Part shown: piece by piece, positions 1 through 64,000 of the stretch
Layout of the letters: every line of letters starts with the position of its first letter
How positions within the stretch are numbered: the first letter of the stretch is position 1
Assembly (NCBI GenBank): GCA_947487165.1
Contig: CANKWX010000006.1
Coordinates: 1-64,000 of the forward strand
Length of the DNA: 64,000 nt
Origin: Burkholderiales bacterium
GTDB taxonomy: Bacteria > Pseudomonadota > Gammaproteobacteria > Burkholderiales > Burkholderiaceae_E
Reading direction: 5' to 3'
Position numbers and translations under genes: made by a program
Notes under the pieces: generated by a model
What the model saw: only the letters and a program-made list of their open reading frames with translations
Databases searched by the model: none
What the model was told of the DNA's origin: nothing

Positions 1-1
1 C

Positions 2-466
2 TACAAGTTTTCGCGCAAGCCCACCGGCGACATCCTGGCGATCTCGCGCATCAAGGAAATCAACGCGCGCCTGCCCAACACCCATCTGGTGATGCACGGC
101 TCCTCCTCGGTGCCGCAAGACCTGCTGGCGATCATCCGCCAGTACGGCGGCGCCATGAAAGAGACCTATGGCGTGCCGGTCGAAGAGATCCAGGAAGCGA
201 TCAAGTTCGGCGTTCGCAAGATCAACATCGATACCGACATCCGCCTGGCCATGACGGCTGCGGTGCGCAAATACCTGGCTGAAAACCCCGACAAATTCGA
301 TCCGCGCGATTTTCTCAAGCCGGCCCGCGAGGCGGCAAAGCTGATCTGCGCCCAGCGCTATCGCGAGTTCGGTTGCGCCGGTCAGGCCAGCAAGATCAAG
401 CCGACCACCCTGTCGGTCATGATCGAACGCTATCGCAAGGGCGAACTCGCCCAGACCGTGGTCTGA
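2..466 (+). CDS. fba: Fructose-bisphosphate aldolase class II, C-terminal part (cut by window edge)
   Basis: The frame is open from the window edge and encodes the last 154 residues of a class II (zinc-dependent) fructose-1,6-bisphosphate aldolase, a cytoplasmic enzyme of glycolysis, gluconeogenesis or the Calvin cycle. Visible family signatures are HGSSSVP near the start of the fragment and [14 protein letters not shown] in the middle, which in this family bind the substrate phosphate. The usual full length in betaproteobacteria is about 350 residues, so the N-terminal half with the zinc-binding histidines lies outside the window. The start codon cannot be seen. The family call is secure; fba versus cbbA naming cannot be settled here. 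Confidence 0.95.
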
Positions 467-524
467 GCCGCAAGGCTGCGCAGATCAGAGCGGGTTTGCC
501 CAGAGCCGGTTTACCGGAACGCTG

Positions 525-1343
525 ATGCCAAGGTTTGCTGCCAACCTGTCGATGATGTACACCGAGCATCCCTTCCTCGAGCGCTTTGCCGCCGCCGCCG
601 AGGATGGGTTTGCTGGGGTCGAGTTTCTGTTCCCGTATGAGTTCGAGCCGCAGGCGATTGCCGATGCGCTGGCCGCCAACGGTCTGGAGCAGGTGCTCTT
701 CAATACCGTCCCGGGCGACATGCAGGCCGGTGAGCGAGGCTTGGCTGCCGTGCCGGGTCGAAATGCCGATTTTCTGGCCGGTGTTGATCTGGCGATCGCC
801 TATGCCCGCGTTCTGGGCACCCGACGTCTGCATGCGATGGCAGGCGTGATGCCTGCCAACACTGCCGGGTCCGGTTCGGCGTCGGCTGCCGTCATCGATG
901 CGTCCACTCGCCAGCGCTGGCACGACACCTATGTGGCCAACCTGCGCGAGGCCGCCCGCCGGTGCGCGGATGCCGGCATCACGCTGCTGATCGAGCCGAT
1001 CAATCCCCGCGACATTCCGGGTTATTTCCTGAACACGCAGGCTGATGCGCATGCGATCGTGGCCGAGGTGGGCGCCGCCAACCTCAAGGTCCAGATGGAT
1101 CTGTATCACTGCCAGATCGTCGAGGGCGATCTGGCCAGCCGCATCCGCCAATTTCTGCCCGGCGTCGGCCACATGCAGATCGCCGGCGTACCGCATCGCC
1201 ATGAGCCCGATCTGGGCGAAGTGAACTATCCCTTTCTGTTTGCGCTGCTCGATGAACTCGGCTACCAGGGCTGGATCGGATGCGAATACCGGCCGCGCGG
1301 CCTGACCTCGGCCGGACTCGGCTGGCTCGCGCCCTGGCGCTGA
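525..1343 (+). CDS. hyi: Hydroxypyruvate isomerase family protein
   Basis: This 272-residue protein matches the Hyi/OtnI branch of the xylose-isomerase-like TIM-barrel family, which interconverts hydroxypyruvate and tartronate semialdehyde or isomerises related keto acids. It opens with [13 protein letters not shown]. Candidate metal-binding and catalytic acids are Glu157 (LLIEPIN), Asp192 (QMDLYHCQ) and Glu254 (GCEYRPRG). A Ser/Ala-rich loop at about residues 111-127 makes it slightly longer than the usual roughly 258 residues. It lies 58 bp after the aldolase gene and 132 bp before purC, so it could be read with the aldolase. The family is clear; the exact substrate is inferred. Confidence 0.85.
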
Positions 1344-1475
1344 GGGCGCGGCCTCGCGCCTGAGCGTCGCGCTGGCCCATTTTCGCTGATCCGCGCTGGC
1401 CCGCCGCGGCGGATGCCAGCATGCCTCGGGCACAATGCAGGGTTGCATCCTTCACTTTTGTTCAGGTCATTGCCT

Positions 1476-2372
1476 ATGTCGACAGCCCTTTTCCAGAGCG
1501 AACTGCATTCGCTGCCGCTGCTGGGGCGCGGCAAGGTCCGCGACAACTTCGCAGTGGGTGCCGACAAGCTGCTGATCGTCACCAGCGATCGTCTGTCGGC
1601 CTTCGATGTGGTCATGAACGAGGCGATTCCCGACAAGGGGCGGGTGCTCAACCAGATGGCGCTCTTCTGGTTCGAGATGCTGGCCGATGTGGTGCCTAAC
1701 CATCTGACCGGTATCGCCCCCGAGACGGTGGTTGCGCCCGACGAGCTCAGACAGGTGGCGGGCCGGTCGATGGTGGTCAGGCGCCTTGCGCCGATCATGG
1801 TTGAGGCGGTGGTCCGCGGCTATCTGATCGGGTCGGGCTGGAAGGACTATCAGGCCAGCGGATCGGTCTGCGGCATCGCTCTGCCCGGGGGTCTGCAGCT
1901 TGCGCAAAAGCTGCCCGAGCCGATCTTCACGCCGGCCCGAAAGGCCGAGCACGGCGAGCATGATGAAAACATTTCTTTCGAGGCGATGGTCACGGCCATC
2001 GGCGAGCCGTTGGCCATGCGCATTCGAGAAGTGTCGCTCACGCTCTATGCGCGAGCGGCCGCCTTTGCCGCCACCCGCGGCATCCTGATCGCCGACACCA
2101 AGTTTGAATTCGGGCTCGATGAGGCGGGTACGCTCTATCTGATGGATGAAGTGCTGACCGCCGACTCCTCGCGCTTCTGGCCGGCCGACTCGTATCAGGT
2201 CGGCATCTCGCCGCCGAGTTTCGACAAGCAATATGTGCGCGACTATCTTGAGTCCCTGACCGACTGGGGCAAGACCGCACCACCGCCCGCCCTGCCGCCC
2301 GAGGTCGTCGAGCGCACCGCGGCCAAGTATCGTGAGGCGCTGCATCGGCTGACCGGCCAGACCCTCGCCTGA
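1476..2372 (+). CDS. purC: Phosphoribosylaminoimidazole-succinocarboxamide synthase (SAICAR synthetase)
   Basis: PurC condenses CAIR with aspartate using ATP in purine synthesis. The 298-residue product begins [21 protein letters not shown] and shows the GRGKVRD nucleotide-binding start, [11 protein letters not shown] and DTKFEFG motifs of the family. Its length fits the longer form found in Burkholderiales rather than the roughly 237-residue enteric form. I chose ATG 1476 over an in-frame ATG at 1413 because family homology starts there. It is followed by purE and purK in the same direction, forming a purine-synthesis cluster. Confidence 0.96.
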
Positions 2373-2436
2373 GGCGTGCCCGGTCGGTGTCAATCATAGG
2401 CGTCATGAAGGTCGAAGCATTTTTCGGGAGCATCCA

Positions 2437-2937
2437 ATGAGCGAAGTCGCGCCGGTTGTCGGTGTGGTGATGGGCAGCAGCAGCGATTGGGAAGTCATGC
2501 GGCATGCGGTCGAGATGCTGGCGTCTTTCGATGTGCCGCATGAATACAAGGTGGTGTCGGCCCATCGCATGCCTGACGAAATGTTCGACTACGCGCAGAC
2601 AGCGCGCACCCGTGGCCTGCGCGCGATCATCGCCGGGGCGGGCGGTGCGGCGCATCTGCCGGGCATGATCGCCGCCAAGACCATCGTGCCGGTCTATGGC
2701 GTGCCGGTGCCCTCCAAATATCTGCGTGGCGAGGATTCACTGCTGTCGATCGTCCAGATGCCGCGTGGCATTCCGGTGGCCACCTTCGCGATCGGTGAGG
2801 CTGGTGCGGCTAATGCCGCGCTGCATGTGGTGGCGATGCTGGCCGGTCACGACCCGGTGCTCGCCGGCAGGCTGCAGGACTTTCGTCGGCAGCAATCGGA
2901 TGCGGCCCGCGCAATGGCCCTGCCGCCGGCGGGCTGA
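2437..2937 (+). CDS. purE: N5-carboxyaminoimidazole ribonucleotide mutase
   Basis: PurE class I converts N5-CAIR made by PurK into CAIR. The 166-residue protein carries GVVMGSSSDWEVM at residues 9-21 (phosphate-binding loop), SAHRMPDEM with the catalytic histidine, and the GAGGAAHLPGM stretch. The next gene, purK, starts 4 bp after this stop codon, so the two are almost certainly co-translated. The length agrees with bacterial PurE (160-170 residues). Confidence 0.97.
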   Translation: MSEVAPVVGVVMGSSSDWEVMRHAVEMLASFDVPHEYKVVSAHRMPDEMFDYAQTARTRGLRAIIAGAGGAAHLPGMIAAKTIVPVYGVPVPSKYLRGEDSLLSIVQMPRGIPVATFAIGEAGAANAALHVVAMLAGHDPVLAGRLQDFRRQQSDAARAMALPPAG

Positions 2938-2941
2938 TCCG

Positions 2942-4186
2942 ATGACCAATGCGAGCGATTCGGCCCTGCCCGATGTGACGACGACCGTGCTTGCCGTTCC
3001 GGCATCCCCAGCCCGACCGGCTCAGAGTGCCCTGCCGCCCGGATCATGGCTGGGCTTGCTGGGAGGCGGCCAGCTCGGGCGCATGTTCTGCATGGCCGCG
3101 CAAAGCCTCGGCTATCGGGTCTGCGTGCTCGATCCGGGTGCCGACAGCCCGGCGGGTTCGGTCGCTGACCGGCATATTCAGGCCGACTATCTCGATGCCG
3201 TCGCGCTCAACCAGCTCGCCAGCCTGTGCGGCGCAGCCACCACTGAGTTCGAGAATGTGCCGGCCGCAGCACTCGAGCGTCTGGCGCGTGATATCGCGGT
3301 GAGTCCGGCGGCAGCGGCTGTTGCGATCGCGCAGGACCGCCTTGCTGAAAAGCGCTTCATTCGGGGCTGTGGCATCGAGGTCGCGCCCTACTGTGAGGTC
3401 GCGTCGCGCCAAGACCTGCTCAATGCCGATGAGGCGCTCTTTCCGGCCATCCTGAAAGTCGCGCGCTTGGGCTACGACGGCAAGGGTCAGGCGCGGGTGG
3501 CCAATCGCAGCGAGGCCTTGGCCGCCTTCGAGGGGGCGGACGGATTCGGCGGTGTGCCGTGTGTGCTCGAAAAACGCCTGGCGCTGAAGCTCGAATTGTC
3601 CGTGGTGGTTGCGCGCGGTTTTGATGGGCGGGCCGTGGCCTATCCGGCGGCCGAAAACGAACATCGCAACGGCATCCTTGCGCTGTCTTGTGTGCCGGCA
3701 CGGGTCGATGCCGCGATTGCGAAGCAGGCAGCCGATGCCACGCTCGAGATTGCCGCGCGCCTGAACTATGTCGGCGTGTTGTGCGTCGAGTTTTTTCTGC
3801 TCGAAGACGGCCGGCTGGTGGTCAATGAAATGGCGCCGCGGCCGCACAATTCGGGCCACTACAGCATCGATGCCTGCATCACCAGCCAGTTCGAGCAGCA
3901 GGTGAGGGTGCTCACCCGATTGCCTCTGGGGTCGGTCGAGATGCACAGCCCGGCGGTGATGGTCAATCTGCTTGGTGACTGCTGGTTCACCGAGGGTTCA
4001 GGCAGCGCGGCGCGCGAGCCCGACTGGCCGGCGGTGTTGGCCCATCCCCGTGTGAAGCTGCATCTGTACGGCAAGTCGCAGGCGCGCCCCGGCCGCAAGA
4101 TGGGCCATGCGACGGTGCTCGGCGAGACGCTCGCGTCGTGTGCCCGCACTGCGGCCGACATCGAGACCCTGCTGGGTATCCGCTGA
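2942..4186 (+). CDS. purK: N5-carboxyaminoimidazole ribonucleotide synthase
   Basis: PurK is an ATP-grasp enzyme that makes N5-CAIR from AIR, bicarbonate and ATP. The 414-residue product has a family start at LGLLGGGQLGRMFCMAA (residues about 37-53), an ATP-grasp core (ILKVARLGYDGKGQ), the metal-binding FFLLEDGRLVVNEMAPRPHNSGH segment and a C-terminal HLYGKSQARPGRKMGH segment. About 36 low-complexity residues precede the core, more than in E. coli PurK. I use ATG 2942 because it lies directly behind purE, but a start further inside cannot be excluded. Confidence 0.95.
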   Translation: MTNASDSALPDVTTTVLAVPASPARPAQSALPPGSWLGLLGGGQLGRMFCMAAQSLGYRVCVLDPGADSPAGSVADRHIQADYLDAVALNQLASLCGAATTEFENVPAAALERLARDIAVSPAAAAVAIAQDRLAEKRFIRGCGIEVAPYCEVASRQDLLNADEALFPAILKVARLGYDGKGQARVANRSEALAAFEGADGFGGVPCVLEKRLALKLELSVVVARGFDGRAVAYPAAENEHRNGILALSCVPARVDAAIAKQAADATLEIAARLNYVGVLCVEFFLLEDGRLVVNEMAPRPHNSGHYSIDACITSQFEQQVRVLTRLPLGSVEMHSPAVMVNLLGDCWFTEGSGSAAREPDWPAVLAHPRVKLHLYGKSQARPGRKMGHATVLGETLASCARTAADIETLLGIR

Positions 4187-4205
4187 TGGGCTCAGGCTGC
4201 GCGCA

Positions 4206-5216
4206 ATGAGCACGACCTCGCCGATCGAAGCACCGACGCCCGATGCGATCGAGCGCGCGGCACGCATCCTCATTGCAGGCGGCCTGGTAGCCCTGCCGAC
4301 CGAAACCGTTTACGGGCTCGGTGCCGATGCCGCACAGCGGGATGCGGTGGCCGGCATCTATGCGCTCAAGGGCCGGCCGGCCGATCATCCGCTGATCGTG
4401 CATGTGGTCGATACGGCGCAGGCGCTGACATGGGCGAGCTTTGATGAGCGGGCGCTCACCCTCGCTCGCCACTTCTGGCCGGGGCCGCTCACCCTGATCC
4501 TGCCGCGTCTGCCCCAGGCGCCGGCCTGGGCGTGTGGCGGCGAAGCCAGCATCGGTCTGCGTTGCCCTTCACATCCGGTGGCCCGCGCGCTGCTTGAGCG
4601 TTTTACGCAGCTTGGCGGCAGTGGTGTCGCCGCGCCCTCGGCCAATCGTTTCGGCAAGGTCAGCCCGACCCAGGCGCGTCATGTGCTCGATGACCTCGGC
4701 GAGCATGCGCCGCTGATTCTCGATGGCGGGCCCTGCGACGTGGGCGTGGAGTCGACCATTGTTGATCTGACCCGCGAGACCGCGCGATTGCTGCGGCCCG
4801 GGCGCATCCGGCGCGAAGCGATCGAACAGGTGCTGGGCGCGCCGCTGGCCGATCGCGATGCCCAGGCGCCACGGGCCTCGGGCACGCTGGCGGCCCACTA
4901 CAGCCCACGTGCGCCCCTCGAGTTGATTGATGCCGGGGCGCTTGCCGCGCGCCTGGCCGATTGCGCGCAATCCGGGTTGTCAATCGGCCTGTGGTCGTCC
5001 GAGCCACCGGTCACCGGACCGGCAGCGTCGCGTGTCCGATGGATCGCAGCACCTGCGCAGGCCGATGCCTGGGAGGCTGAGCTCTACGATGCCTTGCGCC
5101 GATTCGATGCCGCCAATGTCAATCGGATTATTGTCGTCAGGCCGCCGGCGAGCCCCGATTGGGAAGCGGTGAGAGATCGGCTGATGCGGGCCGCGGCGGC
5201 ATCCCAGAGCGGCTGA
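4206..5216 (+). CDS. tsaC: L-threonylcarbamoyladenylate synthase, Sua5 type
   Basis: The enzyme makes threonylcarbamoyl-AMP from threonine, bicarbonate and ATP, the first step of the t6A37 modification of ANN-decoding tRNAs. The 336-residue product has the YrdC core at about residues 14-200, with LPTETVYGLGADA at its start and GVAAPSANRFGKVSPT further in. A linker (ASGTLAAHYSPRAP) and a C-terminal Sua5 domain make it a two-domain Sua5-type protein rather than the short TsaC. It follows purK by 19 bp. ATG 4206 fits the family start better than upstream in-frame codons inside purK. Confidence 0.93.
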   Translation: MSTTSPIEAPTPDAIERAARILIAGGLVALPTETVYGLGADAAQRDAVAGIYALKGRPADHPLIVHVVDTAQALTWASFDERALTLARHFWPGPLTLILPRLPQAPAWACGGEASIGLRCPSHPVARALLERFTQLGGSGVAAPSANRFGKVSPTQARHVLDDLGEHAPLILDGGPCDVGVESTIVDLTRETARLLRPGRIRREAIEQVLGAPLADRDAQAPRASGTLAAHYSPRAPLELIDAGALAARLADCAQSGLSIGLWSSEPPVTGPAASRVRWIAAPAQADAWEAELYDALRRFDAANVNRIIVVRPPASPDWEAVRDRLMRAAAASQSG

Positions 5217-5252
5217 GCCGAATCAGCTCAGGGCCAGAGCCTGGGCAGGTGT

Positions 5253-5591
5253 TCAGCCTTCGCCCCCTTGAGGGCCATAGAAGACCACCCAGGTGACGAA
5301 ATCGTCGCTGAAGTCTTCAAACCGGTGTTCGAGGCCCGCCGCAACAAAAAATGCATCGCCACTGGCGCAGTCAAAGCGCTGCGAGCCGATCAGCAGGTGC
5401 GCTGTGCCGCAATGAATGAAGTACAACTCGTCCTGGGTATGAGGCTGCTGCCGGTCTTGACCCTTGGGCGCAAACACCTCGACGGACATTGAACCGCCCG
5501 CCATCATGGTGACAAATGGTGCCCCGGCAGGATAGGTGTCAGTGGCTTCACCGGGTAGACGCTTCAAGGCCTGCTGCAAAGAGACTTTCAT
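5253..5591 (-). CDS. Small cupin-domain protein
   Basis: This 112-residue protein is a single conserved beta-barrel cupin. Motif 1 is PHTQDELYFIHCGTAHLLIG (about residues 50-69) and motif 2 is GDAFFVAAGLEHRFEDFSDD (about 78-97). His51, Glu55 and His89 are plausible metal ligands. It is the last gene of the leftward benzoate operon, 9 bp after the ccdB-like remnant, so it may be transcribed with bclA and the importer. Small cupins of this type can be sugar or acid isomerases, dioxygenase-like proteins or sensors; nothing here shows the substrate. Confidence 0.8.
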   Translation of the reverse strand: MKVSLQQALKRLPGEATDTYPAGAPFVTMMAGGSMSVEVFAPKGQDRQQPHTQDELYFIHCGTAHLLIGSQRFDCASGDAFFVAAGLEHRFEDFSDDFVTWVVFYGPQGGEG

Positions 5592-5600
5592 GTTTTCGCT

Positions 5601-5996
5601 TCATTCGTCGGTTGATGCAAAGGATGCGGCCAGACGCGTTGGTGAGCCTATGAAAAGTTCGCGACCTTCAGGGTCACCCACGCCACACCGAGCCGCTTCT
5701 CCGCCACGATAAATGCCCGACAACACCACATCCATGGCTGCCACCAGCAGGCTGGCCTGTGCGGCGACATTGCCCACTGGTCGGCGCAAGGCTTTTTCTG
5801 GAAGGGGCGCGGCATAGTGAGCCAGCGCGTGCAGGCGCTTGCCCTTGACCGTGATGATCGGACAAAGCGCAGTGGGCACCTTGATCGCAAGGTCGAGTTC
5901 GGCCAGGGGAATCGTCAGCCGCGTGGCCAGGGCATCGAGCAGGTCGCTCTGGATCACGACCACGTAAGGAATGCCCTCAGCGCCGCTGCGGCTCAG
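5601..5996 (-). pseudogene. CcdB-like gyrase toxin remnant lacking its normal start
   Basis: The reading frame matches CcdB, the gyrase-poisoning toxin of ccdAB modules: IPYVVVIQSDLLDALATRL, then IPL, LCPIITV and a C-terminal AAMDVVLSGI resembling the gyrase-contact end of CcdB. Two things are abnormal. The usual first 15-20 residues have no start codon: homology seems to run upstream of the first GTG (5963) into a segment reading SRSGAEG that overlaps the livF stop codon, with only a CTG at 5996. At the other end the frame continues about 36 residues past the Gly-Ile where CcdB normally stops. No ccdA antitoxin is adjacent. I read it as a damaged gene; a GTG-started shortened protein is possible. 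Confidence 0.65.
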
Positions 5997-6706
5997 ACTC
6001 CGAGAAACCGATGCAACTGCGCCGGATCGGCGGCCAGCACCGCAGACGGCGCATCGAGGGCGACCTGCCCCTTGACCATCACGGTGACCCGGTCGCTGGC
6101 CTGCAGCACCGATCGGAAGTTTTTGTCGACCACCACAATCGCAATACCATCGGCCCGCACGGTGGCGATGATCCGCCAGATCTCGGCCACGATCAGCGGC
6201 GCCAGACCTTCGGTGGCTTCATCGAGAAAGAGCAGGTCGGGGTTGGTCATGAGTGCACGACCGATCGAGAGCATCTGCTGCTCGCCGCCCGACAGTTGCG
6301 TGCCGCCATGGTCGCGCCGTTCGTTCAATCGCGGGAAGGTCTCGAGCACACGCTCCAGGGTCCAGTCGCGGCGACCGCCTGCGCCGGTACGTGCGGCCAT
6401 CTGCAAGTTTTCGATGACCGAGAGCGTCGGGAAGATGCCGCGGCCCTCCGGCACGTAGCCGATACCGGCCCGGGCGATGCGATAGGGCGGCGCATTGTGC
6501 ATCGGCTTGCCGTTGATCAGGATCTCGCCTGCGCGCACCGGCAGCAGACCGAGCAGCGACTTGATCAGCGTGGTCTTGCCCATGCCGTTGCGGCCCATCA
6601 GTCCGACCGCTTCACCGCGAGCAACGCGAAAGTCGACATCGCGAAGGACGTGGCTGGCACCGTAGTAGGTGTTCAGCCCTCGGGCGTCGATCAGCGATTC
6701 AGCCAT
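5993..6706 (-). CDS. livF: Branched-chain-type ABC importer, ATP-binding protein LivF
   Basis: This 237-residue protein is the second ATPase of a hydrophobic-amino-acid-type (HAAT) importer. It shows Walker A GRNGMGKTT, the LSGGEQQ signature and Walker B LLFLDEATEGLAP. It starts at ATG 6706, overlapping the end of livG by 8 bp, which suggests translational coupling. It lies with bclA on one leftward transcription unit, so the substrate is more likely benzoate or a related aromatic acid than leucine; this is inferred from context. Confidence 0.93.
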   Translation of the reverse strand: MAESLIDARGLNTYYGASHVLRDVDFRVARGEAVGLMGRNGMGKTTLIKSLLGLLPVRAGEILINGKPMHNAPPYRIARAGIGYVPEGRGIFPTLSVIENLQMAARTGAGGRRDWTLERVLETFPRLNERRDHGGTQLSGGEQQMLSIGRALMTNPDLLFLDEATEGLAPLIVAEIWRIIATVRADGIAIVVVDKNFRSVLQASDRVTVMVKGQVALDAPSAVLAADPAQLHRFLGV

Positions 6707-7454
6707 GAGTCGGCTCACCCGATGCACCGCCGAGATACGCCGCCTGCACCTGCTCGCTCGCCTTGATCTCGGCCGGATTGCCACTGGCCAGCACCCGGCC
6801 TTCGACCATGACGGTGAGCACATCGGCGAGCGCAAACACCGCATCCATGTCGTGTTCGACCAGCAGGATGGCGTGATCGGCCTTGAGTTTTGCGATCAGG
6901 GCCACCATGCGCATCGACTCCTCGGCACCCATGCCGGCCAGCGGTTCGTCAAGCAGCAGCAGGCGCGGTGCGGTGGCTAGCGACAGGGCGATCTCGAGTT
7001 GCCGCTGCTCGCCATGCGACAGCGTGCTGGCGATGCGGTCTTCGCGGCCGTCGAGTTCGGCCTGCGCGATCGCGCGACGCGCCAGGGCCAGCGAGGCCTG
7101 GTCGCTGTCGGCAGGCGTGAAAAGCCGCCAGGCCTGCGGTGCGCGCGACTGCGCAGCCAGCCGGCAGTTTTCAAGCACCGTGAAGCTCGAAAAGATATTG
7201 GTCTTCTGGTAGCTGCGCCCCACGCCCATGCGAGAGATGCGATCGGCTGGCCAGCCGGCGATCTCCTGACCATCGAGCCGGATCGAGCCTGCGCTGGGTG
7301 CGAGGTCGCCCGAGAGCATATTGATCAGCGTGCTCTTGCCGGCGCCATTGGGGCCGATCACCACATGCACCTGACCGACGCTGACCTGCAGGCTGACATC
7401 GGCATTGGCGCGCAGCCCGCCGAACTGTTTGCTCAGTGCACTGACCTCAAGCAT
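6699..7454 (-). CDS. livG: Branched-chain-type ABC importer, ATP-binding protein LivG
   Basis: The 251-residue ATPase has Walker A GPNGAGKST, a variant signature LSHGEQRQLE and Walker B LLLLDEPLAGMG, followed by an EHDMDAVFALAD H-loop segment typical of LivG. It starts 11 bp after livM and overlaps livF by 8 bp. It would drive import together with LivF through the LivH/LivM membrane channel. Confidence 0.94.
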   Translation of the reverse strand: MLEVSALSKQFGGLRANADVSLQVSVGQVHVVIGPNGAGKSTLINMLSGDLAPSAGSIRLDGQEIAGWPADRISRMGVGRSYQKTNIFSSFTVLENCRLAAQSRAPQAWRLFTPADSDQASLALARRAIAQAELDGREDRIASTLSHGEQRQLEIALSLATAPRLLLLDEPLAGMGAEESMRMVALIAKLKADHAILLVEHDMDAVFALADVLTVMVEGRVLASGNPAEIKASEQVQAAYLGGASGEPTHG

Positions 7455-7465
7455 GACGATCGACC

Positions 7466-8488
7466 TCAGTCATCGCGCTTGTCAGTCGTCGCAGGGGGTG
7501 TGCGCCGATGGCCGCCGGCCAGCCCGATCAGACCCCGGGGCAAAAAGCAGGCCACCGCGACGATGATGATGCCCATCATCAATTGCCAGTGCCGCGCCAG
7601 CCCACCGAAGACGGTGTCGTCCTTGAAGAACTCCTCCAGCAGCACGAAGACAAACGCGCCGATGATCGATCCCGACAGCGTGCCCATACCGCCCAGGATC
7701 ACCATCATCATCACCGCGCCCGACTGGTGCCACGAGATGATCTCGGGATTGACGAAGCCGAATTGCGCGGCCGACAGATAGCCCGACAGCCCGGCCAGTA
7801 CGCCGGCCAGCACATAGACGCCGAGCTGATAGCGCATCACCGGAAAGCCGATGGCGCGCATGCGGTGTTCGTTGACCCGGATGCCCTGCAGCGCCCGTCC
7901 GAAGCGGGAGTCGAGGATTCGGCGCAGCAGCAGGTAGATGCCGACCATCAGTACCAGCACCAGGTAGTAGAGCGTCGTGCGGTTCTCGAGGTCGAGCAGC
8001 TTGACCTCGCCCCAGCCCACCAGCGGCTTGTTGTTCAGATGCAGGCCATCTGAACCGCCACCGAGCGCGGTGTCGTGGAACACGAAATAGACCATCTGCG
8101 CAAAGGCGAGCGTCACCATGATGAAGTAGATGCCGCGGGTGCGCAGCACGAGTGCGCCGGTGACCAGCGCGAACACTGCGCAGATGGCGAGTGCCGCCGG
8201 CAGCGTGATGAAGATCGACATCGGGTCGTATTTCGGCTGGATCAGCGCCAGCGCATAGCCCGCCAGACCGAAGAAGGCCGCATGGCCCAGGCTCACCAGC
8301 CCGGTGTAGCCGATCAGCAGATCGAGGCTCATCGCAAAGATCGACAGGATCATGACCTTGGTAAGCAGCTGCTGATAAAAAACGCTTTCGGTGAGCGGAA
8401 ACAGCACCAGGCCAACGAGCGCCACCAGGAAGAAGATGGTGAGCGCGCGCGGGTTGGCTTGCGCCATGCCTGGCAAGGGAGCGTCCAT
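7466..8488 (-). CDS. livM: Branched-chain-type ABC importer, permease LivM
   Basis: The 340-residue inner-membrane protein has multiple hydrophobic segments across its length and LivM signatures such as SLDLLIGYTGLVSLGHAAFFGLAGYA near residues 54-79 and the GMGTLSGSIIGA segment. It starts 3 bp after livH and is followed by livG after 11 bp. Its C-terminal tail (HRRTPPATTDKRDD) is hydrophilic and probably cytoplasmic. Confidence 0.93.
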   Translation of the reverse strand: MDAPLPGMAQANPRALTIFFLVALVGLVLFPLTESVFYQQLLTKVMILSIFAMSLDLLIGYTGLVSLGHAAFFGLAGYALALIQPKYDPMSIFITLPAALAICAVFALVTGALVLRTRGIYFIMVTLAFAQMVYFVFHDTALGGGSDGLHLNNKPLVGWGEVKLLDLENRTTLYYLVLVLMVGIYLLLRRILDSRFGRALQGIRVNEHRMRAIGFPVMRYQLGVYVLAGVLAGLSGYLSAAQFGFVNPEIISWHQSGAVMMMVILGGMGTLSGSIIGAFVFVLLEEFFKDDTVFGGLARHWQLMMGIIIVAVACFLPRGLIGLAGGHRRTPPATTDKRDD

Positions 8489-8491
8489 CGA

Positions 8492-9361
8492 TCAGGTCTT
8501 GCGAAACAGCCCTTCCGGGCGAAAGACGAGTACCGCAGCCATCAGCAGATAGACCACCATGCCTGCGACTTGTGGCAGATAGACCTGACCGAAGGTATCG
8601 GCCAGGCCGATCAGCAGGGCCCCCACCAGCGCGCCCTTGACCGAGCCGATGCCACCGATCACCACCACCACGAAGCAGATGATCAGCACCTGGCTGCCCA
8701 TATTCGGATAGACCGACGACACCGGGGCGGCCAGCATGCCAGCGAGTGCAGCGAGCGCCACGCCAAGCGAAAACACGACGGCAAAGAGCATGCGCACATT
8801 GATGCCCATTGCTTCGGTCATCTCGCGGTTGTGGGCACCGGCGCGGATCATCATGCCCAGGCGCGTGTGCCGGATCAGCCAGTGCAGGCCCAGCGCAATC
8901 GCCACACAGGCCGCCGAGATCACCAATCGATAGACCGGATACGAGAGGGTGTCGGTCAGTGCAATCGAGTGATTGAAGATCTCGGGCACTTTGACCCCTT
9001 GTACTTCGTCGCCCCAGATCAGCGAACGAAGCTGCTCGAAGATCAGGATCAGGCCGTAGGTGAGGAGAACCTGGTAGAGATGGTCGCGGCCATAGAAATG
9101 CCGGATCAGCAGCCGCTCGAGTGCGAGACCGAGCAGCACCGACAGCACGATGCCCACCAGAATCGCGGTCAGCAGGTTGCCAAAGTAGGACGCCAGCGAC
9201 CAGGCGAAATAAGCACCGACCATGTAGAAGCTGCCATGGGCGAGGTTGATCACGCCCATGATTCCGAAGATCAGCGTCAGCCCCGACGCCACCAGGAACA
9301 GCAGCAGTCCGTACTGCAGTCCGTTGAGTACCTGGATGAGAATCGGGGCGAGATGATCCAT
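8492..9361 (-). CDS. livH: Branched-chain-type ABC importer, permease LivH
   Basis: The 289-residue inner-membrane protein opens with ILIQVLNGLQYGLLLFLVASG and has the family motif GVINLAHGSFYMVGAYFAW around residues 35-53, plus VVVIGGIGSVKGALVGALLIG in the C-terminal half. It begins 30 bp downstream of the binding-protein gene. The gene order binding protein-H-M-G-F is the usual HAAT order, here with the binding protein first. Confidence 0.93.
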   Translation of the reverse strand: MDHLAPILIQVLNGLQYGLLLFLVASGLTLIFGIMGVINLAHGSFYMVGAYFAWSLASYFGNLLTAILVGIVLSVLLGLALERLLIRHFYGRDHLYQVLLTYGLILIFEQLRSLIWGDEVQGVKVPEIFNHSIALTDTLSYPVYRLVISAACVAIALGLHWLIRHTRLGMMIRAGAHNREMTEAMGINVRMLFAVVFSLGVALAALAGMLAAPVSSVYPNMGSQVLIICFVVVVIGGIGSVKGALVGALLIGLADTFGQVYLPQVAGMVVYLLMAAVLVFRPEGLFRKT

Positions 9362-9391
9362 TGTGAGCTGATGCCTTGGCGGGTTGAGGCC

Positions 9392-10624
9392 TTAGGCCAT
9401 CCGGCAGCCGCGACCCGGGTCGGCCAGCGCCTTCCAGGCCACCGAGACGAACTTGTTCTGCTCGCCTTCGACCTTGCGCAGGTAGATGTCCTGGGTCGGA
9501 TTGTGTTCCTTCGACATGGTCCAGGCGCCGCGCGGGCTGTCGATCTTCACGCCTTCCATGGCCTTGATCAGTGCGGCCTTGTTGCCGAAGTCGCCTTTGA
9601 CCGACTCCATCGCCTGGGCGAGCAGCAGACCGGTGTCATAGCCCTGTACTGCATAGACATCGGGCTGCATCTTGAACTGCTTGGCATAGTTCAGACGGAA
9701 CTCCTGGTCGCGCTTGCTGGGCAGCGAGTCGGCATAGTGCAGCGTGGTCATGACGCCCTGCGCCTGCGCCTGCACCGCCTGCAGCACGCCGTCGGTGAGA
9801 AAGCCCGAGCCATAGAGCGGGATCTTGTCTTTCAGGCCTGCCGCGGCATAGTCGGAGATGAACTTGGCTGCGCCGGCACCTGCAAAAAAGCAGGCGACCG
9901 CATCGGGCTTGATCGCGGCAATCTCGGCCAGCAGCGCCTGGAACTCGACATTCGGAAAGGGCAGGCCGAGCTCCTTGACCACCTTGCCGCCGGTTTTTTC
10001 GAAGCCTTCCTTGAACGACCGCGCGCTTTCGTCGCCGGCGGCATATTTCCAGGAGATCCAGACAGCGGTCTTGTGACCGCGCTCGGCCATCACCTTGCCC
10101 AGCGGATGAATCGGCTGCCAGTTGGAAAACGAGGTCCGAAAGATGTTGGGGGAGCACATCGGGCCGGTGATGTCATCGGCACCGGCATTCGGAATCAGCA
10201 GCAGGGTGCCGGTTTCCTTGGCGATCTTGGCCATGCCCAGGGCCACGCCCGAGTGGACGGTGCCAACCAGCACATCGACCTTGTCGCGTTGTACCAGCCG
10301 GTTGGTGTTCTCGGGTGCCTTGGCCGGATTGGACTCATCGTCGACTGCGAAGTATTCGATCTCGCGCGAGCCGAGCTTGCCGCCGCGCTCGCCTACCGCC
10401 ATGCGAAAACCGTTGGTGATGGCCGTGCCCAGCGAGGCGAAGGTGCCGGTCGCCGGCAGCATCATGCCGACTTTGATCTTCGCCGGCTGTGCTTGCACGA
10501 AGGGTGCCGAGAGCGCGGCGCCGGCAGCAACGCCGCCCGACAGCGTGATGAAACGGCGGCGGCTGACGGGGGCGGCGGGCGTCAGGTTGATCGGGGTGTC
10601 GGATGGGTTGAGAGTGTGGCTCAT
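9392..10624 (-). CDS. ABC importer periplasmic substrate-binding protein, Tat-type signal
   Basis: The 410-residue product is a type I periplasmic binding protein of the LivK/HAAT family (KIKVGMMLPATGTFASLGTAITNGFRMAV after the signal). Its N-terminus carries SRRRF at residues 21-25 followed by a moderately hydrophobic, Ala/Gly-rich stretch and APFVQAQP, which suggests Tat-dependent export. ATG 10624 has a GGAGA ribosome site 6 bp upstream; an in-frame ATG at 10639 is the alternative. It lies 11 bp after the alpha/beta-hydrolase gene in the bclA operon, so it may bind benzoate or another aromatic acid (inference from context). Confidence 0.9.
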   Translation of the reverse strand: MSHTLNPSDTPINLTPAAPVSRRRFITLSGGVAAGAALSAPFVQAQPAKIKVGMMLPATGTFASLGTAITNGFRMAVGERGGKLGSREIEYFAVDDESNPAKAPENTNRLVQRDKVDVLVGTVHSGVALGMAKIAKETGTLLLIPNAGADDITGPMCSPNIFRTSFSNWQPIHPLGKVMAERGHKTAVWISWKYAAGDESARSFKEGFEKTGGKVVKELGLPFPNVEFQALLAEIAAIKPDAVACFFAGAGAAKFISDYAAAGLKDKIPLYGSGFLTDGVLQAVQAQAQGVMTTLHYADSLPSKRDQEFRLNYAKQFKMQPDVYAVQGYDTGLLLAQAMESVKGDFGNKAALIKAMEGVKIDSPRGAWTMSKEHNPTQDIYLRKVEGEQNKFVSVAWKALADPGRGCRMA

Positions 10625-10635
10625 CGTGTCTCCAG

Positions 10636-11460
10636 TCATTGCGGTGAGGGCGCAGGGGTGTTCAAAGTTGTGGCGATCCATCGGCCGACCGCGCCGATGA
10701 CGGCATCGGCCTGGTCGCGGTGGGGGGAATGGCCGCAATCGTCGAGTGCCACCACGGTTGTCCCGGGGACGGCGCGCTCGATAGTCGCGATCTGAGCCAT
10801 CGTGCCATATTCATCGTCATTTCCCTGAATCGCGAGCAGCGGGCAGCCGATCGATTCGAGTTCGGGCAACAGGGTCCAGTCGCGAAAGGCCGGGTCAAGC
10901 CAGGCCTGGCTCCAGCCATAAAAAGCCGAGTCGACATCGTCATGCCAGCGGGCAAGGCGCTCGCGCAGGCCCTGATTCACATAGGCATCGCAGGCGCGTT
11001 CGATGCTGGCAATTGAGATGGGTTCGACGAAGCTGTGCGGCGCGACCACGACTGCGCCGGCGAGACGATCCGGAAAATGGGCGGCGTAGATCAGTGCAAT
11101 GGAGGCGCCATCGCTGTGTCCGAAGAGCCACAGTGGCTGCGGGCTTTGCGCGATGCCGAGCGCCTTGAGCAGTGCCGGCAGCACCTCGATTGCCTGTCGA
11201 TGCATGAAGTCTGTCGACCAGCGCTCGTGGGCGGCCCGCGGTGTGGAGCGGCCATAGCCGGGGCGCGAGTAGACCATTCCGCGAAAGCCCAGCGCCTGGC
11301 ACAGCCGCGAGGGGAAATCCTTCCACATGGCGGTCGAGCCCAGGCCCTCATGCAGAAAGACCATCACCGGCGCGGCGCCTGGCGGGCCGCTGTCGGGTTC
11401 GATCCAGTCGTATTCGATCACACGCCCGGCGATCGCGACCGCATGGGTTGGCGCGTTCAC
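10636..11460 (-). CDS. Alpha/beta hydrolase linked to benzoate-CoA ligase
   Basis: This 274-residue alpha/beta-fold hydrolase has the nucleophile elbow GHSDG (Ser116), an oxyanion segment FLHEGLGS near residue 36 and a C-terminal catalytic histidine in LDDCGHSPH. It starts at GTG 11460, sharing 4 bp with the bclA stop (GTGA), so the two are translationally coupled. Similar hydrolases occur in box clusters of other betaproteobacteria and have been proposed as thioesterases that release CoA from dead-end intermediates or as lactone/ester hydrolases. The actual substrate cannot be read from the sequence. Confidence 0.87.
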   Translation of the reverse strand: MNAPTHAVAIAGRVIEYDWIEPDSGPPGAAPVMVFLHEGLGSTAMWKDFPSRLCQALGFRGMVYSRPGYGRSTPRAAHERWSTDFMHRQAIEVLPALLKALGIAQSPQPLWLFGHSDGASIALIYAAHFPDRLAGAVVVAPHSFVEPISIASIERACDAYVNQGLRERLARWHDDVDSAFYGWSQAWLDPAFRDWTLLPELESIGCPLLAIQGNDDEYGTMAQIATIERAVPGTTVVALDDCGHSPHRDQADAVIGAVGRWIATTLNTPAPSPQ

Positions 11461-13079
11461 GGCTGCGGTGATTGGCTGGCGCTCCCGCCCGCCGGCTGAT
11501 GCGCATCGCGCAGTCGAAAGCGCTGGATCTTGCCGGTGGCGGTCTTGGGCAGCTCGGCCAGGAAGTCGACCTGTCGGGGATATTTATGGGGGGCCAGCCG
11601 CGATTTCACGAAGGCCTGCAGTTCGGTGGCCAGCGCGTCGCCCGCCTGTGTGCCGTCCTTGAGCACCACGAAGGCTCTGACGCGAGTCAGGCCGTTTTCG
11701 TTGTTGACCCCGATCACCGCCGCCTCGAGCACCGCTGCGTGCTGCATCAGCGTCGACTCGACCTCGAAGGGCGAGACATACTGGCCGCTCACCTTGAGCA
11801 TGTCGTCGCCGCGTCCGGCGTAGACGTAATAGCCGTCGGTATCGCGAAAATACTTGTCGCCGCTGCGGGTCCAGTTGCCAAGGAAGGTCGATTGAGAGCG
11901 GCGTCGATCGGCCCAGTACATCAGCGCAGCCGAGGGCCCGTCGATGAAGAGGTCGCCGATGGTCTCAGCAGCCTCGATCGTCTGTCCTGCCTCATCGCGC
12001 AACTCGACCCGGTAGCCGGGCACCGGCTTGCCGGTGCTGCCGTAGCGCACATCGCCCGGGCGGTTCGAGAGAAAAATATGGAGCATCTCGGTCGAGCCGA
12101 TGCCATCGATGATTTCGCAGCCGTACTGCGCGGTGAATCGTTCACCGATCTCGCGCGGCAAGGCTTCGCCGGCCGAGGAACACAGCCGCAAGGCGACTGC
12201 CTCACGCGCGGGCAGGTCGGGCGAGGCGAGCATGCCGGCATAGCCGGTCGGTGCGCCGAAAAAGACCGTGGGCTGATGGGTTTTCCAGCGCGCAAAGACC
12301 GCTGCCGGCGTGGGCCGTTCGGCCATCAGGATGGTGGTGGCACCGACCGACAGCGGAAAGCTCAGCGCATTGCCCAGGCCATAGGCGAAAAACAGTTTGG
12401 CCGCCGAAAAGCAGACATCGTTGTCGCTCAGCCCGAGCACCGGTTGGGCATAAAGCGCCGCGGTCCAGTAGAGGTTGGCATGGGTATGGACCGCGCCCTT
12501 GGGTCGGCCGGTCGAGCCCGATGAGTAGAGCCAGAAGGCGATGTCGTCGGCGCAGGTGTCGGCGGGCGCAATCGGGGATTGCCGGGGCAGCCAGTCGCTC
12601 AGGTCGTGCGACGGCAGCGGCAGGCCTGCCGGCATCGGCCCGCCTCGGGTCGAGACGAGCAGCTGCGTGACCGAGTGTCCGGGTGTCGCGAGGGCCTGGG
12701 AGAGCACCGGCAGCAGCCCGGCCGAGACAATCGCCGCCCGGGCGCGACTGTGCGCAAGCATGAAGCGGTAGTCGTCAGCGGTGAGCAGGGTGTTGAGCGC
12801 GACCGGCACGACGCCCGCCTGCAGGCAGCCGAGAAACGCGACCGGCCAATCGATGCAGTCGTGCATCAGCAGCAGCACCCTTTCTTCGGCGCGCACCCCG
12901 ATTGCGGCGAGGCCGCCGGCAAAGCGCGCGACCCGATCGGCGAGCTCGCCGTAAGTGATCTGACCGGCGTCGTCGATGTAGGCCAGGCGCGAGGCGCGAG
13001 CGTGATTGAGCGAAGCAATGTAAGCGGCGAAGTTCAAACGCTCGGAAGGCGGCAGCGGGGCGGCGCTCTGGGATGTCAT
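11457..13079 (-). CDS. bclA: Benzoate-CoA ligase
   Basis: The 540-residue protein is an ANL-family acyl-CoA ligase that activates benzoate with ATP and CoA, the first step of the box pathway. It shows LYSSGSTGRPKG (P-loop, about residues 184-195), the GIGSTEMLHIFLSNRPG segment typical of benzoate-CoA ligases, and the C-terminal lysine motif LPKTATGKIQRFRLR. I chose ATG 13079 because AGGAGA lies 7-12 bp upstream; an in-frame TTG at 13112 would add 11 residues. It is first in the leftward operon and divergent from boxR. Confidence 0.95.
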   Translation of the reverse strand: MTSQSAAPLPPSERLNFAAYIASLNHARASRLAYIDDAGQITYGELADRVARFAGGLAAIGVRAEERVLLLMHDCIDWPVAFLGCLQAGVVPVALNTLLTADDYRFMLAHSRARAAIVSAGLLPVLSQALATPGHSVTQLLVSTRGGPMPAGLPLPSHDLSDWLPRQSPIAPADTCADDIAFWLYSSGSTGRPKGAVHTHANLYWTAALYAQPVLGLSDNDVCFSAAKLFFAYGLGNALSFPLSVGATTILMAERPTPAAVFARWKTHQPTVFFGAPTGYAGMLASPDLPAREAVALRLCSSAGEALPREIGERFTAQYGCEIIDGIGSTEMLHIFLSNRPGDVRYGSTGKPVPGYRVELRDEAGQTIEAAETIGDLFIDGPSAALMYWADRRRSQSTFLGNWTRSGDKYFRDTDGYYVYAGRGDDMLKVSGQYVSPFEVESTLMQHAAVLEAAVIGVNNENGLTRVRAFVVLKDGTQAGDALATELQAFVKSRLAPHKYPRQVDFLAELPKTATGKIQRFRLRDAHQPAGGSASQSPQP

Positions 13080-13120
13080 CGTCTGTCTCCTCGCAAGTCG
13101 GGCTTGCGGCAATCTAGTTC

Positions 13121-14110
13121 ATGAACCAAACTTATCGATCTGTTGTCGACCTGTCAAGCACTATAATGCATAACGCTTCTGATCCGGGTCACGACCCCGG
13201 ACGCGATCGCGGGCCTGATCCGACGGAGGGTCTGCCCGAACGCGATGCCTTTCTGGTGGCCCTCGGTGAACGGGCGCGGTCGCTGCGCGCGCGTCGCGGC
13301 ATGACCCGTCGCGCGCTGTCGGGTGCCTCGGAGGTCTCGGAGCGCCATCTGGCGAATCTCGAACTCGGCGTGGGCAATGCCTCGATCCTCGTTCTTCGGC
13401 AGGTGGCCAATGCGCTCGGCGCGCCGCTGGCCGAACTGATCGGCGACGAAACCACCACGACCGCAGAAGGCCTGCTGATCAGAGACCTGCTGCGCGGACG
13501 CAGCGAAGACGAACTGCGTCGAGCCCGGCTGGCGCTGGTCGAACTCTTCGGTGTTGCAGCACATCCGGCGTCAAGAAGCGCGCGAATTGCGATGATCGGG
13601 CTGCGAGGCGCTGGCAAGTCGACACTCGGTCAGCGGCTCGCCGATCAGCTCGGTGTGCCCTTCATTGAGCTAAATCGCGAGATCGAGCGCATGGCCGGCT
13701 GCGATCTCGACGAGATCCACAATCTGCTGGGCGTCGCCGCCTACCGACGCTATGAGCGGCGAGCCCTCGAGGCAAGCCTCCAGGAGCATCCCAGATCGGT
13801 GATTGCCGCCCCCGGCGGCATCGTGTCGGATCCGGCGAGCTTCAACCTGCTGCTGTCGCAGTGCTTCACCGTCTGGATCAAGGCCTCGGCGCAGGAGCAT
13901 ATGCAGCGAGTCATGGCGCAGGGCGATCTGCGTCCGATGGCGGGCAATCGCGAGGCGATGGCCGATCTGCGACGCATCCTGGAAGGCCGCGCGGCACTCT
14001 ATGCCCGCGCAGATCTGCAGATCGACACCACTGACCGCACGCTGGAGGAGGCCTTCACACTGCTGCGCGAAGGCCTTCGAGACGCACTCGGTCCGGAGGA
14101 TGATGTGTGA
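13121..14110 (+). CDS. boxR: BoxR/BzdR-type regulator: XRE helix-turn-helix fused to a shikimate-kinase-like domain
   Basis: The 329-residue protein joins an XRE-family DNA-binding domain (FLVALGERARSLRARRGMTRRALS, about residues 44-67, then SERHLANLELGVGNAS) to a shikimate-kinase-like domain from about residue 150, with a P-loop GLRGAGKST. This is the architecture of BzdR and BoxR from Azoarcus, repressors of benzoate genes that are released by benzoyl-CoA. The kinase-like domain is expected to act as an effector sensor. Its start is uncertain: ATG 13121 overlaps the presumed bclA promoter, ATG 13166 would give 314 residues, and neither has a good ribosome site. Confidence 0.9.
   Translation: MNQTYRSVVDLSSTIMHNASDPGHDPGRDRGPDPTEGLPERDAFLVALGERARSLRARRGMTRRALSGASEVSERHLANLELGVGNASILVLRQVANALGAPLAELIGDETTTTAEGLLIRDLLRGRSEDELRRARLALVELFGVAAHPASRSARIAMIGLRGAGKSTLGQRLADQLGVPFIELNREIERMAGCDLDEIHNLLGVAAYRRYERRALEASLQEHPRSVIAAPGGIVSDPASFNLLLSQCFTVWIKASAQEHMQRVMAQGDLRPMAGNREAMADLRRILEGRAALYARADLQIDTTDRTLEEAFTLLREGLRDALGPEDDV
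13129..13157 (-). promoter_or_regulatory. Putative sigma-70-like promoter of the bclA-importer operon
   Basis: On the minus strand TTGACA (13157-13152) is a perfect -35 hexamer. A 17-bp spacer separates it from TAAGTT (13134-13129), a weak -10 with three consensus matches. Transcription would begin about 40 bp upstream of the bclA start. A TGCA tetramer (13167-13170) lies just upstream of the -35, where a BoxR-type regulator might bind. The promoter overlaps the annotated 5' end of boxR. Confidence 0.45.
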
Positions 14111-14112
14111 TA

Positions 14113-14201
14113 TGCACTAAAGTGCGTTCTGGTACTTGACTTGTTCGGTTTGGGCAGTATGATGCACAAAACGATCGGCAATGCAGATGAAGCATATTGC
14201 A
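14113..14201 (+). promoter_or_regulatory. boxCBA promoter with BoxR-type TGCA operator repeats
   Basis: TTGACT (14136-14141) and TATGAT (14158-14163) form a sigma-70-like promoter with a 16-bp spacer, about 75 bp before the boxC start. TGCA tetramers lie at 14113, 14163, 14182 and 14198, the last three overlapping or following the -10. A 12-bp palindrome GCACTAAAGTGC (14114-14125) sits just upstream of the -35. BzdR/BoxR proteins are known to bind TGCA-containing repeats, so repression by BoxR is the likely control; this is inferred from position and motif. Confidence 0.6.
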
Positions 14202-14238
14202 TATTGCCTTCCGGATATCGATTTTCAGGAGACCTGCC

Positions 14239-15912
14239 ATGAACGCTCCCCTCGCCCCCGAACTGGCCCGCGTCGATTACCGTACCGAGCCGTCCCGCTA
14301 TCGCCACTGGTCGCTGACGGTTGAGGGCACCGTCGCCACCCTCGCGATGGATATTGACGAGACTGCCGGCCTGCGGCCCGGCTACCAGCTCAAGCTCAAC
14401 AGCTACGACCTCGGTGTCGACATCGAGCTGCACGACGCGCTCAACCGGATCCGCTTCGAGCATCCGACGGTGAGCACCGTGGTGATCACCAGCCTGAAGG
14501 AGCGCATTTTCTGTTCCGGCGCCAACATTTTCATGCTCGGTGTTTCGGGTCATGCCTGGAAGGTCAATTTCTGCAAGTTCACCAACGAGACCCGCAACGG
14601 GATTGAAGACAGCAGCCGGCACTCGGGCCTGCGTTTTCTGGCAGCGGTCAACGGCGCCTGCGCCGGCGGCGGCTATGAGCTCGCGCTGGCCTGCGATCAG
14701 ATTCTGCTGGTCGACGATCGTTCGTCGTCGGTGTCGCTGCCCGAGGTGCCGCTGCTGGGCGTGCTACCCGGCACCGGCGGACTCACGCGCCTGACCGACA
14801 AGCGCCATATGCGCCACGACCTGGCTGATATTTTCTGCACGACCACCGAGGGCATTCGCGGCCAGAAAGCCGTCGACTGGCGTCTGGTTGATGCCCTGGC
14901 CAAACCGGCGGTCTTTGCTCGCTCGGTGAGCGAACGGGCCCTCGAAATGGGGCGCTCCAGCGATCGACCGCTGCAGGCACAAGGCATTTCGCTCGAACCG
15001 CTCGACTGTGCCTACGAGGTCGATGGCCTGCGCTACCGCCATGTGCAGGTCGCGATCGATCGCAGCCGGCGCACCGCGACCTTCACCGTCAGGGCCCCGG
15101 CCACGCCGCAGCCTGAGACACCCGAGGCCATCATTGCCGCAGGCGTGAACTGGTGGCCGCTGGCCATGGCCCGCGAACTCGACGATGCCATCCTGCAGAT
15201 GCGCACCAACGAGCTCGACATCGGCACCTGGCTGCTCAAGACCGAGGGCGATGCTGGCGCGGTGCTGGCGGTCGATGCGGTGCTCCTTGCCCATCGCGAC
15301 CACTGGCTGGTGCGCGAGACCATCGGCCTGATGCGCCGCACCTTCTCGCGTCTCGATGTATCGTCGCGCTCGCTGTTTGCGCTGATCGAGTCGGGCTCGT
15401 GCTTTGCCGGCAGCCTGCTCGAACTCGCACTCGCCTGTGATCGAATCTACATGCTCGCGCTGCCCGACGATCCGGCGGCTGCACCGATGATGACGGTGGG
15501 CGAGGTCAACTTTGCCTGCTATCCGATGGCCACCGACCAGTCGCGCCTGGCTCGCCGCTTCTGCGACGAGGCGCCGGCGCTCGAGGCAATTCGAGCCCGC
15601 CTGGGAGATGCGCTTGATGCCGACGCTGCCATGGCCCTGGGCCTGGTCACCTCGGCGCCCGACGACATCGACTGGGCCGATGAGATCCGCATCGCGATCG
15701 AGGAGCGGGCGGCGATGTCGGCTGATGCGCTCACCGGGCTGGAGGCCAATCTGCGCTTCAATGGCACTGAGACCATGGCCACCCGCATCTTCGGGCGGCT
15801 GACCGCCTGGCAGAACTGGATCTTCAACCGGCCGAATGCGGTCGGCGACAAAGGCGCGCTCAAGCTCTATGGCAAGGGCGAAAAGCCGCAGTTTGACCGT
15901 AACCGGGTCTGA
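14239..15912 (+). CDS. boxC: 2,3-Epoxybenzoyl-CoA dihydrolase (benzoyl-CoA-dihydrodiol lyase)
   Basis: BoxC opens the ring of 2,3-epoxybenzoyl-CoA by hydrolysis, yielding 3,4-dehydroadipyl-CoA semialdehyde and formate. The 557-residue protein belongs to the crotonase superfamily. The first domain holds KERIFCSGANIFML and NGACAGGGYELALACDQI (oxyanion-hole region), and LPGTGGLTRLTDKRHMR follows. A second, weaker crotonase-like half contains SGSCFAGSLLELALACDRIYML. I chose ATG 14239, 5-10 bp behind CAGGAGA. It is the first gene after the boxR-boxC promoter region and is followed by boxB and boxA. Confidence 0.96.
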   Translation: MNAPLAPELARVDYRTEPSRYRHWSLTVEGTVATLAMDIDETAGLRPGYQLKLNSYDLGVDIELHDALNRIRFEHPTVSTVVITSLKERIFCSGANIFMLGVSGHAWKVNFCKFTNETRNGIEDSSRHSGLRFLAAVNGACAGGGYELALACDQILLVDDRSSSVSLPEVPLLGVLPGTGGLTRLTDKRHMRHDLADIFCTTTEGIRGQKAVDWRLVDALAKPAVFARSVSERALEMGRSSDRPLQAQGISLEPLDCAYEVDGLRYRHVQVAIDRSRRTATFTVRAPATPQPETPEAIIAAGVNWWPLAMARELDDAILQMRTNELDIGTWLLKTEGDAGAVLAVDAVLLAHRDHWLVRETIGLMRRTFSRLDVSSRSLFALIESGSCFAGSLLELALACDRIYMLALPDDPAAAPMMTVGEVNFACYPMATDQSRLARRFCDEAPALEAIRARLGDALDADAAMALGLVTSAPDDIDWADEIRIAIEERAAMSADALTGLEANLRFNGTETMATRIFGRLTAWQNWIFNRPNAVGDKGALKLYGKGEKPQFDRNRV

Positions 15913-16041
15913 GCCGGGCGACACATCTGATCCTCGCCGGCTCGCCCTGATTTCACGAATCGCTCCGCGCTTCAATCGACTCGTCACGCAACTCAGCCCG
16001 TTCCTCAAAGCTCCCCAAATCCTGCCTACCGGAGTCCCGAC

Positions 16042-17469
<1,428 letters not shown>

Positions 17470-17475
17470 GTCGCC

Positions 17476-18804
17476 ATGAACGCACCTGACTCCGCCGTCT
17501 TCACGCAGCATCTGATCGATCCGGAGGTTTGCATCCGCTGCAATACCTGCGAGGAGACCTGTCCGGTCGATGCGATCACGCATGATTCGCGCAACTACGT
17601 GGTCGATGCCGACAAGTGCAATCTGTGTATGGCCTGCGTGCCGCCGTGTCCGACCGGCTCGATCGACAACTGGCGAAAGCTGATCCGCATCGAGGCCTAT
17701 TCGGTTGACGAGCAACTCACCTGGGACGAGTTGCCGGTGCAGCGGGAATTGCCGGTGCAAGACGGTTCGAGCTCTGCTGGGGGGCAGGCCCAGGCGGATG
17801 CCTCGGTGTCGGATGCGGCACAAGCGCTGGCGAGCGCAGCCGATGATTCGCTTGCGCCGGCGCCGGCGCCGGCACTGGCCTCGGCCGCAGGCGCGAGCCG
17901 CCCGCCCTGGTCGGCGGCTCATCCCTACGTCAATCTCTATACCCATCGTCAACCGGTCATGGCCACCGTGGCCGGCAACTTTCGGGTGACCGAGCTCGGC
18001 ACCGACAGCGATACCCATCACATCGTGCTCGACTTCGGCTCGCTGCCGTTTCCGGTGCTCGAGGGTCAGTCGCTGGGCATTTTGCCGCCCGGCACCGATG
18101 CCACCGGCCGGCCGCACCATGCCCGCCAGTATTCAATTGCCAGCCCGCGCGATGGCGAGCGCCCCGGCTACAACAATGTGGCACTCACGGTGAAGCGAGT
18201 GCTGGTTGATCATGATGGCCAACCGGTTCGCGGGGCGGCCTCCAACTACCTCTGCGATCTGGCCAAGGGCGATCGCGTGCAGGTGATCGGGCCCTTCGGC
18301 AGCAGCTTTCTGATGCCCAATCACGCCGGCGCCCATTTGCTGATGATCTGCACCGGCACCGGCAGTGCGCCGATGCGGGCCATGACCGAGCGGCGCCGCC
18401 GCAGCCATGCGCCGATTGGGGGAGGGGGCAGTGGTGGTACCGAGGGTCGCGTGTCCGAAGACGGTCGTCTGATGCTGTTCTTCGGCGCCCGCAGCCAGCG
18501 CGAGTTGCCCTATTTTGGTCCGCTGGCCCGGCTGCCTCGTGACTTCATCGACATCGAGCTGGCCTATTCGAGGTCTGCCGACCATCCGAAGCGATATGTT
18601 CAGGACGCGCTGCGCGAACGAGCGAGCGACGTGGCCGCGCTGCTGTCCGATCCGGCCACACACATCTATGTCTGCGGTCTCAAGGCGATGGAGGCCGGGG
18701 TGCTTCAGGCGCTGCAGGATGTCGCGGCGAAGCACAGCCTCGATTGGCCGACGCTGCACCAGCAGCTCAAGGCAGAGGGTCGGCTGCATTTCGAGACGTA
18801 TTAA
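17476..18804 (+). CDS. boxA: Benzoyl-CoA 2,3-epoxidase subunit A (NADPH reductase)
   Basis: BoxA passes electrons from NADPH to BoxB. The 442-residue protein has two 4Fe-4S cluster motifs (Cys19, 22, 25, 29 and Cys48, 51, 54, 58), then a ferredoxin-NADP reductase fold with [13 protein letters not shown] (FAD binding) and [13 protein letters not shown] (NADP binding), ending in the family terminus GRLHFETY. Between the two parts lies an Ala/Ser/Pro-rich linker (about residues 95-140). A Gly-rich insertion [12 protein letters not shown] sits in the NADP-binding half near residue 315. It is the last box gene here; no boxD follows. Confidence 0.96.
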
Positions 18805-18933
18805 GGCCCTAGGCTTCGATAGACAGGAAGCGACTTTGCTCAGGTCGACCTGATCGTTGGTCGCAAGCGTGCTCGGCTCTAGGCTGTACTCCCGAGCTCC
18901 CTTGCGCGCCGATTTCTCGAGCACTGCCTTTCC

Positions 18934-20595
18934 ATGTACCGCTACGACCGCTACGACCAGGCTCTGGTCGACGAACGGGTTGCGCAATTTCGCGACCAGA
19001 CCCGCCGCTATCTTGCCGGGGAGCTGCCCGAAGACGAGTTCAAGCCGCTGCGCCTGCAAAACGGCCTGTATGTGCAAAAGCATGCGCCGATGCTGCGAAT
19101 TGCGATTCCTTACGGCACGCTGTCGGCGCTCCAGCTGCGCAAACTCGCCGAGATCTGCGACACCTACGACCGCGGCTACGGGCACTTCAGCACGCGTCAG
19201 AATCTGCAGATCAACTGGCCCGAACTCGCGCGCGTGCCCGATATCCTGGCCGAACTCGCTACGGTCCAGATGCATGGCATCCAGACCAGCGGCAACTGCG
19301 TGCGCAATGTCACCGCCGATCATTTTGCCGGCGTCGCGCCGGATGAACTGGTTGATCCGCGCCCCTATTGCGAGCTGCTGCGCCAGTGGTCGACCTTCCA
19401 TCCCGAATTCACGTTCTTGCCGCGCAAATTCAAGATCGCAGTGTCGGCGTCGGCCGGCGATCGCGCTGCGGTGCAGGTTCACGATATTGGCCTGAAACTG
19501 CTTCGAAATCAGCAGGGTGAGCTGGGTTTCGAGGTTTGGGCGGGCGGCGGTCTGGGGCGCACGCCGGTCATCGCGCCGCTGATCAAGGCCTTCCTGCCCG
19601 AGCCCGAACTGCTCAACTATGTCGAAGCCATCCTGCGGGTCTACAACCGCTTCGGTCGGCGCGACAACCTCTACAAAGCCCGCATCAAGATCCTGGTGCG
19701 CGAACTCGGTGCCGAGCGCTTTGCCAGCGAGGTCGAGGACGAGTGGGCGGCCCTGCGTGGCGGCCCGGCCACTCTGACGCCAGCCGAGCTCGCTCGGGTC
19801 GCGAGCTGCTTCGAGTTGCCGCCCTACCGCACGCTGGCAAGCGACCCGCCGGCACTGCGCGAGGCCATCGAGTTCGTGCCGGGCTTTGCAGCCTGGGCCA
19901 AGCGCAGTGTGCATCCGCATCGTGTGCCCGGCTATGCCGCCGTCGTCATCTCGCTCAAAGCCCATGGTGTCGCGCCGGGCGATGCGACGTCTGCGCAGAT
20001 GCGCGCGGTGGCCGATGCCGCCGAGGCCTTCGGTTTTGGTGAGATCAGGGTCAGCCACCATCAGAACCTGGTGCTGCCCGATGTCGAGCAGCGCTCGTTG
20101 CCGGCGCTGCATGCGCTGCTGAAAAAGCATGGACTGGCCACAGCCAATGTCGGGCTGCTCACCGACATCATTGCTTGTCCGGGCGGCGACTTCTGTTCGC
20201 TGGCCAATGCGGTCGCGATTCCGGTGGCCACCGCGATTCAGGCGCGGTTTGATGATCTCGACGACCTTTTCGATATCGGCGAAATCGAGCTCAACATTTC
20301 GGGCTGCATCAATTCCTGCGGCCATCATCACATCGGCCACATCGGCATTCTTGGCGTCGATAAGGCGGGCGAGGAGTGGTATCAGATCTCGATCGGCGGC
20401 GTGCAGGGGCCGGCGACCGCCATCGGCAAAATTCTTGGCCCGTCGTTTTCGCGCGGCGAGATTCCGGATGTGATCGATCGTCTGATTCGAACCTATGTTT
20501 CGCGGCGCTCGTCGCCTGATGAGCGCTTCATCGAACTCGTGCAACGCGTTGGTATCGAGCCCTTCAAGGAGGCTGTCTATGGCGCATCTCATTGA
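18934..20595 (+). CDS. cysI: Sulfite reductase hemoprotein (nitrite/sulfite reductase family)
   Basis: The 553-residue cytoplasmic enzyme reduces sulfite to sulfide, using siroheme coupled to a 4Fe-4S cluster. The cluster/siroheme cysteines are Cys415 and Cys421 (ACPGGDFC) and Cys458 and Cys462 (GCINSCGHHH). Two ferredoxin-like half-domains are present (HFSTRQNLQINW and RVSHHQNLVL). Its neighbours cobA (siroheme synthesis) and the sulfate importer favour sulfite over nitrite. It overlaps the DUF934 gene by 17 bp. ATG 18934 is the family start. Confidence 0.92.
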   Translation: MYRYDRYDQALVDERVAQFRDQTRRYLAGELPEDEFKPLRLQNGLYVQKHAPMLRIAIPYGTLSALQLRKLAEICDTYDRGYGHFSTRQNLQINWPELARVPDILAELATVQMHGIQTSGNCVRNVTADHFAGVAPDELVDPRPYCELLRQWSTFHPEFTFLPRKFKIAVSASAGDRAAVQVHDIGLKLLRNQQGELGFEVWAGGGLGRTPVIAPLIKAFLPEPELLNYVEAILRVYNRFGRRDNLYKARIKILVRELGAERFASEVEDEWAALRGGPATLTPAELARVASCFELPPYRTLASDPPALREAIEFVPGFAAWAKRSVHPHRVPGYAAVVISLKAHGVAPGDATSAQMRAVADAAEAFGFGEIRVSHHQNLVLPDVEQRSLPALHALLKKHGLATANVGLLTDIIACPGGDFCSLANAVAIPVATAIQARFDDLDDLFDIGEIELNISGCINSCGHHHIGHIGILGVDKAGEEWYQISIGGVQGPATAIGKILGPSFSRGEIPDVIDRLIRTYVSRRSSPDERFIELVQRVGIEPFKEAVYGASH

Positions 20596-21082
20596 TCGTA
20601 ACGGGCTGCGGCCCGACAGCTGGGTGCTCTTCGACGGCGATGCCGGCTCGATCGCACCGCAGGCCGATCTGCTGATTTCCTTTGACGAATGGCGCGAGCG
20701 CGCCCAGGTCTGGCAACAGCATGCCGGGCGTCTCGGTCTGCTGGTCTCGCCGTCCGATGATGTCAAGGCGCTCGCCGCCGATATCGATCGCTTTGCAATG
20801 GTCGCGGTGCACTTCCCGAAATTCAACGATGGGCGCGGCTACTCGAGCGCGCGCCTGCTGCGCGAGCGGCTCGGGTTTGCCGGCGAGCTGCGTGCGGTCG
20901 GTGATGTGCTGCGCGATCAGCTCTTTTTGCTGGCGCGTTGCGGATTCGACAGCTTTGCCTTGCGCGCCGATCAGGATCCGGTCGCGGCACTGTCGGCGTT
21001 CAGAGACTTCAGCGTGCGCTATCAGGCTGCCACCGACGAAGTGCTGCCGCTGTTTCGCCGGCGCAGCGCGCTGGCTGCATGA
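20579..21082 (+). CDS. DUF934 family protein of the sulfite-reduction operon
   Basis: This 167-residue protein belongs to DUF934, a family that almost always sits next to cysI in proteobacteria. Typical motifs are VHFPKFNDGRGYSSARLLRERLGF and GDVLRDQLFLLARCGFDSF in its middle and C-terminal half. Its role is not firmly established; an accessory or electron-transfer-related role in sulfite reduction has been suggested by gene context. It overlaps cysI by 17 bp and cobA by 4 bp (ATGA), so all three are translationally coupled. Confidence 0.9.
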   Translation: MAHLIDRNGLRPDSWVLFDGDAGSIAPQADLLISFDEWRERAQVWQQHAGRLGLLVSPSDDVKALAADIDRFAMVAVHFPKFNDGRGYSSARLLRERLGFAGELRAVGDVLRDQLFLLARCGFDSFALRADQDPVAALSAFRDFSVRYQAATDEVLPLFRRRSALAA

Positions 21083-21903
21083 ACGCGAGACCAGGTACGA
21101 CACCCGGGCTGTCGATGAGTGCGGCACAAGACACGTCGACTCGCTTGCCGGGCAAGGTCTGGTTTGTCGGCGCCGGCCCGGGCAGCGCCGATCTGCTCAC
21201 CGTGCGGGCAATTCGTGTTCTCGCCCGCGCCGACATCGTCCTGCACGATGCCCTGATGAGCGACGAAATGCTCGAGTGGGCACCCACCGCGCGTCATATT
21301 GCGGTTGGCAAGCGCAGCGGCGGTGTCTCGACCGAGCAGCGTTTCATCGACCGCACCCTGGTCGAATCCGCCCGCCATCACGCGGTGGTGGTGCGTCTGA
21401 AGGGTGGTGACCCGACGGTGTTTGCCCGTCTCGATGAAGAAATTGATGCGCTCGATGCTGCCGGCATCGAGTGGGAGATCGTGCCGGGCATCACCGCGGC
21501 CAGTTCGGCGGCCGCCGCTGCTGGCCACTCACTGACCCGACGCGGCGTGTCGCGCAGCGTGCAGATCGTGACGCCGCGACTCGGACGCGGCGAGGCCCAG
21601 ACAGCTCACTGGGCCGATGGCTTGAGCCCGGCTGCCACGGTCGTGCTCTATATGGCGGGCCAGATTGCCGGCGATTGTGCGGCGGCCCTCATGACTCGTG
21701 GCTTTGCGCCCGAGACGCCGGTGGTCTGCGTGCACGGTGCCTCGTGGCCCGACCAGAGCGTCGAGCGAACGACGCTTGGTGCACTGGCAGTCTCTGGTCT
21801 GACCGTTGATGAGCGTCCGGTGGCAGTGCTGGTTGGTGCGGCGGTGGCAGAGCGCCTGCGCGATGCCGGATCAACCTGGCCTGATCTGCTTCGCTACGCC
21901 TGA
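21079..21903 (+). CDS. cobA: Uroporphyrinogen-III C-methyltransferase
   Basis: The enzyme uses two S-adenosylmethionines to turn uroporphyrinogen III into precorrin-2, the precursor of siroheme needed by CysI. The 274-residue protein shows WFVGAGPGSADLLTVRA (residues about 29-45), RLKGGDPTVFAR and VPGITAASSAAAAAGHSLTRRG. It lacks the CysG N-terminal dehydrogenase/ferrochelatase domain, so those steps must be encoded elsewhere. ATG 21079 overlaps the DUF934 stop; the gene converges on cysA with only 6 bp between. Confidence 0.94.
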   Translation: MNARPGTTPGLSMSAAQDTSTRLPGKVWFVGAGPGSADLLTVRAIRVLARADIVLHDALMSDEMLEWAPTARHIAVGKRSGGVSTEQRFIDRTLVESARHHAVVVRLKGGDPTVFARLDEEIDALDAAGIEWEIVPGITAASSAAAAAGHSLTRRGVSRSVQIVTPRLGRGEAQTAHWADGLSPAATVVLYMAGQIAGDCAAALMTRGFAPETPVVCVHGASWPDQSVERTTLGALAVSGLTVDERPVAVLVGAAVAERLRDAGSTWPDLLRYA

Positions 21904-21909
21904 GGCGCG

Positions 21910-22968
21910 TCAGGTCCTCGGCGACACATCGGACGGCGCGTCGGTGGCAGCGAACCGGGTGACGCGTCTCGGGCGCAAGTGCACACGCACGCCTGGCACC
22001 AGACCGAGCCGATCGCGCAGCGCGGTGAAGCGCTCGCGCGGCAACTCGACGTCCACATCGCTGTTGTCTGACTCGCGCTTGAACTCGATGCGCGTGTTCG
22101 GACCGACCGTCAGCGTCTGACTGAGCGTGACCGCCCAGGTGTCGTCGCCGGCCTCGGCCAGGATCTCCAGCTCGTGCGGACGAACATAACTGACCTCGTT
22201 GGCGAGGGTGCCGCCTGGCGGATGACCGAGTCGACCATGGAACAGGTTCACATCGCCAAGAAACTGCAGCACGAAGGGCGTGGCCGGATGATCGTAGACC
22301 TCGTCCGGGCTGCCCTGCTGCTCGATGCGCCCCTGGTTCATGACCACCACCCGGTCGGCAACTTCCATCGCCTCGTCCTGGTCGTGGGTGACGAAGACGC
22401 TGGTCACATGCACTTCGTCGTGCAGGCGGCGCAGCCAGCGGCGCAGCTCCTTGCGCACCTTGGCGTCCAGTGCGCCGAAGGGTTCGTCGAGCAGCAGCAC
22501 CTTGGGCTCGACCGCGAGCGCTCGGGCCAGCGCAATGCGCTGGCGCTGCCCGCCGGAAAGCTGGTGAGGGTAGCGATCGGCCAGCCAGTCGAGCTGCACC
22601 AGCTCGAGCAACTGCATCACCCGGGACCTGATTTCCGCTTCGCCCGGGCGTGTGTGCCTGGGCCGCACGCGCAGCCCGAAGGCCACGTTCTCGAAGATCG
22701 ACATATGGCCGAACAGGGCGTAGTGCTGGAACACGAAGCCAACCTTGCGGTCGCGCGCATCGGTATTCGTTGCATCCTCGCCGTGAAACAGCACGCTGCC
22801 GGAGTCTGCCACTTCGAGCCCGGCAATGATGCGCAACAGGGTGGTCTTGCCGCAGCCCGATGGCCCCAGCAATGCGACCAGTTCACCGGCCGGGATGTCC
22901 AGGTTGAGGTTGTCGCAGGCGACGGTCGCGCCGAAGCGGCGGTTGAGGTTTCTGACTTCAATGCTCAT
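21910..22968 (-). CDS. cysA: Sulfate/thiosulfate ABC importer ATP-binding protein
   Basis: CysA powers sulfate/thiosulfate import. The 352-residue protein has Walker [10 protein letters not shown] near residue 36, the signature [15 protein letters not shown], Walker [17 protein letters not shown] and the H-loop [12 protein letters not shown], followed by a TOBE-like regulatory C-terminus (YVRPHELEI onward). Its ATG (22968) overlaps the cysW stop by 4 bp, so it is translated with the permeases. Confidence 0.96.
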
Positions 22969-23882
22969 TCGCTTCTGTCTCCCATCTCGCGCTTCTGACC
23001 CTTTACACGCTGCTCGATCAGATATTTCACGACCAGCGTCACCAACGCCAGCGCAGCGAGCAGCGAGGCCACCGCGAAGGCAGCGGCGAACTGGTATTCG
23101 TTGTAGACGATTTCGATGTGCAGCGGCATGGTGTTGGTCTGGCCACGGATATGCCCGGACACCACGCTGACCGCACCGAACTCGCCCATCGCCCGGGCGT
23201 TGCACAGAATCACGCCGTAGAGCAGCGCCCATTTGATGTTGGGCAGCGTCACTCGCCAGAAGATCTGCCAGCCGCTTGCGCCGAGCACGCGCGCGGCTTC
23301 TTCCTGCTCGATACCCTGCGCCTGCATGAGCGGGATCAGCTCGCGGGCGATGAACGGGAAGGTGACAAAGACCGTGGCCAGCACAATGCCGGGTACCGCA
23401 AAGATGACCTTCAGGTCGTGGTCGCGCAGCCACTCGCCGAACCAGCCCTGCAGACCAAACACCAGGACGAAGATCAGACCTGCAATCACCGGGCTGACCG
23501 AGAACGGCAGGTCGATCAGCGTGAGCAGCAGGCCCTTGCCGCGAAAGTCGAACTTGGTGATGGCCCAGGCTGCCGCCATGCCAAACACCAGATTCATCGG
23601 CACGCTGATGATGGTGGCAATCAGCGTGAGCTTGATTGCCGACAGCGCATCCGGTTCGGTGATGGCCGCGAGGTAGACGTCGATGCCCTTTTTGAAGGCC
23701 TCGTAAAAGACCGTGGCCAGGGGCACGAAGAGGAACAGCGTCATGAAGGCAAGCGCCACACCGATCAATACAGCTTGCACCCACGCAGGCTCGGTGGTGG
23801 CCTGTCGCAAGGCTCGGGGTGCCACGCCCGACGTCGCAGATGCGACCGGCTCGGTGGAAAGGTGGGGCCTGGCGGTGTTCAC
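22965..23882 (-). CDS. cysW: Sulfate ABC importer permease CysW
   Basis: The 305-residue inner-membrane permease has about six hydrophobic segments and the cytoplasmic EAA loop [21 protein letters not shown] that docks on CysA. It begins at GTG 23882, sharing 4 bp with the end of cysT. About 30 hydrophilic residues precede the first membrane segment. Confidence 0.94.
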
Positions 23883-24715
23883 AGACCGCCCTGGCGTTTG
23901 CGTGCCCAGGCCTGCAGCAGGTTGATGGCCAGCAGCAGCACGAACGCTGCCACCAGCATCACCACCGCAATCGCGGTGGCGCCTGCGTAGTCGTATTGTT
24001 CGAGCTTGGTGATGATCAGCAGCGGCGTAATCTCGCTGACCATCGGCATGTTGCCGGCGATAAAGATCACCGAACCGTATTCGCCCAGCGCGCGCGCAAA
24101 TGCGAGCGCGAAGCCGGTCAGCAGCGCCGGCATCAGGATCGGGAAGATCACCTTGGTGAAGGTCTGCCAGCGGCTCGCGCCCAAGGTGGCCGCGGCCTCT
24201 TCGAATTCACGGTTGATGTCTTCGAGCACCGGCTGCAGCGTGCGCACCACGAACGGCAAGCCGATGAAGACCAGCGCCACCCAGACCCCCACTGGGGTGT
24301 AACTGACCTTGAAAGGCAGCCACTGCCCGATCAAGCCGTTTTGCGAATAGATCGCGGTCAGTGCGATGCCGGCGACCGCAGTCGGCAAGGCAAAGGGCAG
24401 ATCGACCAGCGCGTCGATCAGGCGCTTGGCCGGGAAGCGGTAGCGCACCAGCACCCACGCGATGATGAGTCCGAAAAAGGCATTGAGCAGCGCCGCCAGA
24501 AACGAGGCGCCGAAGGTCAGGCGATAGGACGCCACCACCCGCGGGGTGGTGGTGGCATCGAGGAACTGCTGCCAGGTGAGCGTGAAGGTCTTGAGGAACG
24601 CCGCCGACAGCGGAATCAGCACGATCAGGCTGGTGTAGAGCAGGGCGAAGCCGAGCGCCAGGTCGAAACCCGGCAGCACCGTGTGCCGCTTGAGCAGCGT
24701 GCGCGAGAGGATCAT
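23879..24715 (-). CDS. cysT: Sulfate ABC importer permease CysT (CysU)
   Basis: This 278-residue inner-membrane permease pairs with CysW. It opens with [21 protein letters not shown], the usual first membrane span of CysT, and carries the EAA loop [21 protein letters not shown] and [19 protein letters not shown]. It follows the sulfate-binding protein gene by 34 bp in the order sbp-cysT-cysW-cysA. Confidence 0.94.
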
Positions 24716-24749
24716 GTTCGTCGGGGCTGTGCCGCGCTCAGTGCCGGGC

Positions 24750-25766
24750 TCAGCGCGCCTTGGCCGCAGCGATCACCTGATCGTAGAGGCCGCCGTCGTT
24801 GAAGTGCTCTTTTTGCGCCTGGGTCCAGCCACCGAAGACCTCGTCGACGGTGAAGGTATTGACCTTCGGAAACGCCTTGGCATAACGGGTCAGCACCTTC
24901 TCGCTTCGCGGCCGCATGTTGTGCCGGGCGGCGATTTCCTGCCCGGCGTCAGTGTACAGGAACTGGAGGTAGGCCTCGGCCTGCTTGCGCGTGCCGCGTC
25001 TGTCCACCACCTTGTCGACCACGCTCACCGGGTTCTCGGCCAGGATCGTACGGCTCGGGTAAATCACTTCAAAGCCGCCGCCGAATTCTTTCTCGATCAG
25101 CGGTGCTTCGCTCTCGAAGGTGACCAGCGCATCACCGAGATTACGCTGCGCAAAGGTCGTGGTCGCGCCGCGCCCGCCACCGTCGAGCACTGGCACATTG
25201 GCGAAGATGCGCGTGACCAGCGCCCTGGCCGCCTCGGGGCTGAGCCCGCCCTTGATGCCGGCGCCCCAGGCGGCGAGGTAGGTGTAGCGACCGTTACCCG
25301 AGGTCTTGGGATTCGGGATGATCACACCGATGCCCGGGCGACCGAGGTCGCTCCAGTCGCGGATGTTTTTCGGGTTGCCCTTGCGCACCAGGATCACCGA
25401 CACCGAGGTGGTCGGCGCGCTGTTGTTCGGCAGCCGCTTGGCCCAGTCCTGCGGAACAAGCTTGCCACGCTCGAACAGGATGTCGATGTCATTGGCCTGA
25501 TTCATCGTGATGACGTCGGCCTCCAGCCCGTCCGCAACGCTGCGCGCCTGGCGACTCGACCCACCGTGGCTCTGGTTCAGGGTGAGGTCATCGCCTGTGG
25601 TCTTCTTCCAGTGCGCGGCAAAGACGGTGTTGAAGTCCTTGTAAAACTCGCGCGAGACGTCATAGCTGACGTTCAGCAGGGTGATGTCCCTGGCGTGGGC
25701 CGTGCCGGCGACGAGCGCCAGGGCGCCCAGCGCGAGAAGGCGGCGAATGAGCAAGAAGCGGGTCAT
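24750..25766 (-). CDS. sbp: Periplasmic sulfate-binding protein
   Basis: The 338-residue protein captures sulfate in the periplasm for CysTWA. A Sec signal peptide spans residues 1-25 (MTRFLLIRR, hydrophobic core, cleavage after AHA). The mature part shows ITLLNVSYDVSREFYKDFN and NQSHGGSSRQARSVADGLEADVITMNQ, the SGGS-like sulfate-binding region, plus PKTSGNGRYTYLAAWG. It is first in the operon; GAGGA lies about 10 bp before the ATG. Confidence 0.95.
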   Translation of the reverse strand: MTRFLLIRRLLALGALALVAGTAHARDITLLNVSYDVSREFYKDFNTVFAAHWKKTTGDDLTLNQSHGGSSRQARSVADGLEADVITMNQANDIDILFERGKLVPQDWAKRLPNNSAPTTSVSVILVRKGNPKNIRDWSDLGRPGIGVIIPNPKTSGNGRYTYLAAWGAGIKGGLSPEAARALVTRIFANVPVLDGGGRGATTTFAQRNLGDALVTFESEAPLIEKEFGGGFEVIYPSRTILAENPVSVVDKVVDRRGTRKQAEAYLQFLYTDAGQEIAARHNMRPRSEKVLTRYAKAFPKVNTFTVDEVFGGWTQAQKEHFNDGGLYDQVIAAAKAR

Positions 25767-26084
25767 GGTCAGAGTCCTCGGCAGTTTGAAACCTCAATGC
25801 CGGGATAGTAGGCAGGCCTGTCGGGCGGGCGAACGATTGAAAACGCCCTTGCTTATGCAGATTCGCGGACTTACTTGTGCGGAATCATCAATGCCGCGAG
25901 AGGCTGCCCGGGATCGATGGTCGGGCCGACCGTGCCTTGCGCCTGCGATATTGCTTTCGCTGCACCCCTTTTTCGCACCGGCCGCCAGCCTGCCTTGCCT
26001 CGGTCTACAATGGTTCCTTGCCTTCAATCCTCAGATGCAAAGTCTGATGAGCCTTTGAAGCTTTCTCGTTGACCCGGGCTGTCT
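25767..26084. other. Intergenic region between divergent sbp and hfq-like genes
   Basis: This 318-bp gap must hold the sbp promoter and probably that of the hfq-like gene. On the minus strand TACTAT (25810-25805) with TTCGCC 17 bp upstream is a weak candidate sbp promoter. On the plus strand TACAAT (26006-26011) is a fair -10 without a matching -35. I see no riboswitch, tRNA or reliable small gene. Confidence 0.3.
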
Positions 26085-26540
26085 TTGAAGAAACCCCCCT
26101 CAGATCCCAAGAGTCGCCAGTTTCTCGAGCTCAACCGATACCGGCGCGAGCGCGTGATGCTGCACATCTATCTGCTCAGCGGAACCCGTTTCACAGGACG
26201 TCTGCGTTCATTTGACGTGCACACCCTGCTGATCGAGACACAGCAGGGCGATATGGTCATCTATGCCCATGCGATCAGCACAATCGAGCCGGCGCTCAAT
26301 GTCCGCGGGCGGCGTGCGCCGGGTGCTGCCGCACCGGCTCGTCGCTTTGATATCGGCGGCGCACCGCGCCGCATGCCGTTTTCAAACGCCAACCAGTTGC
26401 CGGCCGAGGGCTCGACGCAATTCGAAGGCATGCCCGATACCGATCCGGATGTCGAATTTCCGCCGACTGCGCCGCCCACACGCAGCCCTGCCCCGACGGT
26501 GACCATCGTGCGCCGGCGCTCGAGGCTTGTTCAGAAGTAG
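26085..26540 (+). CDS. Hfq2-like Sm-fold RNA-binding protein with long C-terminal tail
   Basis: Residues about 12-68 align with the Hfq core: RRERVMLHIYLLSGTRFTGRLRSFD matches the first Sm motif with its rim arginines, and DMVIYAHAISTI matches the second. In Hfq the latter reads YKHAIS, so the lysine of the proximal RNA-binding site is replaced by alanine while the histidine is kept. A roughly 80-residue Pro/Arg-rich tail follows, giving 151 residues against about 80 for ordinary Hfq. Burkholderia species are known to carry a second, longer Hfq. The start is TTG 26085 (or CTG 26079) without a clear ribosome site. Confidence 0.82.
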   Translation: MKKPPSDPKSRQFLELNRYRRERVMLHIYLLSGTRFTGRLRSFDVHTLLIETQQGDMVIYAHAISTIEPALNVRGRRAPGAAAPARRFDIGGAPRRMPFSNANQLPAEGSTQFEGMPDTDPDVEFPPTAPPTRSPAPTVTIVRRRSRLVQK

Positions 26541-26548
26541 ATCGCAAG

Positions 26549-26566
26549 CTGACTCGGCTGAGTCAG
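26549..26566. terminator. Hairpin between convergent hfq-like and MFS genes
   Basis: CTGACTC and GAGTCAG form a perfect 7-bp stem with a 4-base loop (GGCT), between the ends of two convergent genes. There is no T-run on either side, so termination is uncertain. Confidence 0.35.
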
Positions 26567-26612
26567 GCAAAGGCTTGGCTGCCACGCCGATGTGAGGCGG
26601 CGCAGGCTCGGT

Positions 26613-28094
26613 TCAGGGCTTGAGTCGGCTGACTGCCGGGATGAGCAATGCGATCGCGCCCGCCATGCCGCAGGCACTCGCCGCCACCGTGAACGCCATG
26701 GTGAAGGCCGCCCCAAGCGCCGTCCGGTCGGCGGTCAGGATCGAGCTGGCATTGCCGACCGCAGCCAGAATGAGCGAGGTGAGCACCGCGATGCCGATGA
26801 CGCCGCCAAATGATCGAAAGAGCGACACCGTAGCGGTGGCCACGCCAACCATGGCCGGACCGACCGCCATTTGCGCGGCGACCGTCAGGACTGGCAGGGT
26901 GAACCCCACACCCAGGCCGAGCGGGATCATCAGCATCGCCAGGCCGACTCCCGCTTTCGGCGAGATGAAGGCAATGCCAAGCAGCGCCAGACACGACAAC
27001 AGGCAACCTCCAGCGGCAATCCAGCCAATCTGGGGCACTTTGAGCATCACGCGGCCCGAGGTGAAGGCGCCTGCGGGAACTGCCAGCGTGAGGGCGATCA
27101 GGCGCACTGCAACCTGATCGGCCCGGGCCTCGCCCACGGTCTGCATCGACAAGGGCAGCAGCACCGTGCATCCGACCAGCACAAAAAAGGTGAGCGCGGT
27201 GACCAGGCAGCAGGCCATGACTGTGCGGTTGCGAAACAGTGCCAACGGCAGGATGGGTTCGGCCGCATCGGACTCGCGCCAGCCCCACAGCCCGAGCAGC
27301 GCCACGCCAAGCGCAATCAGACTCAGGGTCGAGGTGCCGAACCAGCCCGCGCCCTGGCCGATGCGGGTGAGCGCAATCAGGATGACCGCGATACCGGCTG
27401 CCAGCAGCGCTGCACCCAGCCAGTCGATGCGGGCCTCGCGTCGCGACTCGCCGGCGGCCGGCAACACCCGCATGACCATGAAGATCGCAAAGGCCGCGAG
27501 CGGCAGATTCACCAGGAAGATCGAGCGCCAGCCAAGGTGCTCGGTCAGATAGCCGCCGAGCAGGGGGGCGGCCAGGGCCGAGGACGCAAACACGCCCGAG
27601 AAATAGCCCTGGTATCGGCCGCGAGCCGGTCCCGAGACGAAATCGGCGATTGCTGTCTGAGAAAGCGCAAACAGCGCGCCGCTGCCCAAACCCTGCAGCA
27701 CCCGTGAGGCGATCAGCATCGGCATCGACACCGACACCGTGCACATCAGCGAGCCGACGATGGCGGTCGACATCGCAATCAGCAACATGCGGCGTCGGCC
27801 GTGCAGATCCGACAACTTGCCGTAGACCGGCGTGGCGATCGTGCCGGCCACCAGATAGCCGGCCATCACCCAGGCGATCAGCGACAGGTCGTTGAGCTCG
27901 CGGCCGATGGTGAGTAGCGCAATCGGCACCATCGACTGGTCGATCGCCCCGAGAAACGTGGCCGGCAAGAGCCCGAGCACCACCCGTTTGATCTGCTCGG
28001 GCGTGCGTTCGGGCGGGCTGTGTGGCTCGGTCTGAATGACGCTGGCTGATGGGCTTGCGGGTGCGTCGCTCGAACCGTGCGCCTCAGGCGCCAA
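26613..28094 (-). CDS. MFS drug/metabolite exporter of the DHA2 (14-helix) type
   Basis: The 493-residue inner-membrane protein has the MFS start GLLPATFLGAIDQSMVPIALLTIG, motif A GKLSDLHGRRRMLL between helices 2 and 3, and about 14 hydrophobic segments, as in EmrB-type proton-driven exporters. No homologous open frame continues upstream. The start is uncertain: TTG 28094, inside the end of the SDR gene (11-bp overlap), is the first plausible codon; a GTG closer to the first helix is possible. The substrate is unknown. Overlap with the SDR gene suggests one operon downstream of gcdH. Confidence 0.85.
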   Translation of the reverse strand: MAPEAHGSSDAPASPSASVIQTEPHSPPERTPEQIKRVVLGLLPATFLGAIDQSMVPIALLTIGRELNDLSLIAWVMAGYLVAGTIATPVYGKLSDLHGRRRMLLIAMSTAIVGSLMCTVSVSMPMLIASRVLQGLGSGALFALSQTAIADFVSGPARGRYQGYFSGVFASSALAAPLLGGYLTEHLGWRSIFLVNLPLAAFAIFMVMRVLPAAGESRREARIDWLGAALLAAGIAVILIALTRIGQGAGWFGTSTLSLIALGVALLGLWGWRESDAAEPILPLALFRNRTVMACCLVTALTFFVLVGCTVLLPLSMQTVGEARADQVAVRLIALTLAVPAGAFTSGRVMLKVPQIGWIAAGGCLLSCLALLGIAFISPKAGVGLAMLMIPLGLGVGFTLPVLTVAAQMAVGPAMVGVATATVSLFRSFGGVIGIAVLTSLILAAVGNASSILTADRTALGAAFTMAFTVAASACGMAGAIALLIPAVSRLKP

Positions 28095-28845
28095 GCAGCT
28101 GGCCGCCGTCGACTGCGATTGTCTGGCCGGTGACCCAGCGGGCCTGATCCGAGGCCAGGAAGAGCACCAGATCAGCGACTTCGTCGACCGTGCCCAGGCG
28201 CCCGAAGGGAATGCTGGCCAGGATGCGCCCATAGAGCGCCGGGTCGCTGGCCTTGCGCTGCTCCCAGGTGCCGCCGGGGAATTCGATCGAGCCGGGCGCC
28301 ACGCAATTCACGCGGATGCCTTTGCGGGCGAGCATCGCAGCCTGGCTGCCGGTGTAGTGCGAGACCGCTGCCTTGGCCGCGCCATAGGCCGGGGTGCGGG
28401 CCGACGGACGCAGCGCCGAGATCGACGAGATGTTGACGATGCTGGCCGATGCGCCCTTCTCCAGCCAGGGCAGGGCCGCGCGACTGGCGCGCACCACTGC
28501 CTGCACATCAACGCCCAGGCTGGCTTCCCAGCCCTCTTCGGTATCGCCCAGACCGAAGGCCGAGGAGTTGTTCACCAGGACATCGATGCCGCCGAGCGCT
28601 TTGGCAGCCGATTCGACCCAGTTCACGATCGCCTTGGCGTCGCCCAGATCGCAGACCGATGCATGGGCGGTGACGCCGTGAGCGGCAAGCTCGCCGCGGG
28701 TGGCCTCAAGGGTGTCGGCGCCGCGCGCGCAGATCGAGACTGAGGCGCCGGCTTTGGCAAAGCCGGCTGCAATCGCGCGGCCGATGCCGCGGCTGCCGCC
28801 TGCGACCAGCACGCGGCGGCCGGCGAAGTTGAAGGTCTGGCTCAT
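28084..28845 (-). CDS. Short-chain dehydrogenase/reductase
   Basis: The 253-residue protein is a classical SDR: VLVAGGSRGIGRAIA at residues about 12-26 (NAD(P)-binding Gly motif), VLVNNSSAF, catalytic Ser in VNISSISA, and YGAAKAA with Tyr and Lys. It ends with VTGQTIAVDGGQ. The substrate is not evident. It lies 41 bp after gcdH and overlaps the exporter gene. Confidence 0.92.
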   Translation of the reverse strand: MSQTFNFAGRRVLVAGGSRGIGRAIAAGFAKAGASVSICARGADTLEATRGELAAHGVTAHASVCDLGDAKAIVNWVESAAKALGGIDVLVNNSSAFGLGDTEEGWEASLGVDVQAVVRASRAALPWLEKGASASIVNISSISALRPSARTPAYGAAKAAVSHYTGSQAAMLARKGIRVNCVAPGSIEFPGGTWEQRKASDPALYGRILASIPFGRLGTVDEVADLVLFLASDQARWVTGQTIAVDGGQLLGA

Positions 28846-28886
28846 GTCGTTGTCTCCCTGATTCTTGTTATCGAGAAAAATACTTT

Positions 28887-30101
28887 TTAGCTGAAGGCCT
28901 GAATGCCGGTCTGGGCACGGCCCAGGATCAGTGCATGAACGTCGTGCGTGCCTTCGTAGGTATTGACCACCTCGAGGTTGACCAGGTGACGCGCCACACC
29001 GAATTCATCGGAGATGCCATTGCCGCCCATCATGTCGCGTGCAAGCCGTGCGATATCGAGGGCCTTGCCGCAGGAGTTGCGCTTCATGATCGAGGTGATC
29101 TCGACCGAGGCACTGCCTTCGTCCTTCATGCGCCCAAGGCGCAGGCAGCCCTGCAGTCCGAGGGTGATCTCGGTCTGCATGTCGGCGAGTTTTTTCTGGA
29201 TCAGCTGATTGGCGGCAAGTGGCCGGCCGAACTGCTTGCGATCGAGCACATATTGACGCGAGCGGAACCAGCAGTCTTCGGCCGCACCCAGCGCACCCCA
29301 GGCAATGCCGTAGCGCGCGCTGTTCAGGCAGGTGAACGGGCCTTTGAGGCCTTCGACGCCGGGCATCAGCTGGTCATCAGAGGCGAACACGCCGTCCATC
29401 ACGATCTCGCCGGTGATCGAGGCGCGCAGTCCGACCTTGCCCTGGATCTTGGGCGCCGACAGGCCCTGCATGCCCTTTTCGAGGATGAAGCCCTTGATGC
29501 GGCCATCAAAATCCCCGCCCTGGCATTTGGCCCAGACCACGAAGACATCGGCGATCGGGCTGTTGGAGATCCACATCTTGGCGCCGCTCAGCAGCCAGCC
29601 GCCATCGACCCGCTTGGCGCGGGTTTCCATGCTGCCCGGGTCGGAGCCGTGATTCGGCTCGGTCAGGCCGAAGCAGCCGATCCATTCGCCGGTGGCCAGC
29701 TTGGGCAGGTACTTTCGCCGCTGCGCCTCGGTGCCGAATTCGTAGATCGGCAGCATCACCAGCGAGCTTTGCACGCTCATCATCGAGCGATAGCCCGAAT
29801 CGATGCGCTCGACTTCGCGGGCGATCAGGCCATACGCGACATAATTGAGGCCGGGGCCGCCGTATTCGGTCGGAATGGTGGGGCCGAGCAGGCCGAGCTC
29901 ACCCATCTCGCGAAAGATTCCGATATCGGTCTTTTCATGGCGAAACGCCTCGACCACGCGGGGGGCGAGCTTGTCCTGGCAGTAGGCGGCTGCGGCGTCG
30001 CGGATCATGCGCTCGTCTTCGGTCAGTTGGGCCTCGAGCAGCAGGGGGTCATCCCACTTGAAGACGGCTTTCAGGCTATGGGCGTTTTCGGGTGCGTTCA
30101 T
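28887..30101 (-). CDS. gcdH: Glutaryl-CoA dehydrogenase
   Basis: GcdH is an FAD enzyme that oxidatively decarboxylates glutaryl-CoA to crotonyl-CoA in lysine, tryptophan or aromatic catabolism. The 404-residue product shows [19 protein letters not shown] and the catalytic base Glu383 in [10 protein letters not shown]. The [24 protein letters not shown] start is typical of GcdH and distinguishes it from other acyl-CoA dehydrogenases. The box pathway yields no glutaryl-CoA, so a link to the benzoate island is not implied. Confidence 0.94.
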
Positions 30102-30271
30102 CGTTCGTCCTCGGAAATTGGGAGTGCACAGGCCGGGCAGTCAGCGGCGCAGTCAGGGGCAAGACTGCAATTCTAGTCTGCCGTGCCCTCGGAGTGCTTG
30201 CCGACCCGCGCCGGCCGGCTTGTCAACCGCGACTTGTGCAGTAACATCGATCGGCCGAAACCACATTGAAG

Positions 30272-30826
30272 ATGCCAATGACCATCGAAACCGCAACGCT
30301 CGGAGGCGGTTGCTTCTGGTGCCTCGAAGCCGTCTACCTCGACCTGGAGGGTGTGACCGGGGTCGAATCAGGTTATGCCGGTGGCCAAATCCGCCATCCG
30401 AGCTATGAGCAGATCTGCGAGGGCAATACCGGTCACGCCGAGGTCGTAAAAGTCGACTTTGATACCGATCGCATCAGCTATCGGGACATCCTGCAGATCT
30501 TTTTTGCGATCCACGATCCGACCACCCTCAACCGTCAGGGCAATGATGTCGGCACGCAATACCGCTCGGTGATCTTTACCCATTCCGACGTTCAACAGGC
30601 CACGGCACAGGCGCTAATCGACGAGCTCGAACGTCAGCGGGTTTTTGATGATCCGATCGTCACCGAGGTCATGGCGGTGCCCGAGTATTTCCCTGGCGAG
30701 GCCTATCACCAGCGGTATTTCGCCCGCAATCCCTACCAGGGCTACTGCATGATGGTGGTGGCGCCCAAGGTGGCGAAGTTTCGCAAGCAGTTCGCAAATC
30801 GTCTGGTCAAGGCCGCGTCGCGCTGA
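30272..30826 (+). CDS. msrA: Peptide-methionine (S)-S-oxide reductase
   Basis: MsrA repairs oxidised methionine. The 184-residue protein carries the active-site motif GGGCFWCLE with nucleophile Cys14, then GVESGYAGG, YEQICEGNTGHAEVV and YHQRYF. Either ATG 30272 or ATG 30278 may be the start; a TTG at 30266 is less likely. It is transcribed away from gcdH. Confidence 0.94.
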   Translation: MPMTIETATLGGGCFWCLEAVYLDLEGVTGVESGYAGGQIRHPSYEQICEGNTGHAEVVKVDFDTDRISYRDILQIFFAIHDPTTLNRQGNDVGTQYRSVIFTHSDVQQATAQALIDELERQRVFDDPIVTEVMAVPEYFPGEAYHQRYFARNPYQGYCMMVVAPKVAKFRKQFANRLVKAASR

Positions 30827-30957
30827 GCTTGGTTCAGATTCGATTTGGCGAAAACGGAAGCCCGGTCACACGAGAGAAATCGTTTTTTTTCCTCGAGTAG
30901 GGTAAGGTTCGCGCCGCCGGCTCGTTGAGGCCGGCTCATTTTCTGGAGGCTTTCGTG

Positions 30958-31551
30958 ATGAAGCGCTTGCTCTTGATTCTGTCTGTGGCCTTGGGTTTGA
31001 CCGGTTGCGGCTACAACGATATCCAGGTCGCCGACGAGTCGACCAAGTCGGCCTGGTCCGAGGTGCTCAACCAGTACCAGCGCCGTTCCGACCTGATCCC
31101 CAACCTGGTCAACACTGTCAAGGGTTATGCGGCCCAGGAAAAGGACGTGCTGACCCAGGTCACCGAGGCGCGTTCGCGGGTTGGCCAGATCAAGGTTGAC
31201 CCGTCCAATCCCGAGTCGCTCAAGCAGTTTGAGTCGGCCCAGCGTGACATGGGCAGCGCCCTGTCTCGTCTGCTGGTGGTCTCCGAGAACTATCCGCAAC
31301 TGAAGTCGGACCAGAATTTCCGCGAACTGCAGGCGCAGCTCGAGGGCACCGAGAATCGCATCACCGTGGCCCGCAAGCGCTATATCGATGCGATTCAGGC
31401 CTTCAATGTCATGGTTCGCCAGTTCCCGGTCAACCTGACCGCCATGGTCTTTGGCTACAAGGACAAGCCTCAGTTCGCGGTCGAAAACGAGCGCGAGATC
31501 TCGAAGGCGCCCACCGTGAACTTCGGCGCGCCGGCACCCGCTGGCAAGTGA
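30958..31551 (+). CDS. lemA: LemA family lipoprotein
   Basis: The 197-residue protein has a lipoprotein signal (LTGC, Cys17) followed by the LemA helical domain (SAWSEVLNQYQRRSDLIPNLVNTVKGYA, then FREL and ENRITVARKRYIDAIQAFNVM). LemA proteins are coiled-helix envelope proteins of unclear function, usually encoded beside TPM-domain proteins as here. ATG 30958 has GGAGG 10 bp upstream. A short inverted repeat (GCCGGC twice, 30917-30936) precedes it. Confidence 0.93.
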   Translation: MKRLLLILSVALGLTGCGYNDIQVADESTKSAWSEVLNQYQRRSDLIPNLVNTVKGYAAQEKDVLTQVTEARSRVGQIKVDPSNPESLKQFESAQRDMGSALSRLLVVSENYPQLKSDQNFRELQAQLEGTENRITVARKRYIDAIQAFNVMVRQFPVNLTAMVFGYKDKPQFAVENEREISKAPTVNFGAPAPAGK

Positions 31552-31596
31552 TCAGTCAGACGCGACAGGCGCGGTGAGCGGCTTGACGGCGGTGAC

Positions 31597-32631
31597 ATGA
31601 CAGCAGCGATTCTTCAGGCTTCGGATTGCAGGCGAGTGCCTGCTCGAGGCCTGCTGTTGGTCGTGCGGGCATGGCTGCTGCTGATCACGACCTGCGCGGC
31701 GTTGCTGCTGGCGGGCGGCGCGGCTGCGCAATCGCTGGTGGCCGTGCCGCCCCTGACGGCACGTGTCACTGACCTGACCGGGACCTTGTCAGCGCCCCAG
31801 AAGGCGCGACTCGAGGCTGAGCTTGCGGCACTTGAGCAGCGCAAGGGATCGCAACTGGTGATCCTGATCGTGCCGACCACCCAGCCCGAGGTCATCGAAG
31901 ACTATTCGATACGGGTGGCCGAGGCCTGGAAGATCGGACGCGGCAAGGAGCGCGCGCAGAGCGATACCGGTAACAAGCGCGCCACCGCCATCGACGACGG
32001 TGTGCTGATCCTGGTTGCCAAGAACGATCGCAAGGTCCGCATTGAGGTGGGTTATGGCCTGGAGGGCGCGATTCCGGATGCGATCGCCAAACGCATCATT
32101 TCGGACGGGATCACGCCGCGCTTTCGCGAAGGTGATTTTTTCGGTGGGCTCAACGCGGCAGTCGATCTGCTCACGCATCGCATCGACGGCGAGGACCTGC
32201 CAGCGCCGCGTCAGCCTGGCGCCGGCGCTGACGACGAAGGGCCGATGGCCCTGGTGCCGCTGCTGCTCGGGTCTTTCATCATCGGCATCGTGGTTTCGCA
32301 GATGCTCGGACGCTTTATCGGCGCTGCAGTGGCCGGCGGTGGTGCTGGCCTTGCGTCGGCAACTGCCCTGTCGTCGGGTCTGTTCGGTGGTGTGATCGGC
32401 GTCGGTATCTTCGCCCTGGTGCTGGCCGCTGGCGGCAGCCGAGGTGGCGGCGGCGGCGGAGGAGGAGGGGGAGGGTTGCAGCCGATGGGGCGTCGCACTT
32501 ACCGCCAGGGACCGGTGATCATTCCCGGCGGCTTCGGCGGTGGAGGTGGCTTCGGCGGCGGTGACGGCGGCGGGTTTGGCGGGGGCGGTGGTGGCGGCTT
32601 CGGCGGAGGAGGGGCCTCAGGTGGATGGTGA
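31597..32631 (+). CDS. TPM-domain membrane protein with glycine-rich tail (YgcG-like)
   Basis: The 344-residue protein has a signal or anchor near residues 20-45, a TPM domain at about residues 50-175 (VTDLTGTLSAPQKARLEAELAALE, KVRIEVGYGLEG, ITPRFREGDFFGG), and hydrophobic segments at about 213-275. It ends in an extreme Gly-rich tail of about 60 residues that finishes GASGGW. This matches the YgcG-type partner of LemA. The tail resembles those of related surface or secreted TPM proteins; its role is unknown. It starts 45 bp after lemA. Confidence 0.88.
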   Translation: MTAAILQASDCRRVPARGLLLVVRAWLLLITTCAALLLAGGAAAQSLVAVPPLTARVTDLTGTLSAPQKARLEAELAALEQRKGSQLVILIVPTTQPEVIEDYSIRVAEAWKIGRGKERAQSDTGNKRATAIDDGVLILVAKNDRKVRIEVGYGLEGAIPDAIAKRIISDGITPRFREGDFFGGLNAAVDLLTHRIDGEDLPAPRQPGAGADDEGPMALVPLLLGSFIIGIVVSQMLGRFIGAAVAGGGAGLASATALSSGLFGGVIGVGIFALVLAAGGSRGGGGGGGGGGGLQPMGRRTYRQGPVIIPGGFGGGGGFGGGDGGGFGGGGGGGFGGGGASGGW

Positions 32632-32641
32632 TCGTGTTCCG

Positions 32642-33157
32642 ATGACGCCCCGCTACGGCCTCTTCCGGTGGCTGTATCACATGTGGATTGGCCCGATGCA
32701 TGTGCGAGCGGTGTTCAACCGAGAAGCGTTTTCTCGGATCGAACAGACGATTGCACAGGGCGAGCGAGACCATCATGCCCAGCTGCGCTTTGCGGCCGAA
32801 TCCTCCCTTGGCACCCCAGAGTTGTGGCGTGAAGTCAATGCACGCCAGCGTGCAGTCGATGTCTTCTCCAGCCTGCGGATCTGGGATACCCACGACAACA
32901 ACGGCGTGCTGGTCTATTTGCTGTGGGCCGACCATGCGATCGAAATCGTGGCCGACCGGGGTGCCACGGCGAAGATCGACCCGGCGGTCTGGGAGTCGGC
33001 CTGCGCACAGTTCACCAACGCTTGCCGCGATGGTCGGCATGTGGAAGGCGTGATCTCGGCAATCGATACGATCAACCAGGCACTCGCCAAAGCATTTCCG
33101 TCGGGCGGTATCGACACGCCTGACGAGTTGCCCAACGAGCCCTTGATCCTGCGTTAG
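32642..33157 (+). CDS. Second TPM-domain protein, without a signal peptide
   Basis: The 171-residue protein has a TPM fold (FSRIEQTIAQGERDHHAQLRFAAESS, then VDVFSSLRIWDTHDNNGVLVYLLWADHAIEIVADRG) and no clear membrane span beyond a weakly hydrophobic N-terminus. It completes the lemA-TPM-TPM set seen in many betaproteobacteria. ATG 32642 has no ribosome site; GTG 32621, overlapping the previous gene and preceded by GGAGGAGGGG, is an attractive alternative. Its end overlaps the convergent HEXXH gene by 4 bp. Confidence 0.85.
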   Translation: MTPRYGLFRWLYHMWIGPMHVRAVFNREAFSRIEQTIAQGERDHHAQLRFAAESSLGTPELWREVNARQRAVDVFSSLRIWDTHDNNGVLVYLLWADHAIEIVADRGATAKIDPAVWESACAQFTNACRDGRHVEGVISAIDTINQALAKAFPSGGIDTPDELPNEPLILR

Positions 33158-33678
33158 TGGATGCCGGTGGTGCGTGCCGCGACCGGCGCAATCAGTGCCT
33201 TGGGTCGGGCGAGGATGACCGAACCCACGGCCGGGTTTGTCCGGCTTTCCTGCAATTCGGTATCGATGATTGACTGCGCTGCGGCAAGCGTCGTGCGCCC
33301 GCTCAGCAGTGCAAGGCAGGCCTCGGTATCACGCTCGATGCGATAGCCGGATGACAGCGCTCGGGCAGCTTCGTCCAGTCGCGCCGCGGTATTGTGCGGC
33401 TCGCAGGCCGCGATCTCGGCCCGGAAGGCCTCGACCTCGACTTTGAGCCGATAGGCTCGGCTCAGGTAGTAGCGGGCCATATGTACGATCGCGCCGCCTC
33501 GCCAGAACTGCTTGCAGTGTTCGAGTTCGTGAATCACAGTTGGTCGGTCTGAAGCGAAATCGGACCGGATGATGACGAACACGCCCATGCTCAGGCCGAT
33601 CAGCCGCCCAGGCATCCGCTCGACGGCCAGCACTGGCACTGGCAGGACTTTCCAGAGACGTTCCATCAGAATCTTCAT
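33154..33678 (-). CDS. Putative zinc metallopeptidase-like protein (HELEH motif)
   Basis: I do not recognise a named family for this 174-residue protein. It carries VIHELEHCKQFWRGG, with His50-Glu51-X-X-His54 as in zinc peptidases, and an acidic helix VEVEAFRAE (Glu81/83/88) that could give the third ligand. The first 35 residues are hydrophobic (VLPVPVLAVERMPGRLIGLSMGVFVII), so it may be membrane-associated. It is divergent from the DUF3108 gene and its stop overlaps that of the TPM gene by 4 bp. Proteolytic activity is an inference from the motif alone. Confidence 0.6.
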   Translation of the reverse strand: MKILMERLWKVLPVPVLAVERMPGRLIGLSMGVFVIIRSDFASDRPTVIHELEHCKQFWRGGAIVHMARYYLSRAYRLKVEVEAFRAEIAACEPHNTAARLDEAARALSSGYRIERDTEACLALLSGRTTLAAAQSIIDTELQESRTNPAVGSVILARPKALIAPVAARTTGIH

Positions 33679-33769
33679 GATCGGTCAGCAGCAATTTTCG
33701 TGCCGAGGGTTCGCCGAACGCTGCAAGTGACTGATCCGGAAGAATGTGTGAATTGTCGAGAAAGGTATT

Positions 33770-35053
33770 GTGAAACCGACTGTAAAGAAAACCGACACTT
33801 TCATGGCACGAGTTCGGAGCGCGCCCGAATCGTTCATGGTCCTGCAGGCGTTTTTGGCTGGTACATCGGTCCGGCACGCGACGCGTGGCAGGGGGCACCG
33901 TCTGGCTGCAGGCGGGCTGCTTCTGGTCGTGTCTATGGCACTGCATGCGCTGGTGGTCGTGCGTCTCGCCGGGCAGTGGGGTGGGGCGCCCAGCCTGCCA
34001 ATGAAGGATCCGACGCCGATTCAGATCGTGCTGCTCAAGCCTGATTCACTGCAACGTGAGTTGGCGCCGGCCGCGGCACAGCCAAAGCCCGCAGCCGACG
34101 TTCGCGGTGCGCAGATCGTCCCAGCGTCGAAGACGCCTCGTGCTGCCGCGCCCGCAGCGCTTGATCAGAGCGCATCCTCGGCGATCATGCCGTCGGTCGC
34201 AGTCTTGAACGAGCCGGTGTTGTCAGTAGAGTCGCCGAGCGAGTCAGCGAACTCGGGCGACCCCACAGAGGCGCCTGGGGCGCTGGCGTCGGCCCATTCG
34301 GGGCTGGTTTCAGACCTATCGCCCGAGGGGCTGGCCGTGGGGAATGTACCGATTGAGGCTGGGGCAGGCGCCATTTCTGAGCCGCCGCTGCCAAGCCTGC
34401 CCGGGTCGCGCACTCAGCGTTTCCGAGTTTACTGGGGGGATTTTTCGAAGCAGCAGTCGGTGGCCCGACTCGACTATCGGCTGGTCAACCATGGCGATCG
34501 CTACGAGCTGCGCACCGACGCGCGGGCCGAGGGTCTGATTTCGCTGGTGTATTCGGGCACGCTCAGTCAGGTCAGCGTGGGGGTCCTGGGGCCCAATGGG
34601 CTTGAGCCTGCGCGCTATGCCGAGATCCGCAGCAAGTCCTCTGAGCGGGTAGTCGACTTCGATCGCAAGCTCGGTCAGCTGATGTCGCTTGACGGCAGTC
34701 CGCCCGTGCCGATGCCGGTCGGCACCCAGGACAGGCTGTCGGTGTTCTATCAGCTGGGCCTGATGATGCGTCGCGAACCGTCGATGGTGACCGCCGGGCA
34801 GGTCATCGAGATGCCGGTGGCCTCGATGCGAGCGGTGCAGCGTGAGCGGTTTGTTGTGGTGGGCGAGGAAATGCTGATGGCGCCGGGCGGCCCGATCAGG
34901 ACGCTGCACTTGCAGCGGCCGGTGCCAGCCGGTACCCGCGATCCCCGGATCGACCTCTGGTTGGGGTACGATTTCGAGATGATGCCGGTGCGCCTGCGTC
35001 TTGAAGAGTCGTCCGACCGGGTGCTCGATCAGGTGATCGACCGGGCGGGCTGA
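33770..35053 (+). CDS. TonB-like anchored DUF3108 protein
   Basis: The 427-residue protein starts with a basic segment, one membrane span (LAAGGLLLVVSMALHALVVVRL, about residues 45-66) and TPIQIVLLKP, an arrangement like the N-terminus of TonB. A Pro/Ala/Ser-rich linker follows to about residue 205. From residue about 215 a DUF3108 domain begins (FRVYWGDFSKQQSVARLDYRLV) and ends with IDLWLGYDFEMMPVRLRLEES. DUF3108 proteins are periplasmic or outer-membrane-facing beta proteins of unknown role. GTG 33770 is the longest start; ATG 33803 is an alternative. Confidence 0.8.
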   Translation: MKPTVKKTDTFMARVRSAPESFMVLQAFLAGTSVRHATRGRGHRLAAGGLLLVVSMALHALVVVRLAGQWGGAPSLPMKDPTPIQIVLLKPDSLQRELAPAAAQPKPAADVRGAQIVPASKTPRAAAPAALDQSASSAIMPSVAVLNEPVLSVESPSESANSGDPTEAPGALASAHSGLVSDLSPEGLAVGNVPIEAGAGAISEPPLPSLPGSRTQRFRVYWGDFSKQQSVARLDYRLVNHGDRYELRTDARAEGLISLVYSGTLSQVSVGVLGPNGLEPARYAEIRSKSSERVVDFDRKLGQLMSLDGSPPVPMPVGTQDRLSVFYQLGLMMRREPSMVTAGQVIEMPVASMRAVQRERFVVVGEEMLMAPGGPIRTLHLQRPVPAGTRDPRIDLWLGYDFEMMPVRLRLEESSDRVLDQVIDRAG

Positions 35054-35174
35054 GTTGAGATCACCGCGGCGCGATCGGTCGACGCCAACAACATCGAATC
35101 GCAGCCGGTCAATCCAGGTCCGCAAGCCCCGGGTCCGCATTCAATGCATGTCTGCAGTAATTCAGGAGTCGTAA

Positions 35175-35588
35175 ATGGCTGACACCGATGACCGCCCCGG
35201 CGGACTCAATGTGCTGGGCGGGCCCTTGCTGGCCTGCTCATACGATCCGCTGACCGGGTTTTTTCGCGACGGCTGCTGCGACACTGGCGTCGACGATGTC
35301 GGCAGCCACACGGTTTGCGCGCGCGTCACCGCCGACTTCCTGGCCTTCAGCCGCAGCCGCGGCAACGACCTGTCGACCCCCCGGCCCGAGTATCGCTTCA
35401 AGGGCCTGGTGGAAGGCGACCGCTGGTGCTTGTGTGCTGCGCGCTGGCTCGAGGCCTATGAGGCCGGCATGGCGCCGCCGGTAGTGCTCGAGTCGACCCA
35501 TGAAATGGCGCTACGCATCGTGCCGCTGCAGGCGCTTCTCGCCCACGCCTGGGGTCAGCGCCCCGAGCGCTATCGCAATGCCGACTGA
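35175..35588 (+). CDS. DUF2237 family protein
   Basis: The 137-residue protein closely follows the DUF2237 pattern: NVLGGPLLACSYDPLTGFFRDGCCDTG at residues 12-38, DVGSHTVCARVTADFLAFSRSRGNDLSTPRPEY, then GDRWCLCAARWLEAYEAG and ESTHE. Conserved Cys, His and Asp residues suggest metal binding or catalysis, but the function is unknown. It is followed by the MBL-fold gene after 24 bp. Confidence 0.9.
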   Translation: MADTDDRPGGLNVLGGPLLACSYDPLTGFFRDGCCDTGVDDVGSHTVCARVTADFLAFSRSRGNDLSTPRPEYRFKGLVEGDRWCLCAARWLEAYEAGMAPPVVLESTHEMALRIVPLQALLAHAWGQRPERYRNAD

Positions 35589-35612
35589 TTGTTCGACCCG
35601 GAAAACGCCGCC

Positions 35613-36263
35613 ATGAAACTGATGATCGTGCCAGTGACCCCTTTCCAGCAGAACTGCTCGATTCTGGTTGATGAGACCACCGGGCAGGCGGTGGCGATCG
35701 ACCCAGGCGGCGACCTTGACCGCATCGACGAGGCGCTCAAGACCGCCGGCGGAAAACTCGAGAAGGTGCTGCTGACCCACGGCCATATCGATCATTGCGG
35801 TCAGGCTGCCGAGTTTGCGCGCCGCCATGGCGTGAAAATCGAGGGGCCTCATATTGATGACAAGTTCTGGATCGATCAGCTGCCCGCTCAGGGGCAGCGC
35901 TTCGGCATGCCGCCGCTAGAGGCTTTCGAGTCCGACCGATGGCTGAACGACGGCGATACCGTGCATTTCGGCAATATTGATCTGACCGTGGCGCACTGCC
36001 CGGGTCACACCCCGGGTCACGTGGTGTTCTTCCAGCCCGAGACCCGGCTGGCAGTGGTCGGCGACGTGCTCTTTCAGGGTTCGATCGGGCGCACCGACTT
36101 TCCGCGCGGCAACCACCAGCAGCTGCTCGACTCGATCGTCCAGCGCCTGTGGCCGATGGGCGATGACGTCGCTTTCGTGCCGGGCCATGGGCCGATGTCG
36201 ACCTTCGGCGATGAGCGAGCGAGCAATCCGTTCGTGAGTGACGAGGCGCTCGGGGCGAACTAG
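35613..36263 (+). CDS. Metallo-beta-lactamase-fold hydrolase (glyoxalase II-like)
   Basis: The 216-residue protein has the THGHIDHCG motif (His56, His58, Asp60, His61), CPGHTPGHVVF, GDVLFQGSIGRTDFPRGN and a final histidine in VPGHGPMSTFGDE, the complete set of two-zinc ligands. It resembles the YcbL-type glyoxalase II-like subfamily. ATG 35613 is chosen because MKLMIVPVTPFQQNC is the usual family start. Confidence 0.9.
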   Translation: MKLMIVPVTPFQQNCSILVDETTGQAVAIDPGGDLDRIDEALKTAGGKLEKVLLTHGHIDHCGQAAEFARRHGVKIEGPHIDDKFWIDQLPAQGQRFGMPPLEAFESDRWLNDGDTVHFGNIDLTVAHCPGHTPGHVVFFQPETRLAVVGDVLFQGSIGRTDFPRGNHQQLLDSIVQRLWPMGDDVAFVPGHGPMSTFGDERASNPFVSDEALGAN

Positions 36264-36276
36264 CCCCGTTCTATTG

Positions 36277-36297
36277 CCATCCGGGTTCTCCGGATGG
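36277..36297 (+). terminator. Hairpin after the MBL-fold gene
   Basis: CCATCCGG and CCGGATGG form an 8-bp perfect stem with loop GTTCT, 13 bp after the stop codon. There is no T-run, so it may be a Rho-assisted end or an mRNA-stabilising hairpin. Confidence 0.45.
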
Positions 36298-36548
36298 GCT
36301 CAGCACGTAGGAAACGTGACATTTGTCATGTCGGTGAAATTTACAGTGGGGCCATTCAGGCGCCGGCTGTGCCTTGAGCCGCTTAAGCTCGGATCTCGGC
36401 TGGTTTGGTGGGGCTGGCGGGTCAGGAAGCGTGTTTTACCATCCGTAAGGATTAGTTTTCGGGATTTGAGGGACGAGCTGCGGGTTTGAGTGTGAATGGG
36501 GCGGGTGGGTTAAACCGGTCGGAGCCTGAATAGTGTGAGTTTTCGCAC
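36298..36548. other. Non-coding stretch upstream of the first PEP-CTERM promoter region
   Basis: No convincing gene lies in this 250-bp stretch. It contains a 12-bp near-palindrome TGACATTTGTCA (36317-36328) that looks like a regulator site, but nothing similar was found before the paralogous gene at 39412. Together with the following 140 bp it forms the 426-bp gap between genes. Confidence 0.4.
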
Positions 36549-36564
36549 GTCGGCGGTTTTTACA
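36549..36564 (+). promoter_or_regulatory. Candidate activator (enhancer) site, PEP-CTERM gene 1
   Basis: GTCGGCGGTTTTTACA matches GTCGGCTGGCTTTACA before the paralogue at 13 of 16 positions. Its start lies 78 bp upstream of the sigma-54 element (80 bp in the paralogue), the usual place for an enhancer-binding protein. Function is inferred from conservation and position. Confidence 0.5.
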
Positions 36565-36595
36565 TCGCCTCCTTTGGGGACACTGCAATGATAGC

Positions 36596-36608
36596 TAATT
36601 TATTGATA
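36596..36608 (-). promoter_or_regulatory. IHF-type site, PEP-CTERM gene 1
   Basis: TAATTTATTGATA is, on the minus strand, a complete match to the IHF consensus WATCAANNNNTTR. It lies between the candidate enhancer and the sigma-54 promoter, where IHF commonly bends DNA, and sits in a strongly AT-rich stretch. Confidence 0.6.
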
Positions 36609-36626
36609 TTTAATGATTTATTTATC

Positions 36627-36642
36627 TGGCACGGCCTGTGCT
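36627..36642 (+). promoter_or_regulatory. Sigma-54 promoter of PEP-CTERM gene 1
   Basis: TGGCACGGCCTGTGCT matches the sigma-54 consensus TGGCACGNNNNTTGCW at all fixed positions except one (G for the first T of TTGC). GG and GC fall at correct -24/-12 spacing. It lies 47 bp upstream of the ATG at 36690. Confidence 0.8.
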
Positions 36643-36689
36643 AATGAATGCTTGCCCCGCGATTGGCGGGTAAATTTTAAGGAAAAGAA

Positions 36690-37238
36690 ATGTCATTCAC
36701 TTTTGCAAAAACTGCAGCAGCACTCGCTGTCATTGCCGCGTGTTCGAGCGCTGCCCAGGCCGCGCCTCTGAACGGCAGTATTTCATTCATTGGCTTCGCG
36801 TCCCCGAATCCTTCGGTCCTCGTTTGCACCGCATCACCCTGCACGCTTGCAAATTGGACGGGTCTGGATTTCCCCGCTTCCTCACCCAATGCTTTCTATT
36901 CTGCTACGACCGGATCCTTCGCGACTGTCATGGGGGCGTCGGGGCAGGGGACTTTCAGCGACACCACCTTCACTTCGCCCGGCCAGCTCTTTTCTGCGGG
37001 TGGCGTGACGTTCAACTGGACAAGTGTCACCACTAGCGGCGACGGTACGACTTGGGGTGCTACTTTTATTGGCACTGCGACTGCTAGCGGTTACGACGCG
37101 ACTGCCATGAAGCTGTCGTTTTCGAGCCAAGGTGCCGGTACGAGTTGGTCGGCTGAAACTGTTCCTGTCCCGGGTACCATCGCCCTGCTGGGCCTCGGTC
37201 TTGCCGGTCTTGGTCTGACCCGCCGCAAGAGCGCCTGA
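36690..37238 (+). CDS. PEP-CTERM sorting-signal protein 1
   Basis: The 182-residue exported protein has a Sec signal (residues 1-24, cleavage after AAQA), a Ser/Thr/Gly-rich beta-type body and a C-terminal sorting signal: VPVPGT at about 158-163, a hydrophobic span (IALLGLGLAGLGL) and a basic end RRKSA. Exosortase systems cut near this motif and anchor or release the protein outside the cell. The usual motif is PEP; here it is PVP. Two cysteines (Cys46, Cys51) are shared with the paralogue. AAGGA lies before the ATG. Its terminator follows 17 bp downstream. The role is unknown; related proteins contribute to flocs or biofilms. Confidence 0.88.
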   Translation: MSFTFAKTAAALAVIAACSSAAQAAPLNGSISFIGFASPNPSVLVCTASPCTLANWTGLDFPASSPNAFYSATTGSFATVMGASGQGTFSDTTFTSPGQLFSAGGVTFNWTSVTTSGDGTTWGATFIGTATASGYDATAMKLSFSSQGAGTSWSAETVPVPGTIALLGLGLAGLGLTRRKSA

Positions 37239-37255
37239 TCACATCTCGCCCAATG

Positions 37256-37283
37256 AAAAACGGCGCCCTCGGGCGCCGTTTTT
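37256..37283. terminator. Bidirectional Rho-independent terminator between PEP-CTERM gene 1 and glnS
   Basis: AAAAA, stem CGGCGCC, loop CTCG, stem GGCGCCG, then TTTTT. Runs of A and T on both sides let it end both PEP-CTERM gene 1 (plus) and glnS (minus, stop at 37302). Confidence 0.9.
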
Positions 37284-37301
37284 CATTCCCGCAAAGCCCG
37301 C

Positions 37302-39170
37302 CTACTTCCCCGCGCCCCACGAATCCTTCAGTGTCACCGCCCGATTGAATACCGGCCTGTCTGCTCGGTGCTCAACCCGATCCGCCACAAAGTAGCCATG
37401 CCGTTCAAACTGAAACCGGTCCTCCGGTTTTGCCTGCGCCAGCGACGGTTCCAGATAGGCCTGAACCACCTGCAAGGCCTGTGGATTCAGGCAATCCAGC
37501 GGATTTCGCCCGCCCGCATCAGGGGCGGATTCGGTGAAAAGCCGGTCGTAGATCCGCACTTGCGCCGGCAGGCCATGGCGCACCGACACCCAATGGATAT
37601 TGCCCTTGACCTTGTAGAGGTCGGCCCCGGGCGTGCCCGACTTTGAATCCGGGAAATAGTTGGCCAGCACTTTGGTCACCCGGCCGTCGGCATCCGCCTC
37701 GAAGCCGGTGCACTCGATCACGAAGCCGTAGCGCAGTCGCACCCGGTTGCCCGGAAAGAGCCGGAAAAAGCCCTTGGCCGGCTGGGCCATGAAGTCTTCG
37801 CGTTCGATCCAGAGTTCGCGGGTCAGCGGGAAATGCCGCAGGCCGCGCTCGGGCTGGTGCGGATGGACCGGTGCACTGCAGGCTTCTTCCAGCGACTCCG
37901 GGAAATTCACGAGTTCGAGCCTGATCGGATCGAGCACCGCTGCGGCGCGCGCTGCACTTGCATCCAGATCGTCCCGCAGCGCCTGCTCTAGCACCGCGGG
38001 TTCCACCCATTGGCTGGCCTTCGATACGCCGATGCGCTCGCAAAAGAGGCGAATCGACGCCGGCGTATAGCCGCGTCGGCGCAATCCCACCAGCGTCGGC
38101 ATACGCGGATCGTCCCAGCCGACGACCGATTTCGACTGCACCAGTTCCTGCAGCTTGCGCTTGCTGGTGACGGTGAAGGTCATGTTCAGGCGCGCAAACT
38201 CGATCTGCCGGGGCAGCGGTCGCTGAAAGAATCCGCCTTCGGCCACCCGCTCCAGGATCCAGTCGTAAAACGGCCGATGGTCCTCGAATTCGAGCGTGCA
38301 CAGCGAATGGGTGATGTTCTCGAGCGCGTCCGACAGCGGGTGCGCATAGTCGTACATCGGATAGATCGACCAGGCGTCGCCGGTGCGATGGTGATGGGCA
38401 TGCCGGATCCGATACAGGATCGGGTCGCGCAGATTGATATTGGGCGAGCCCATGTCGATGCGAGCCCGCAGCACATGCGAGCCCTCGGGCTGGCTGCCGG
38501 CGCGCATCTCGCGCAGCAGCGCGAGGCTCTCGTCGGCGGGCCGATCGCGAAATGGCGAGTTGGTGCCCGCTTCGGTCAGGGTGCCGCGGCGCTCGCGGAT
38601 CTGATCGGCAGTCTGCGAGTCGACATAGGCATGACCCGACTGCACCAGGTATTCGGCAAAGCGGTAGAAGTGCTCGAAGTAGTCGCTTGCGTAATAGAGA
38701 TTGGACTCTGGCGTGGTGCCGACCGGTGCGGCGTCCCAGCCGAAACCGAGCCATTTCACGGTCTCAAGGATCGAATCAACGTACTCCTGGTCTTCCTTGA
38801 CCGGGTTGGTGTCGTCAAAGCGCATGTGGCAGCGCCCGGCGTAGTCGATTGCGAGTCCGAAGTTCAGGCAGATCGATTTGGCATGGCCGATATGCAGATA
38901 GCCGTTGGGCTCGGGCGGAAACCGCGTGCGGATCTTCGCCGGATCGATCGCACCATTGGCATGTTGGTCTGCAGTCGTGGGATGGCCGGCCCAGCGGCGT
39001 TGGGCATAGGTGCCGGCGGCCAGATCACTGTCGATCGCCTGCCGGATGAAGTTGCTGGTGCGCGCAGCGCCCTCGGCGTCGGATGAGGCGCCGGGCGAGT
39101 CTTTTGAGGATGTTTTGGGCGATGTAGACACAGGGGAAGGGGGGCGTCGCGTGGGGTGAAAGGGGTGCAA
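37302..39170 (-). CDS. glnS: Glutaminyl-tRNA synthetase
   Basis: GlnRS charges tRNA-Gln. The class I signatures are PPEPNGYLHIGHAKS (HIGH at about residues 93-96) and VTSKRKL (KMSKS equivalent). The body shows FDDTNPVKEDQEYVDSI and the C-terminal anticodon-binding beta-barrels (FFRLFPGNRVRLRYGFVI). The 622-residue reading from TTG 39170 includes about 35 extra N-terminal residues; GTG 39131 is an alternative. A loop around residues 60-80 (HPTTADQHANGAID) is longer than in E. coli. It is embedded between two paralogous PEP-CTERM genes on the other strand. Confidence 0.95.
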   Translation of the reverse strand: MHPFHPTRRPPSPVSTSPKTSSKDSPGASSDAEGAARTSNFIRQAIDSDLAAGTYAQRRWAGHPTTADQHANGAIDPAKIRTRFPPEPNGYLHIGHAKSICLNFGLAIDYAGRCHMRFDDTNPVKEDQEYVDSILETVKWLGFGWDAAPVGTTPESNLYYASDYFEHFYRFAEYLVQSGHAYVDSQTADQIRERRGTLTEAGTNSPFRDRPADESLALLREMRAGSQPEGSHVLRARIDMGSPNINLRDPILYRIRHAHHHRTGDAWSIYPMYDYAHPLSDALENITHSLCTLEFEDHRPFYDWILERVAEGGFFQRPLPRQIEFARLNMTFTVTSKRKLQELVQSKSVVGWDDPRMPTLVGLRRRGYTPASIRLFCERIGVSKASQWVEPAVLEQALRDDLDASAARAAAVLDPIRLELVNFPESLEEACSAPVHPHQPERGLRHFPLTRELWIEREDFMAQPAKGFFRLFPGNRVRLRYGFVIECTGFEADADGRVTKVLANYFPDSKSGTPGADLYKVKGNIHWVSVRHGLPAQVRIYDRLFTESAPDAGGRNPLDCLNPQALQVVQAYLEPSLAQAKPEDRFQFERHGYFVADRVEHRADRPVFNRAVTLKDSWGAGK

Positions 39171-39273
39171 ACCGGCGAACGAACGGCCTGTCTGGAGGCT
39201 GAAGACCGCCGTTGCCCTGATTGTAACGGTGTCGGCGCCATTGCCGCTTGAAGGCGGAAAACGCGGACGAAGT

Positions 39274-39289
39274 GTCGGCTGGCTTTACA
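39274..39289 (+). promoter_or_regulatory. Candidate activator (enhancer) site, PEP-CTERM gene 2
   Basis: GTCGGCTGGCTTTACA is the counterpart of the 16-bp element at 36549 (13 of 16 identical). It starts 80 bp upstream of the sigma-54 element and 48 bp upstream of the IHF-like site (78 and 47 bp in gene 1). Confidence 0.5.
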
Positions 39290-39321
39290 CAGGTCGAGGC
39301 TTGGCCGGGGGGCGATGTTTC

Positions 39322-39334
39322 TAAGTGGCTGATT
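39322..39334 (-). promoter_or_regulatory. IHF-like site, PEP-CTERM gene 2
   Basis: TAAGTGGCTGATT matches the reverse IHF consensus YAANNNNTTGATW with one mismatch (C for the first T of TTGAT). It begins 32 bp upstream of the sigma-54 element, against 31 bp in gene 1. Confidence 0.4.
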
Positions 39335-39353
39335 TTGTGATTTATGTCACGGC

Positions 39354-39369
39354 TGGCACTGCGTTTGCT
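39354..39369 (+). promoter_or_regulatory. Sigma-54 promoter of PEP-CTERM gene 2
   Basis: TGGCACTGCGTTTGCT fits the sigma-54 consensus TGGCACGNNNNTTGCW with a single mismatch (T for G at position 7). It starts 58 bp upstream of the ATG at 39412; gene 1 has 63 bp. Confidence 0.82.
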
Positions 39370-39411
39370 CTGAGCGGACAGGCTTCTCGAAAAACTCAAA
39401 CGGAGTATCAA

Positions 39412-39966
39412 ATGTTCAATCAAGGAATTCTGTCACGTTCGATCGCAGCGATTGGCCTGTCGCTTGCTGCGATGTCGGTTGCGCAAGCCGCCCCCATTTC
39501 CGGTTCGGCGTCCTTTACCGGCTTTGCGACCCCGAATCCTACGGTCCTGACCTGCACCGCAACCCCCTGCTTGGTTACCAACTGGACGGGTCTGGATTTC
39601 CCCTCAACCAACCCTAATGCTTTTTACTCCGGTACAACTGGATCATTTCTGTCGATCATGGGCGCCTCTGGAACAGCGACCTTTTCTGACACCAGCTTCG
39701 CTGCGCCTGGCCAACTCTTCACCGGTGGTGGCGTGACCTTCACATGGACGACTGTCTCCAAGTCCTACGACGGAACGACCTGGGGTGCTGTGTTTTCGGG
39801 CACTGCGACCGCTGCAGGCTACGATGCGACGATGATGAAGCTGTCGTTCTCGAGCCAGGGCGCAGGCACCAGCTGGTCGGCTGAAACGATCCCGGTTCCC
39901 GGCACCATCGCCCTTCTGGGCCTCGGTCTGGCTGGTCTGGGTCTGATCCGCACCCGCCGCGCCTGA
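39412..39966 (+). CDS. PEP-CTERM sorting-signal protein 2 (paralogue)
   Basis: The 184-residue protein is a clear paralogue of the one at 36690, sharing NWTGLDFP, PNAFYS, DGTTWGA, MKLSFSSQGAGTSWSAET and the sorting tail. A signal peptide covers residues 1-26 (cleavage after VAQA). The C-terminal signal is IPVPGT (about 160-165), hydrophobic IALLGLGLAGLGL and basic RTRRA. Cys48 and Cys53 match Cys46 and Cys51 of the paralogue and could form a disulfide. GGAG precedes the ATG by 8 bp. A longer GTG-started frame from 39325 runs through the sigma-54 promoter and is rejected. A strong terminator follows. Confidence 0.88.
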   Translation: MFNQGILSRSIAAIGLSLAAMSVAQAAPISGSASFTGFATPNPTVLTCTATPCLVTNWTGLDFPSTNPNAFYSGTTGSFLSIMGASGTATFSDTSFAAPGQLFTGGGVTFTWTTVSKSYDGTTWGAVFSGTATAAGYDATMMKLSFSSQGAGTSWSAETIPVPGTIALLGLGLAGLGLIRTRRA

Positions 39967-39986
39967 TTCACTCAGCGCAGCAAACG

Positions 39987-40012
39987 AAAAAGCCCGCTTC
40001 GGCGGGCTTTTT
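39987..40012. terminator. Bidirectional Rho-independent terminator after PEP-CTERM gene 2
   Basis: AAAAA, stem GCCCGC, loop TTCG, stem GCGGGC, then TTTTT. It ends PEP-CTERM gene 2 and, on the other strand, could end the FKBP gene (stop at 40056). Confidence 0.9.
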
Positions 40013-40055
40013 CTTTACCTGAACCGCGCTTCGAAACCCGAAGCGCCTGACCCGC

Positions 40056-40409
40056 TCAAACCCCCAGCAGGTCCACCTCGAACAACAGAGTCGCGTTCGG
40101 CGGGATCACGCCCCCGGCACCGCGTGCGCCATAGCCGAGATCGGCCGGGATGATCAGGCGACGGGTGCCGCCCACGCGCATGCCCTGTACGCCTTCGTCC
40201 CAGCCGCTGATGACCTGCCGCGCGCCGAGGCCGAATTCAAACGGTGATCCACGGTCCTTACTCGAGTCGAACTTGCGGCCGGGGGCGCCGTCGACATACA
40301 GCCAGCCGGTGTAGTGGACCTGCGCGGAACAGCCGGCAGTGGCTAGCGCGCCGTCGCCGACGACGACATCTTCAATCTGCAGACCCGAAGGGGTGGTGGT
40401 GTAGGCCAT
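40056..40409 (-). CDS. FKBP-type peptidyl-prolyl cis-trans isomerase
   Basis: The 117-residue single-domain FKBP catalyses proline isomerisation in folding. It shows VHYTGWLYVDGAPGRKFDSS, SPFEFGLGARQVISGWDEGVQGM and GGVIPPNATLLFEVDLL, the complete FKBP signature. There is no signal peptide, so it is cytoplasmic. ATG 40409 has GGAG about 10 bp upstream; an in-frame ATG at 40448 is less likely. Confidence 0.95.
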   Translation of the reverse strand: MAYTTTPSGLQIEDVVVGDGALATAGCSAQVHYTGWLYVDGAPGRKFDSSKDRGSPFEFGLGARQVISGWDEGVQGMRVGGTRRLIIPADLGYGARGAGGVIPPNATLLFEVDLLGV

Positions 40410-40501
40410 TTTCTGGGGCTCCTGTGGTTGGCGCGCGCACGATATCACGCTTGCTGCGCGCAGCGTCTGATGGAGTCTGTGCGTGCAACCGTCGGCAACG
40501 G

Positions 40502-40912
40502 TCAGCGCGGCTGGGCGTTCTCGTAGCGCTCGCGCAGTTCGGTCAGTTCGGTCAGTACTGCCAGTGGAAAGCCCTGGCGTCCGGTGCGTGTCTCGAAAGT
40601 CAGGCTGTCAAAAACCTGGCGCATGGCTTGCGGGCTCGACCAGTTGGCGACAAATCTTTCGATCAGATGGGGGAAGTCGCGAGCGGTATGCTCGAGAAGC
40701 TTGGCCGGCAGCATGTCGAGCAGCGCCTGGGCGTCTCGCGACAGTTCCTTGCGTCCAGATCCCGGATTGCGAAGCTCAACCCAGCGAGCGTCAAGCTGCG
40801 CATCAGGTTTCGGGTAGTAAACCTTGACTTCAGGTGCGCTGATACGCAGGGCGCGATCGCCTTTGCCGTTGTCCGCCTCTGAAGCCCATCGCCTGAAAGG
40901 ATTGAAGCCCAT
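40502..40912 (-). CDS. Conserved-looking hypothetical protein
   Basis: I do not recognise this 136-residue protein. It begins MGFNPFRRW, is charged and helical, and ends with a Leu/Glu-rich helix (FPLAVLTELTELRERYENAQPR). The segments ELRNPGSGRKELSRDAQALLDMLPAKLLEHTARDFPHLIERF and FVANWSSP suggest a compact cytoplasmic helical protein. It is divergent from aroA with 115 bp between. ATG 40912 is preferred to 40996, which would add 28 residues overlapping the aroA upstream region. Confidence 0.65.
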   Translation of the reverse strand: MGFNPFRRWASEADNGKGDRALRISAPEVKVYYPKPDAQLDARWVELRNPGSGRKELSRDAQALLDMLPAKLLEHTARDFPHLIERFVANWSSPQAMRQVFDSLTFETRTGRQGFPLAVLTELTELRERYENAQPR

Positions 40913-41027
40913 CCGTACCGCCCTTATCCGCGCTGCCCGCCCTGCTGACTGTGCTGCACCGTGGATACAATCCCCCGCCCAAGCAATCATTCCCAATTTG
41001 GCTTCTACTGCCCAGGAATCCTGTCAC

Positions 41028-42350
41028 ATGACTGACCACTTCATCGCCCGACCCGCTGCCGTTCTGAGGGGCTCGATCAGGGTGCCCGGTGACAAGTCGA
41101 TCTCCCATCGATCGATCATGCTGGGAGCGATTGCCGACGGCACCACCCGGATTGAAGGATTCCTTGAGGGGGCGGATGCAATTTCAACAATGAATGTATT
41201 CCGCGCACTAGGGGTCGCTATTGATGGCCCGCTCGATGGTCGGGTTTCGGTGACCGGTGTCGGGCTGCACGGTCTGAAGCAGGCTGCATCAGATCTCGAC
41301 TGCGGCAATTCCGGCACGTCGATGCGTCTGCTCTGTGGTTTGCTGGCCGGCCAGGACTTCGATTCCTGTCTGGTCGGCGACGAGAGTTTGTCCAGGCGCC
41401 CGATGAAGCGCGTCACCGATCCACTCGCCGCCATGGGCGCGAGCATCGGCTCTCTCGAGGGCCGGCCGCCCTTGCGGATCAGCGCCTCCAGCAAGCCCTT
41501 GAAGGCCATCGACTATGTCATGCCGATCGCCAGCGCTCAGGTGAAGTCGTCGCTGATGCTCGCCGGGCTGTATGCCGAGGGCACCACCCGCGTGACCGAG
41601 CCGGCGCCCACCCGGGATCACACCGAGCGCATGCTGACCGCCTTCGGCGTGACGGTCGAGGTCAATGGGCCGGTCATCAGCCTGAAGGGAGGCCAGCGCC
41701 TCAAGGCCACCCATATCGACGTGCCGGCCGACATCTCCTCGGCGGCCTTCTTCTTGGTGGCGGGTGCGATCGCCCGCGATGCCGATCTCCTGATCCGCCA
41801 TGTCGGCGTCAACCCGACCCGCACCGGTGTGATCGATATTCTTCGGCTGATGGGCGCCGATCTGACGCTCGAGAACTCACGCATCGTCGGCGGCGAACCG
41901 GTAGCCGATCTGCGCATCCGCTCCTCTGTGCTGCGGGGCATCGATGTGCCGCCCGAGCTGGTGCCGCTGGCAATCGACGAATTTCCGGTGCTCTTTGTGG
42001 CGGCTGCCTGTGCAAATGGACGCACTTTGGTCACCGGCGCCGAAGAGTTGCGGGTCAAAGAATCCGACCGGATCGCGGTGATGGCCGAAGGCCTGGCTCG
42101 GCTGGGTATCGAGGCCACCCCTACGCCGGACGGCATCATCATCGAAGGTCGCGGCAATCAGCCGGCAGTGTTCTCTGGGGGTGAGGTCGATTCGCATGGC
42201 GATCATCGTCCGGCGATGGCCTTTGCGGTTGCCTCGCTGCGTGCCGCCGGCCCGATCACGATTCGCGATACTGTCAACGTGGGGACATCCTTCCCTAATT
42301 TCGTTCAACTTGCCGCAACAGTTGGTATTGATCTTGAACAACGCGACTGA
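41028..42350 (+). CDS. aroA: 3-Phosphoshikimate 1-carboxyvinyltransferase (EPSP synthase)
   Basis: AroA transfers enolpyruvate from PEP to shikimate-3-phosphate in aromatic amino acid synthesis. The 440-residue protein shows [17 protein letters not shown] at the N-terminus, [19 protein letters not shown] and [20 protein letters not shown]. The G-N-S-G-T-S form of the active-site loop and the S-L-S-R-R-P-M segment place it among EPSP synthases of the class II-like type, which tend to be less inhibited by glyphosate than the E. coli type; this is an inference from motif appearance. It is followed immediately by cmk. Confidence 0.94.
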
Positions 42351-42354
42351 CGAG

Positions 42355-43065
42355 GTGTCGTTCGAGCGGGGCAAAGACCATGCGTCGCTGGCGGCGCTCG
42401 ATGCCCGTCAAGCCCTGGTGCTGACCATCGACGGCCCAACCGCCTCTGGCAAGGGCACGATTGCCCAACGGGTGGCGCAAGTGCTCGGGTTCCACTATCT
42501 GGACAGCGGGGCGCTTTACCGCGTGACCGCGCTGGCGGCGACTCGCGCCGGCGTAAACCTCGACGACGCCGCCGCGATCGCCGCCATCGGTGCGCACCTG
42601 CCGGTTCGCTTTGAATCGGATGGGCGCGTCCTGCTGGCAGGTGATGATGTCAGCGATGTAATCCGCACCGAGCAGGCCGGCCAGAACGCCTCGAGAGTGG
42701 CAGTTCATCCTGCCTTGCGCGACGCGCTGCTGGCGCTGCAAAGGGGCTTTCAGCACGCGCCGGGTCTGGTCGCCGACGGGCGCGACATGGGCACGGTCGT
42801 GTTTCCGCAGGCGGCGCTCAAGGTCTTTCTGACCGCCACCCCCGAGTCCCGAGCCGATCGCCGGTATAAGCAGTTGATCGAAAAGGGTATTTCTGCTAAT
42901 CTCATGGCCCTTTTGCAGGATCTGCAGCAGCGTGATGCGCGCGACCAGTCGCGCGCGGTTGCACCGCTCAAGCCTGCGCAGGGCGCGTACGTGCTCGATT
43001 CAACCAGCCTCGATGTCGACCAGACGGTCGAACAGGTCCTGAATCGCTGGGCGGCGCGCAGGTAG
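42355..43065 (+). CDS. cmk: Cytidylate kinase
   Basis: Cmk phosphorylates CMP and dCMP. The 236-residue product has the P-loop [12 protein letters not shown] (about residues 24-35), LDSGALYR and [13 protein letters not shown]. The start is uncertain: GTG 42355, four bases after the aroA stop, or TTG 42334 overlapping aroA. The order aroA-cmk-rpsA-ihfB is widespread in proteobacteria. Confidence 0.93.
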
Positions 43066-43200
43066 CGATCGTCGCGTCGTCTGGGTCCGTGCCCGGTTGT
43101 CGCCCGCTCGCATTGTCATCAACACCGCCAGATACCGGGGCCTGCTGTCTGTTTGCCGGCAGCCCTTGTGATCAGGCGAGATCCACACTGGAAGTCAATT

Positions 43201-44910
43201 TTGAACACAGTTGCCATCCCTGAAACCGAAAGTTTTGCGGCCCTCTTCGAGGAGTCGCTGTCCAAACAGGAAATGCGCCAGGGCGAGGTCATCACCGCCG
43301 AAGTCGTGCGCATCGATCACAACTTCGTGGTCGTCAATGCCAGCCTGAAATCAGAAAGCTTCATCCCGATCGAAGAATTCCACGATGACCGCGGTCAGCT
43401 CGATGTCAACATCGGCGACTTCGTCTCGGTGGCGATCGATTCGCTTGAAAACGGCTACGGCGAAACCCGCCTGTCGCGCGATCGCGCCAAGCGCCTCGCC
43501 GCCTGGGTCAATCTCGAGCGCGCGCTCGACGACGGCGAACTGGTGAGCGGCACCATCACCGGCAAGGTCAAAGGTGGCCTCACGGTTATGACCAACGGTA
43601 TCCGCGCCTTCCTGCCGGGCTCGCTGATCGACATGCGTCCGGTGAAAGACACCACGCCCTTCGAGGGCAAGACCATGGACTTCAAGGTCATCAAGCTCGA
43701 TCGCAAGCGCAACAACGTTGTGCTGTCGCGTCGTGCGGTGATCGAACTGTCGCAGGGCGAAGAGCGCGCAAAGCTGCTCGAGACGCTGGCCGAAGGTTCG
43801 ATCGTCAAGGGCACGGTCAAGAACATCACCGACTACGGCGCCTTCATCGACCTCGGTGGCATCGACGGTCTGCTGCACATCACCGATATGGCCTGGCGCC
43901 GCGTGCGTCACCCCTCCGAGGTGCTCTCGGTCGGCCAGGAAGTCACCGCCAAGGTCCTCAAGTTCGATCAGGAAAAGAACCGCGTCTCGCTCGGCGTCAA
44001 GCAGCTCGGCGACGATCCGTGGGTCGGCATTTCGCGCCGCTACCCCACCGGCACGCGCATGTTCGGCAAGGTCACCAACATCACCGACTACGGCTCCTTC
44101 GTCGAGATCGAGCCGGGCATCGAGGGTCTGGTGCACGTGTCCGAAATGGACTGGACCAACAAGAACGTCAACCCGGGCAAGGTGGTGGCGCTCGGTGACG
44201 AGGTCGAAGTCATGGTGCTCGAGATCGACGAAGAACGTCGTCGCATTTCGCTCGGCATGAAGCAGTGCAAAGCCAACCCGTGGCAGGAGTTCGCCGACAA
44301 CCATCGCAAGGGCGACAAGGTTCAGGGCTCGATCAAGTCGATCACCGACTTTGGCGTGTTCCTGGGTCTGCCCGGTGGCATCGACGGCCTGGTCCATCTG
44401 TCTGACCTGTCCTGGAACAAGACCGGCGAAGAAGCCGTTCGCGATTTCAAGAAGGGCGACGATGTGGGCGCGGTGGTGCTGGCGATCGATGTCGAGCGCG
44501 AGCGCATTTCACTGGGTATCAAGCAGCTCGACGGCGATCCGTTTACCAACTACGCGGCCGAGCATGAGAAGGGCGCAGTGGTCACCGGCACCGTCAGGAA
44601 TGTCGATGCCAAGGGTGCGGTGGTCGACATCGGCGGCGATATCGAAGCCTATCTGCGTGCTTCCGAGATTTCGCGCGATCGCGTCGAAGATGCCCGCAAT
44701 CACCTGAAGGAAGGCGATACCGTCGAGGCCATGATCATCAACGTCGATCGCAAGGCGCGTTCGATCAGTCTGTCGATCAAGGCCAAAGACAATGTCGAGA
44801 CTGCCGAAACCATTCAGCGCATGCAGGCTGAATCGGGTGCCGCCACCGGCACCACCAACCTTGGCGCGCTGCTGCGGGCCAAGCTGACCAGCGGCGACGA
44901 CAAGTCCTGA
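43201..44910 (+). CDS. rpsA: 30S ribosomal protein S1
   Basis: S1 binds mRNA on the small subunit. The 569-residue protein contains six S1 RNA-binding repeats, for example [46 protein letters not shown] and [28 protein letters not shown]. It begins TTG 43201 ([19 protein letters not shown]), with GGAAG 9 bp upstream; the N-terminal residues fit family members. The segment 43066-43200 upstream is non-coding and may hold its own leader. A strong hairpin follows the stop. Confidence 0.96.
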
Positions 44911-44915
44911 TCAGG

Positions 44916-44947
44916 CCGGGCCGCCCTCGCTGGTGAGGGCGGCCCGG
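44916..44947 (+). terminator. Long GC-rich hairpin between rpsA and ihfB
   Basis: CCGGGCCGCCCTC pairs perfectly with GAGGGCGGCCCGG (13 bp) around loop GCTGGT, starting 5 bp after the rpsA stop. There is no T-run, so it could be an attenuating or mRNA-protecting hairpin that sets S1 and IHF levels apart instead of a simple terminator. Confidence 0.5.
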
Positions 44948-45026
44948 GTGCACCAACCGATCCGACCGACTCGCGATGAAGATGCCACCGATACTGGATC
45001 TCGACGATCAACTGTCCCCCGGGACA

Positions 45027-45329
45027 ATGACCAAGTCGGAACTCATCGCCAGATTGGCTGAGCGTTATCCGCAACTTGTGGCCAAAGACGCCGAGTTCGC
45101 GGTCAAGACCATCCTTGATGCCATGGCCCGCACGCTGGCCGATGGGCATCGCATCGAAATCCGCGGTTTTGGCAGTTTTGCGCTGTCGCATCGACCACCG
45201 CGTGTAGGCCGCAACCCCAAGTCGGGTGCGCGGGTCGACGTGCCCGAAAAGCGCGTGCCGCATTTCAAGCCCGGCAAGGACCTTCGCGAGCGGGTCGACA
45301 TCCGCGCCCGTACCGACGGCGAGTCCTGA
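45027..45329 (+). CDS. ihfB: Integration host factor subunit beta
   Basis: IHF-beta pairs with IHF-alpha to bend DNA at specific sites. The 100-residue protein starts [17 protein letters not shown] and shows the family signature [24 protein letters not shown] with the DNA-intercalating proline region, ending [13 protein letters not shown] 45027 is used; an in-frame ATG at 44976 would add 17 residues unlike the family. IHF is likely used at the sigma-54 promoters of this window. Confidence 0.95.
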
Positions 45330-45408
45330 TGCGCTTGCGGCGACCCACATTGCGGCATGGCCGCCGTCATTGGCCCAACGAGTCGTTCGGGCACTTGAAG
45401 GACCGGGC

Positions 45409-45720
45409 ATGGGTCTGCTGAGTTGGCTGCTGCGTCTGGCGGTTTTTCTGGTGATGATGGGCTTTGCTCTGTCGAATACCGACACCGCGACTTTGCATTT
45501 CTTCGGCATTCCGCAGTTCGAATGGCGTGCGCCACTGGTGCTGTTTCTGCTGATTTTCTTTGCAGTCGGCACCCTGCTTGGCGCATTGGCAACCGTGCCG
45601 ATCGTATTGCGACAGCGCCGCGACCTCAACCGGCTGCGACGACTGCAAGCTGCGTCGGTGCCCGATCCGGCCGCCCGGCCTGTCGGCCTGGTGCGCGCCG
45701 CCGATGCCCGCAAACCCTGA
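45409..45720 (+). CDS. lapA: Lipopolysaccharide assembly protein A (LapA domain)
   Basis: The 103-residue inner-membrane protein has two hydrophobic spans (LSWLLRLAVFLVMMGFALSNT, APLVLFLLIFFAVGTLLGALATVP) followed by a basic tail (RQRRDLNRLRRL), as in LapA (YciS/DUF1049). It acts with LapB in controlling LpxC and LPS synthesis in E. coli. It lies 79 bp after ihfB and 27 bp before lapB. Confidence 0.9.
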   Translation: MGLLSWLLRLAVFLVMMGFALSNTDTATLHFFGIPQFEWRAPLVLFLLIFFAVGTLLGALATVPIVLRQRRDLNRLRRLQAASVPDPAARPVGLVRAADARKP

Positions 45721-45747
45721 GAGCAGCCCTCACGACAGGCACAGGCG

Positions 45748-46959
45748 ATGCAATTCGAGCTTTGGTGGTTGGGCATCATCCCGCTGTTCTTTGCGCTCGG
45801 CTGGTTCGCTTCGCGAATCGACACCCGGTCGCAGGTGCGCGAATCGGCGCATCTGCCCGATGCCTATTTCAAGGGTCTGAACTTCCTGCTCAATGAGCAG
45901 CCCGACAAGGCGGTCGATGCCTTCGTCGACGTGGTCAAGCTCGACCCCGAAACCGTCGAACTGCACTTTGCACTGGGCAATCTGTTTCGTCGCCGAGGCG
46001 AGACCGACAGGGCGATTCGCGTCCATCAGAGCCTGCTGTCACGCGCCGACCTGCAGCCTGCGCAGCGCGAGCATGCGCTCTTCGAACTCGGCGCCGACTT
46101 CCTGCGTGCCGGTCTGCTCGATCGGGCCGAAGAGGCGTTCAACGGACTCGAGAAATCCGGCTATGAGAGCGCGGCGCTTGCGCATCGACTCGACATCGCC
46201 CAGATGGTTCGCGACTGGCCGCGGGCCATCGAACTGGCCGAACGCCTGCAGCGCGACGCGGGCGCCGATCAGCGCCGTCTGATCGCGCATCTGCATTGCG
46301 AACTTGCGGAACAGGCGCTCACTGATGAGCGGCTTGAGCCGGCATTGCGGCGAACGACCGCGCGCGAGCAGATCGATCTGGCACTCGAATCCGACCGCCT
46401 GCATCCGAGGCCCTGGCTGATGCGCGGCGAAGTGGCCTTCGATGCCGATGACTGTCAGGCGGCGATCACGGCCTGGACCGAGCTTGCCCGTATCAGCCCT
46501 TCGCACCTCGCGCTGATTGGCGAGCGCTGGTTGCAGGCTCACGATCGGGTTGGGCGACTGGATGTCGGGCTGGTGCGACTCGAGAGCGCGCTTGGCGATC
46601 ATCCGCCGGTTGATGCGCTGCGCGCGATTGCCCGCAGCCGCGCGAGCCGGGACGGCCTGCCTGCGGCGATTGCCTGGTTGCGCGATTCGCTGGTGAAAAG
46701 TCCGTCGCTGCTGGGCCTGGAGCAACTGCTCGATCTGCGAAAGCGTGTGCAGGCCGAAGCTGGCATCTCAGCCGACCCTGACGATACCGGCCTGACTGCT
46801 ACCCTGATCGAGCGGCAGACTGCACGGCTTGCCCGCTTTGTCTGCAGTCATTGCGGATTCAAGGCTCGGCGTTTCTACTGGCAATGCCCGGGCTGCAATC
46901 ACTGGGACAGCTATCCGCCTCGGCGCACCGAGGAACTCGAGTCAGAGGGGGCGCCCTGA
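45748..46959 (+). CDS. lapB: Lipopolysaccharide assembly protein B
   Basis: LapB (YciM) is an inner-membrane-anchored TPR protein that directs FtsH towards LpxC and links LPS synthesis to transport. The 403-residue protein has an N-terminal anchor (WWLGIIPLFFALGWFAS), several TPR repeats (YFKGLNFLLNEQPDKAVDAFVDVVKLDP onward) and a C-terminal rubredoxin-like metal site: CSHCGF and CPGCNHWDSYPP. The length agrees with E. coli LapB (389). Confidence 0.94.
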   Translation: MQFELWWLGIIPLFFALGWFASRIDTRSQVRESAHLPDAYFKGLNFLLNEQPDKAVDAFVDVVKLDPETVELHFALGNLFRRRGETDRAIRVHQSLLSRADLQPAQREHALFELGADFLRAGLLDRAEEAFNGLEKSGYESAALAHRLDIAQMVRDWPRAIELAERLQRDAGADQRRLIAHLHCELAEQALTDERLEPALRRTTAREQIDLALESDRLHPRPWLMRGEVAFDADDCQAAITAWTELARISPSHLALIGERWLQAHDRVGRLDVGLVRLESALGDHPPVDALRAIARSRASRDGLPAAIAWLRDSLVKSPSLLGLEQLLDLRKRVQAEAGISADPDDTGLTATLIERQTARLARFVCSHCGFKARRFYWQCPGCNHWDSYPPRRTEELESEGAP

Positions 46960-46977
46960 GCCGCTTGCCGATTCATC

Positions 46978-47253
46978 ATGATCCCAATCAAAAAAATTTT
47001 ATTTTTCGTTTTTTATTTGCTGATGCTCAGTGCCAGCGCGCTGGCGGCGGTCAACGTCAATACTGCCTCTTTCGACGAATTGCAGACGATCTCCGGAATC
47101 GGTCCGGCCACGGCGCAACGAATCGTCGAAGAACGGCGCAAGGGCCCCTTCAAGAGCCTTGACGATCTTCAGGCCAGGGTCAAAGGCATTGGCGAATCGC
47201 GAGTCCGAAAGATGGCCGCGGCCGGTCTCACAGTCGGACGCGTGGCGCCCTGA
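46978..47253 (+). CDS. ComEA-like helix-hairpin-helix protein
   Basis: The 91-residue protein has a signal peptide (residues 1-23, ASALA) and two helix-hairpin-helix motifs ([30 protein letters not shown] and [22 protein letters not shown]), as in short ComEA proteins that bind incoming DNA in the periplasm during transformation. The first 45 bases are strikingly A/T-rich for this GC-rich region. The gene overlaps ubiA by one base. Confidence 0.88.
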
Positions 47254-48137
47254 TGCCCATCATCCCAGCCGTCGAGGCGTCGACACCGCGCTGGATGCTC
47301 TATGCCCGACTGTTGCGCCTGCATCGTCCGATTGGAACCTTGCTGCTGCTGTGGCCCACGCTCTGGGCCCTCTTTATCGCCGCAGACGGCTTGCCGCCGC
47401 GCTACGAGCTCTTTGCGTTCAGCGTTGGCACACTGCTGATGCGATCAGCCGGCTGCGCGATCAATGACTGGGCCGACCGCGATTTTGATCGTCATGTCGA
47501 GCGCACTCGCGACCGTCCGCTGACTGCCGGGCTGATCAGCGCGAACGAAGCGCTCGGGCTGTTCGTAGCCTTGTCGCTGGTCGCGCTGATGCTCGTGCTG
47601 CCGATGAATCGCCTCACCTGGGCACTGGCGGCGGTGGCAGCATTTCTGGCCGCGAGCTATCCCTTCACCAAGCGATTTTTTGCGCTTCCCCAGGCCTATC
47701 TCGGCATTGCCTTCGGCTTCGGCATCCCGATGGCCTTTGCGGCCCTGCAGGATGCGGTGCCGGTCACCGCCTGGTTGCTGCTTGCGGCCAATGTCTTCTG
47801 GGCAATCGCCTACGACACCGAGTACGCCATGGTCGATCGTGAAGATGATCTGAAGATCGGCATCCGTACCTCGGCGATCACCTTCGGGCGCTTCGATGTG
47901 GCCGCGGTCATGTTGTCGTATGCCGCCGCGCTCGCGCTGCTGGCGGTGGTGGGGCTGCGTATCGGCGGCGGATGGCTCTATTTTGCCGGGCTGCTCGGCG
48001 CAGCCGGTCTGGCTCTCTATCACTTCGCGCTGATCCGCACCCGCAGTCGCGAGGGGTGCTTCAAGGCCTTCAACCACAACACCTGGTTCGGTGCGGCGGT
48101 GTTTGCCGGCATCGTACTCGACCAGTTGAGTCGCTGA
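47253..48137 (+). CDS. ubiA: 4-Hydroxybenzoate polyprenyltransferase
   Basis: UbiA attaches the polyprenyl chain to 4-hydroxybenzoate in ubiquinone synthesis, within the inner membrane. The 294-residue protein shows the first Asp-rich motif [20 protein letters not shown], the second [19 protein letters not shown] and about eight hydrophobic segments. Its ATG shares the A of the preceding TGA. Confidence 0.95.
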
Positions 48138-48176
48138 TCGGCCTGCGGCCTGGCTGCCCGCCTTCATCGCCCGCCT

Positions 48177-49019
48177 TCATCGCCCGAATTCATCACCCAG
48201 TTCGGCCGACCGGTCACGGGCCGCGCCCATCGCCTGGGCAACCACCGCATCAAGGCCACGGGCCTCGAATACCGACAGCGCCGCCGCGGTCGTGCCGCCC
48301 TTTGAGGTGACGCGTTCACGCAGAATCGCGACCGGCTCGCTCGATGCGCAGGCCAGCTGCGCCGCACCCGAGACGGTTTGCAACGCGAGCTGGCGTGACT
48401 GCTCCGGGCTCAGGCCCAGTCCGGTGCCGGCCGCAATCATCGACTCGATGAAGCGAAACACATAGGCGGGTCCGCTGCCGCTCAGCGCAGTGACCGCATC
48501 GAGCTGCGATTCGTCTTCGACCCAGACCGTCTGCCCGACGGCCTGCATGATCGACTCTGCGAGTCTGCGGTCAGCGCTGGTGCCGCCGGCGAGCATCGCC
48601 AGCCCGGTTGCGCCAAGCCCGATGAGTGCCGGTGTGTTCGGCATGGTCCGCACGATGCGCGAATAGCCGCCCAGCCAGCGCGACAGATCGGTGGCACGCA
48701 CGCCCGCCGCCACCGAGATGATGAGTTGCGTGGCAATCCGGGGCGCCAAGGCGTCGACCGCCTCGTGCATCTGCTGAGGTTTGACCGCCAGGACAATCAC
48801 GTCGGCCTGGCCGACATGGTCACCGCTGGCAGCATGGGTCGTGATGCCGAAGCGTGCGCCGAGCGCTTCACGCTGTGATGCAGACGGGTCGATTGCCTGC
48901 AGCGCTGCCGGTGCGGTGCCGCGGGCGATCAGGCCGCCGATCAGGGCGCTGGCCATATTGCCGGCCCCCACGAATACGATGCATGGCGATGACGTGTTTG
49001 AGTTGCTGGTGTCGTTCAT
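48177..49019 (-). CDS. proC: Pyrroline-5-carboxylate reductase
   Basis: ProC makes proline from pyrroline-5-carboxylate with NADPH. The 280-residue product has the Rossmann start IVFVGAGNMASALIGGL, VLAVKPQQMHEAV, a signature ALSGSGPAYVFRFIESMIAAG and a C-terminal TSKGGTTAAALSVFE. It follows murJ on the same strand. proA, the previous step but one, is at 56620. Confidence 0.95.
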   Translation of the reverse strand: MNDTSNSNTSSPCIVFVGAGNMASALIGGLIARGTAPAALQAIDPSASQREALGARFGITTHAASGDHVGQADVIVLAVKPQQMHEAVDALAPRIATQLIISVAAGVRATDLSRWLGGYSRIVRTMPNTPALIGLGATGLAMLAGGTSADRRLAESIMQAVGQTVWVEDESQLDAVTALSGSGPAYVFRFIESMIAAGTGLGLSPEQSRQLALQTVSGAAQLACASSEPVAILRERVTSKGGTTAAALSVFEARGLDAVVAQAMGAARDRSAELGDEFGR

Positions 49020-49055
49020 TGAGCGTTTCGAATTGAGCGTTTCGATCAGAGAGGG

Positions 49056-50603
49056 TCAGGTTTTGCGCATGAATTGTCGCGGTCGCAGGCCAAGCGCGAG
49101 CAGGATGCCGAGATAAAGTGCTGCTGCGCCGCCGACCATGCCGAGCGCCAGCACAATGCGCAGCAGGGGCTCGGCCTTGAGGGCTACCCAGTCGAAGCGC
49201 GGCACGGCAAACCAGAGCAGCACCGCCATCGCCAGCAGCGCCACCACAAGCCGCGCCGAAAAGACCCCCCATCCTGGCCGCGGTGAGTAGATGCCCCGGC
49301 TCATGAGTCCGCCCAGCAAGAGGCCGGCATTGGCCAGTGCAGCGACCGAAATCGACAACGCAAGCCCGGCATGGGCGAAGATCGGCACGAAGATCAGGTT
49401 GAGCCCCTGCGTGATCGCCAGCACGACCAGCGCAATCCGAAACGGTGTGCGCACATCCTGCACACCATAAAACCCCGGCGCCAGAATCTTGACTGCAATC
49501 AGTCCGAACAGGCCGATCGAATAGGCCAGCACTGCGCGGCTGGTCATGTCGAGGTCCTGGGCATCGAAGCGGCCGTAGTGAAAGAGCAGGGCGGTGAGCG
49601 GTTCGGCCATCAGTGCCATGCCGACCATGCAGGGCAGGGCGAGCAGCGCGGCCAGGCGCAGTCCCCAGTCGAGAAACTCGCTGTATTCCTGCCGCTTGCC
49701 GGCGGCATTGGCCCGGGCAAGACTGGGCAGCAGCACGGTGCCAAGTGCGACGCCGAGCATCGCGGTCGGAAACTCCATCAGCCGGTCCGCAAACGACACC
49801 CAGGAGACGCTGCCCGGGCCCAGCCGCGAGGCGATGTGGGTGTTGATGATCAGGCTGATCTGGGCCACCGAGACCGACAGCACGGCCGGCCCCATCTGCC
49901 GCATGATCCGGCGCACATCGGCGTCACGCAGCGCGTCGCGCAGGTTGACGCCGATACGCGGCAGCATGCCGATGCGAAGCAGCGCCGGCACCTGCAGGGC
50001 GAGTTGCGCCACGCCGCCCACGACCACACCGACTGCCAGCGCATAGGTCGGCGGATCGATGTGCGGCGCCAGGAAAAGGGCTGCGCCGATGAAGGACAGA
50101 TTGAGCAGCACCGGCGCGAAGGCGGGCACGGCGAACTGGCGCCAGGTGTTGAGCACCCCGGCGGCCAGCGCCACCATCGAAATCAGCAGGATGTAGGGAA
50201 ACATCCAGCGGGTCATGATGACCGCGACATCGAAGCTCGCCGGATCGGCTCGCATGCCCGAGGCCATCGCCCAGACCAGCACCGGCGCCGCGATCACGCC
50301 TGCTGCCGACACCGCCACCAGCGCCCAGAAGAGCACGGTTGCGACCCGATCGAGCAGGCGGTGCATCTGATCCTCGTCACTGCCTTCGCGGGCGGCGGCC
50401 AGAATCGGCACGAAGGCCTGCGAAAACGCGCCTTCCGCGAACATTCGCCGCAGCAGGTTGGGCAGGCGAAAGGCCACGAAAAAAGCATCGGTCAGCGCCG
50501 AGGCACCGAATACCGTGGCGGTGAGGTTCTCCCGGATGAGGCCGGTGATCCGTGACAGCAGGGTCAGTCCGCTGACCGTAGCAGCCGATCGCAGCAGATT
50601 CAA
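49056..50603 (-). CDS. murJ: Lipid II flippase MurJ
   Basis: MurJ flips lipid II across the inner membrane. The 515-residue protein with about 14 hydrophobic segments starts [25 protein letters not shown] and shows [22 protein letters not shown], the classic MviN/MurJ motif. I chose TTG 50603 because homology begins there; TTG 50654 would add 17 residues. It is divergent from rpsT, as in many proteobacteria. Confidence 0.95.
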
Positions 50604-50637
50604 ACAGTCGCCCCTCGTCGGCCAGGACTCGGCCGTC

Positions 50638-50667
50638 TTGCGGGCTGTAAGCAAATCGACTTATACT
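50638..50667 (+). promoter_or_regulatory. Putative rpsT promoter
   Basis: TTGCGG (50638-50643) and TATACT (50662-50667, five of six consensus matches) with an 18-bp spacer lie about 110 bp before the rpsT start, giving an S20 leader of roughly 100 bases. Confidence 0.45.
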
Positions 50668-50775
50668 TCAAGGCTTTCCCTGATTCGGGTTTCGGTCCGG
50701 CTAGTCTGCTGTCAGCGAAGTCTGCGGCTTTTCCCGGACCCCACCAAAGCACCACCAAAGAAAAGAGATCTTCGC

Positions 50776-51039
50776 ATGGCCAACATCGCTTCGGCTCGCA
50801 AACGCGCCCGACAGGCTGTCAAGCAGAACGCCCACAACTCCAGTCTGCGTTCGCGCCTGCGCACCGCCATCAAGGCCGTTCGCAAGGCCGTCGCCACTGG
50901 CGACAAGGCAGCTGCTGCGGCACGTTTCCAGGCATCGACCAGCGTCATTGACTCGATCGCCGACAAGAACATCATCCACAAGAACGCAGCTGCCCGTCAC
51001 AAGAGCCGCCTCGCGGCCGCCGTCAAGCGCATGGCTTGA
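50776..51039 (+). CDS. rpsT: 30S ribosomal protein S20
   Basis: The 87-residue basic protein reads [21 protein letters not shown] and ends [15 protein letters not shown], matching S20 over its full length. GAGAT lies 8 bp upstream. It is monocistronic and converges on the PLP-homeostasis gene. Confidence 0.97.
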
Positions 51040-51120
51040 TGCTTGACTGACGGCCCCGGGCCGGCATCGCGCCGGTCCTGTGCTGTCTGACCGGGCGTCT
51101 AAGGGCGGGCGCCTCAGTGC

Positions 51121-51166
51121 AGGCCTCAATCAAGCGGGGCCTCAATCAAGCAGGCCTCAACCAGGC
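51121..51166. repeat. Three imperfect tandem repeats downstream of rpsT
   Basis: GGCCTCAATCAAGC occurs at 51122 and 51138, and a diverged copy GGCCTCAACCAGGC at 51153. The third copy overlaps the end of the convergent gene (stop at 51157). This looks like local slippage; no function is evident. Confidence 0.6.
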
Positions 51167-51945
51167 GTTCTGGCGCCAAAAAGCGCACTGCCGACCCTCA
51201 CCAAAGTGGCGCCCTCACAGATTGCCGCCTCCAGATCCGACGACATGCCCATCGACAGGGTGTCGATCGCGATCCCCTCGGCGAGAATTTTCCCGAAGAC
51301 CTCCCGAACCGCCGCGAACTGCTCGCGCTGAACCGCCACGTCGTCGCTTGGCGCCGGGATCGCCATGACGCCGCGCAGTTGCAGCCGTGGCATTGTCGAA
51401 ACTGCCCTGGCCAGCGTGATCGCCTCATCCGGGCTGCAACCGCTCTTGCTCGCCTCGCCGCTCACATTGACCTGAATGCAGACCTGCAGCGGCGCAAGCT
51501 GCGCCGGGCGCTGCTCTGACAGGCGTTGTGCGATTTTTTCGCGCTCGATCGATTCGACCCAATCGAAATGCTCGGCAATCGGCCGGGTCTTGTTTGACTG
51601 GATCGGACCAATGAAATGCCACTCGAGGCGATCGCCTGCCGACCGCCTGGACGGTCGCTCTGCCCACTGGTCATGACAGGTCGCCATCTTCGGCAGCGCT
51701 TCCTGCAAATAGCTCTCAGCGAACCTGCGTTGCCCATGGGTCGCCAGCGTCAGCACTGCCTCGGCATCGAAGGTCTTGCTCACCGCGAGCAGATCGATTG
51801 CCTCGGGTTTGCGGTCGCAGGCACGCGCCGCCTCGGCGATGCGGCTCAGTACCGCCGAGTGGCGATCGAGCAACGCGGGATGACCGTCTGTCGCGGCTGG
51901 CGACGGCTGTTCGGACGAGGCTGCCACAGGCGGCTGCGGGTTCAT
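51157..51945 (-). CDS. PLP homeostasis protein (YggS/PLPBP family)
   Basis: The 262-residue protein is a single-domain PLP-binding barrel protein that buffers pyridoxal phosphate in the cytoplasm. It shows LLAVSKTFDAEAV (PLP lysine), WHFIGPIQSNKTRPIAEHFDWVESI, VNVSGEASKSG and LSMGMSSDLEAAICEGATLVRVGSALFG. About 30 extra N-terminal residues (QPPVAASSEQPSPAA) precede the domain. The order YggS divergent from pilT is common in gamma- and betaproteobacteria. Confidence 0.94.
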   Translation of the reverse strand: MNPQPPVAASSEQPSPAATDGHPALLDRHSAVLSRIAEAARACDRKPEAIDLLAVSKTFDAEAVLTLATHGQRRFAESYLQEALPKMATCHDQWAERPSRRSAGDRLEWHFIGPIQSNKTRPIAEHFDWVESIEREKIAQRLSEQRPAQLAPLQVCIQVNVSGEASKSGCSPDEAITLARAVSTMPRLQLRGVMAIPAPSDDVAVQREQFAAVREVFGKILAEGIAIDTLSMGMSSDLEAAICEGATLVRVGSALFGARTPG

Positions 51946-51985
51946 AAGATGCTCTTTGAGTTGCGGACCATTGGAAGGCATGGCT

Positions 51986-53029
51986 ATGGAAATTTCGGAA
52001 CTGCTCGCGTTTGCGGTCAAGAACAAGGCCTCGGACCTGCACCTGTCGGCCGGCTTGCCGCCGATGATCCGGGTGCATGGCGATGTGCGTCGCATCAACC
52101 TGCCGCCGATGGAGCACGAGACCGTTCACAAGATGATGTACGACATCATGAACGACTCGCAGCGCAAGGACTACGAAGAAAACCTCGAATGCGACTTCTC
52201 CTTCGCGATTCAGGGTCTGGCGCGTTTCCGGGTCAATGCCTTCCAGCAGCAGCGCGGCGCCGGTGCGGTCATGCGGACGATTCCGTCCAAGATCCTGACC
52301 CTCGAAGAACTCAATGCACCCAAGATCTTTGCCGAGCTCGCGATGCAGCCGCGCGGCCTGGTGCTGGTGACCGGTCCGACCGGCTCGGGCAAGTCGACCA
52401 CGCTCGCGGGGATGGTCAATCATGTGAATGAAAATCTTCACGGCCATATCCTGACCGTTGAGGATCCGATCGAATTCGTTCACGACTCCAAGCGCTCGCT
52501 GGTCAATCAGCGCGAGGTCGGGCCGCACACCCTGTCGTTCAACAACGCCCTGCGTTCGGCCCTGCGCGAAGACCCTGACGTGATCCTCGTGGGCGAGTTG
52601 CGTGACCTCGAAACCATCCGACTCGCGCTGACCGCGGCCGAAACCGGCCACCTCGTCTTCGGCACCCTGCACACCTCGAGCGCGGCCAAGACCATCGATC
52701 GTGTGATCGACGTGTTTCCGGCCGCAGAAAAGGAGATGGTTCGCTCGATGCTGTCGGAGTCGCTCAAGGCGGTGATCTCGCAGACGCTGCTCAAGACCAA
52801 GGACAGCTCCGGGCGCATCGCGGCGCACGAGATCATGATCGGCACGCCGGCGATCCGCAATCTGATCCGGGAGGCCAAAGTCGCGCAGATGAATGCGTCG
52901 ATCCAGACCGGCGCCGCGGTCGGCATGCAGACCCTCGACCAGTGCCTGACCGATCTGGTCAAGCGCAACCTGATCTCGATGGCCGAGGCACGAGGTGCCG
53001 CCGCCAACAAAGACAACTTTCCCGGCTGA
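51986..53029 (+). CDS. pilT: Type IV pilus retraction ATPase PilT
   Basis: PilT depolymerises type IV pili for twitching and DNA uptake. The 347-residue hexameric ATPase has NKASDLHLSAGLPPMIRVHGD at the N-terminus, Walker A GPTGSGKST (130-138), the Asp box TVEDPIEF and the His box GHLVFGTLHTSSA. ATG 51986 has GGAAGG 7 bp upstream and gives the usual length; ATG 51980 is the alternative. pilU follows after 18 bp. Confidence 0.96.
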   Translation: MEISELLAFAVKNKASDLHLSAGLPPMIRVHGDVRRINLPPMEHETVHKMMYDIMNDSQRKDYEENLECDFSFAIQGLARFRVNAFQQQRGAGAVMRTIPSKILTLEELNAPKIFAELAMQPRGLVLVTGPTGSGKSTTLAGMVNHVNENLHGHILTVEDPIEFVHDSKRSLVNQREVGPHTLSFNNALRSALREDPDVILVGELRDLETIRLALTAAETGHLVFGTLHTSSAAKTIDRVIDVFPAAEKEMVRSMLSESLKAVISQTLLKTKDSSGRIAAHEIMIGTPAIRNLIREAKVAQMNASIQTGAAVGMQTLDQCLTDLVKRNLISMAEARGAAANKDNFPG

Positions 53030-53047
53030 GTCCGGAGGTAACGCCGA

Positions 53048-54241
53048 ATGAGCAATCTCGACAGCCCGGCGTTCGATGGCGGCGACAGCATCGCCCGGAC
53101 CCGCACCATGGAGCGCGAGCAAGCCTCGCGCTTCCTGCAGGATCTTTTGCGACTGATGCTCAAGCGCGGCGGCTCCGATCTGTTTCTGACCGCAGAGTTT
53201 CCGCCTGCGGTCAAGATCGACGGCAAAGTCACACCGGTCTCGGGCGTGCCGCTCACGCCGCCGCACACCATGGAGTTGGCTCGCGCGCTGATGAGCGATC
53301 GTCAGGCTGCCGACTTCGAAGCCAACCGCGAACTCAACTTTGCGATCAACCCGACCGGAATCGGTCGTTTTCGGGTCAATGTGTTCATGCAGCTCGGACG
53401 CGTCGGCATCGTGATTCGAACCATTCAAAGCCGCATCCCGACAATCGAGGAGCTTCGGCTGCCGCCGGCGATCGTCGACCTTTCGCTCAGCGGGCGCGGC
53501 CTGGTGCTGGTGGTGGGTGCGACCGGATCCGGCAAATCGACCACGCTCGCCGGCATGATCGGCCATCGCAACCGCAACAGCTTCGGTCACATCGTCACGA
53601 TCGAGGATCCGGTTGAATTCGTGCATCCCCATGCCAACTGCATCGTGACGCACCGCGAGGTCGGCGTCGATACCGACAGTTGGTCGATTGCTCTGAAGAA
53701 CTCGTTGCGCCAGGCGCCAGACGTCATCATGATCGGCGAGATCCGCGATCGCGAGACCATGGATAACGCGATCGTGTTCGCCGAGACCGGGCATCTGTGC
53801 CTGGCCACGCTGCATGCCAACAATGCCAACCAGGCGATCGACCGTGTGATCAACTTTTTCCCGGAAGAACGGCGCGCACAGGCCCTGATGGACCTGTCCC
53901 TCAACCTGCGTGGCATCGTGTCTCAGCGCCTTCTGCCCGACCAGTCGGGCACCGGTCGAGTGGTGGCAGTCGAGGTCATGCTCAACTCGCCGCTGATCAG
54001 CGACATGATCTTCAAGGGCGAGGTGGCCGCGATTCGCGAGATCATCAAGCGATCAAGAGAGCAGGGGATGCAGACCTTCGATCAGGCGCTCTTTGACCTC
54101 TATGAAGACAACCGCATCACGCTGGCCGATGCCCTGCGTCATGCCGATTCGGTCAATGATCTGCGTCTGACCATCAAGCTCAACAGCCGTCGCGGTCAGC
54201 GCGATGTCTATGCGGGCACCGAGAATCTAGGGATAGTGTGA
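53048..54241 (+). CDS. pilU: PilT-dependent retraction ATPase PilU
   Basis: PilU assists PilT in pilus retraction. The 397-residue protein has Walker A GATGSGKST (157-165), TIEDPVEFVHPH and GHLCLATLHANNANQAIDRVINFFPEE, the last being typical of PilU. About 25 residues (SNLDSPAFDGGDSIARTRT) precede the normal start, so a start at M21 (MEREQASRFL) is possible. GGAGG precedes ATG 53048. Confidence 0.94.
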   Translation: MSNLDSPAFDGGDSIARTRTMEREQASRFLQDLLRLMLKRGGSDLFLTAEFPPAVKIDGKVTPVSGVPLTPPHTMELARALMSDRQAADFEANRELNFAINPTGIGRFRVNVFMQLGRVGIVIRTIQSRIPTIEELRLPPAIVDLSLSGRGLVLVVGATGSGKSTTLAGMIGHRNRNSFGHIVTIEDPVEFVHPHANCIVTHREVGVDTDSWSIALKNSLRQAPDVIMIGEIRDRETMDNAIVFAETGHLCLATLHANNANQAIDRVINFFPEERRAQALMDLSLNLRGIVSQRLLPDQSGTGRVVAVEVMLNSPLISDMIFKGEVAAIREIIKRSREQGMQTFDQALFDLYEDNRITLADALRHADSVNDLRLTIKLNSRRGQRDVYAGTENLGIV

Positions 54242-54325
54242 TCGCGCTCTGAGGGCCGTTCGACGACCGACGCACCGGATCGCCACAGTGGCCGCAGGGC
54301 TACAGCGCCACCGGTGGCGGGCGTG

Positions 54326-55507
54326 CTATTCGACTTGCTGCGGCTTGGGCGTTCGGGCCGATCCGGCCACCATCTCGAAGCGGAACAGGCGGCATTCGAG
54401 CGGGCCGTTAAAGAGCGGTGTGCGCTTTGAGGCTTTCAGGCGCAGCAGCCCGGGCAGCTCGAGATCGCTGGTAAAGAGGCAGACCGTCCAGCCGGCAAAC
54501 TGAGTCTTCATGAGCGTGGCAAAGGCCGGCCAGAACTGCGCGGCCTGGGCAAACGACTGTCGCCCCTTGATGTCGAGCCGCTCGCCGTAAGGCGGATTGG
54601 CCAGCAGCATGCCCTTGTCGGCCGGTGCGGCATCGAGTCCCAGGACATCGCGCTGTCGCAATTGCACCCAGGCTGGGTCGACGCCGCTGCGGGCAAGGTT
54701 CGCGCGTGCCGCAGCCAGCGCGGCTTCCGAGACATCGGAGCCGAAGAGCGTCGCCGCCGCGGGAACCGGACGGGGCGACATCTGACGCATGCGCTGCCAC
54801 TCGTTGCGATCGATGCCGCGCATGCGCTCAAAGGCAAAGGGGCGGCGCGCGCCAGGCGCGATGCCTGCAGCCTGCATCGCCGCTTCGATGATGATCGTGC
54901 CCGAGCCGCAGAAGGGATCGAGCAGCGGCATGCCCGGCTGCCATCCCGAGAGCGCCAGCAGGCCGGCCGCGAGATTTTCTTTCAGCGGTGCATCCGCGCC
55001 GTCGCGGCGCCAGCCTCGCTTGAAAAGCGATTCGCCCGACCAGTCGAGATAGAGCGTGCACTGGCTGGCATCGAGAAACACAAAGATTCGCCGGTCTGGG
55101 CGTTGGCGTTCGATCGACGGGCGCTCACCATAACGCTCGCGCAGCCGATCGACCACGCCGTCCTTGATGCGCAGCGTGGCGAACTGCAGGCTGTGCAGGG
55201 TCGAGCCGCTCGAGCTGATGTCGATGCGCAGTGATGCCATCGGTTCATGCCAGGTTTCCCAGGGCGTTTCACTGGCGATCCGATAGAGGTCGTCCTCGCT
55301 GCTGTAGGGGGCGCTGGCCACCTGCTGCAGGATGCGGCTGGCGATGCGCGAATGCAGATTGGCTGCCAGGCCGATGCGGGTATCGCCTTCAAACTGCACG
55401 CCCCCGGGCGGCTCGCCGAGGATGCCTGCGCCAAGCGCTCGCAGTTCGGTGGCAAGCGGGGCTTCGAGTCCTCGCGGGCAGGGAGCGAAAAACCGGATCA
55501 GGGCCAT
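54326..55507 (-). CDS. THUMP-domain 23S rRNA (guanine-N2) methyltransferase, RlmL N-terminal type
   Basis: The 393-residue protein has an N-terminal THUMP RNA-binding region ([21 protein letters not shown] onward) and a Rossmann methyltransferase with LLDPFCGSGTIIIEAAMQAAG (SAM binding) and LANPPYGERLD (catalytic NPPY). It corresponds to the first half of E. coli RlmL (m2G2445 on 23S rRNA) without the RlmK half, as is usual in betaproteobacteria. It converges on pilU. Confidence 0.9.
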   Translation of the reverse strand: MALIRFFAPCPRGLEAPLATELRALGAGILGEPPGGVQFEGDTRIGLAANLHSRIASRILQQVASAPYSSEDDLYRIASETPWETWHEPMASLRIDISSSGSTLHSLQFATLRIKDGVVDRLRERYGERPSIERQRPDRRIFVFLDASQCTLYLDWSGESLFKRGWRRDGADAPLKENLAAGLLALSGWQPGMPLLDPFCGSGTIIIEAAMQAAGIAPGARRPFAFERMRGIDRNEWQRMRQMSPRPVPAAATLFGSDVSEAALAAARANLARSGVDPAWVQLRQRDVLGLDAAPADKGMLLANPPYGERLDIKGRQSFAQAAQFWPAFATLMKTQFAGWTVCLFTSDLELPGLLRLKASKRTPLFNGPLECRLFRFEMVAGSARTPKPQQVE

Positions 55508-55548
55508 GGGCGCTCAATCGCCCTGAAGCGTCAGGCCCGCCTGGGGCA

Positions 55549-56145
55549 TCAGGTTCGCTCCAGCGCGCGGGCGACAAAATCGAGCCGATCCTGGCCCCAG
55601 AAAGGCTCCCCGTCGACCACATACCAGGGCACACCGAACACCTGCCCGGCGATTGCCTCGTCGGTGTAGGTATCGAAGGCGGTGCGGGCGTCGTCTGCGC
55701 GAGCTTCGAGCGCAGCGGCATCAATGCCCTGTTCGGCCACGATTGCAGCGCGCGTCGGTGCATCGGCGATATTGCGGTCTTCGGCCCAGACTGCGCTCAT
55801 GAAGGCGCCGGCGAGCGTCAGGGCGGACTCGGTGCCCAGCGCGAGATCGGCGGCGATGATCAGACGCGCGGCATCGTCGGGGGGTGCCGGAAAGAATTTG
55901 GGGTGCAGATTGAGCGGCACGCCGACATGGTCGCGCCAGCGCGGCAGCTCATGCAGCCGATAGGCCTGACGTTGCGGTGCACGCTTGGCGAGCGGCAGGC
56001 CGCCCGATTGCGGAAAGACCCGCCCGAGATCGATCGGGCGCAGCAGCACCCGGGCACCGTTGGCATGGGCCATCGCAAGGAAGCGCTTGTGCCCGAGGTA
56101 GGACCAGGGTGACACCGGGCTCATGAAGTACTGAACAGTTTTCAT
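55549..56145 (-). CDS. 2-Hydroxychromene-2-carboxylate isomerase family protein
   Basis: The 198-residue DsbA/kappa-GST-fold protein opens with VQYFMSPVSPWSYLGHKRF, in which Ser replaces the redox cysteines and is the proposed glutathione-linked active site. It ends VFGVPWYVVDGEPFWGQDRLDFVARAL. The family includes naphthalene-pathway NahD, but most chromosomal members have unknown roles. ATG 56145 is used; an upstream extension to 56595 would run through hemJ. Confidence 0.9.
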   Translation of the reverse strand: MKTVQYFMSPVSPWSYLGHKRFLAMAHANGARVLLRPIDLGRVFPQSGGLPLAKRAPQRQAYRLHELPRWRDHVGVPLNLHPKFFPAPPDDAARLIIAADLALGTESALTLAGAFMSAVWAEDRNIADAPTRAAIVAEQGIDAAALEARADDARTAFDTYTDEAIAGQVFGVPWYVVDGEPFWGQDRLDFVARALERT

Positions 56146-56159
56146 CGGGTGTATCGGAC

Positions 56160-56576
56160 TCAGAAGGGTTTGATCACGACCAGCAGCACGATCGCCACCA
56201 GCAGCAGCACCGGCGCTTCGTTGAACCACCGATACCAGATGTGCGAGCGACGGTTCTCGCCGCGTTCGAAGCGCTTGATCATGGCGCCGCAGACATGGTG
56301 ATAGCCGATCAGCACGATCACCAGCGCCAGCTTGGCATGCATCCACGCGCCGCCAATGCCATAGCCCAGCCACAGCCACAGGCCGAACACGAGTGCCAGC
56401 ACCATCAGCGGCATCATGAAGCGATAGAGCTTTCGGGCCATCAGCAGCAGTCGCGCGCGCTCTGCGATCGAGTCGGGCTCGACCATGGCAAGGTTGACCA
56501 GCACCCGGGGCAGATAGAACAGACCCGCGAACCAGCTGGTCACGAAGATGATGTGTAAGGATTTGACCCAGAGCAT
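56160..56576 (-). CDS. hemJ: Protoporphyrinogen oxidase HemJ
   Basis: HemJ oxidises protoporphyrinogen IX in haem synthesis. The 138-residue membrane protein has four hydrophobic segments and the conserved histidine in MLWVKSLHIIFVTSWFAGLFYLPRV. A second conserved segment is MHAKLALVIVLIGYHHVCG. Its length is typical. It is 43 bp downstream of proA and 14 bp upstream of the isomerase gene. Confidence 0.9.
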   Translation of the reverse strand: MLWVKSLHIIFVTSWFAGLFYLPRVLVNLAMVEPDSIAERARLLLMARKLYRFMMPLMVLALVFGLWLWLGYGIGGAWMHAKLALVIVLIGYHHVCGAMIKRFERGENRRSHIWYRWFNEAPVLLLVAIVLLVVIKPF

Positions 56577-56619
56577 CCGAGGATTGTACCGGCACGGTGC
56601 CTCAGCTAAGTGCCTGAAC

Positions 56620-57912
56620 TCAGCGCCTGATCTGCCCCGAACCGAAGACCACCCACTTTTGCGAGGTCAGGCCGTCCAGGCCGACCGGCCCGCGGGCATG
56701 AAGCTTGTCGGTCGAGATGCCGATCTCGGCGCCCAGCCCGAACTCAAAGCCATCGGCAAAGCGGGTCGAGGCATTGATCATCACGCTGGCCGAATCGACC
56801 TCGCGCACGAATCGAATCGCCCGCGAGTGGTTTTCGGTGACGATCGCATCGGTGTGCTGCGAGCCGTATCGGGTGATGTGTTCGATGGCGGCATCCAGGC
56901 CGTCGAGCACCCTGATCGACAGGATCGGCGCGAGGTACTCGGTCGACCAGTCTTGCTCGGTGGCGGGGATACAGGCGATGCCGGCTTTCGCAAGGATGGC
57001 GCGTGTGGCCTCGTCGCCGCGCAGCTCCACGCCCTTGTCGGCATAGATGCGGCAAAGCCTGGGCAGCACCTCGGCGGCCACCGCCTGGTGGACCAGCAGG
57101 GTTTCCATGGTGTTGCACGGCGAATAGCGCTGGGTCTTGGCGTTGTCGGCGATGAGCACCGCCTTGTCGAGGTCGGCCTGGTCGTCGATATAGACATGGC
57201 AGATGCCGTCGAGGTGCTTGATCACCGGCACTTTGGCGTCGTTCGAGATGCGCTCGATCAGCGACTTGCCGCCGCGCGGCACGATCACGTCGACCCATTG
57301 CGGACTGGCGATCAGGGCGCCCACGGCAGCTCGGTCGGTGGTGGCGATGAGCTGCACACCGTCGGCCGGCAGGCCGGCCCCGACCAGGCCCTCGCGAATC
57401 AGTTCGGCGAGCGCTTTATTGCTGTGGATCGCCTCCGAGCCGCCTCGCAGGATGGTGGCATTGCCCGATTTGATGCACAGGCCGGCGGCATCGATGGTCA
57501 CGTTCGGACGCGACTCGTAGATGATGCCGATCACGCCCAGCGGCACCCGCATGCGGCCAACCTGAATGCCGGAAGGCCGCAGGCGCAGGTCGGTCATCTC
57601 GCCCACCGGATCGGCAAGGGCTGCGATCTGCTCCAGGCCCTGAGCCATCGATTCGATCACGTCGTGGGTCAGCGCCAGACGGTCGACGAAGGCGGCATCG
57701 TGGCCGGCCTGTCTTGCGGCGGCCAGATCGAGGGCATTGGCCTGCACGAGTGCGTCGGCATGACGCCGGATGCCCGCGGCACCGGCGAGCAGGGCGGCGT
57801 TTTTGGCGGCGCTGCTGGCGCGGGCCATCTCGCGGGCGCAGGCCCGGGCACGGGCGCCGACCTGATCGACATAGCGGGCGACATCGAGCGTCGGATCGGC
57901 AATCGTGTTCAT
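56620..57912 (-). CDS. proA: Glutamate-5-semialdehyde dehydrogenase
   Basis: ProA reduces glutamyl-5-phosphate in proline synthesis. The 430-residue protein shows [47 protein letters not shown] and the catalytic cysteine in [17 protein letters not shown] 57912 is preferred to 57984. The proA-holA-lptE-leuS block is a conserved leftward cluster. Confidence 0.96.
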
Positions 57913-57996
57913 GGTCGGAGCTCTCTCATTGCGGGATTCGATCGCATCGGGGTCTGGACGGGGTCTGATGTCGATCTGATTCAAATCTGATCCGGA

Positions 57997-59070
57997 TCAA
58001 GCGGCCAGCGCCGCGTCAGCCTGCAGGGCCAGCGCAGGCGCGCCCGCCAGCCCCATGGCCACCGCTTCGAGCGCCTGCCAGTCGTCGCCGATGGTCAGGC
58101 CCTTGGTGATTCTATCGACGCGGGCGCAGCCCCGCAGCAAACGGCGCAAGATCGGACGCGCAAGGCGTCGCAGGGCTTGCGGGTAGAGCCGCTCGCGATC
58201 GCCCCAGATCCGCAGCTCGCGCATCGCACCGGCAAGCGGCCGGTCGGCCTCGACCGCGATCGACAGGCGCACCAGATTGCGCACCGCATCGGCCAGCGCC
58301 CAGAGCACCATCGGTACCGCCACGCCCTCGGCCCGCAGGCCCTGCAGGCAGCGCAGCGCACGCGCGGCGTCGCCGGCGAGCGCGGCGTCGACCAGATCGA
58401 AGGCATCCCAGCGCGCCACATCGAAGACCGCCGCACGCACCTCGACAGGCGGCAGCGGGCCGGGTCCGAAGAGCAGCCCGAGCTTGCGGACTTCCTGCTC
58501 AGCCGCAAGCAGATTGCCTTCGACCCGCTCGGCGATCAGTTGCAGGGTTGGGGCATCGGCCTGCTGGCCGGCACGCGACAGTCGCTCACCGATCCAGGCC
58601 GGCAGTCGGGTCCGGTCGACCTGCGCAATCGCGACCGTCCAGCCGCTGCGCTCGAGCTGCCCGAACCAGGCCGATTCGGTGGTCGCCCGCTCCAGGCGCG
58701 GGCTGCTCACCAGCAGCCGGGTGTCCTCGGGGAGCATCGGTGCCAGCTCGGCCAGTCCTTCGCCGACCTCCTTGGTCGGTTTGCCCGTCAGGCGCAACTC
58801 GAGCAGCTGCTGATTGGCAAAGAGCGACAGGCTGTTGGCCTCATGGCGCAGGGCGTCGAGCTTGAAGCCGCGCTCGACATGAAAGACGCGCCGATCGGTA
58901 AAGCCGAGCTGGCGCGCGGCGGCCCTGACCTGGTCGGCGGCTTCAAGCGCGAGCAAGGGCTCGTCGCTGGCGATCCAGGTGATGGCAGGCAGGCCGCCTG
59001 ATGCGCTGACCCGTTGAGCATTCGCGGTGAGCCTGGCCAGGGCTGCGGTCAGGCCGTCTGCTCGCATCAT
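57997..59070 (-). CDS. holA: DNA polymerase III subunit delta
   Basis: HolA opens the sliding clamp within the clamp loader. The 357-residue protein has an N-terminal fold with WIASDEPLLALEAADQVRAAAR, the FANQQLLELRLTGKP segment, and the C-terminal collar helices. Its ATG overlaps the lptE stop by 4 bp (ATGA). Confidence 0.93.
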   Translation of the reverse strand: MMRADGLTAALARLTANAQRVSASGGLPAITWIASDEPLLALEAADQVRAAARQLGFTDRRVFHVERGFKLDALRHEANSLSLFANQQLLELRLTGKPTKEVGEGLAELAPMLPEDTRLLVSSPRLERATTESAWFGQLERSGWTVAIAQVDRTRLPAWIGERLSRAGQQADAPTLQLIAERVEGNLLAAEQEVRKLGLLFGPGPLPPVEVRAAVFDVARWDAFDLVDAALAGDAARALRCLQGLRAEGVAVPMVLWALADAVRNLVRLSIAVEADRPLAGAMRELRIWGDRERLYPQALRRLARPILRRLLRGCARVDRITKGLTIGDDWQALEAVAMGLAGAPALALQADAALAA

Positions 59071-59582
59071 GCCGGCGGCTTCATGGTCGACAGACGTCGC
59101 AGGATCTGCTGGACCGCATCATTGCGCATGTCGCGATTGAGCAGCACTTCCTGGCCGGCATTGACGATGCCCTGGGTGTCGAGCACGGTCACGGTGCGGC
59201 GCATGACCAGTTCGCTTTCGGGGATGAGGTCGCGTTCGGCCTCGTCGCGAAGACGCCAGCGTACCCGCAGCCTCAGCAGGTATTCGCGCGGGCGCCCGCT
59301 GGTCGAGAAGGCCGAGATCTCGCTTTCTGTGAGATCGGCAAGAACATCGAGTCGGGCCTGCGCATCCTTGCGCAGTTCGGTGGTCGTGGCGCCATTGGCA
59401 CGGATCGATCGGCGCAGATCACCACCGAGCACCGAGCTCGGCGCAGCAGACACGAAGTAGACCTTGTAGGGCAGGTCGGCCGCGCCGCGCAGCGCAAAGC
59501 CGCAGCCCGCCTGCACGGCAAGCAGCCCGATACCGACCGGCAAGGCGAGCAGACGGCGACGCGGCAGGCCGGTCAGTGTCAC
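59067..59582 (-). CDS. lptE: LPS-assembly lipoprotein LptE
   Basis: LptE plugs the outer-membrane LptD channel for LPS export. The 171-residue lipoprotein has a lipobox AVQAGC (Cys27), then GFALRGAADLPYKVYFVS and a C-terminal VLLNRDMRNDAVQQILRRLS, as expected for the family. It starts at GTG 59582, 9 bp after the leuS stop codon. Confidence 0.92.
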   Translation of the reverse strand: MTLTGLPRRRLLALPVGIGLLAVQAGCGFALRGAADLPYKVYFVSAAPSSVLGGDLRRSIRANGATTTELRKDAQARLDVLADLTESEISAFSTSGRPREYLLRLRVRWRLRDEAERDLIPESELVMRRTVTVLDTQGIVNAGQEVLLNRDMRNDAVQQILRRLSTMKPPA

Positions 59583-59591
59583 GGTGCGCCC

Positions 59592-62285
59592 TCAGACCAC
59601 CAGATTGACCAGGCGGCCGGGCACCACCACGACCTTCTTCGGCGCACGACCTTCAGACAGCCGCACGAAGGCCTCGCTGGCGATGGCGGCGGCCTCGATG
59701 GCCGATCGATCCGCACTGGCCGCCACCCGCAGCGAGCCGCGCACCTTGCCGTTGATCTGCAGCACCAGTTCGAGCTCGTCCTGCACCAGCGCGGCTTCAT
59801 CGACCTGCGGCCAGGGCGCGTTCAGCAGATCGCCGAACTCGCGGTCGTAGCCCAGTGCGCCCCAGGCTTCGGTGGTGATGTGCGGCACGACCGGGTAGAG
59901 CACCCGCAGGGCAATGCCTAGCACCTCGCGCAGCGCCGCCGCATCGGCTGTGCTGGACTCGAGTCTGGCCGACTCGAGCGCATTGAGCATCTTCATCGAT
60001 GCCGAGACGACGGTGTTGTATTGCTTGCGCTCGTAGTCGTAGCTCGCCTGCTTGAGGATCAGATGGATGTCGCGGCGCAGCGCCTTGGCCGCGGGCGAGG
60101 GCTCGCCGCTTTGAGCGAGTGACCCCGCGCCCGACACCACGCCACGCGAGGCATGGCAGAAGGCCCAGAATCGCCGCAAGAACCGGCTCGCGCCTTCGAC
60201 GCCGCTGTCCGACCACTCAAGCGTCTGCTCGGGCGGACTGGCGAACATCACGAAGAGCCGCGCGGTATCGGCGCCATAGCGGTCGATGAGCAGCTGCGGG
60301 TCGACGCCGTTGTTCTTCGATTTCGACATCGTGCCCACGCCCTCGTACTCGACGCGCGAGCCATCAGACTTGAGCACGGCATGCGTGATGCGGCCATCGG
60401 GGCCATGCGCATCGGTGACGTCTTCCGGCCAGAAGTACTCGATGCCGCCACGCTCGTTCTTGCGCGAATAAAGATGGTTGAGCACCATCCCCTGGCACAG
60501 CAGGCGGGTGAAGGGCTCGTCGAAGGTCACCAGGCCGCGCGTCGGGTCGGCAGCCACCGTGCCTTTGACATCGCGCATCACGCGCGTCCAGAAGCGCGCA
60601 TAGAGCAGGTGCAGCACCGCATGCTCGATGCCGCCGATGTACTGGTCCATCGGCATCCAGTAATCGGTGCGTTCGTCGACCATCGCCGAGTCATTGCCCG
60701 GCGAGCAGTAGCGCATGTAGTACCAGGACGAATCGACGAAGGTATCCATGGTGTCGGTTTCGCGGCGTGCGGGCTTGCCGCAGGACGGGCAGACGCACTG
60801 GAGGAAGCGCTCGTCTTTGGCCAGCGGATTGCCGCTGCCGTCGGGCACCAGATCGTCGGGCAGCACCACCGGCAGCTGGTCGTCCGGCACCGGGACCGGA
60901 CCGCAGTCGGTGCAGTGGATGATCGGAATCGGTGTGCCCCAGTAGCGCTGGCGCGAGATGCCCCAGTCGCGCAGTCGGTACTGGATGCGCTTGTCGCCAA
61001 GGCCCCGGGCGGCCAGATCGGCGGCAACCGCATCAATGGCCGCCTCGTAGGCCAGCCCGTCGAGGGCGCCCGAATTCACGCACAGCACATTCGATTTATC
61101 TTCGTACCAGGCTTGCCAGCGCTGGTCGGTAAAGGCGTCTTCGCCCTCGCGCGGCGCACCGCTGCGTGCCACCACCTGACGGATCGGCAGACCGTACTTG
61201 CGGGCAAAGGCAAAGTCGCGTTCGTCGTGCGCCGGTACGCCCATGACCGCCCCGTCGCCGTAGCTCATCAGCACATAGTTGCCGACCCAGACCTCGAGCG
61301 GGTCACCGGTGATCGGATGGTTCACGAACAGCCCGGTGGCGATGCCCTTTTTTTCCATCGTGGCAAGGTCGGCTTCCATCACCGAGCCCTGGCGCGCGGT
61401 CTCGACGAAGGCGGCAACTGCCTCGCTGGTGCCGGCGGCAAGACTTGCCAGGGGATGCTCGGGCGCCACCGCAACGAAGGTGACCCCCATGATCGTGTCG
61501 GCGCGAGTGGTAAAGACATGCAGCCTGCCGTCGCCGACCGGCTCGCCCTGGCTGTCGCGCAAGTCGTGCGGAAAGGCGAAGCGCACCCCGATCGAGCGGC
61601 CGATCCAGTTGGCCTGCATGATCTTCACCCGCTCGGGCCAGCCCTCGAGATCGTTCTCGACCTGGTCGAGCAACTCGTGGGCATAGTCGGTGATCTTGAG
61701 GTAATAGCCGGGAATTTCGCGTTTTTCGACCACCGCGCCGGTGCGCCAGCCGCGCCCGTCGATCACCTGCTCGTTGGCCAGCACCGTCTGATCAACCGGA
61801 TCCCAGTTGACGGTCTGGGTCTTGCGGTAGGCGATGCCGCGCTCGAGCATGCGCAGGAACAGCCACTGGTTCCATTTGTAATAGGCCGGATCGCAGGCGG
61901 CCATCTCGCGCGACCAGTCGATCGCCAGCCCCATCGCCTGCATCTGCTTTTTCATATGGGCGATGTTGTCCCAGGTCCAGGCGGCCGGCGCCACGCGGTT
62001 TTTCATCGCGGCGTTTTCGGCGGGCAGGCCGAAGGCGTCCCAGCCCATCGGCATGAGGACGTTGTAGCCGCTCATGCGCAGGTGGCGATAGAGAACGTCA
62101 TTGATCGTGTAGTTGCGCACATGACCCATATGCAGCTTGCCGGAGGGGTAGGGCAGCATCGAACAGGCGTAGTACTTTCCCTTGGGAAAGCGCGGATCGT
62201 GTTCGATGGCACGGTAGGCGTCGATGGCCGTCCAGTGCTGCTGCACCGAGGCTTCTATCTCGGTGGGAAGGTAACGTTCTTGCAT
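59592..62285 (-). CDS. leuS: Leucyl-tRNA synthetase
   Basis: LeuRS charges tRNA-Leu and edits mischarged tRNA. The 897-residue class I enzyme has [17 protein letters not shown] (HIGH variant at 52-55), a CP1 editing domain with [20 protein letters not shown], a zinc-type [20 protein letters not shown] segment, TMSKS at 652-656 and a C-terminal domain ending VNLVV. ATG 62285 fits [11 protein letters not shown]; an upstream ATG at 62354 is rejected. Confidence 0.97.
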
Positions 62286-62443
62286 GCTCGCGGTGTCTTG
62301 AGGCGCGCCTGGCAGCGCGCGGGGGTGAGGGGGCGAAGGATCACAGCCATGCATTATCCGCTACGCCGTCTTTGGCGAAGTCGGCGAGGTCGGCCGGGCG
62401 GGTCAACCGGCTCCCCAAGCCGGTCCATTCCGATTTCGGTTAA

Positions 62444-62473
62444 AATGGATCCTTGACTAGTCAACTATCCATT
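62444..62473. promoter_or_regulatory. 30-bp imperfect palindrome upstream of the IclR-type gene
   Basis: Arms AATGGAT (62444-62450) and ATCCATT (62467-62473) flank a perfect 12-bp core TTGACTAGTCAA (62453-62464); only the CC and CT dinucleotides between them do not pair. It lies 52 bp before the regulator start, in the gap from divergent leuS. It is a good candidate for the regulator's own operator. Confidence 0.55.
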
Positions 62474-62524
62474 AATCGGCATGGGCACTGCGCCCGGAGC
62501 CGGTCAGCGTTGGAGACACCCAGA

Positions 62525-63307
62525 ATGACGATATTGGAAGAAGCCCACGCCGATATCCCGGCGGGCTCGGCGGTATTACGTGCCATCCGGATCCTCGAGG
62601 TCCTGTCCGAACACGAACGCCCGCCTCAGTTGGCCGAGATCGCTCACTCGGTCGGATTACCCAAGCCGACCGTGCTGCGCATCCTTGGCACCCTTGAGCA
62701 TGCCGGCATCGTTGCCCGGGAGCCCGACACCAAGCGTTATGGGTTTGCCGAGCGCCTGAACCGCTTTGCCGGACAGGTGCTGCTGGGTTCGCCCAGCCGG
62801 TCGAGCCGCCGGGCGATCCTCGAGGAGCTGGTCGAGGAGGTCGGCGAGACTTGCAATCTCACGATTCCCAATGGCAACACCGTCCTTTACCTCGACCGGG
62901 TCGAGACGGCCTGGCCGCTGCGAATTCAGTTGGGCGCGGGGTCACGCGTGCCGCTCTATGCCTCGGCGAGCGGCAAGCTCTTTCTGGCGGCGATGCCCAA
63001 GCGAAGCCGTGACCGCTTCCTCACGCAAACGCCGCTGATCGCGCACACATCACAGACCCTCACCGATGCCAAGCGGCTCAATACCGAGTTCAATGCCATC
63101 CGTGAGCGCGGTTATTCGATCGACAACGAGGAATACCTGCCCGGTATCTGCTGCATCGCGGTGCCGGTGCGCAATGCCGATGGCAAGGTGGTCGCGGGCC
63201 TGGCCGTCCAGGCACCGACGACGCGAATGAGACCCGAGCAGGGGCTGGATTATCTCTTGGCCTTGCGCCAGGCCGCTGAAGCCATTACCGCCACGATTGA
63301 CTGGTGA
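62525..63307 (+). CDS. IclR-family transcriptional regulator
   Basis: The 260-residue protein has an N-terminal winged helix (AVLRAIRILEVLSEHERPPQLAEIAHSVGLPKPTVLRILGTLE, about residues 17-60) and an IclR effector domain (PLYASASGKLFLAAM, NTEFNAIRERGYSIDNEEYLPGICCIAVPV). It probably controls the aminotransferase gene 30 bp downstream. ATG 62525 fits the family; a TTG-started frame from 62453 would run through the palindrome. Confidence 0.92.
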   Translation: MTILEEAHADIPAGSAVLRAIRILEVLSEHERPPQLAEIAHSVGLPKPTVLRILGTLEHAGIVAREPDTKRYGFAERLNRFAGQVLLGSPSRSSRRAILEELVEEVGETCNLTIPNGNTVLYLDRVETAWPLRIQLGAGSRVPLYASASGKLFLAAMPKRSRDRFLTQTPLIAHTSQTLTDAKRLNTEFNAIRERGYSIDNEEYLPGICCIAVPVRNADGKVVAGLAVQAPTTRMRPEQGLDYLLALRQAAEAITATIDW

Positions 63308-63337
63308 ACGAACTCATTTTCTGACTGGAGTCCTTCC

Positions 63338-64000
63338 ATGGGCCACGCCGATCCGGTGCTTGAAGTCGATGCACGCCAGAACTTCTGGATGCCTTTTTCG
63401 CCGAACAAGGAATTCAAGCAGGAGCCGCGCATGTTCGTGCGCGCCGAGGGCATCTGGCTCTACAAGCCCAATGGCGATCAGGTGATCGATGCCTCGTCGG
63501 GTCTGTTTTGCGTCGCAGCCGGTCATTGCCGTCCGGAGATTGCCAAGGCGGTCTATGAGCAGCTCACCACGCTCGATTATTCGATGCCCTTCACCCGTGC
63601 TCAGCCCAGGGCCTTTGAGCTCGCCCAGCGCATCACTCGCTTCACACCGGCCGGCATGAACCGGGTCTTTTTCGTGGGTTCGGGCTCTGAGTCGGTCGAT
63701 ACCGCCATGAAGATGGCGCTCGCTTTTCATCGCATCCGCGGACAGGGTCATCGTCAGCTCTTCGTGTCGCGAGAGCGTGCCTATCACGGCGTCAACATGG
63801 GTGGTGTGGCGCTCTCGGGCATGGTCAACAACCGGCGGACCTTCGGTGTCGGCCTGCCCGGCGTGCATTTCATGCGCCATACCGCGCTGCCCGAAAACAA
63901 GTTCGTTTGCGGCCAGCCCGAGACCGGTGCCGATCTGGCCGATGACCTTGCGCGCATCTGCACGATGGTCGGTGGCGACAACATCGCGGCGGTTTTCGTC
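63338..64000 (+). CDS. Omega-amino acid (beta-alanine):pyruvate aminotransferase, N-terminal part (cut by window edge)
   Basis: The first 221 residues of a class III PLP aminotransferase are visible: DARQNFWMPFSPNKEFKQEPRMFVRAEGIWLY, DASSGLFCVAAGHCRPEI, FFVGSGSESVDTAMKMALAFHR (phosphate-binding loop) and SRERAYHGVNMGGVALSGM (aromatic ring-stacking Tyr-His). This pattern is that of beta-alanine:pyruvate transaminases. The PLP lysine lies beyond the window; full length is about 440 residues. GGAG precedes ATG 63338 by 9 bp. Confidence 0.9.
   Translation, partial: MGHADPVLEVDARQNFWMPFSPNKEFKQEPRMFVRAEGIWLYKPNGDQVIDASSGLFCVAAGHCRPEIAKAVYEQLTTLDYSMPFTRAQPRAFELAQRITRFTPAGMNRVFFVGSGSESVDTAMKMALAFHRIRGQGHRQLFVSRERAYHGVNMGGVALSGMVNNRRTFGVGLPGVHFMRHTALPENKFVCGQPETGADLADDLARICTMVGGDNIAAVFV

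Follow-up and report, generated by a model that had tools for sequence, protein, structure and literature searches.

The repeated element at position 36549 of the window (the whole 64,000-nt stretch of a Burkholderiales contig analyzed here) is in all likelihood a PEP-CTERM box, an enhancer site predicted to be bound by PrsR within an IHF-assisted, helix-phased sigma-54 promoter. Such boxes are believed to activate genes for surface proteins in bacteria that form flocs and biofilms. The element itself is already known; the phased spacing of box and promoter and the IHF-like architecture go beyond the 2006 text in which it was described, and they are the part that deserves specialist attention. 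Together, the position of the box in helical turns, the IHF-like site and perhaps a second regulator amount to a promoter grammar that can be tested, for a regulon linked to flocculation and to the surface proteins of biofilms.

We propose that PrsR, phosphorylated by PrsK, would occupy the box as dimers and then assemble an ATPase ring. PrsR would contact RNA polymerase and sigma-54 waiting at the -24/-12 promoter 62 to 64 nt downstream, a promoter predicted to depend on sigma-54 in this organism. IHF, if bound between box and promoter, would bend the short spacer and allow the contact; because a spacer bent in this way must bring PrsR to the polymerase, the box would be expected on one face of the helix. 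As a result, several PEP-CTERM surface proteins would be expressed in concert. A grammar that is rigid across the whole order, and absent from the available 2006 text, is a serious possibility that we rate somewhat below even. Under such a grammar, IHF would bind ~18 nt ahead of the -24 element, and the PrsR box could shift outward only by whole helical turns (~11 bp). In the window's genus, a CRP-family regulator would adjoin the box or the promoter as a second input, and the PrsR regulon would reach a conserved gene outside the PEP-CTERM family, the HELEH gene at 33154-33678.

The PEP-CTERM box in the window and its genome

The 16-mers GTCGGCGGTTTTTACA (36549-36564) and GTCGGCTGGCTTTACA (39274-39289) are found where the first-pass annotation had placed them, and direct comparison bears out the agreement at 13 of 16 positions that it gave. 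The core that it derived from them, GTCGGC-N6-TACA (2 occurrences in the window against 0.03 expected from shuffles), holds in its GTCGG and TACA parts. Its sixth base does not: just 7 of 26 exact non-redundant boxes have C there. Immediately ahead of GTCGG, 25 of these 26 boxes have T or C. The core is therefore better written as YGTCGG-N5-TTTACA, with a length of 17 nt. Exact copies of GTCGG-N5-TTTACA number 8 in the 3.78-Mb genome, compared with 1 for the reversed pattern, and 7 of the 8 are located upstream of PEP-CTERM genes. A genome search yielded 18 PEP-CTERM loci, 17 of them over the cut-off. The box is exact at 6 of the 18, present within one mismatch at 7 and within two at 8; the other 10 loci have no box within two mismatches. 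A looser version of the first-pass core, GTCGGCNNNNNTTACA allowing one mismatch, was rejected as unspecific, because it has 75 matches in the genome and its reversed pattern has 72.

Motif discovery over the upstream regions of PEP-CTERM genes, including those of relatives, had been suggested as a check on the element, and a blind count of four-letter dyads singled out the same sequence. Among 48 upstream regions (18 from the window's genome and 30 of 154 matches in nine relatives), GTCG-N7-TTAC ranked first, with occurrences in 21 of the 48 versus 0 of 48 control stretches, and the best of any dyad in ten shuffled sets of 48 upstreams reached 6 to 8. The count also recovered the sigma-54 dyad TGGC-N8-TGCT in 11 of the 48 upstreams. 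With up to one mismatch, the box is present in 20 of 48 upstreams versus 1 of 960 shuffled ones.

Besides the two boxes of the first-pass annotation, the window has copies at 36330 (plus strand) and 33781 (minus strand) (Table 1). Within 110 nt, the distal box at 36330 lacks its own promoter. Its distance from the proximal box is 219 nt in the window, 218 nt in G002 and 217 nt in G005 (where the proximal box has one mismatch), and the DNA directly ahead of it is also well conserved in two same-genus genomes. No frame of at least 80 codons runs across the box at 36548-36564, and the frame that covers the box at 39273-39289, a mechanical one of 132 codons on the minus strand (39025-39423), was taken as no gene. 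A 622-codon minus-strand frame between the two PEP-CTERM genes is, judged by eye, presumably that of a glutaminyl-tRNA synthetase.

Table 1. Positions of the boxes, promoters, IHF-like sites, dyads and genes in the window
Feature	Positions	Strand	Evidence and remarks
PEP-CTERM box of gene 36690, 17-nt form CGTCGG-N5-TTTACA, CGTCGGCGGTTTTTACA	36548..36564	+	pattern; 15/17 in three genomes
IHF-like site, exact match, YAANNNNYTGATW on + strand	36596..36608	-	6/13 in three genomes
sigma-54 -24/-12 promoter TGGCACGGCCTGTGCT	36627..36642	+	62 nt past box, 47 nt to ATG; 10/16 in three genomes
PEP-CTERM protein gene, 182 aa	36690..37238	+	PF07589 25.1 bits (cut-off 20.7); TIGR02595 over cut-off
Distal second PEP-CTERM box TGTCGGTGAAATTTACA	36329..36345	+	281 nt ahead of promoter; 15/17 in three genomes
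CRP-like dyad GTGACATTTGTCAT adjoining distal box	36316..36329	.	12/14 in three genomes
Weak CRP-like dyad GTGAGTTTTCGCAC adjoining proximal box	36535..36548	.	9/13 in three genomes over 36535-36547
PEP-CTERM box TGTCGGCTGGCTTTACA of gene 39412	39273..39289	+	16/17 in three genomes
IHF-like site TAAGTGGCTGATT, exact consensus match	39322..39334	-	9/13 in three genomes
CRP-like dyad TGTGATTTATGTCACG between IHF-like site and promoter	39336..39351	.	12/16 in three genomes
sigma-54 -24/-12 promoter TGGCACTGCGTTTGCT	39354..39369	+	64 nt past box, 42 nt to ATG; 15/16 in three genomes
Paralogous PEP-CTERM protein gene, 184 aa	39412..39966	+	PF07589 21.1 bits (cut-off 20.7); TIGR02595 over cut-off
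PEP-CTERM box GTCGGTTTTCTTTACA of third box-promoter pair	33781..33796	-	exact at corresponding place in two further genomes
sigma-54-like promoter CGGCACGAAAATTGCT	33690..33705	-	75 nt past minus-strand box
IHF-like site GATCAGTCACTTG, 1 mismatch	33724..33736	-	consensus scan
Gene with invariant HELEHCKQFW, candidate non-PEP-CTERM regulon member	33154..33678	-	12 sequences compared
ihfB, IHF beta subunit	44976..45329	+	NF001222 (NCBIfam) 154.4 bits, cut-off 115

The first-pass annotation knew of no described operator with this sequence, but the element had been described by Haft et al. 2006 (PMC1569441). The available parts of that article report a 17-nt motif 1 that has TTTACA at its 3′ end and is sometimes repeated. 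It is followed by a sigma-54 motif 2 at a mean distance of 62.8 nt (s.d. 10.6, range 32 to 92), which in turn lies 23 to 221 nt (mean 71) from the start codon. Of 167 proteobacterial PEP-CTERM genes, 99 had the motif upstream; PrsR, PrsK and PrsT are the matches to its phylogenetic profile, and PrsR was proposed as the activator. The window boxes have the same length and the same 3′ TTTACA. Each stands in noncoding DNA upstream of a PEP-CTERM gene, and a sigma-54 motif (GG at -24, GC at -12) follows at 62 and 64 nt, close to the published mean, with distances to the ATG that fall inside the published range. A repeat copy is present at 36330, and the genome has PrsK, PrsR and PrsT. GTCGG has no match in the available text of PMC1569441; the assignment to motif 1 is based on the 3′ TTTACA, the length, the position and the context, and by these features the window element fits as a new copy of the published box. 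The difference is that the spacing is quantized here and an IHF-like site recurs at particular distances from the promoter, whereas the available text gives a mean and a range, has no match to "IHF" or "integration host", and contains "helical" once, in a reference title.

For the pepA gene of Aquincola tertiaricarbonis, the available parts of PMC9850573 report a mapped -24/-12 promoter, dependence on RpoN1 and a "previously predicted enhancer sequence" upstream. The background given in PMC9012009, as far as available, is that loss of PrsK or PrsR leaves Zoogloea resiniphila planktonic and that its PEP-CTERM gene or genes are under the control of RpoN and PrsK-PrsR. In these bacteria the regulation by RpoN and PrsK-PrsR is experimental, whereas in the window's organism it is predicted from sequence.

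Phased spacing and IHF-like sites

In sigma-54 promoters of the NtrC and NifA type, the activator site lies upstream, IHF binds between it and the promoter, and activation depends on the face of the helix; the aid that IHF gives to sigma-54 activators is textbook knowledge. The NtrC site, like the PEP-CTERM box, has 17 bp in a 6-N5-6 layout. Unlike these enhancers, the PEP-CTERM box is asymmetric (TGTCGG versus TTTACA). We also take it to be unlike the NtrC consensus, and its distance from the promoter to be shorter than in classical enhancers.

From the loci compared, 57 pairs of box and promoter with a spacing of 50 to 115 nt were chosen by limits on mismatches and promoter score, and 17 redundant pairs (including one with a spacing of 106 nt) were dropped. 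The spacings of the 40 non-redundant pairs are 62 to 66, 72 to 76, 83 to 86 and 96 to 98 nt, plus one of 115 nt, which is out of phase. A larger set came from a joint pattern, consisting of the box, a gap of 50 to 111 nt and TGGCAY-N6-TGC, which matches 106 times across the order's 399 genomes, compared with 1 match for the reversed pattern (both gap ranges). To make the test independent, 12 matches from the previously examined genomes G000, G029, G037 and G039 were left out, which gave 94 pairs in 56 further genomes. Their spacings are 50 to 55 (12 pairs), 61 to 65 (44), 73 to 76 (13), 82 to 87 (14), 94 to 98 (10) and 105 nt (1); thus, 93 of the 94 fall into five clusters, with none in between. 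The best period is ~11.0 nt (resultant 0.78), and 0 of 2,000 sets jittered by up to 5.5 nt were as periodic, in a set that includes promoters from related genomes and is not fully independent. Read plainly, these spacings would require the activator to bind on a single helix face as seen from the promoter.

The IHF consensus WATCARNNNNTTR is matched exactly, in reverse orientation, in both window spacers, where the matches end 18 and 19 nt ahead of the promoter. With up to one mismatch, it occurs in 24 of the 40 spacers (shuffle mean ~5, with 0 of 100 shuffles reaching 24) and in 60 of the 94 (shuffle mean ~15, with 0 of 100 reaching 60), the latter scan covering only the first 64 nt of long spacers. 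The reversed consensus is present in 6 of the 40 spacers, a count reached by 15 of 100 shuffles.

The matches recur at particular distances. In the 40-pair set, 16 of the 24 end 17 to 20 nt ahead of the promoter, with eight exceptions (L110, L161, L094, L080, L123, L122, L118 and one site of L160). The distance from the box to the IHF-like site is 31 to 33, 41 to 45, 53 to 54 and 66 nt at spacings of 62 to 64, 74 to 76, 83 to 84 and 98 nt, respectively; the IHF-like site thus tends to stay with the promoter when the box is further out. Of the 60 match starts in the larger set, 29 lie 30 to 34 nt ahead of the promoter in reverse orientation and 13 lie at 19 to 20 nt in forward orientation, followed by 5 at 30 to 31 nt (forward), 5 at 42 to 43 nt (reverse) and 8 elsewhere. 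At the window match at 36596, which keeps 6 of 13 positions in three genomes, G002 has an exact match of its own at the same place. A literature search retrieved no paper that, judged by its title, deals with IHF at PEP-CTERM promoters (the titles concerned Geobacter expression and fruit-fly gut symbionts).

A separate feature of some spacers in the window's genus is a stretch around GCCCAGAGC, common to L005, L008, L068, L090, L091, L097, L103 and L148. L008 and L091, which were kept in the non-redundant set, have no IHF-like match within one mismatch. The stretch could be the site of a further protein, or it could mark a promoter cassette that spread recently.

PrsR and the alternatives

The genome carries ihfB and a tandem prsK-prsR-prsT (G000:C9), whose products score 587, 696 and 355 bits, with prsK and prsT clipped by the ends of the searched locus. 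Across the 399 genomes of the order, 60 have box and promoter together, and PrsR is over the cut-off in 54 of these 60 versus 46 of the 339 others (Fisher's test, p ~5e-32, kinship ignored). This co-occurrence, together with the position 62 and 64 nt ahead of the promoters, the blind dyad search and the conservation within the genus, supports the first-pass proposal of a PrsR-type enhancer site. The joint pattern appears to be a sharp predictor of PrsR targets, perhaps including genes for proteins other than PEP-CTERM proteins.

The exact box alone is a weak marker of PrsR and was set aside: among 41 relatives, 53 boxes fall in 16 PrsR-positive genomes and 41 in 25 PrsR-negative ones, with reversed controls of 19 and 20. 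With G001 and G003 set aside, the PrsR-negative genomes have 27 boxes; 16 of these were inspected, and in none of the 16 does a sigma-54-like site within 110 nt or a PEP-CTERM gene follow. Three boxes of G029, outside those 16, do have a promoter, and promoterless boxes also occur in PrsR-positive genomes (e.g., L056, L063 and L067). An exact box-promoter pair is missing from 46 of the 100 PrsR-positive genomes of the order.

Two genomes of the same genus carry 8 (G001) and 6 (G003) boxes, yet neither has a PrsR that passes the cut-off. PrsR is present, and no exact box was found, in G009, G010 and G011 (same genus) and in G016 (same family). The mismatch between G009, G010 and G011 on one side and G001 and G003 on the other is due either to assembly gaps or to drift of the recognition sequence.

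That the similarity of the two elements is a mere leftover of a duplication of gene and upstream region is very improbable. The genes are clear paralogues (380 of 537 coding nucleotides identical, 71%), and box, promoter and gene follow in the same order; the flanks of the boxes, however, agree at only 24 of 100 positions upstream and 14 of 60 downstream (ungapped, in the register of the box), which is the chance level. The divergence of the surrounding DNA noted in the first-pass annotation is thereby confirmed, conservation of the flanks equal to that of the element is absent, and duplication as the sole cause is ruled out. In the upstream regions of three same-genus genomes, the boxes at 36548-36564 and 39273-39289 are identical at 15 and 16 of 17 positions, compared with 0.41 and 0.48 outside features, and the motif also stands before other PEP-CTERM genes and was found blind in the 48 upstreams. 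Two same-genus genomes keep the boxes in the corresponding upstreams, one with a mismatch. The C-termini of the proteins behind the corresponding promoters differ, and the genes therefore may not be strict orthologues. We regard a functionless chance match as scarcely credible. By itself the pair is unexceptional, because 53 of 300 shuffles of two 260-nt upstreams also yield a match at 13 of 16 positions. The remaining matches of this quality in the upstreams of genes 36690 and 39412 fall on the sigma-54 promoters and on AT-rich DNA that separates box from promoter. What sets the pair apart is the register to the promoter that both boxes share, together with the evidence from other genomes; the genome-wide excess, the blind discovery and the same-genus conservation equally argue against chance.

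The binding of an NtrC-type activator other than PrsR to the box seems improbable. The genome does have other such activators that score below the PrsR cut-off, and 6 of the 60 genomes with a box-promoter pair have no PrsR match over the threshold, but the enrichment of PrsR among those 60 genomes and the identity of the profile matches reported in the available text of PMC1569441 (PrsR, PrsK and PrsT) both point to PrsR. We also consider it unlikely, though well worth weighing, that the IHF-like stretch is an AT-rich or intrinsically bent spacer or an HU site, with IHF uninvolved. The consensus is degenerate, short and loose, and even with one mismatch allowed it is missing from 16 of the 40 and 34 of the 94 spacers. 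Against this, dinucleotide shuffles do not reach the observed number of matches in either set, the count of the reversed consensus is unremarkable, and the positions ahead of the promoter recur in both orientations, as described above.

A third box-promoter pair and a CRP-like dyad

The minus-strand box at 33781 is followed by a sigma-54-like promoter and then by the gene of a 174-aa protein. HELEHCKQFW, invariant in 12 sequences of this protein, is a possible metal site. The protein has no Pfam or NCBIfam family, and its AlphaFold2 model (mean pLDDT 80) has no PDB match at E <= 0.001; these searches speak against a known fold or family for it. Across 11 related loci of the gene, the promoter is kept in 10, and the box is exact in 2, has one or two mismatches in 7 and is absent from 2, with the limits that one boxless locus has only ~140 nt of upstream DNA and that the two loci with an exact box are seemingly on the same contigs as earlier relatives. 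Because the promoter is kept in 10 of 11 loci and the box is exact in 2 of 11, the HELEH gene looks sigma-54-driven in nearly all related loci and PrsR-driven in part of them. The HELEH protein of CAMCXH010000069.1 (L153, a contig of a metagenome-assembled genome, titled Bordetella parapertussis) is 91% identical to that of the window, and the species label looks doubtful.

A second dyad, GTGAC-N4-GTCAY (GTGACNNNNGTCAY), accompanies some of the boxes. With up to two mismatches, it adjoins the box, its last base being the one that precedes GTCGG, in 8 of 40 promoters, all in the window's genus, compared with a maximum of 2 in 500 shuffle runs. The similar dyad at 39336-39351 has one mismatch. 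Genome-wide, 34 matches fall at 25 places, with 9 perfect dyads counted once per strand, versus 8 matches for the reversed pattern; 4 of the 25 places adjoin a box, and one of those 4 boxes carries two mismatches. Our guess from the shape of the dyad, set beside the TGTGA-N6-TCACA form of CRP/FNR-family sites, is that a CRP-family protein may act there. Dyads of similar form, GTGACGAAAGTCAC, are present away from PEP-CTERM loci at G000:C18:44904 and G000:C35:21366 and may mark further targets of the putative second regulator.
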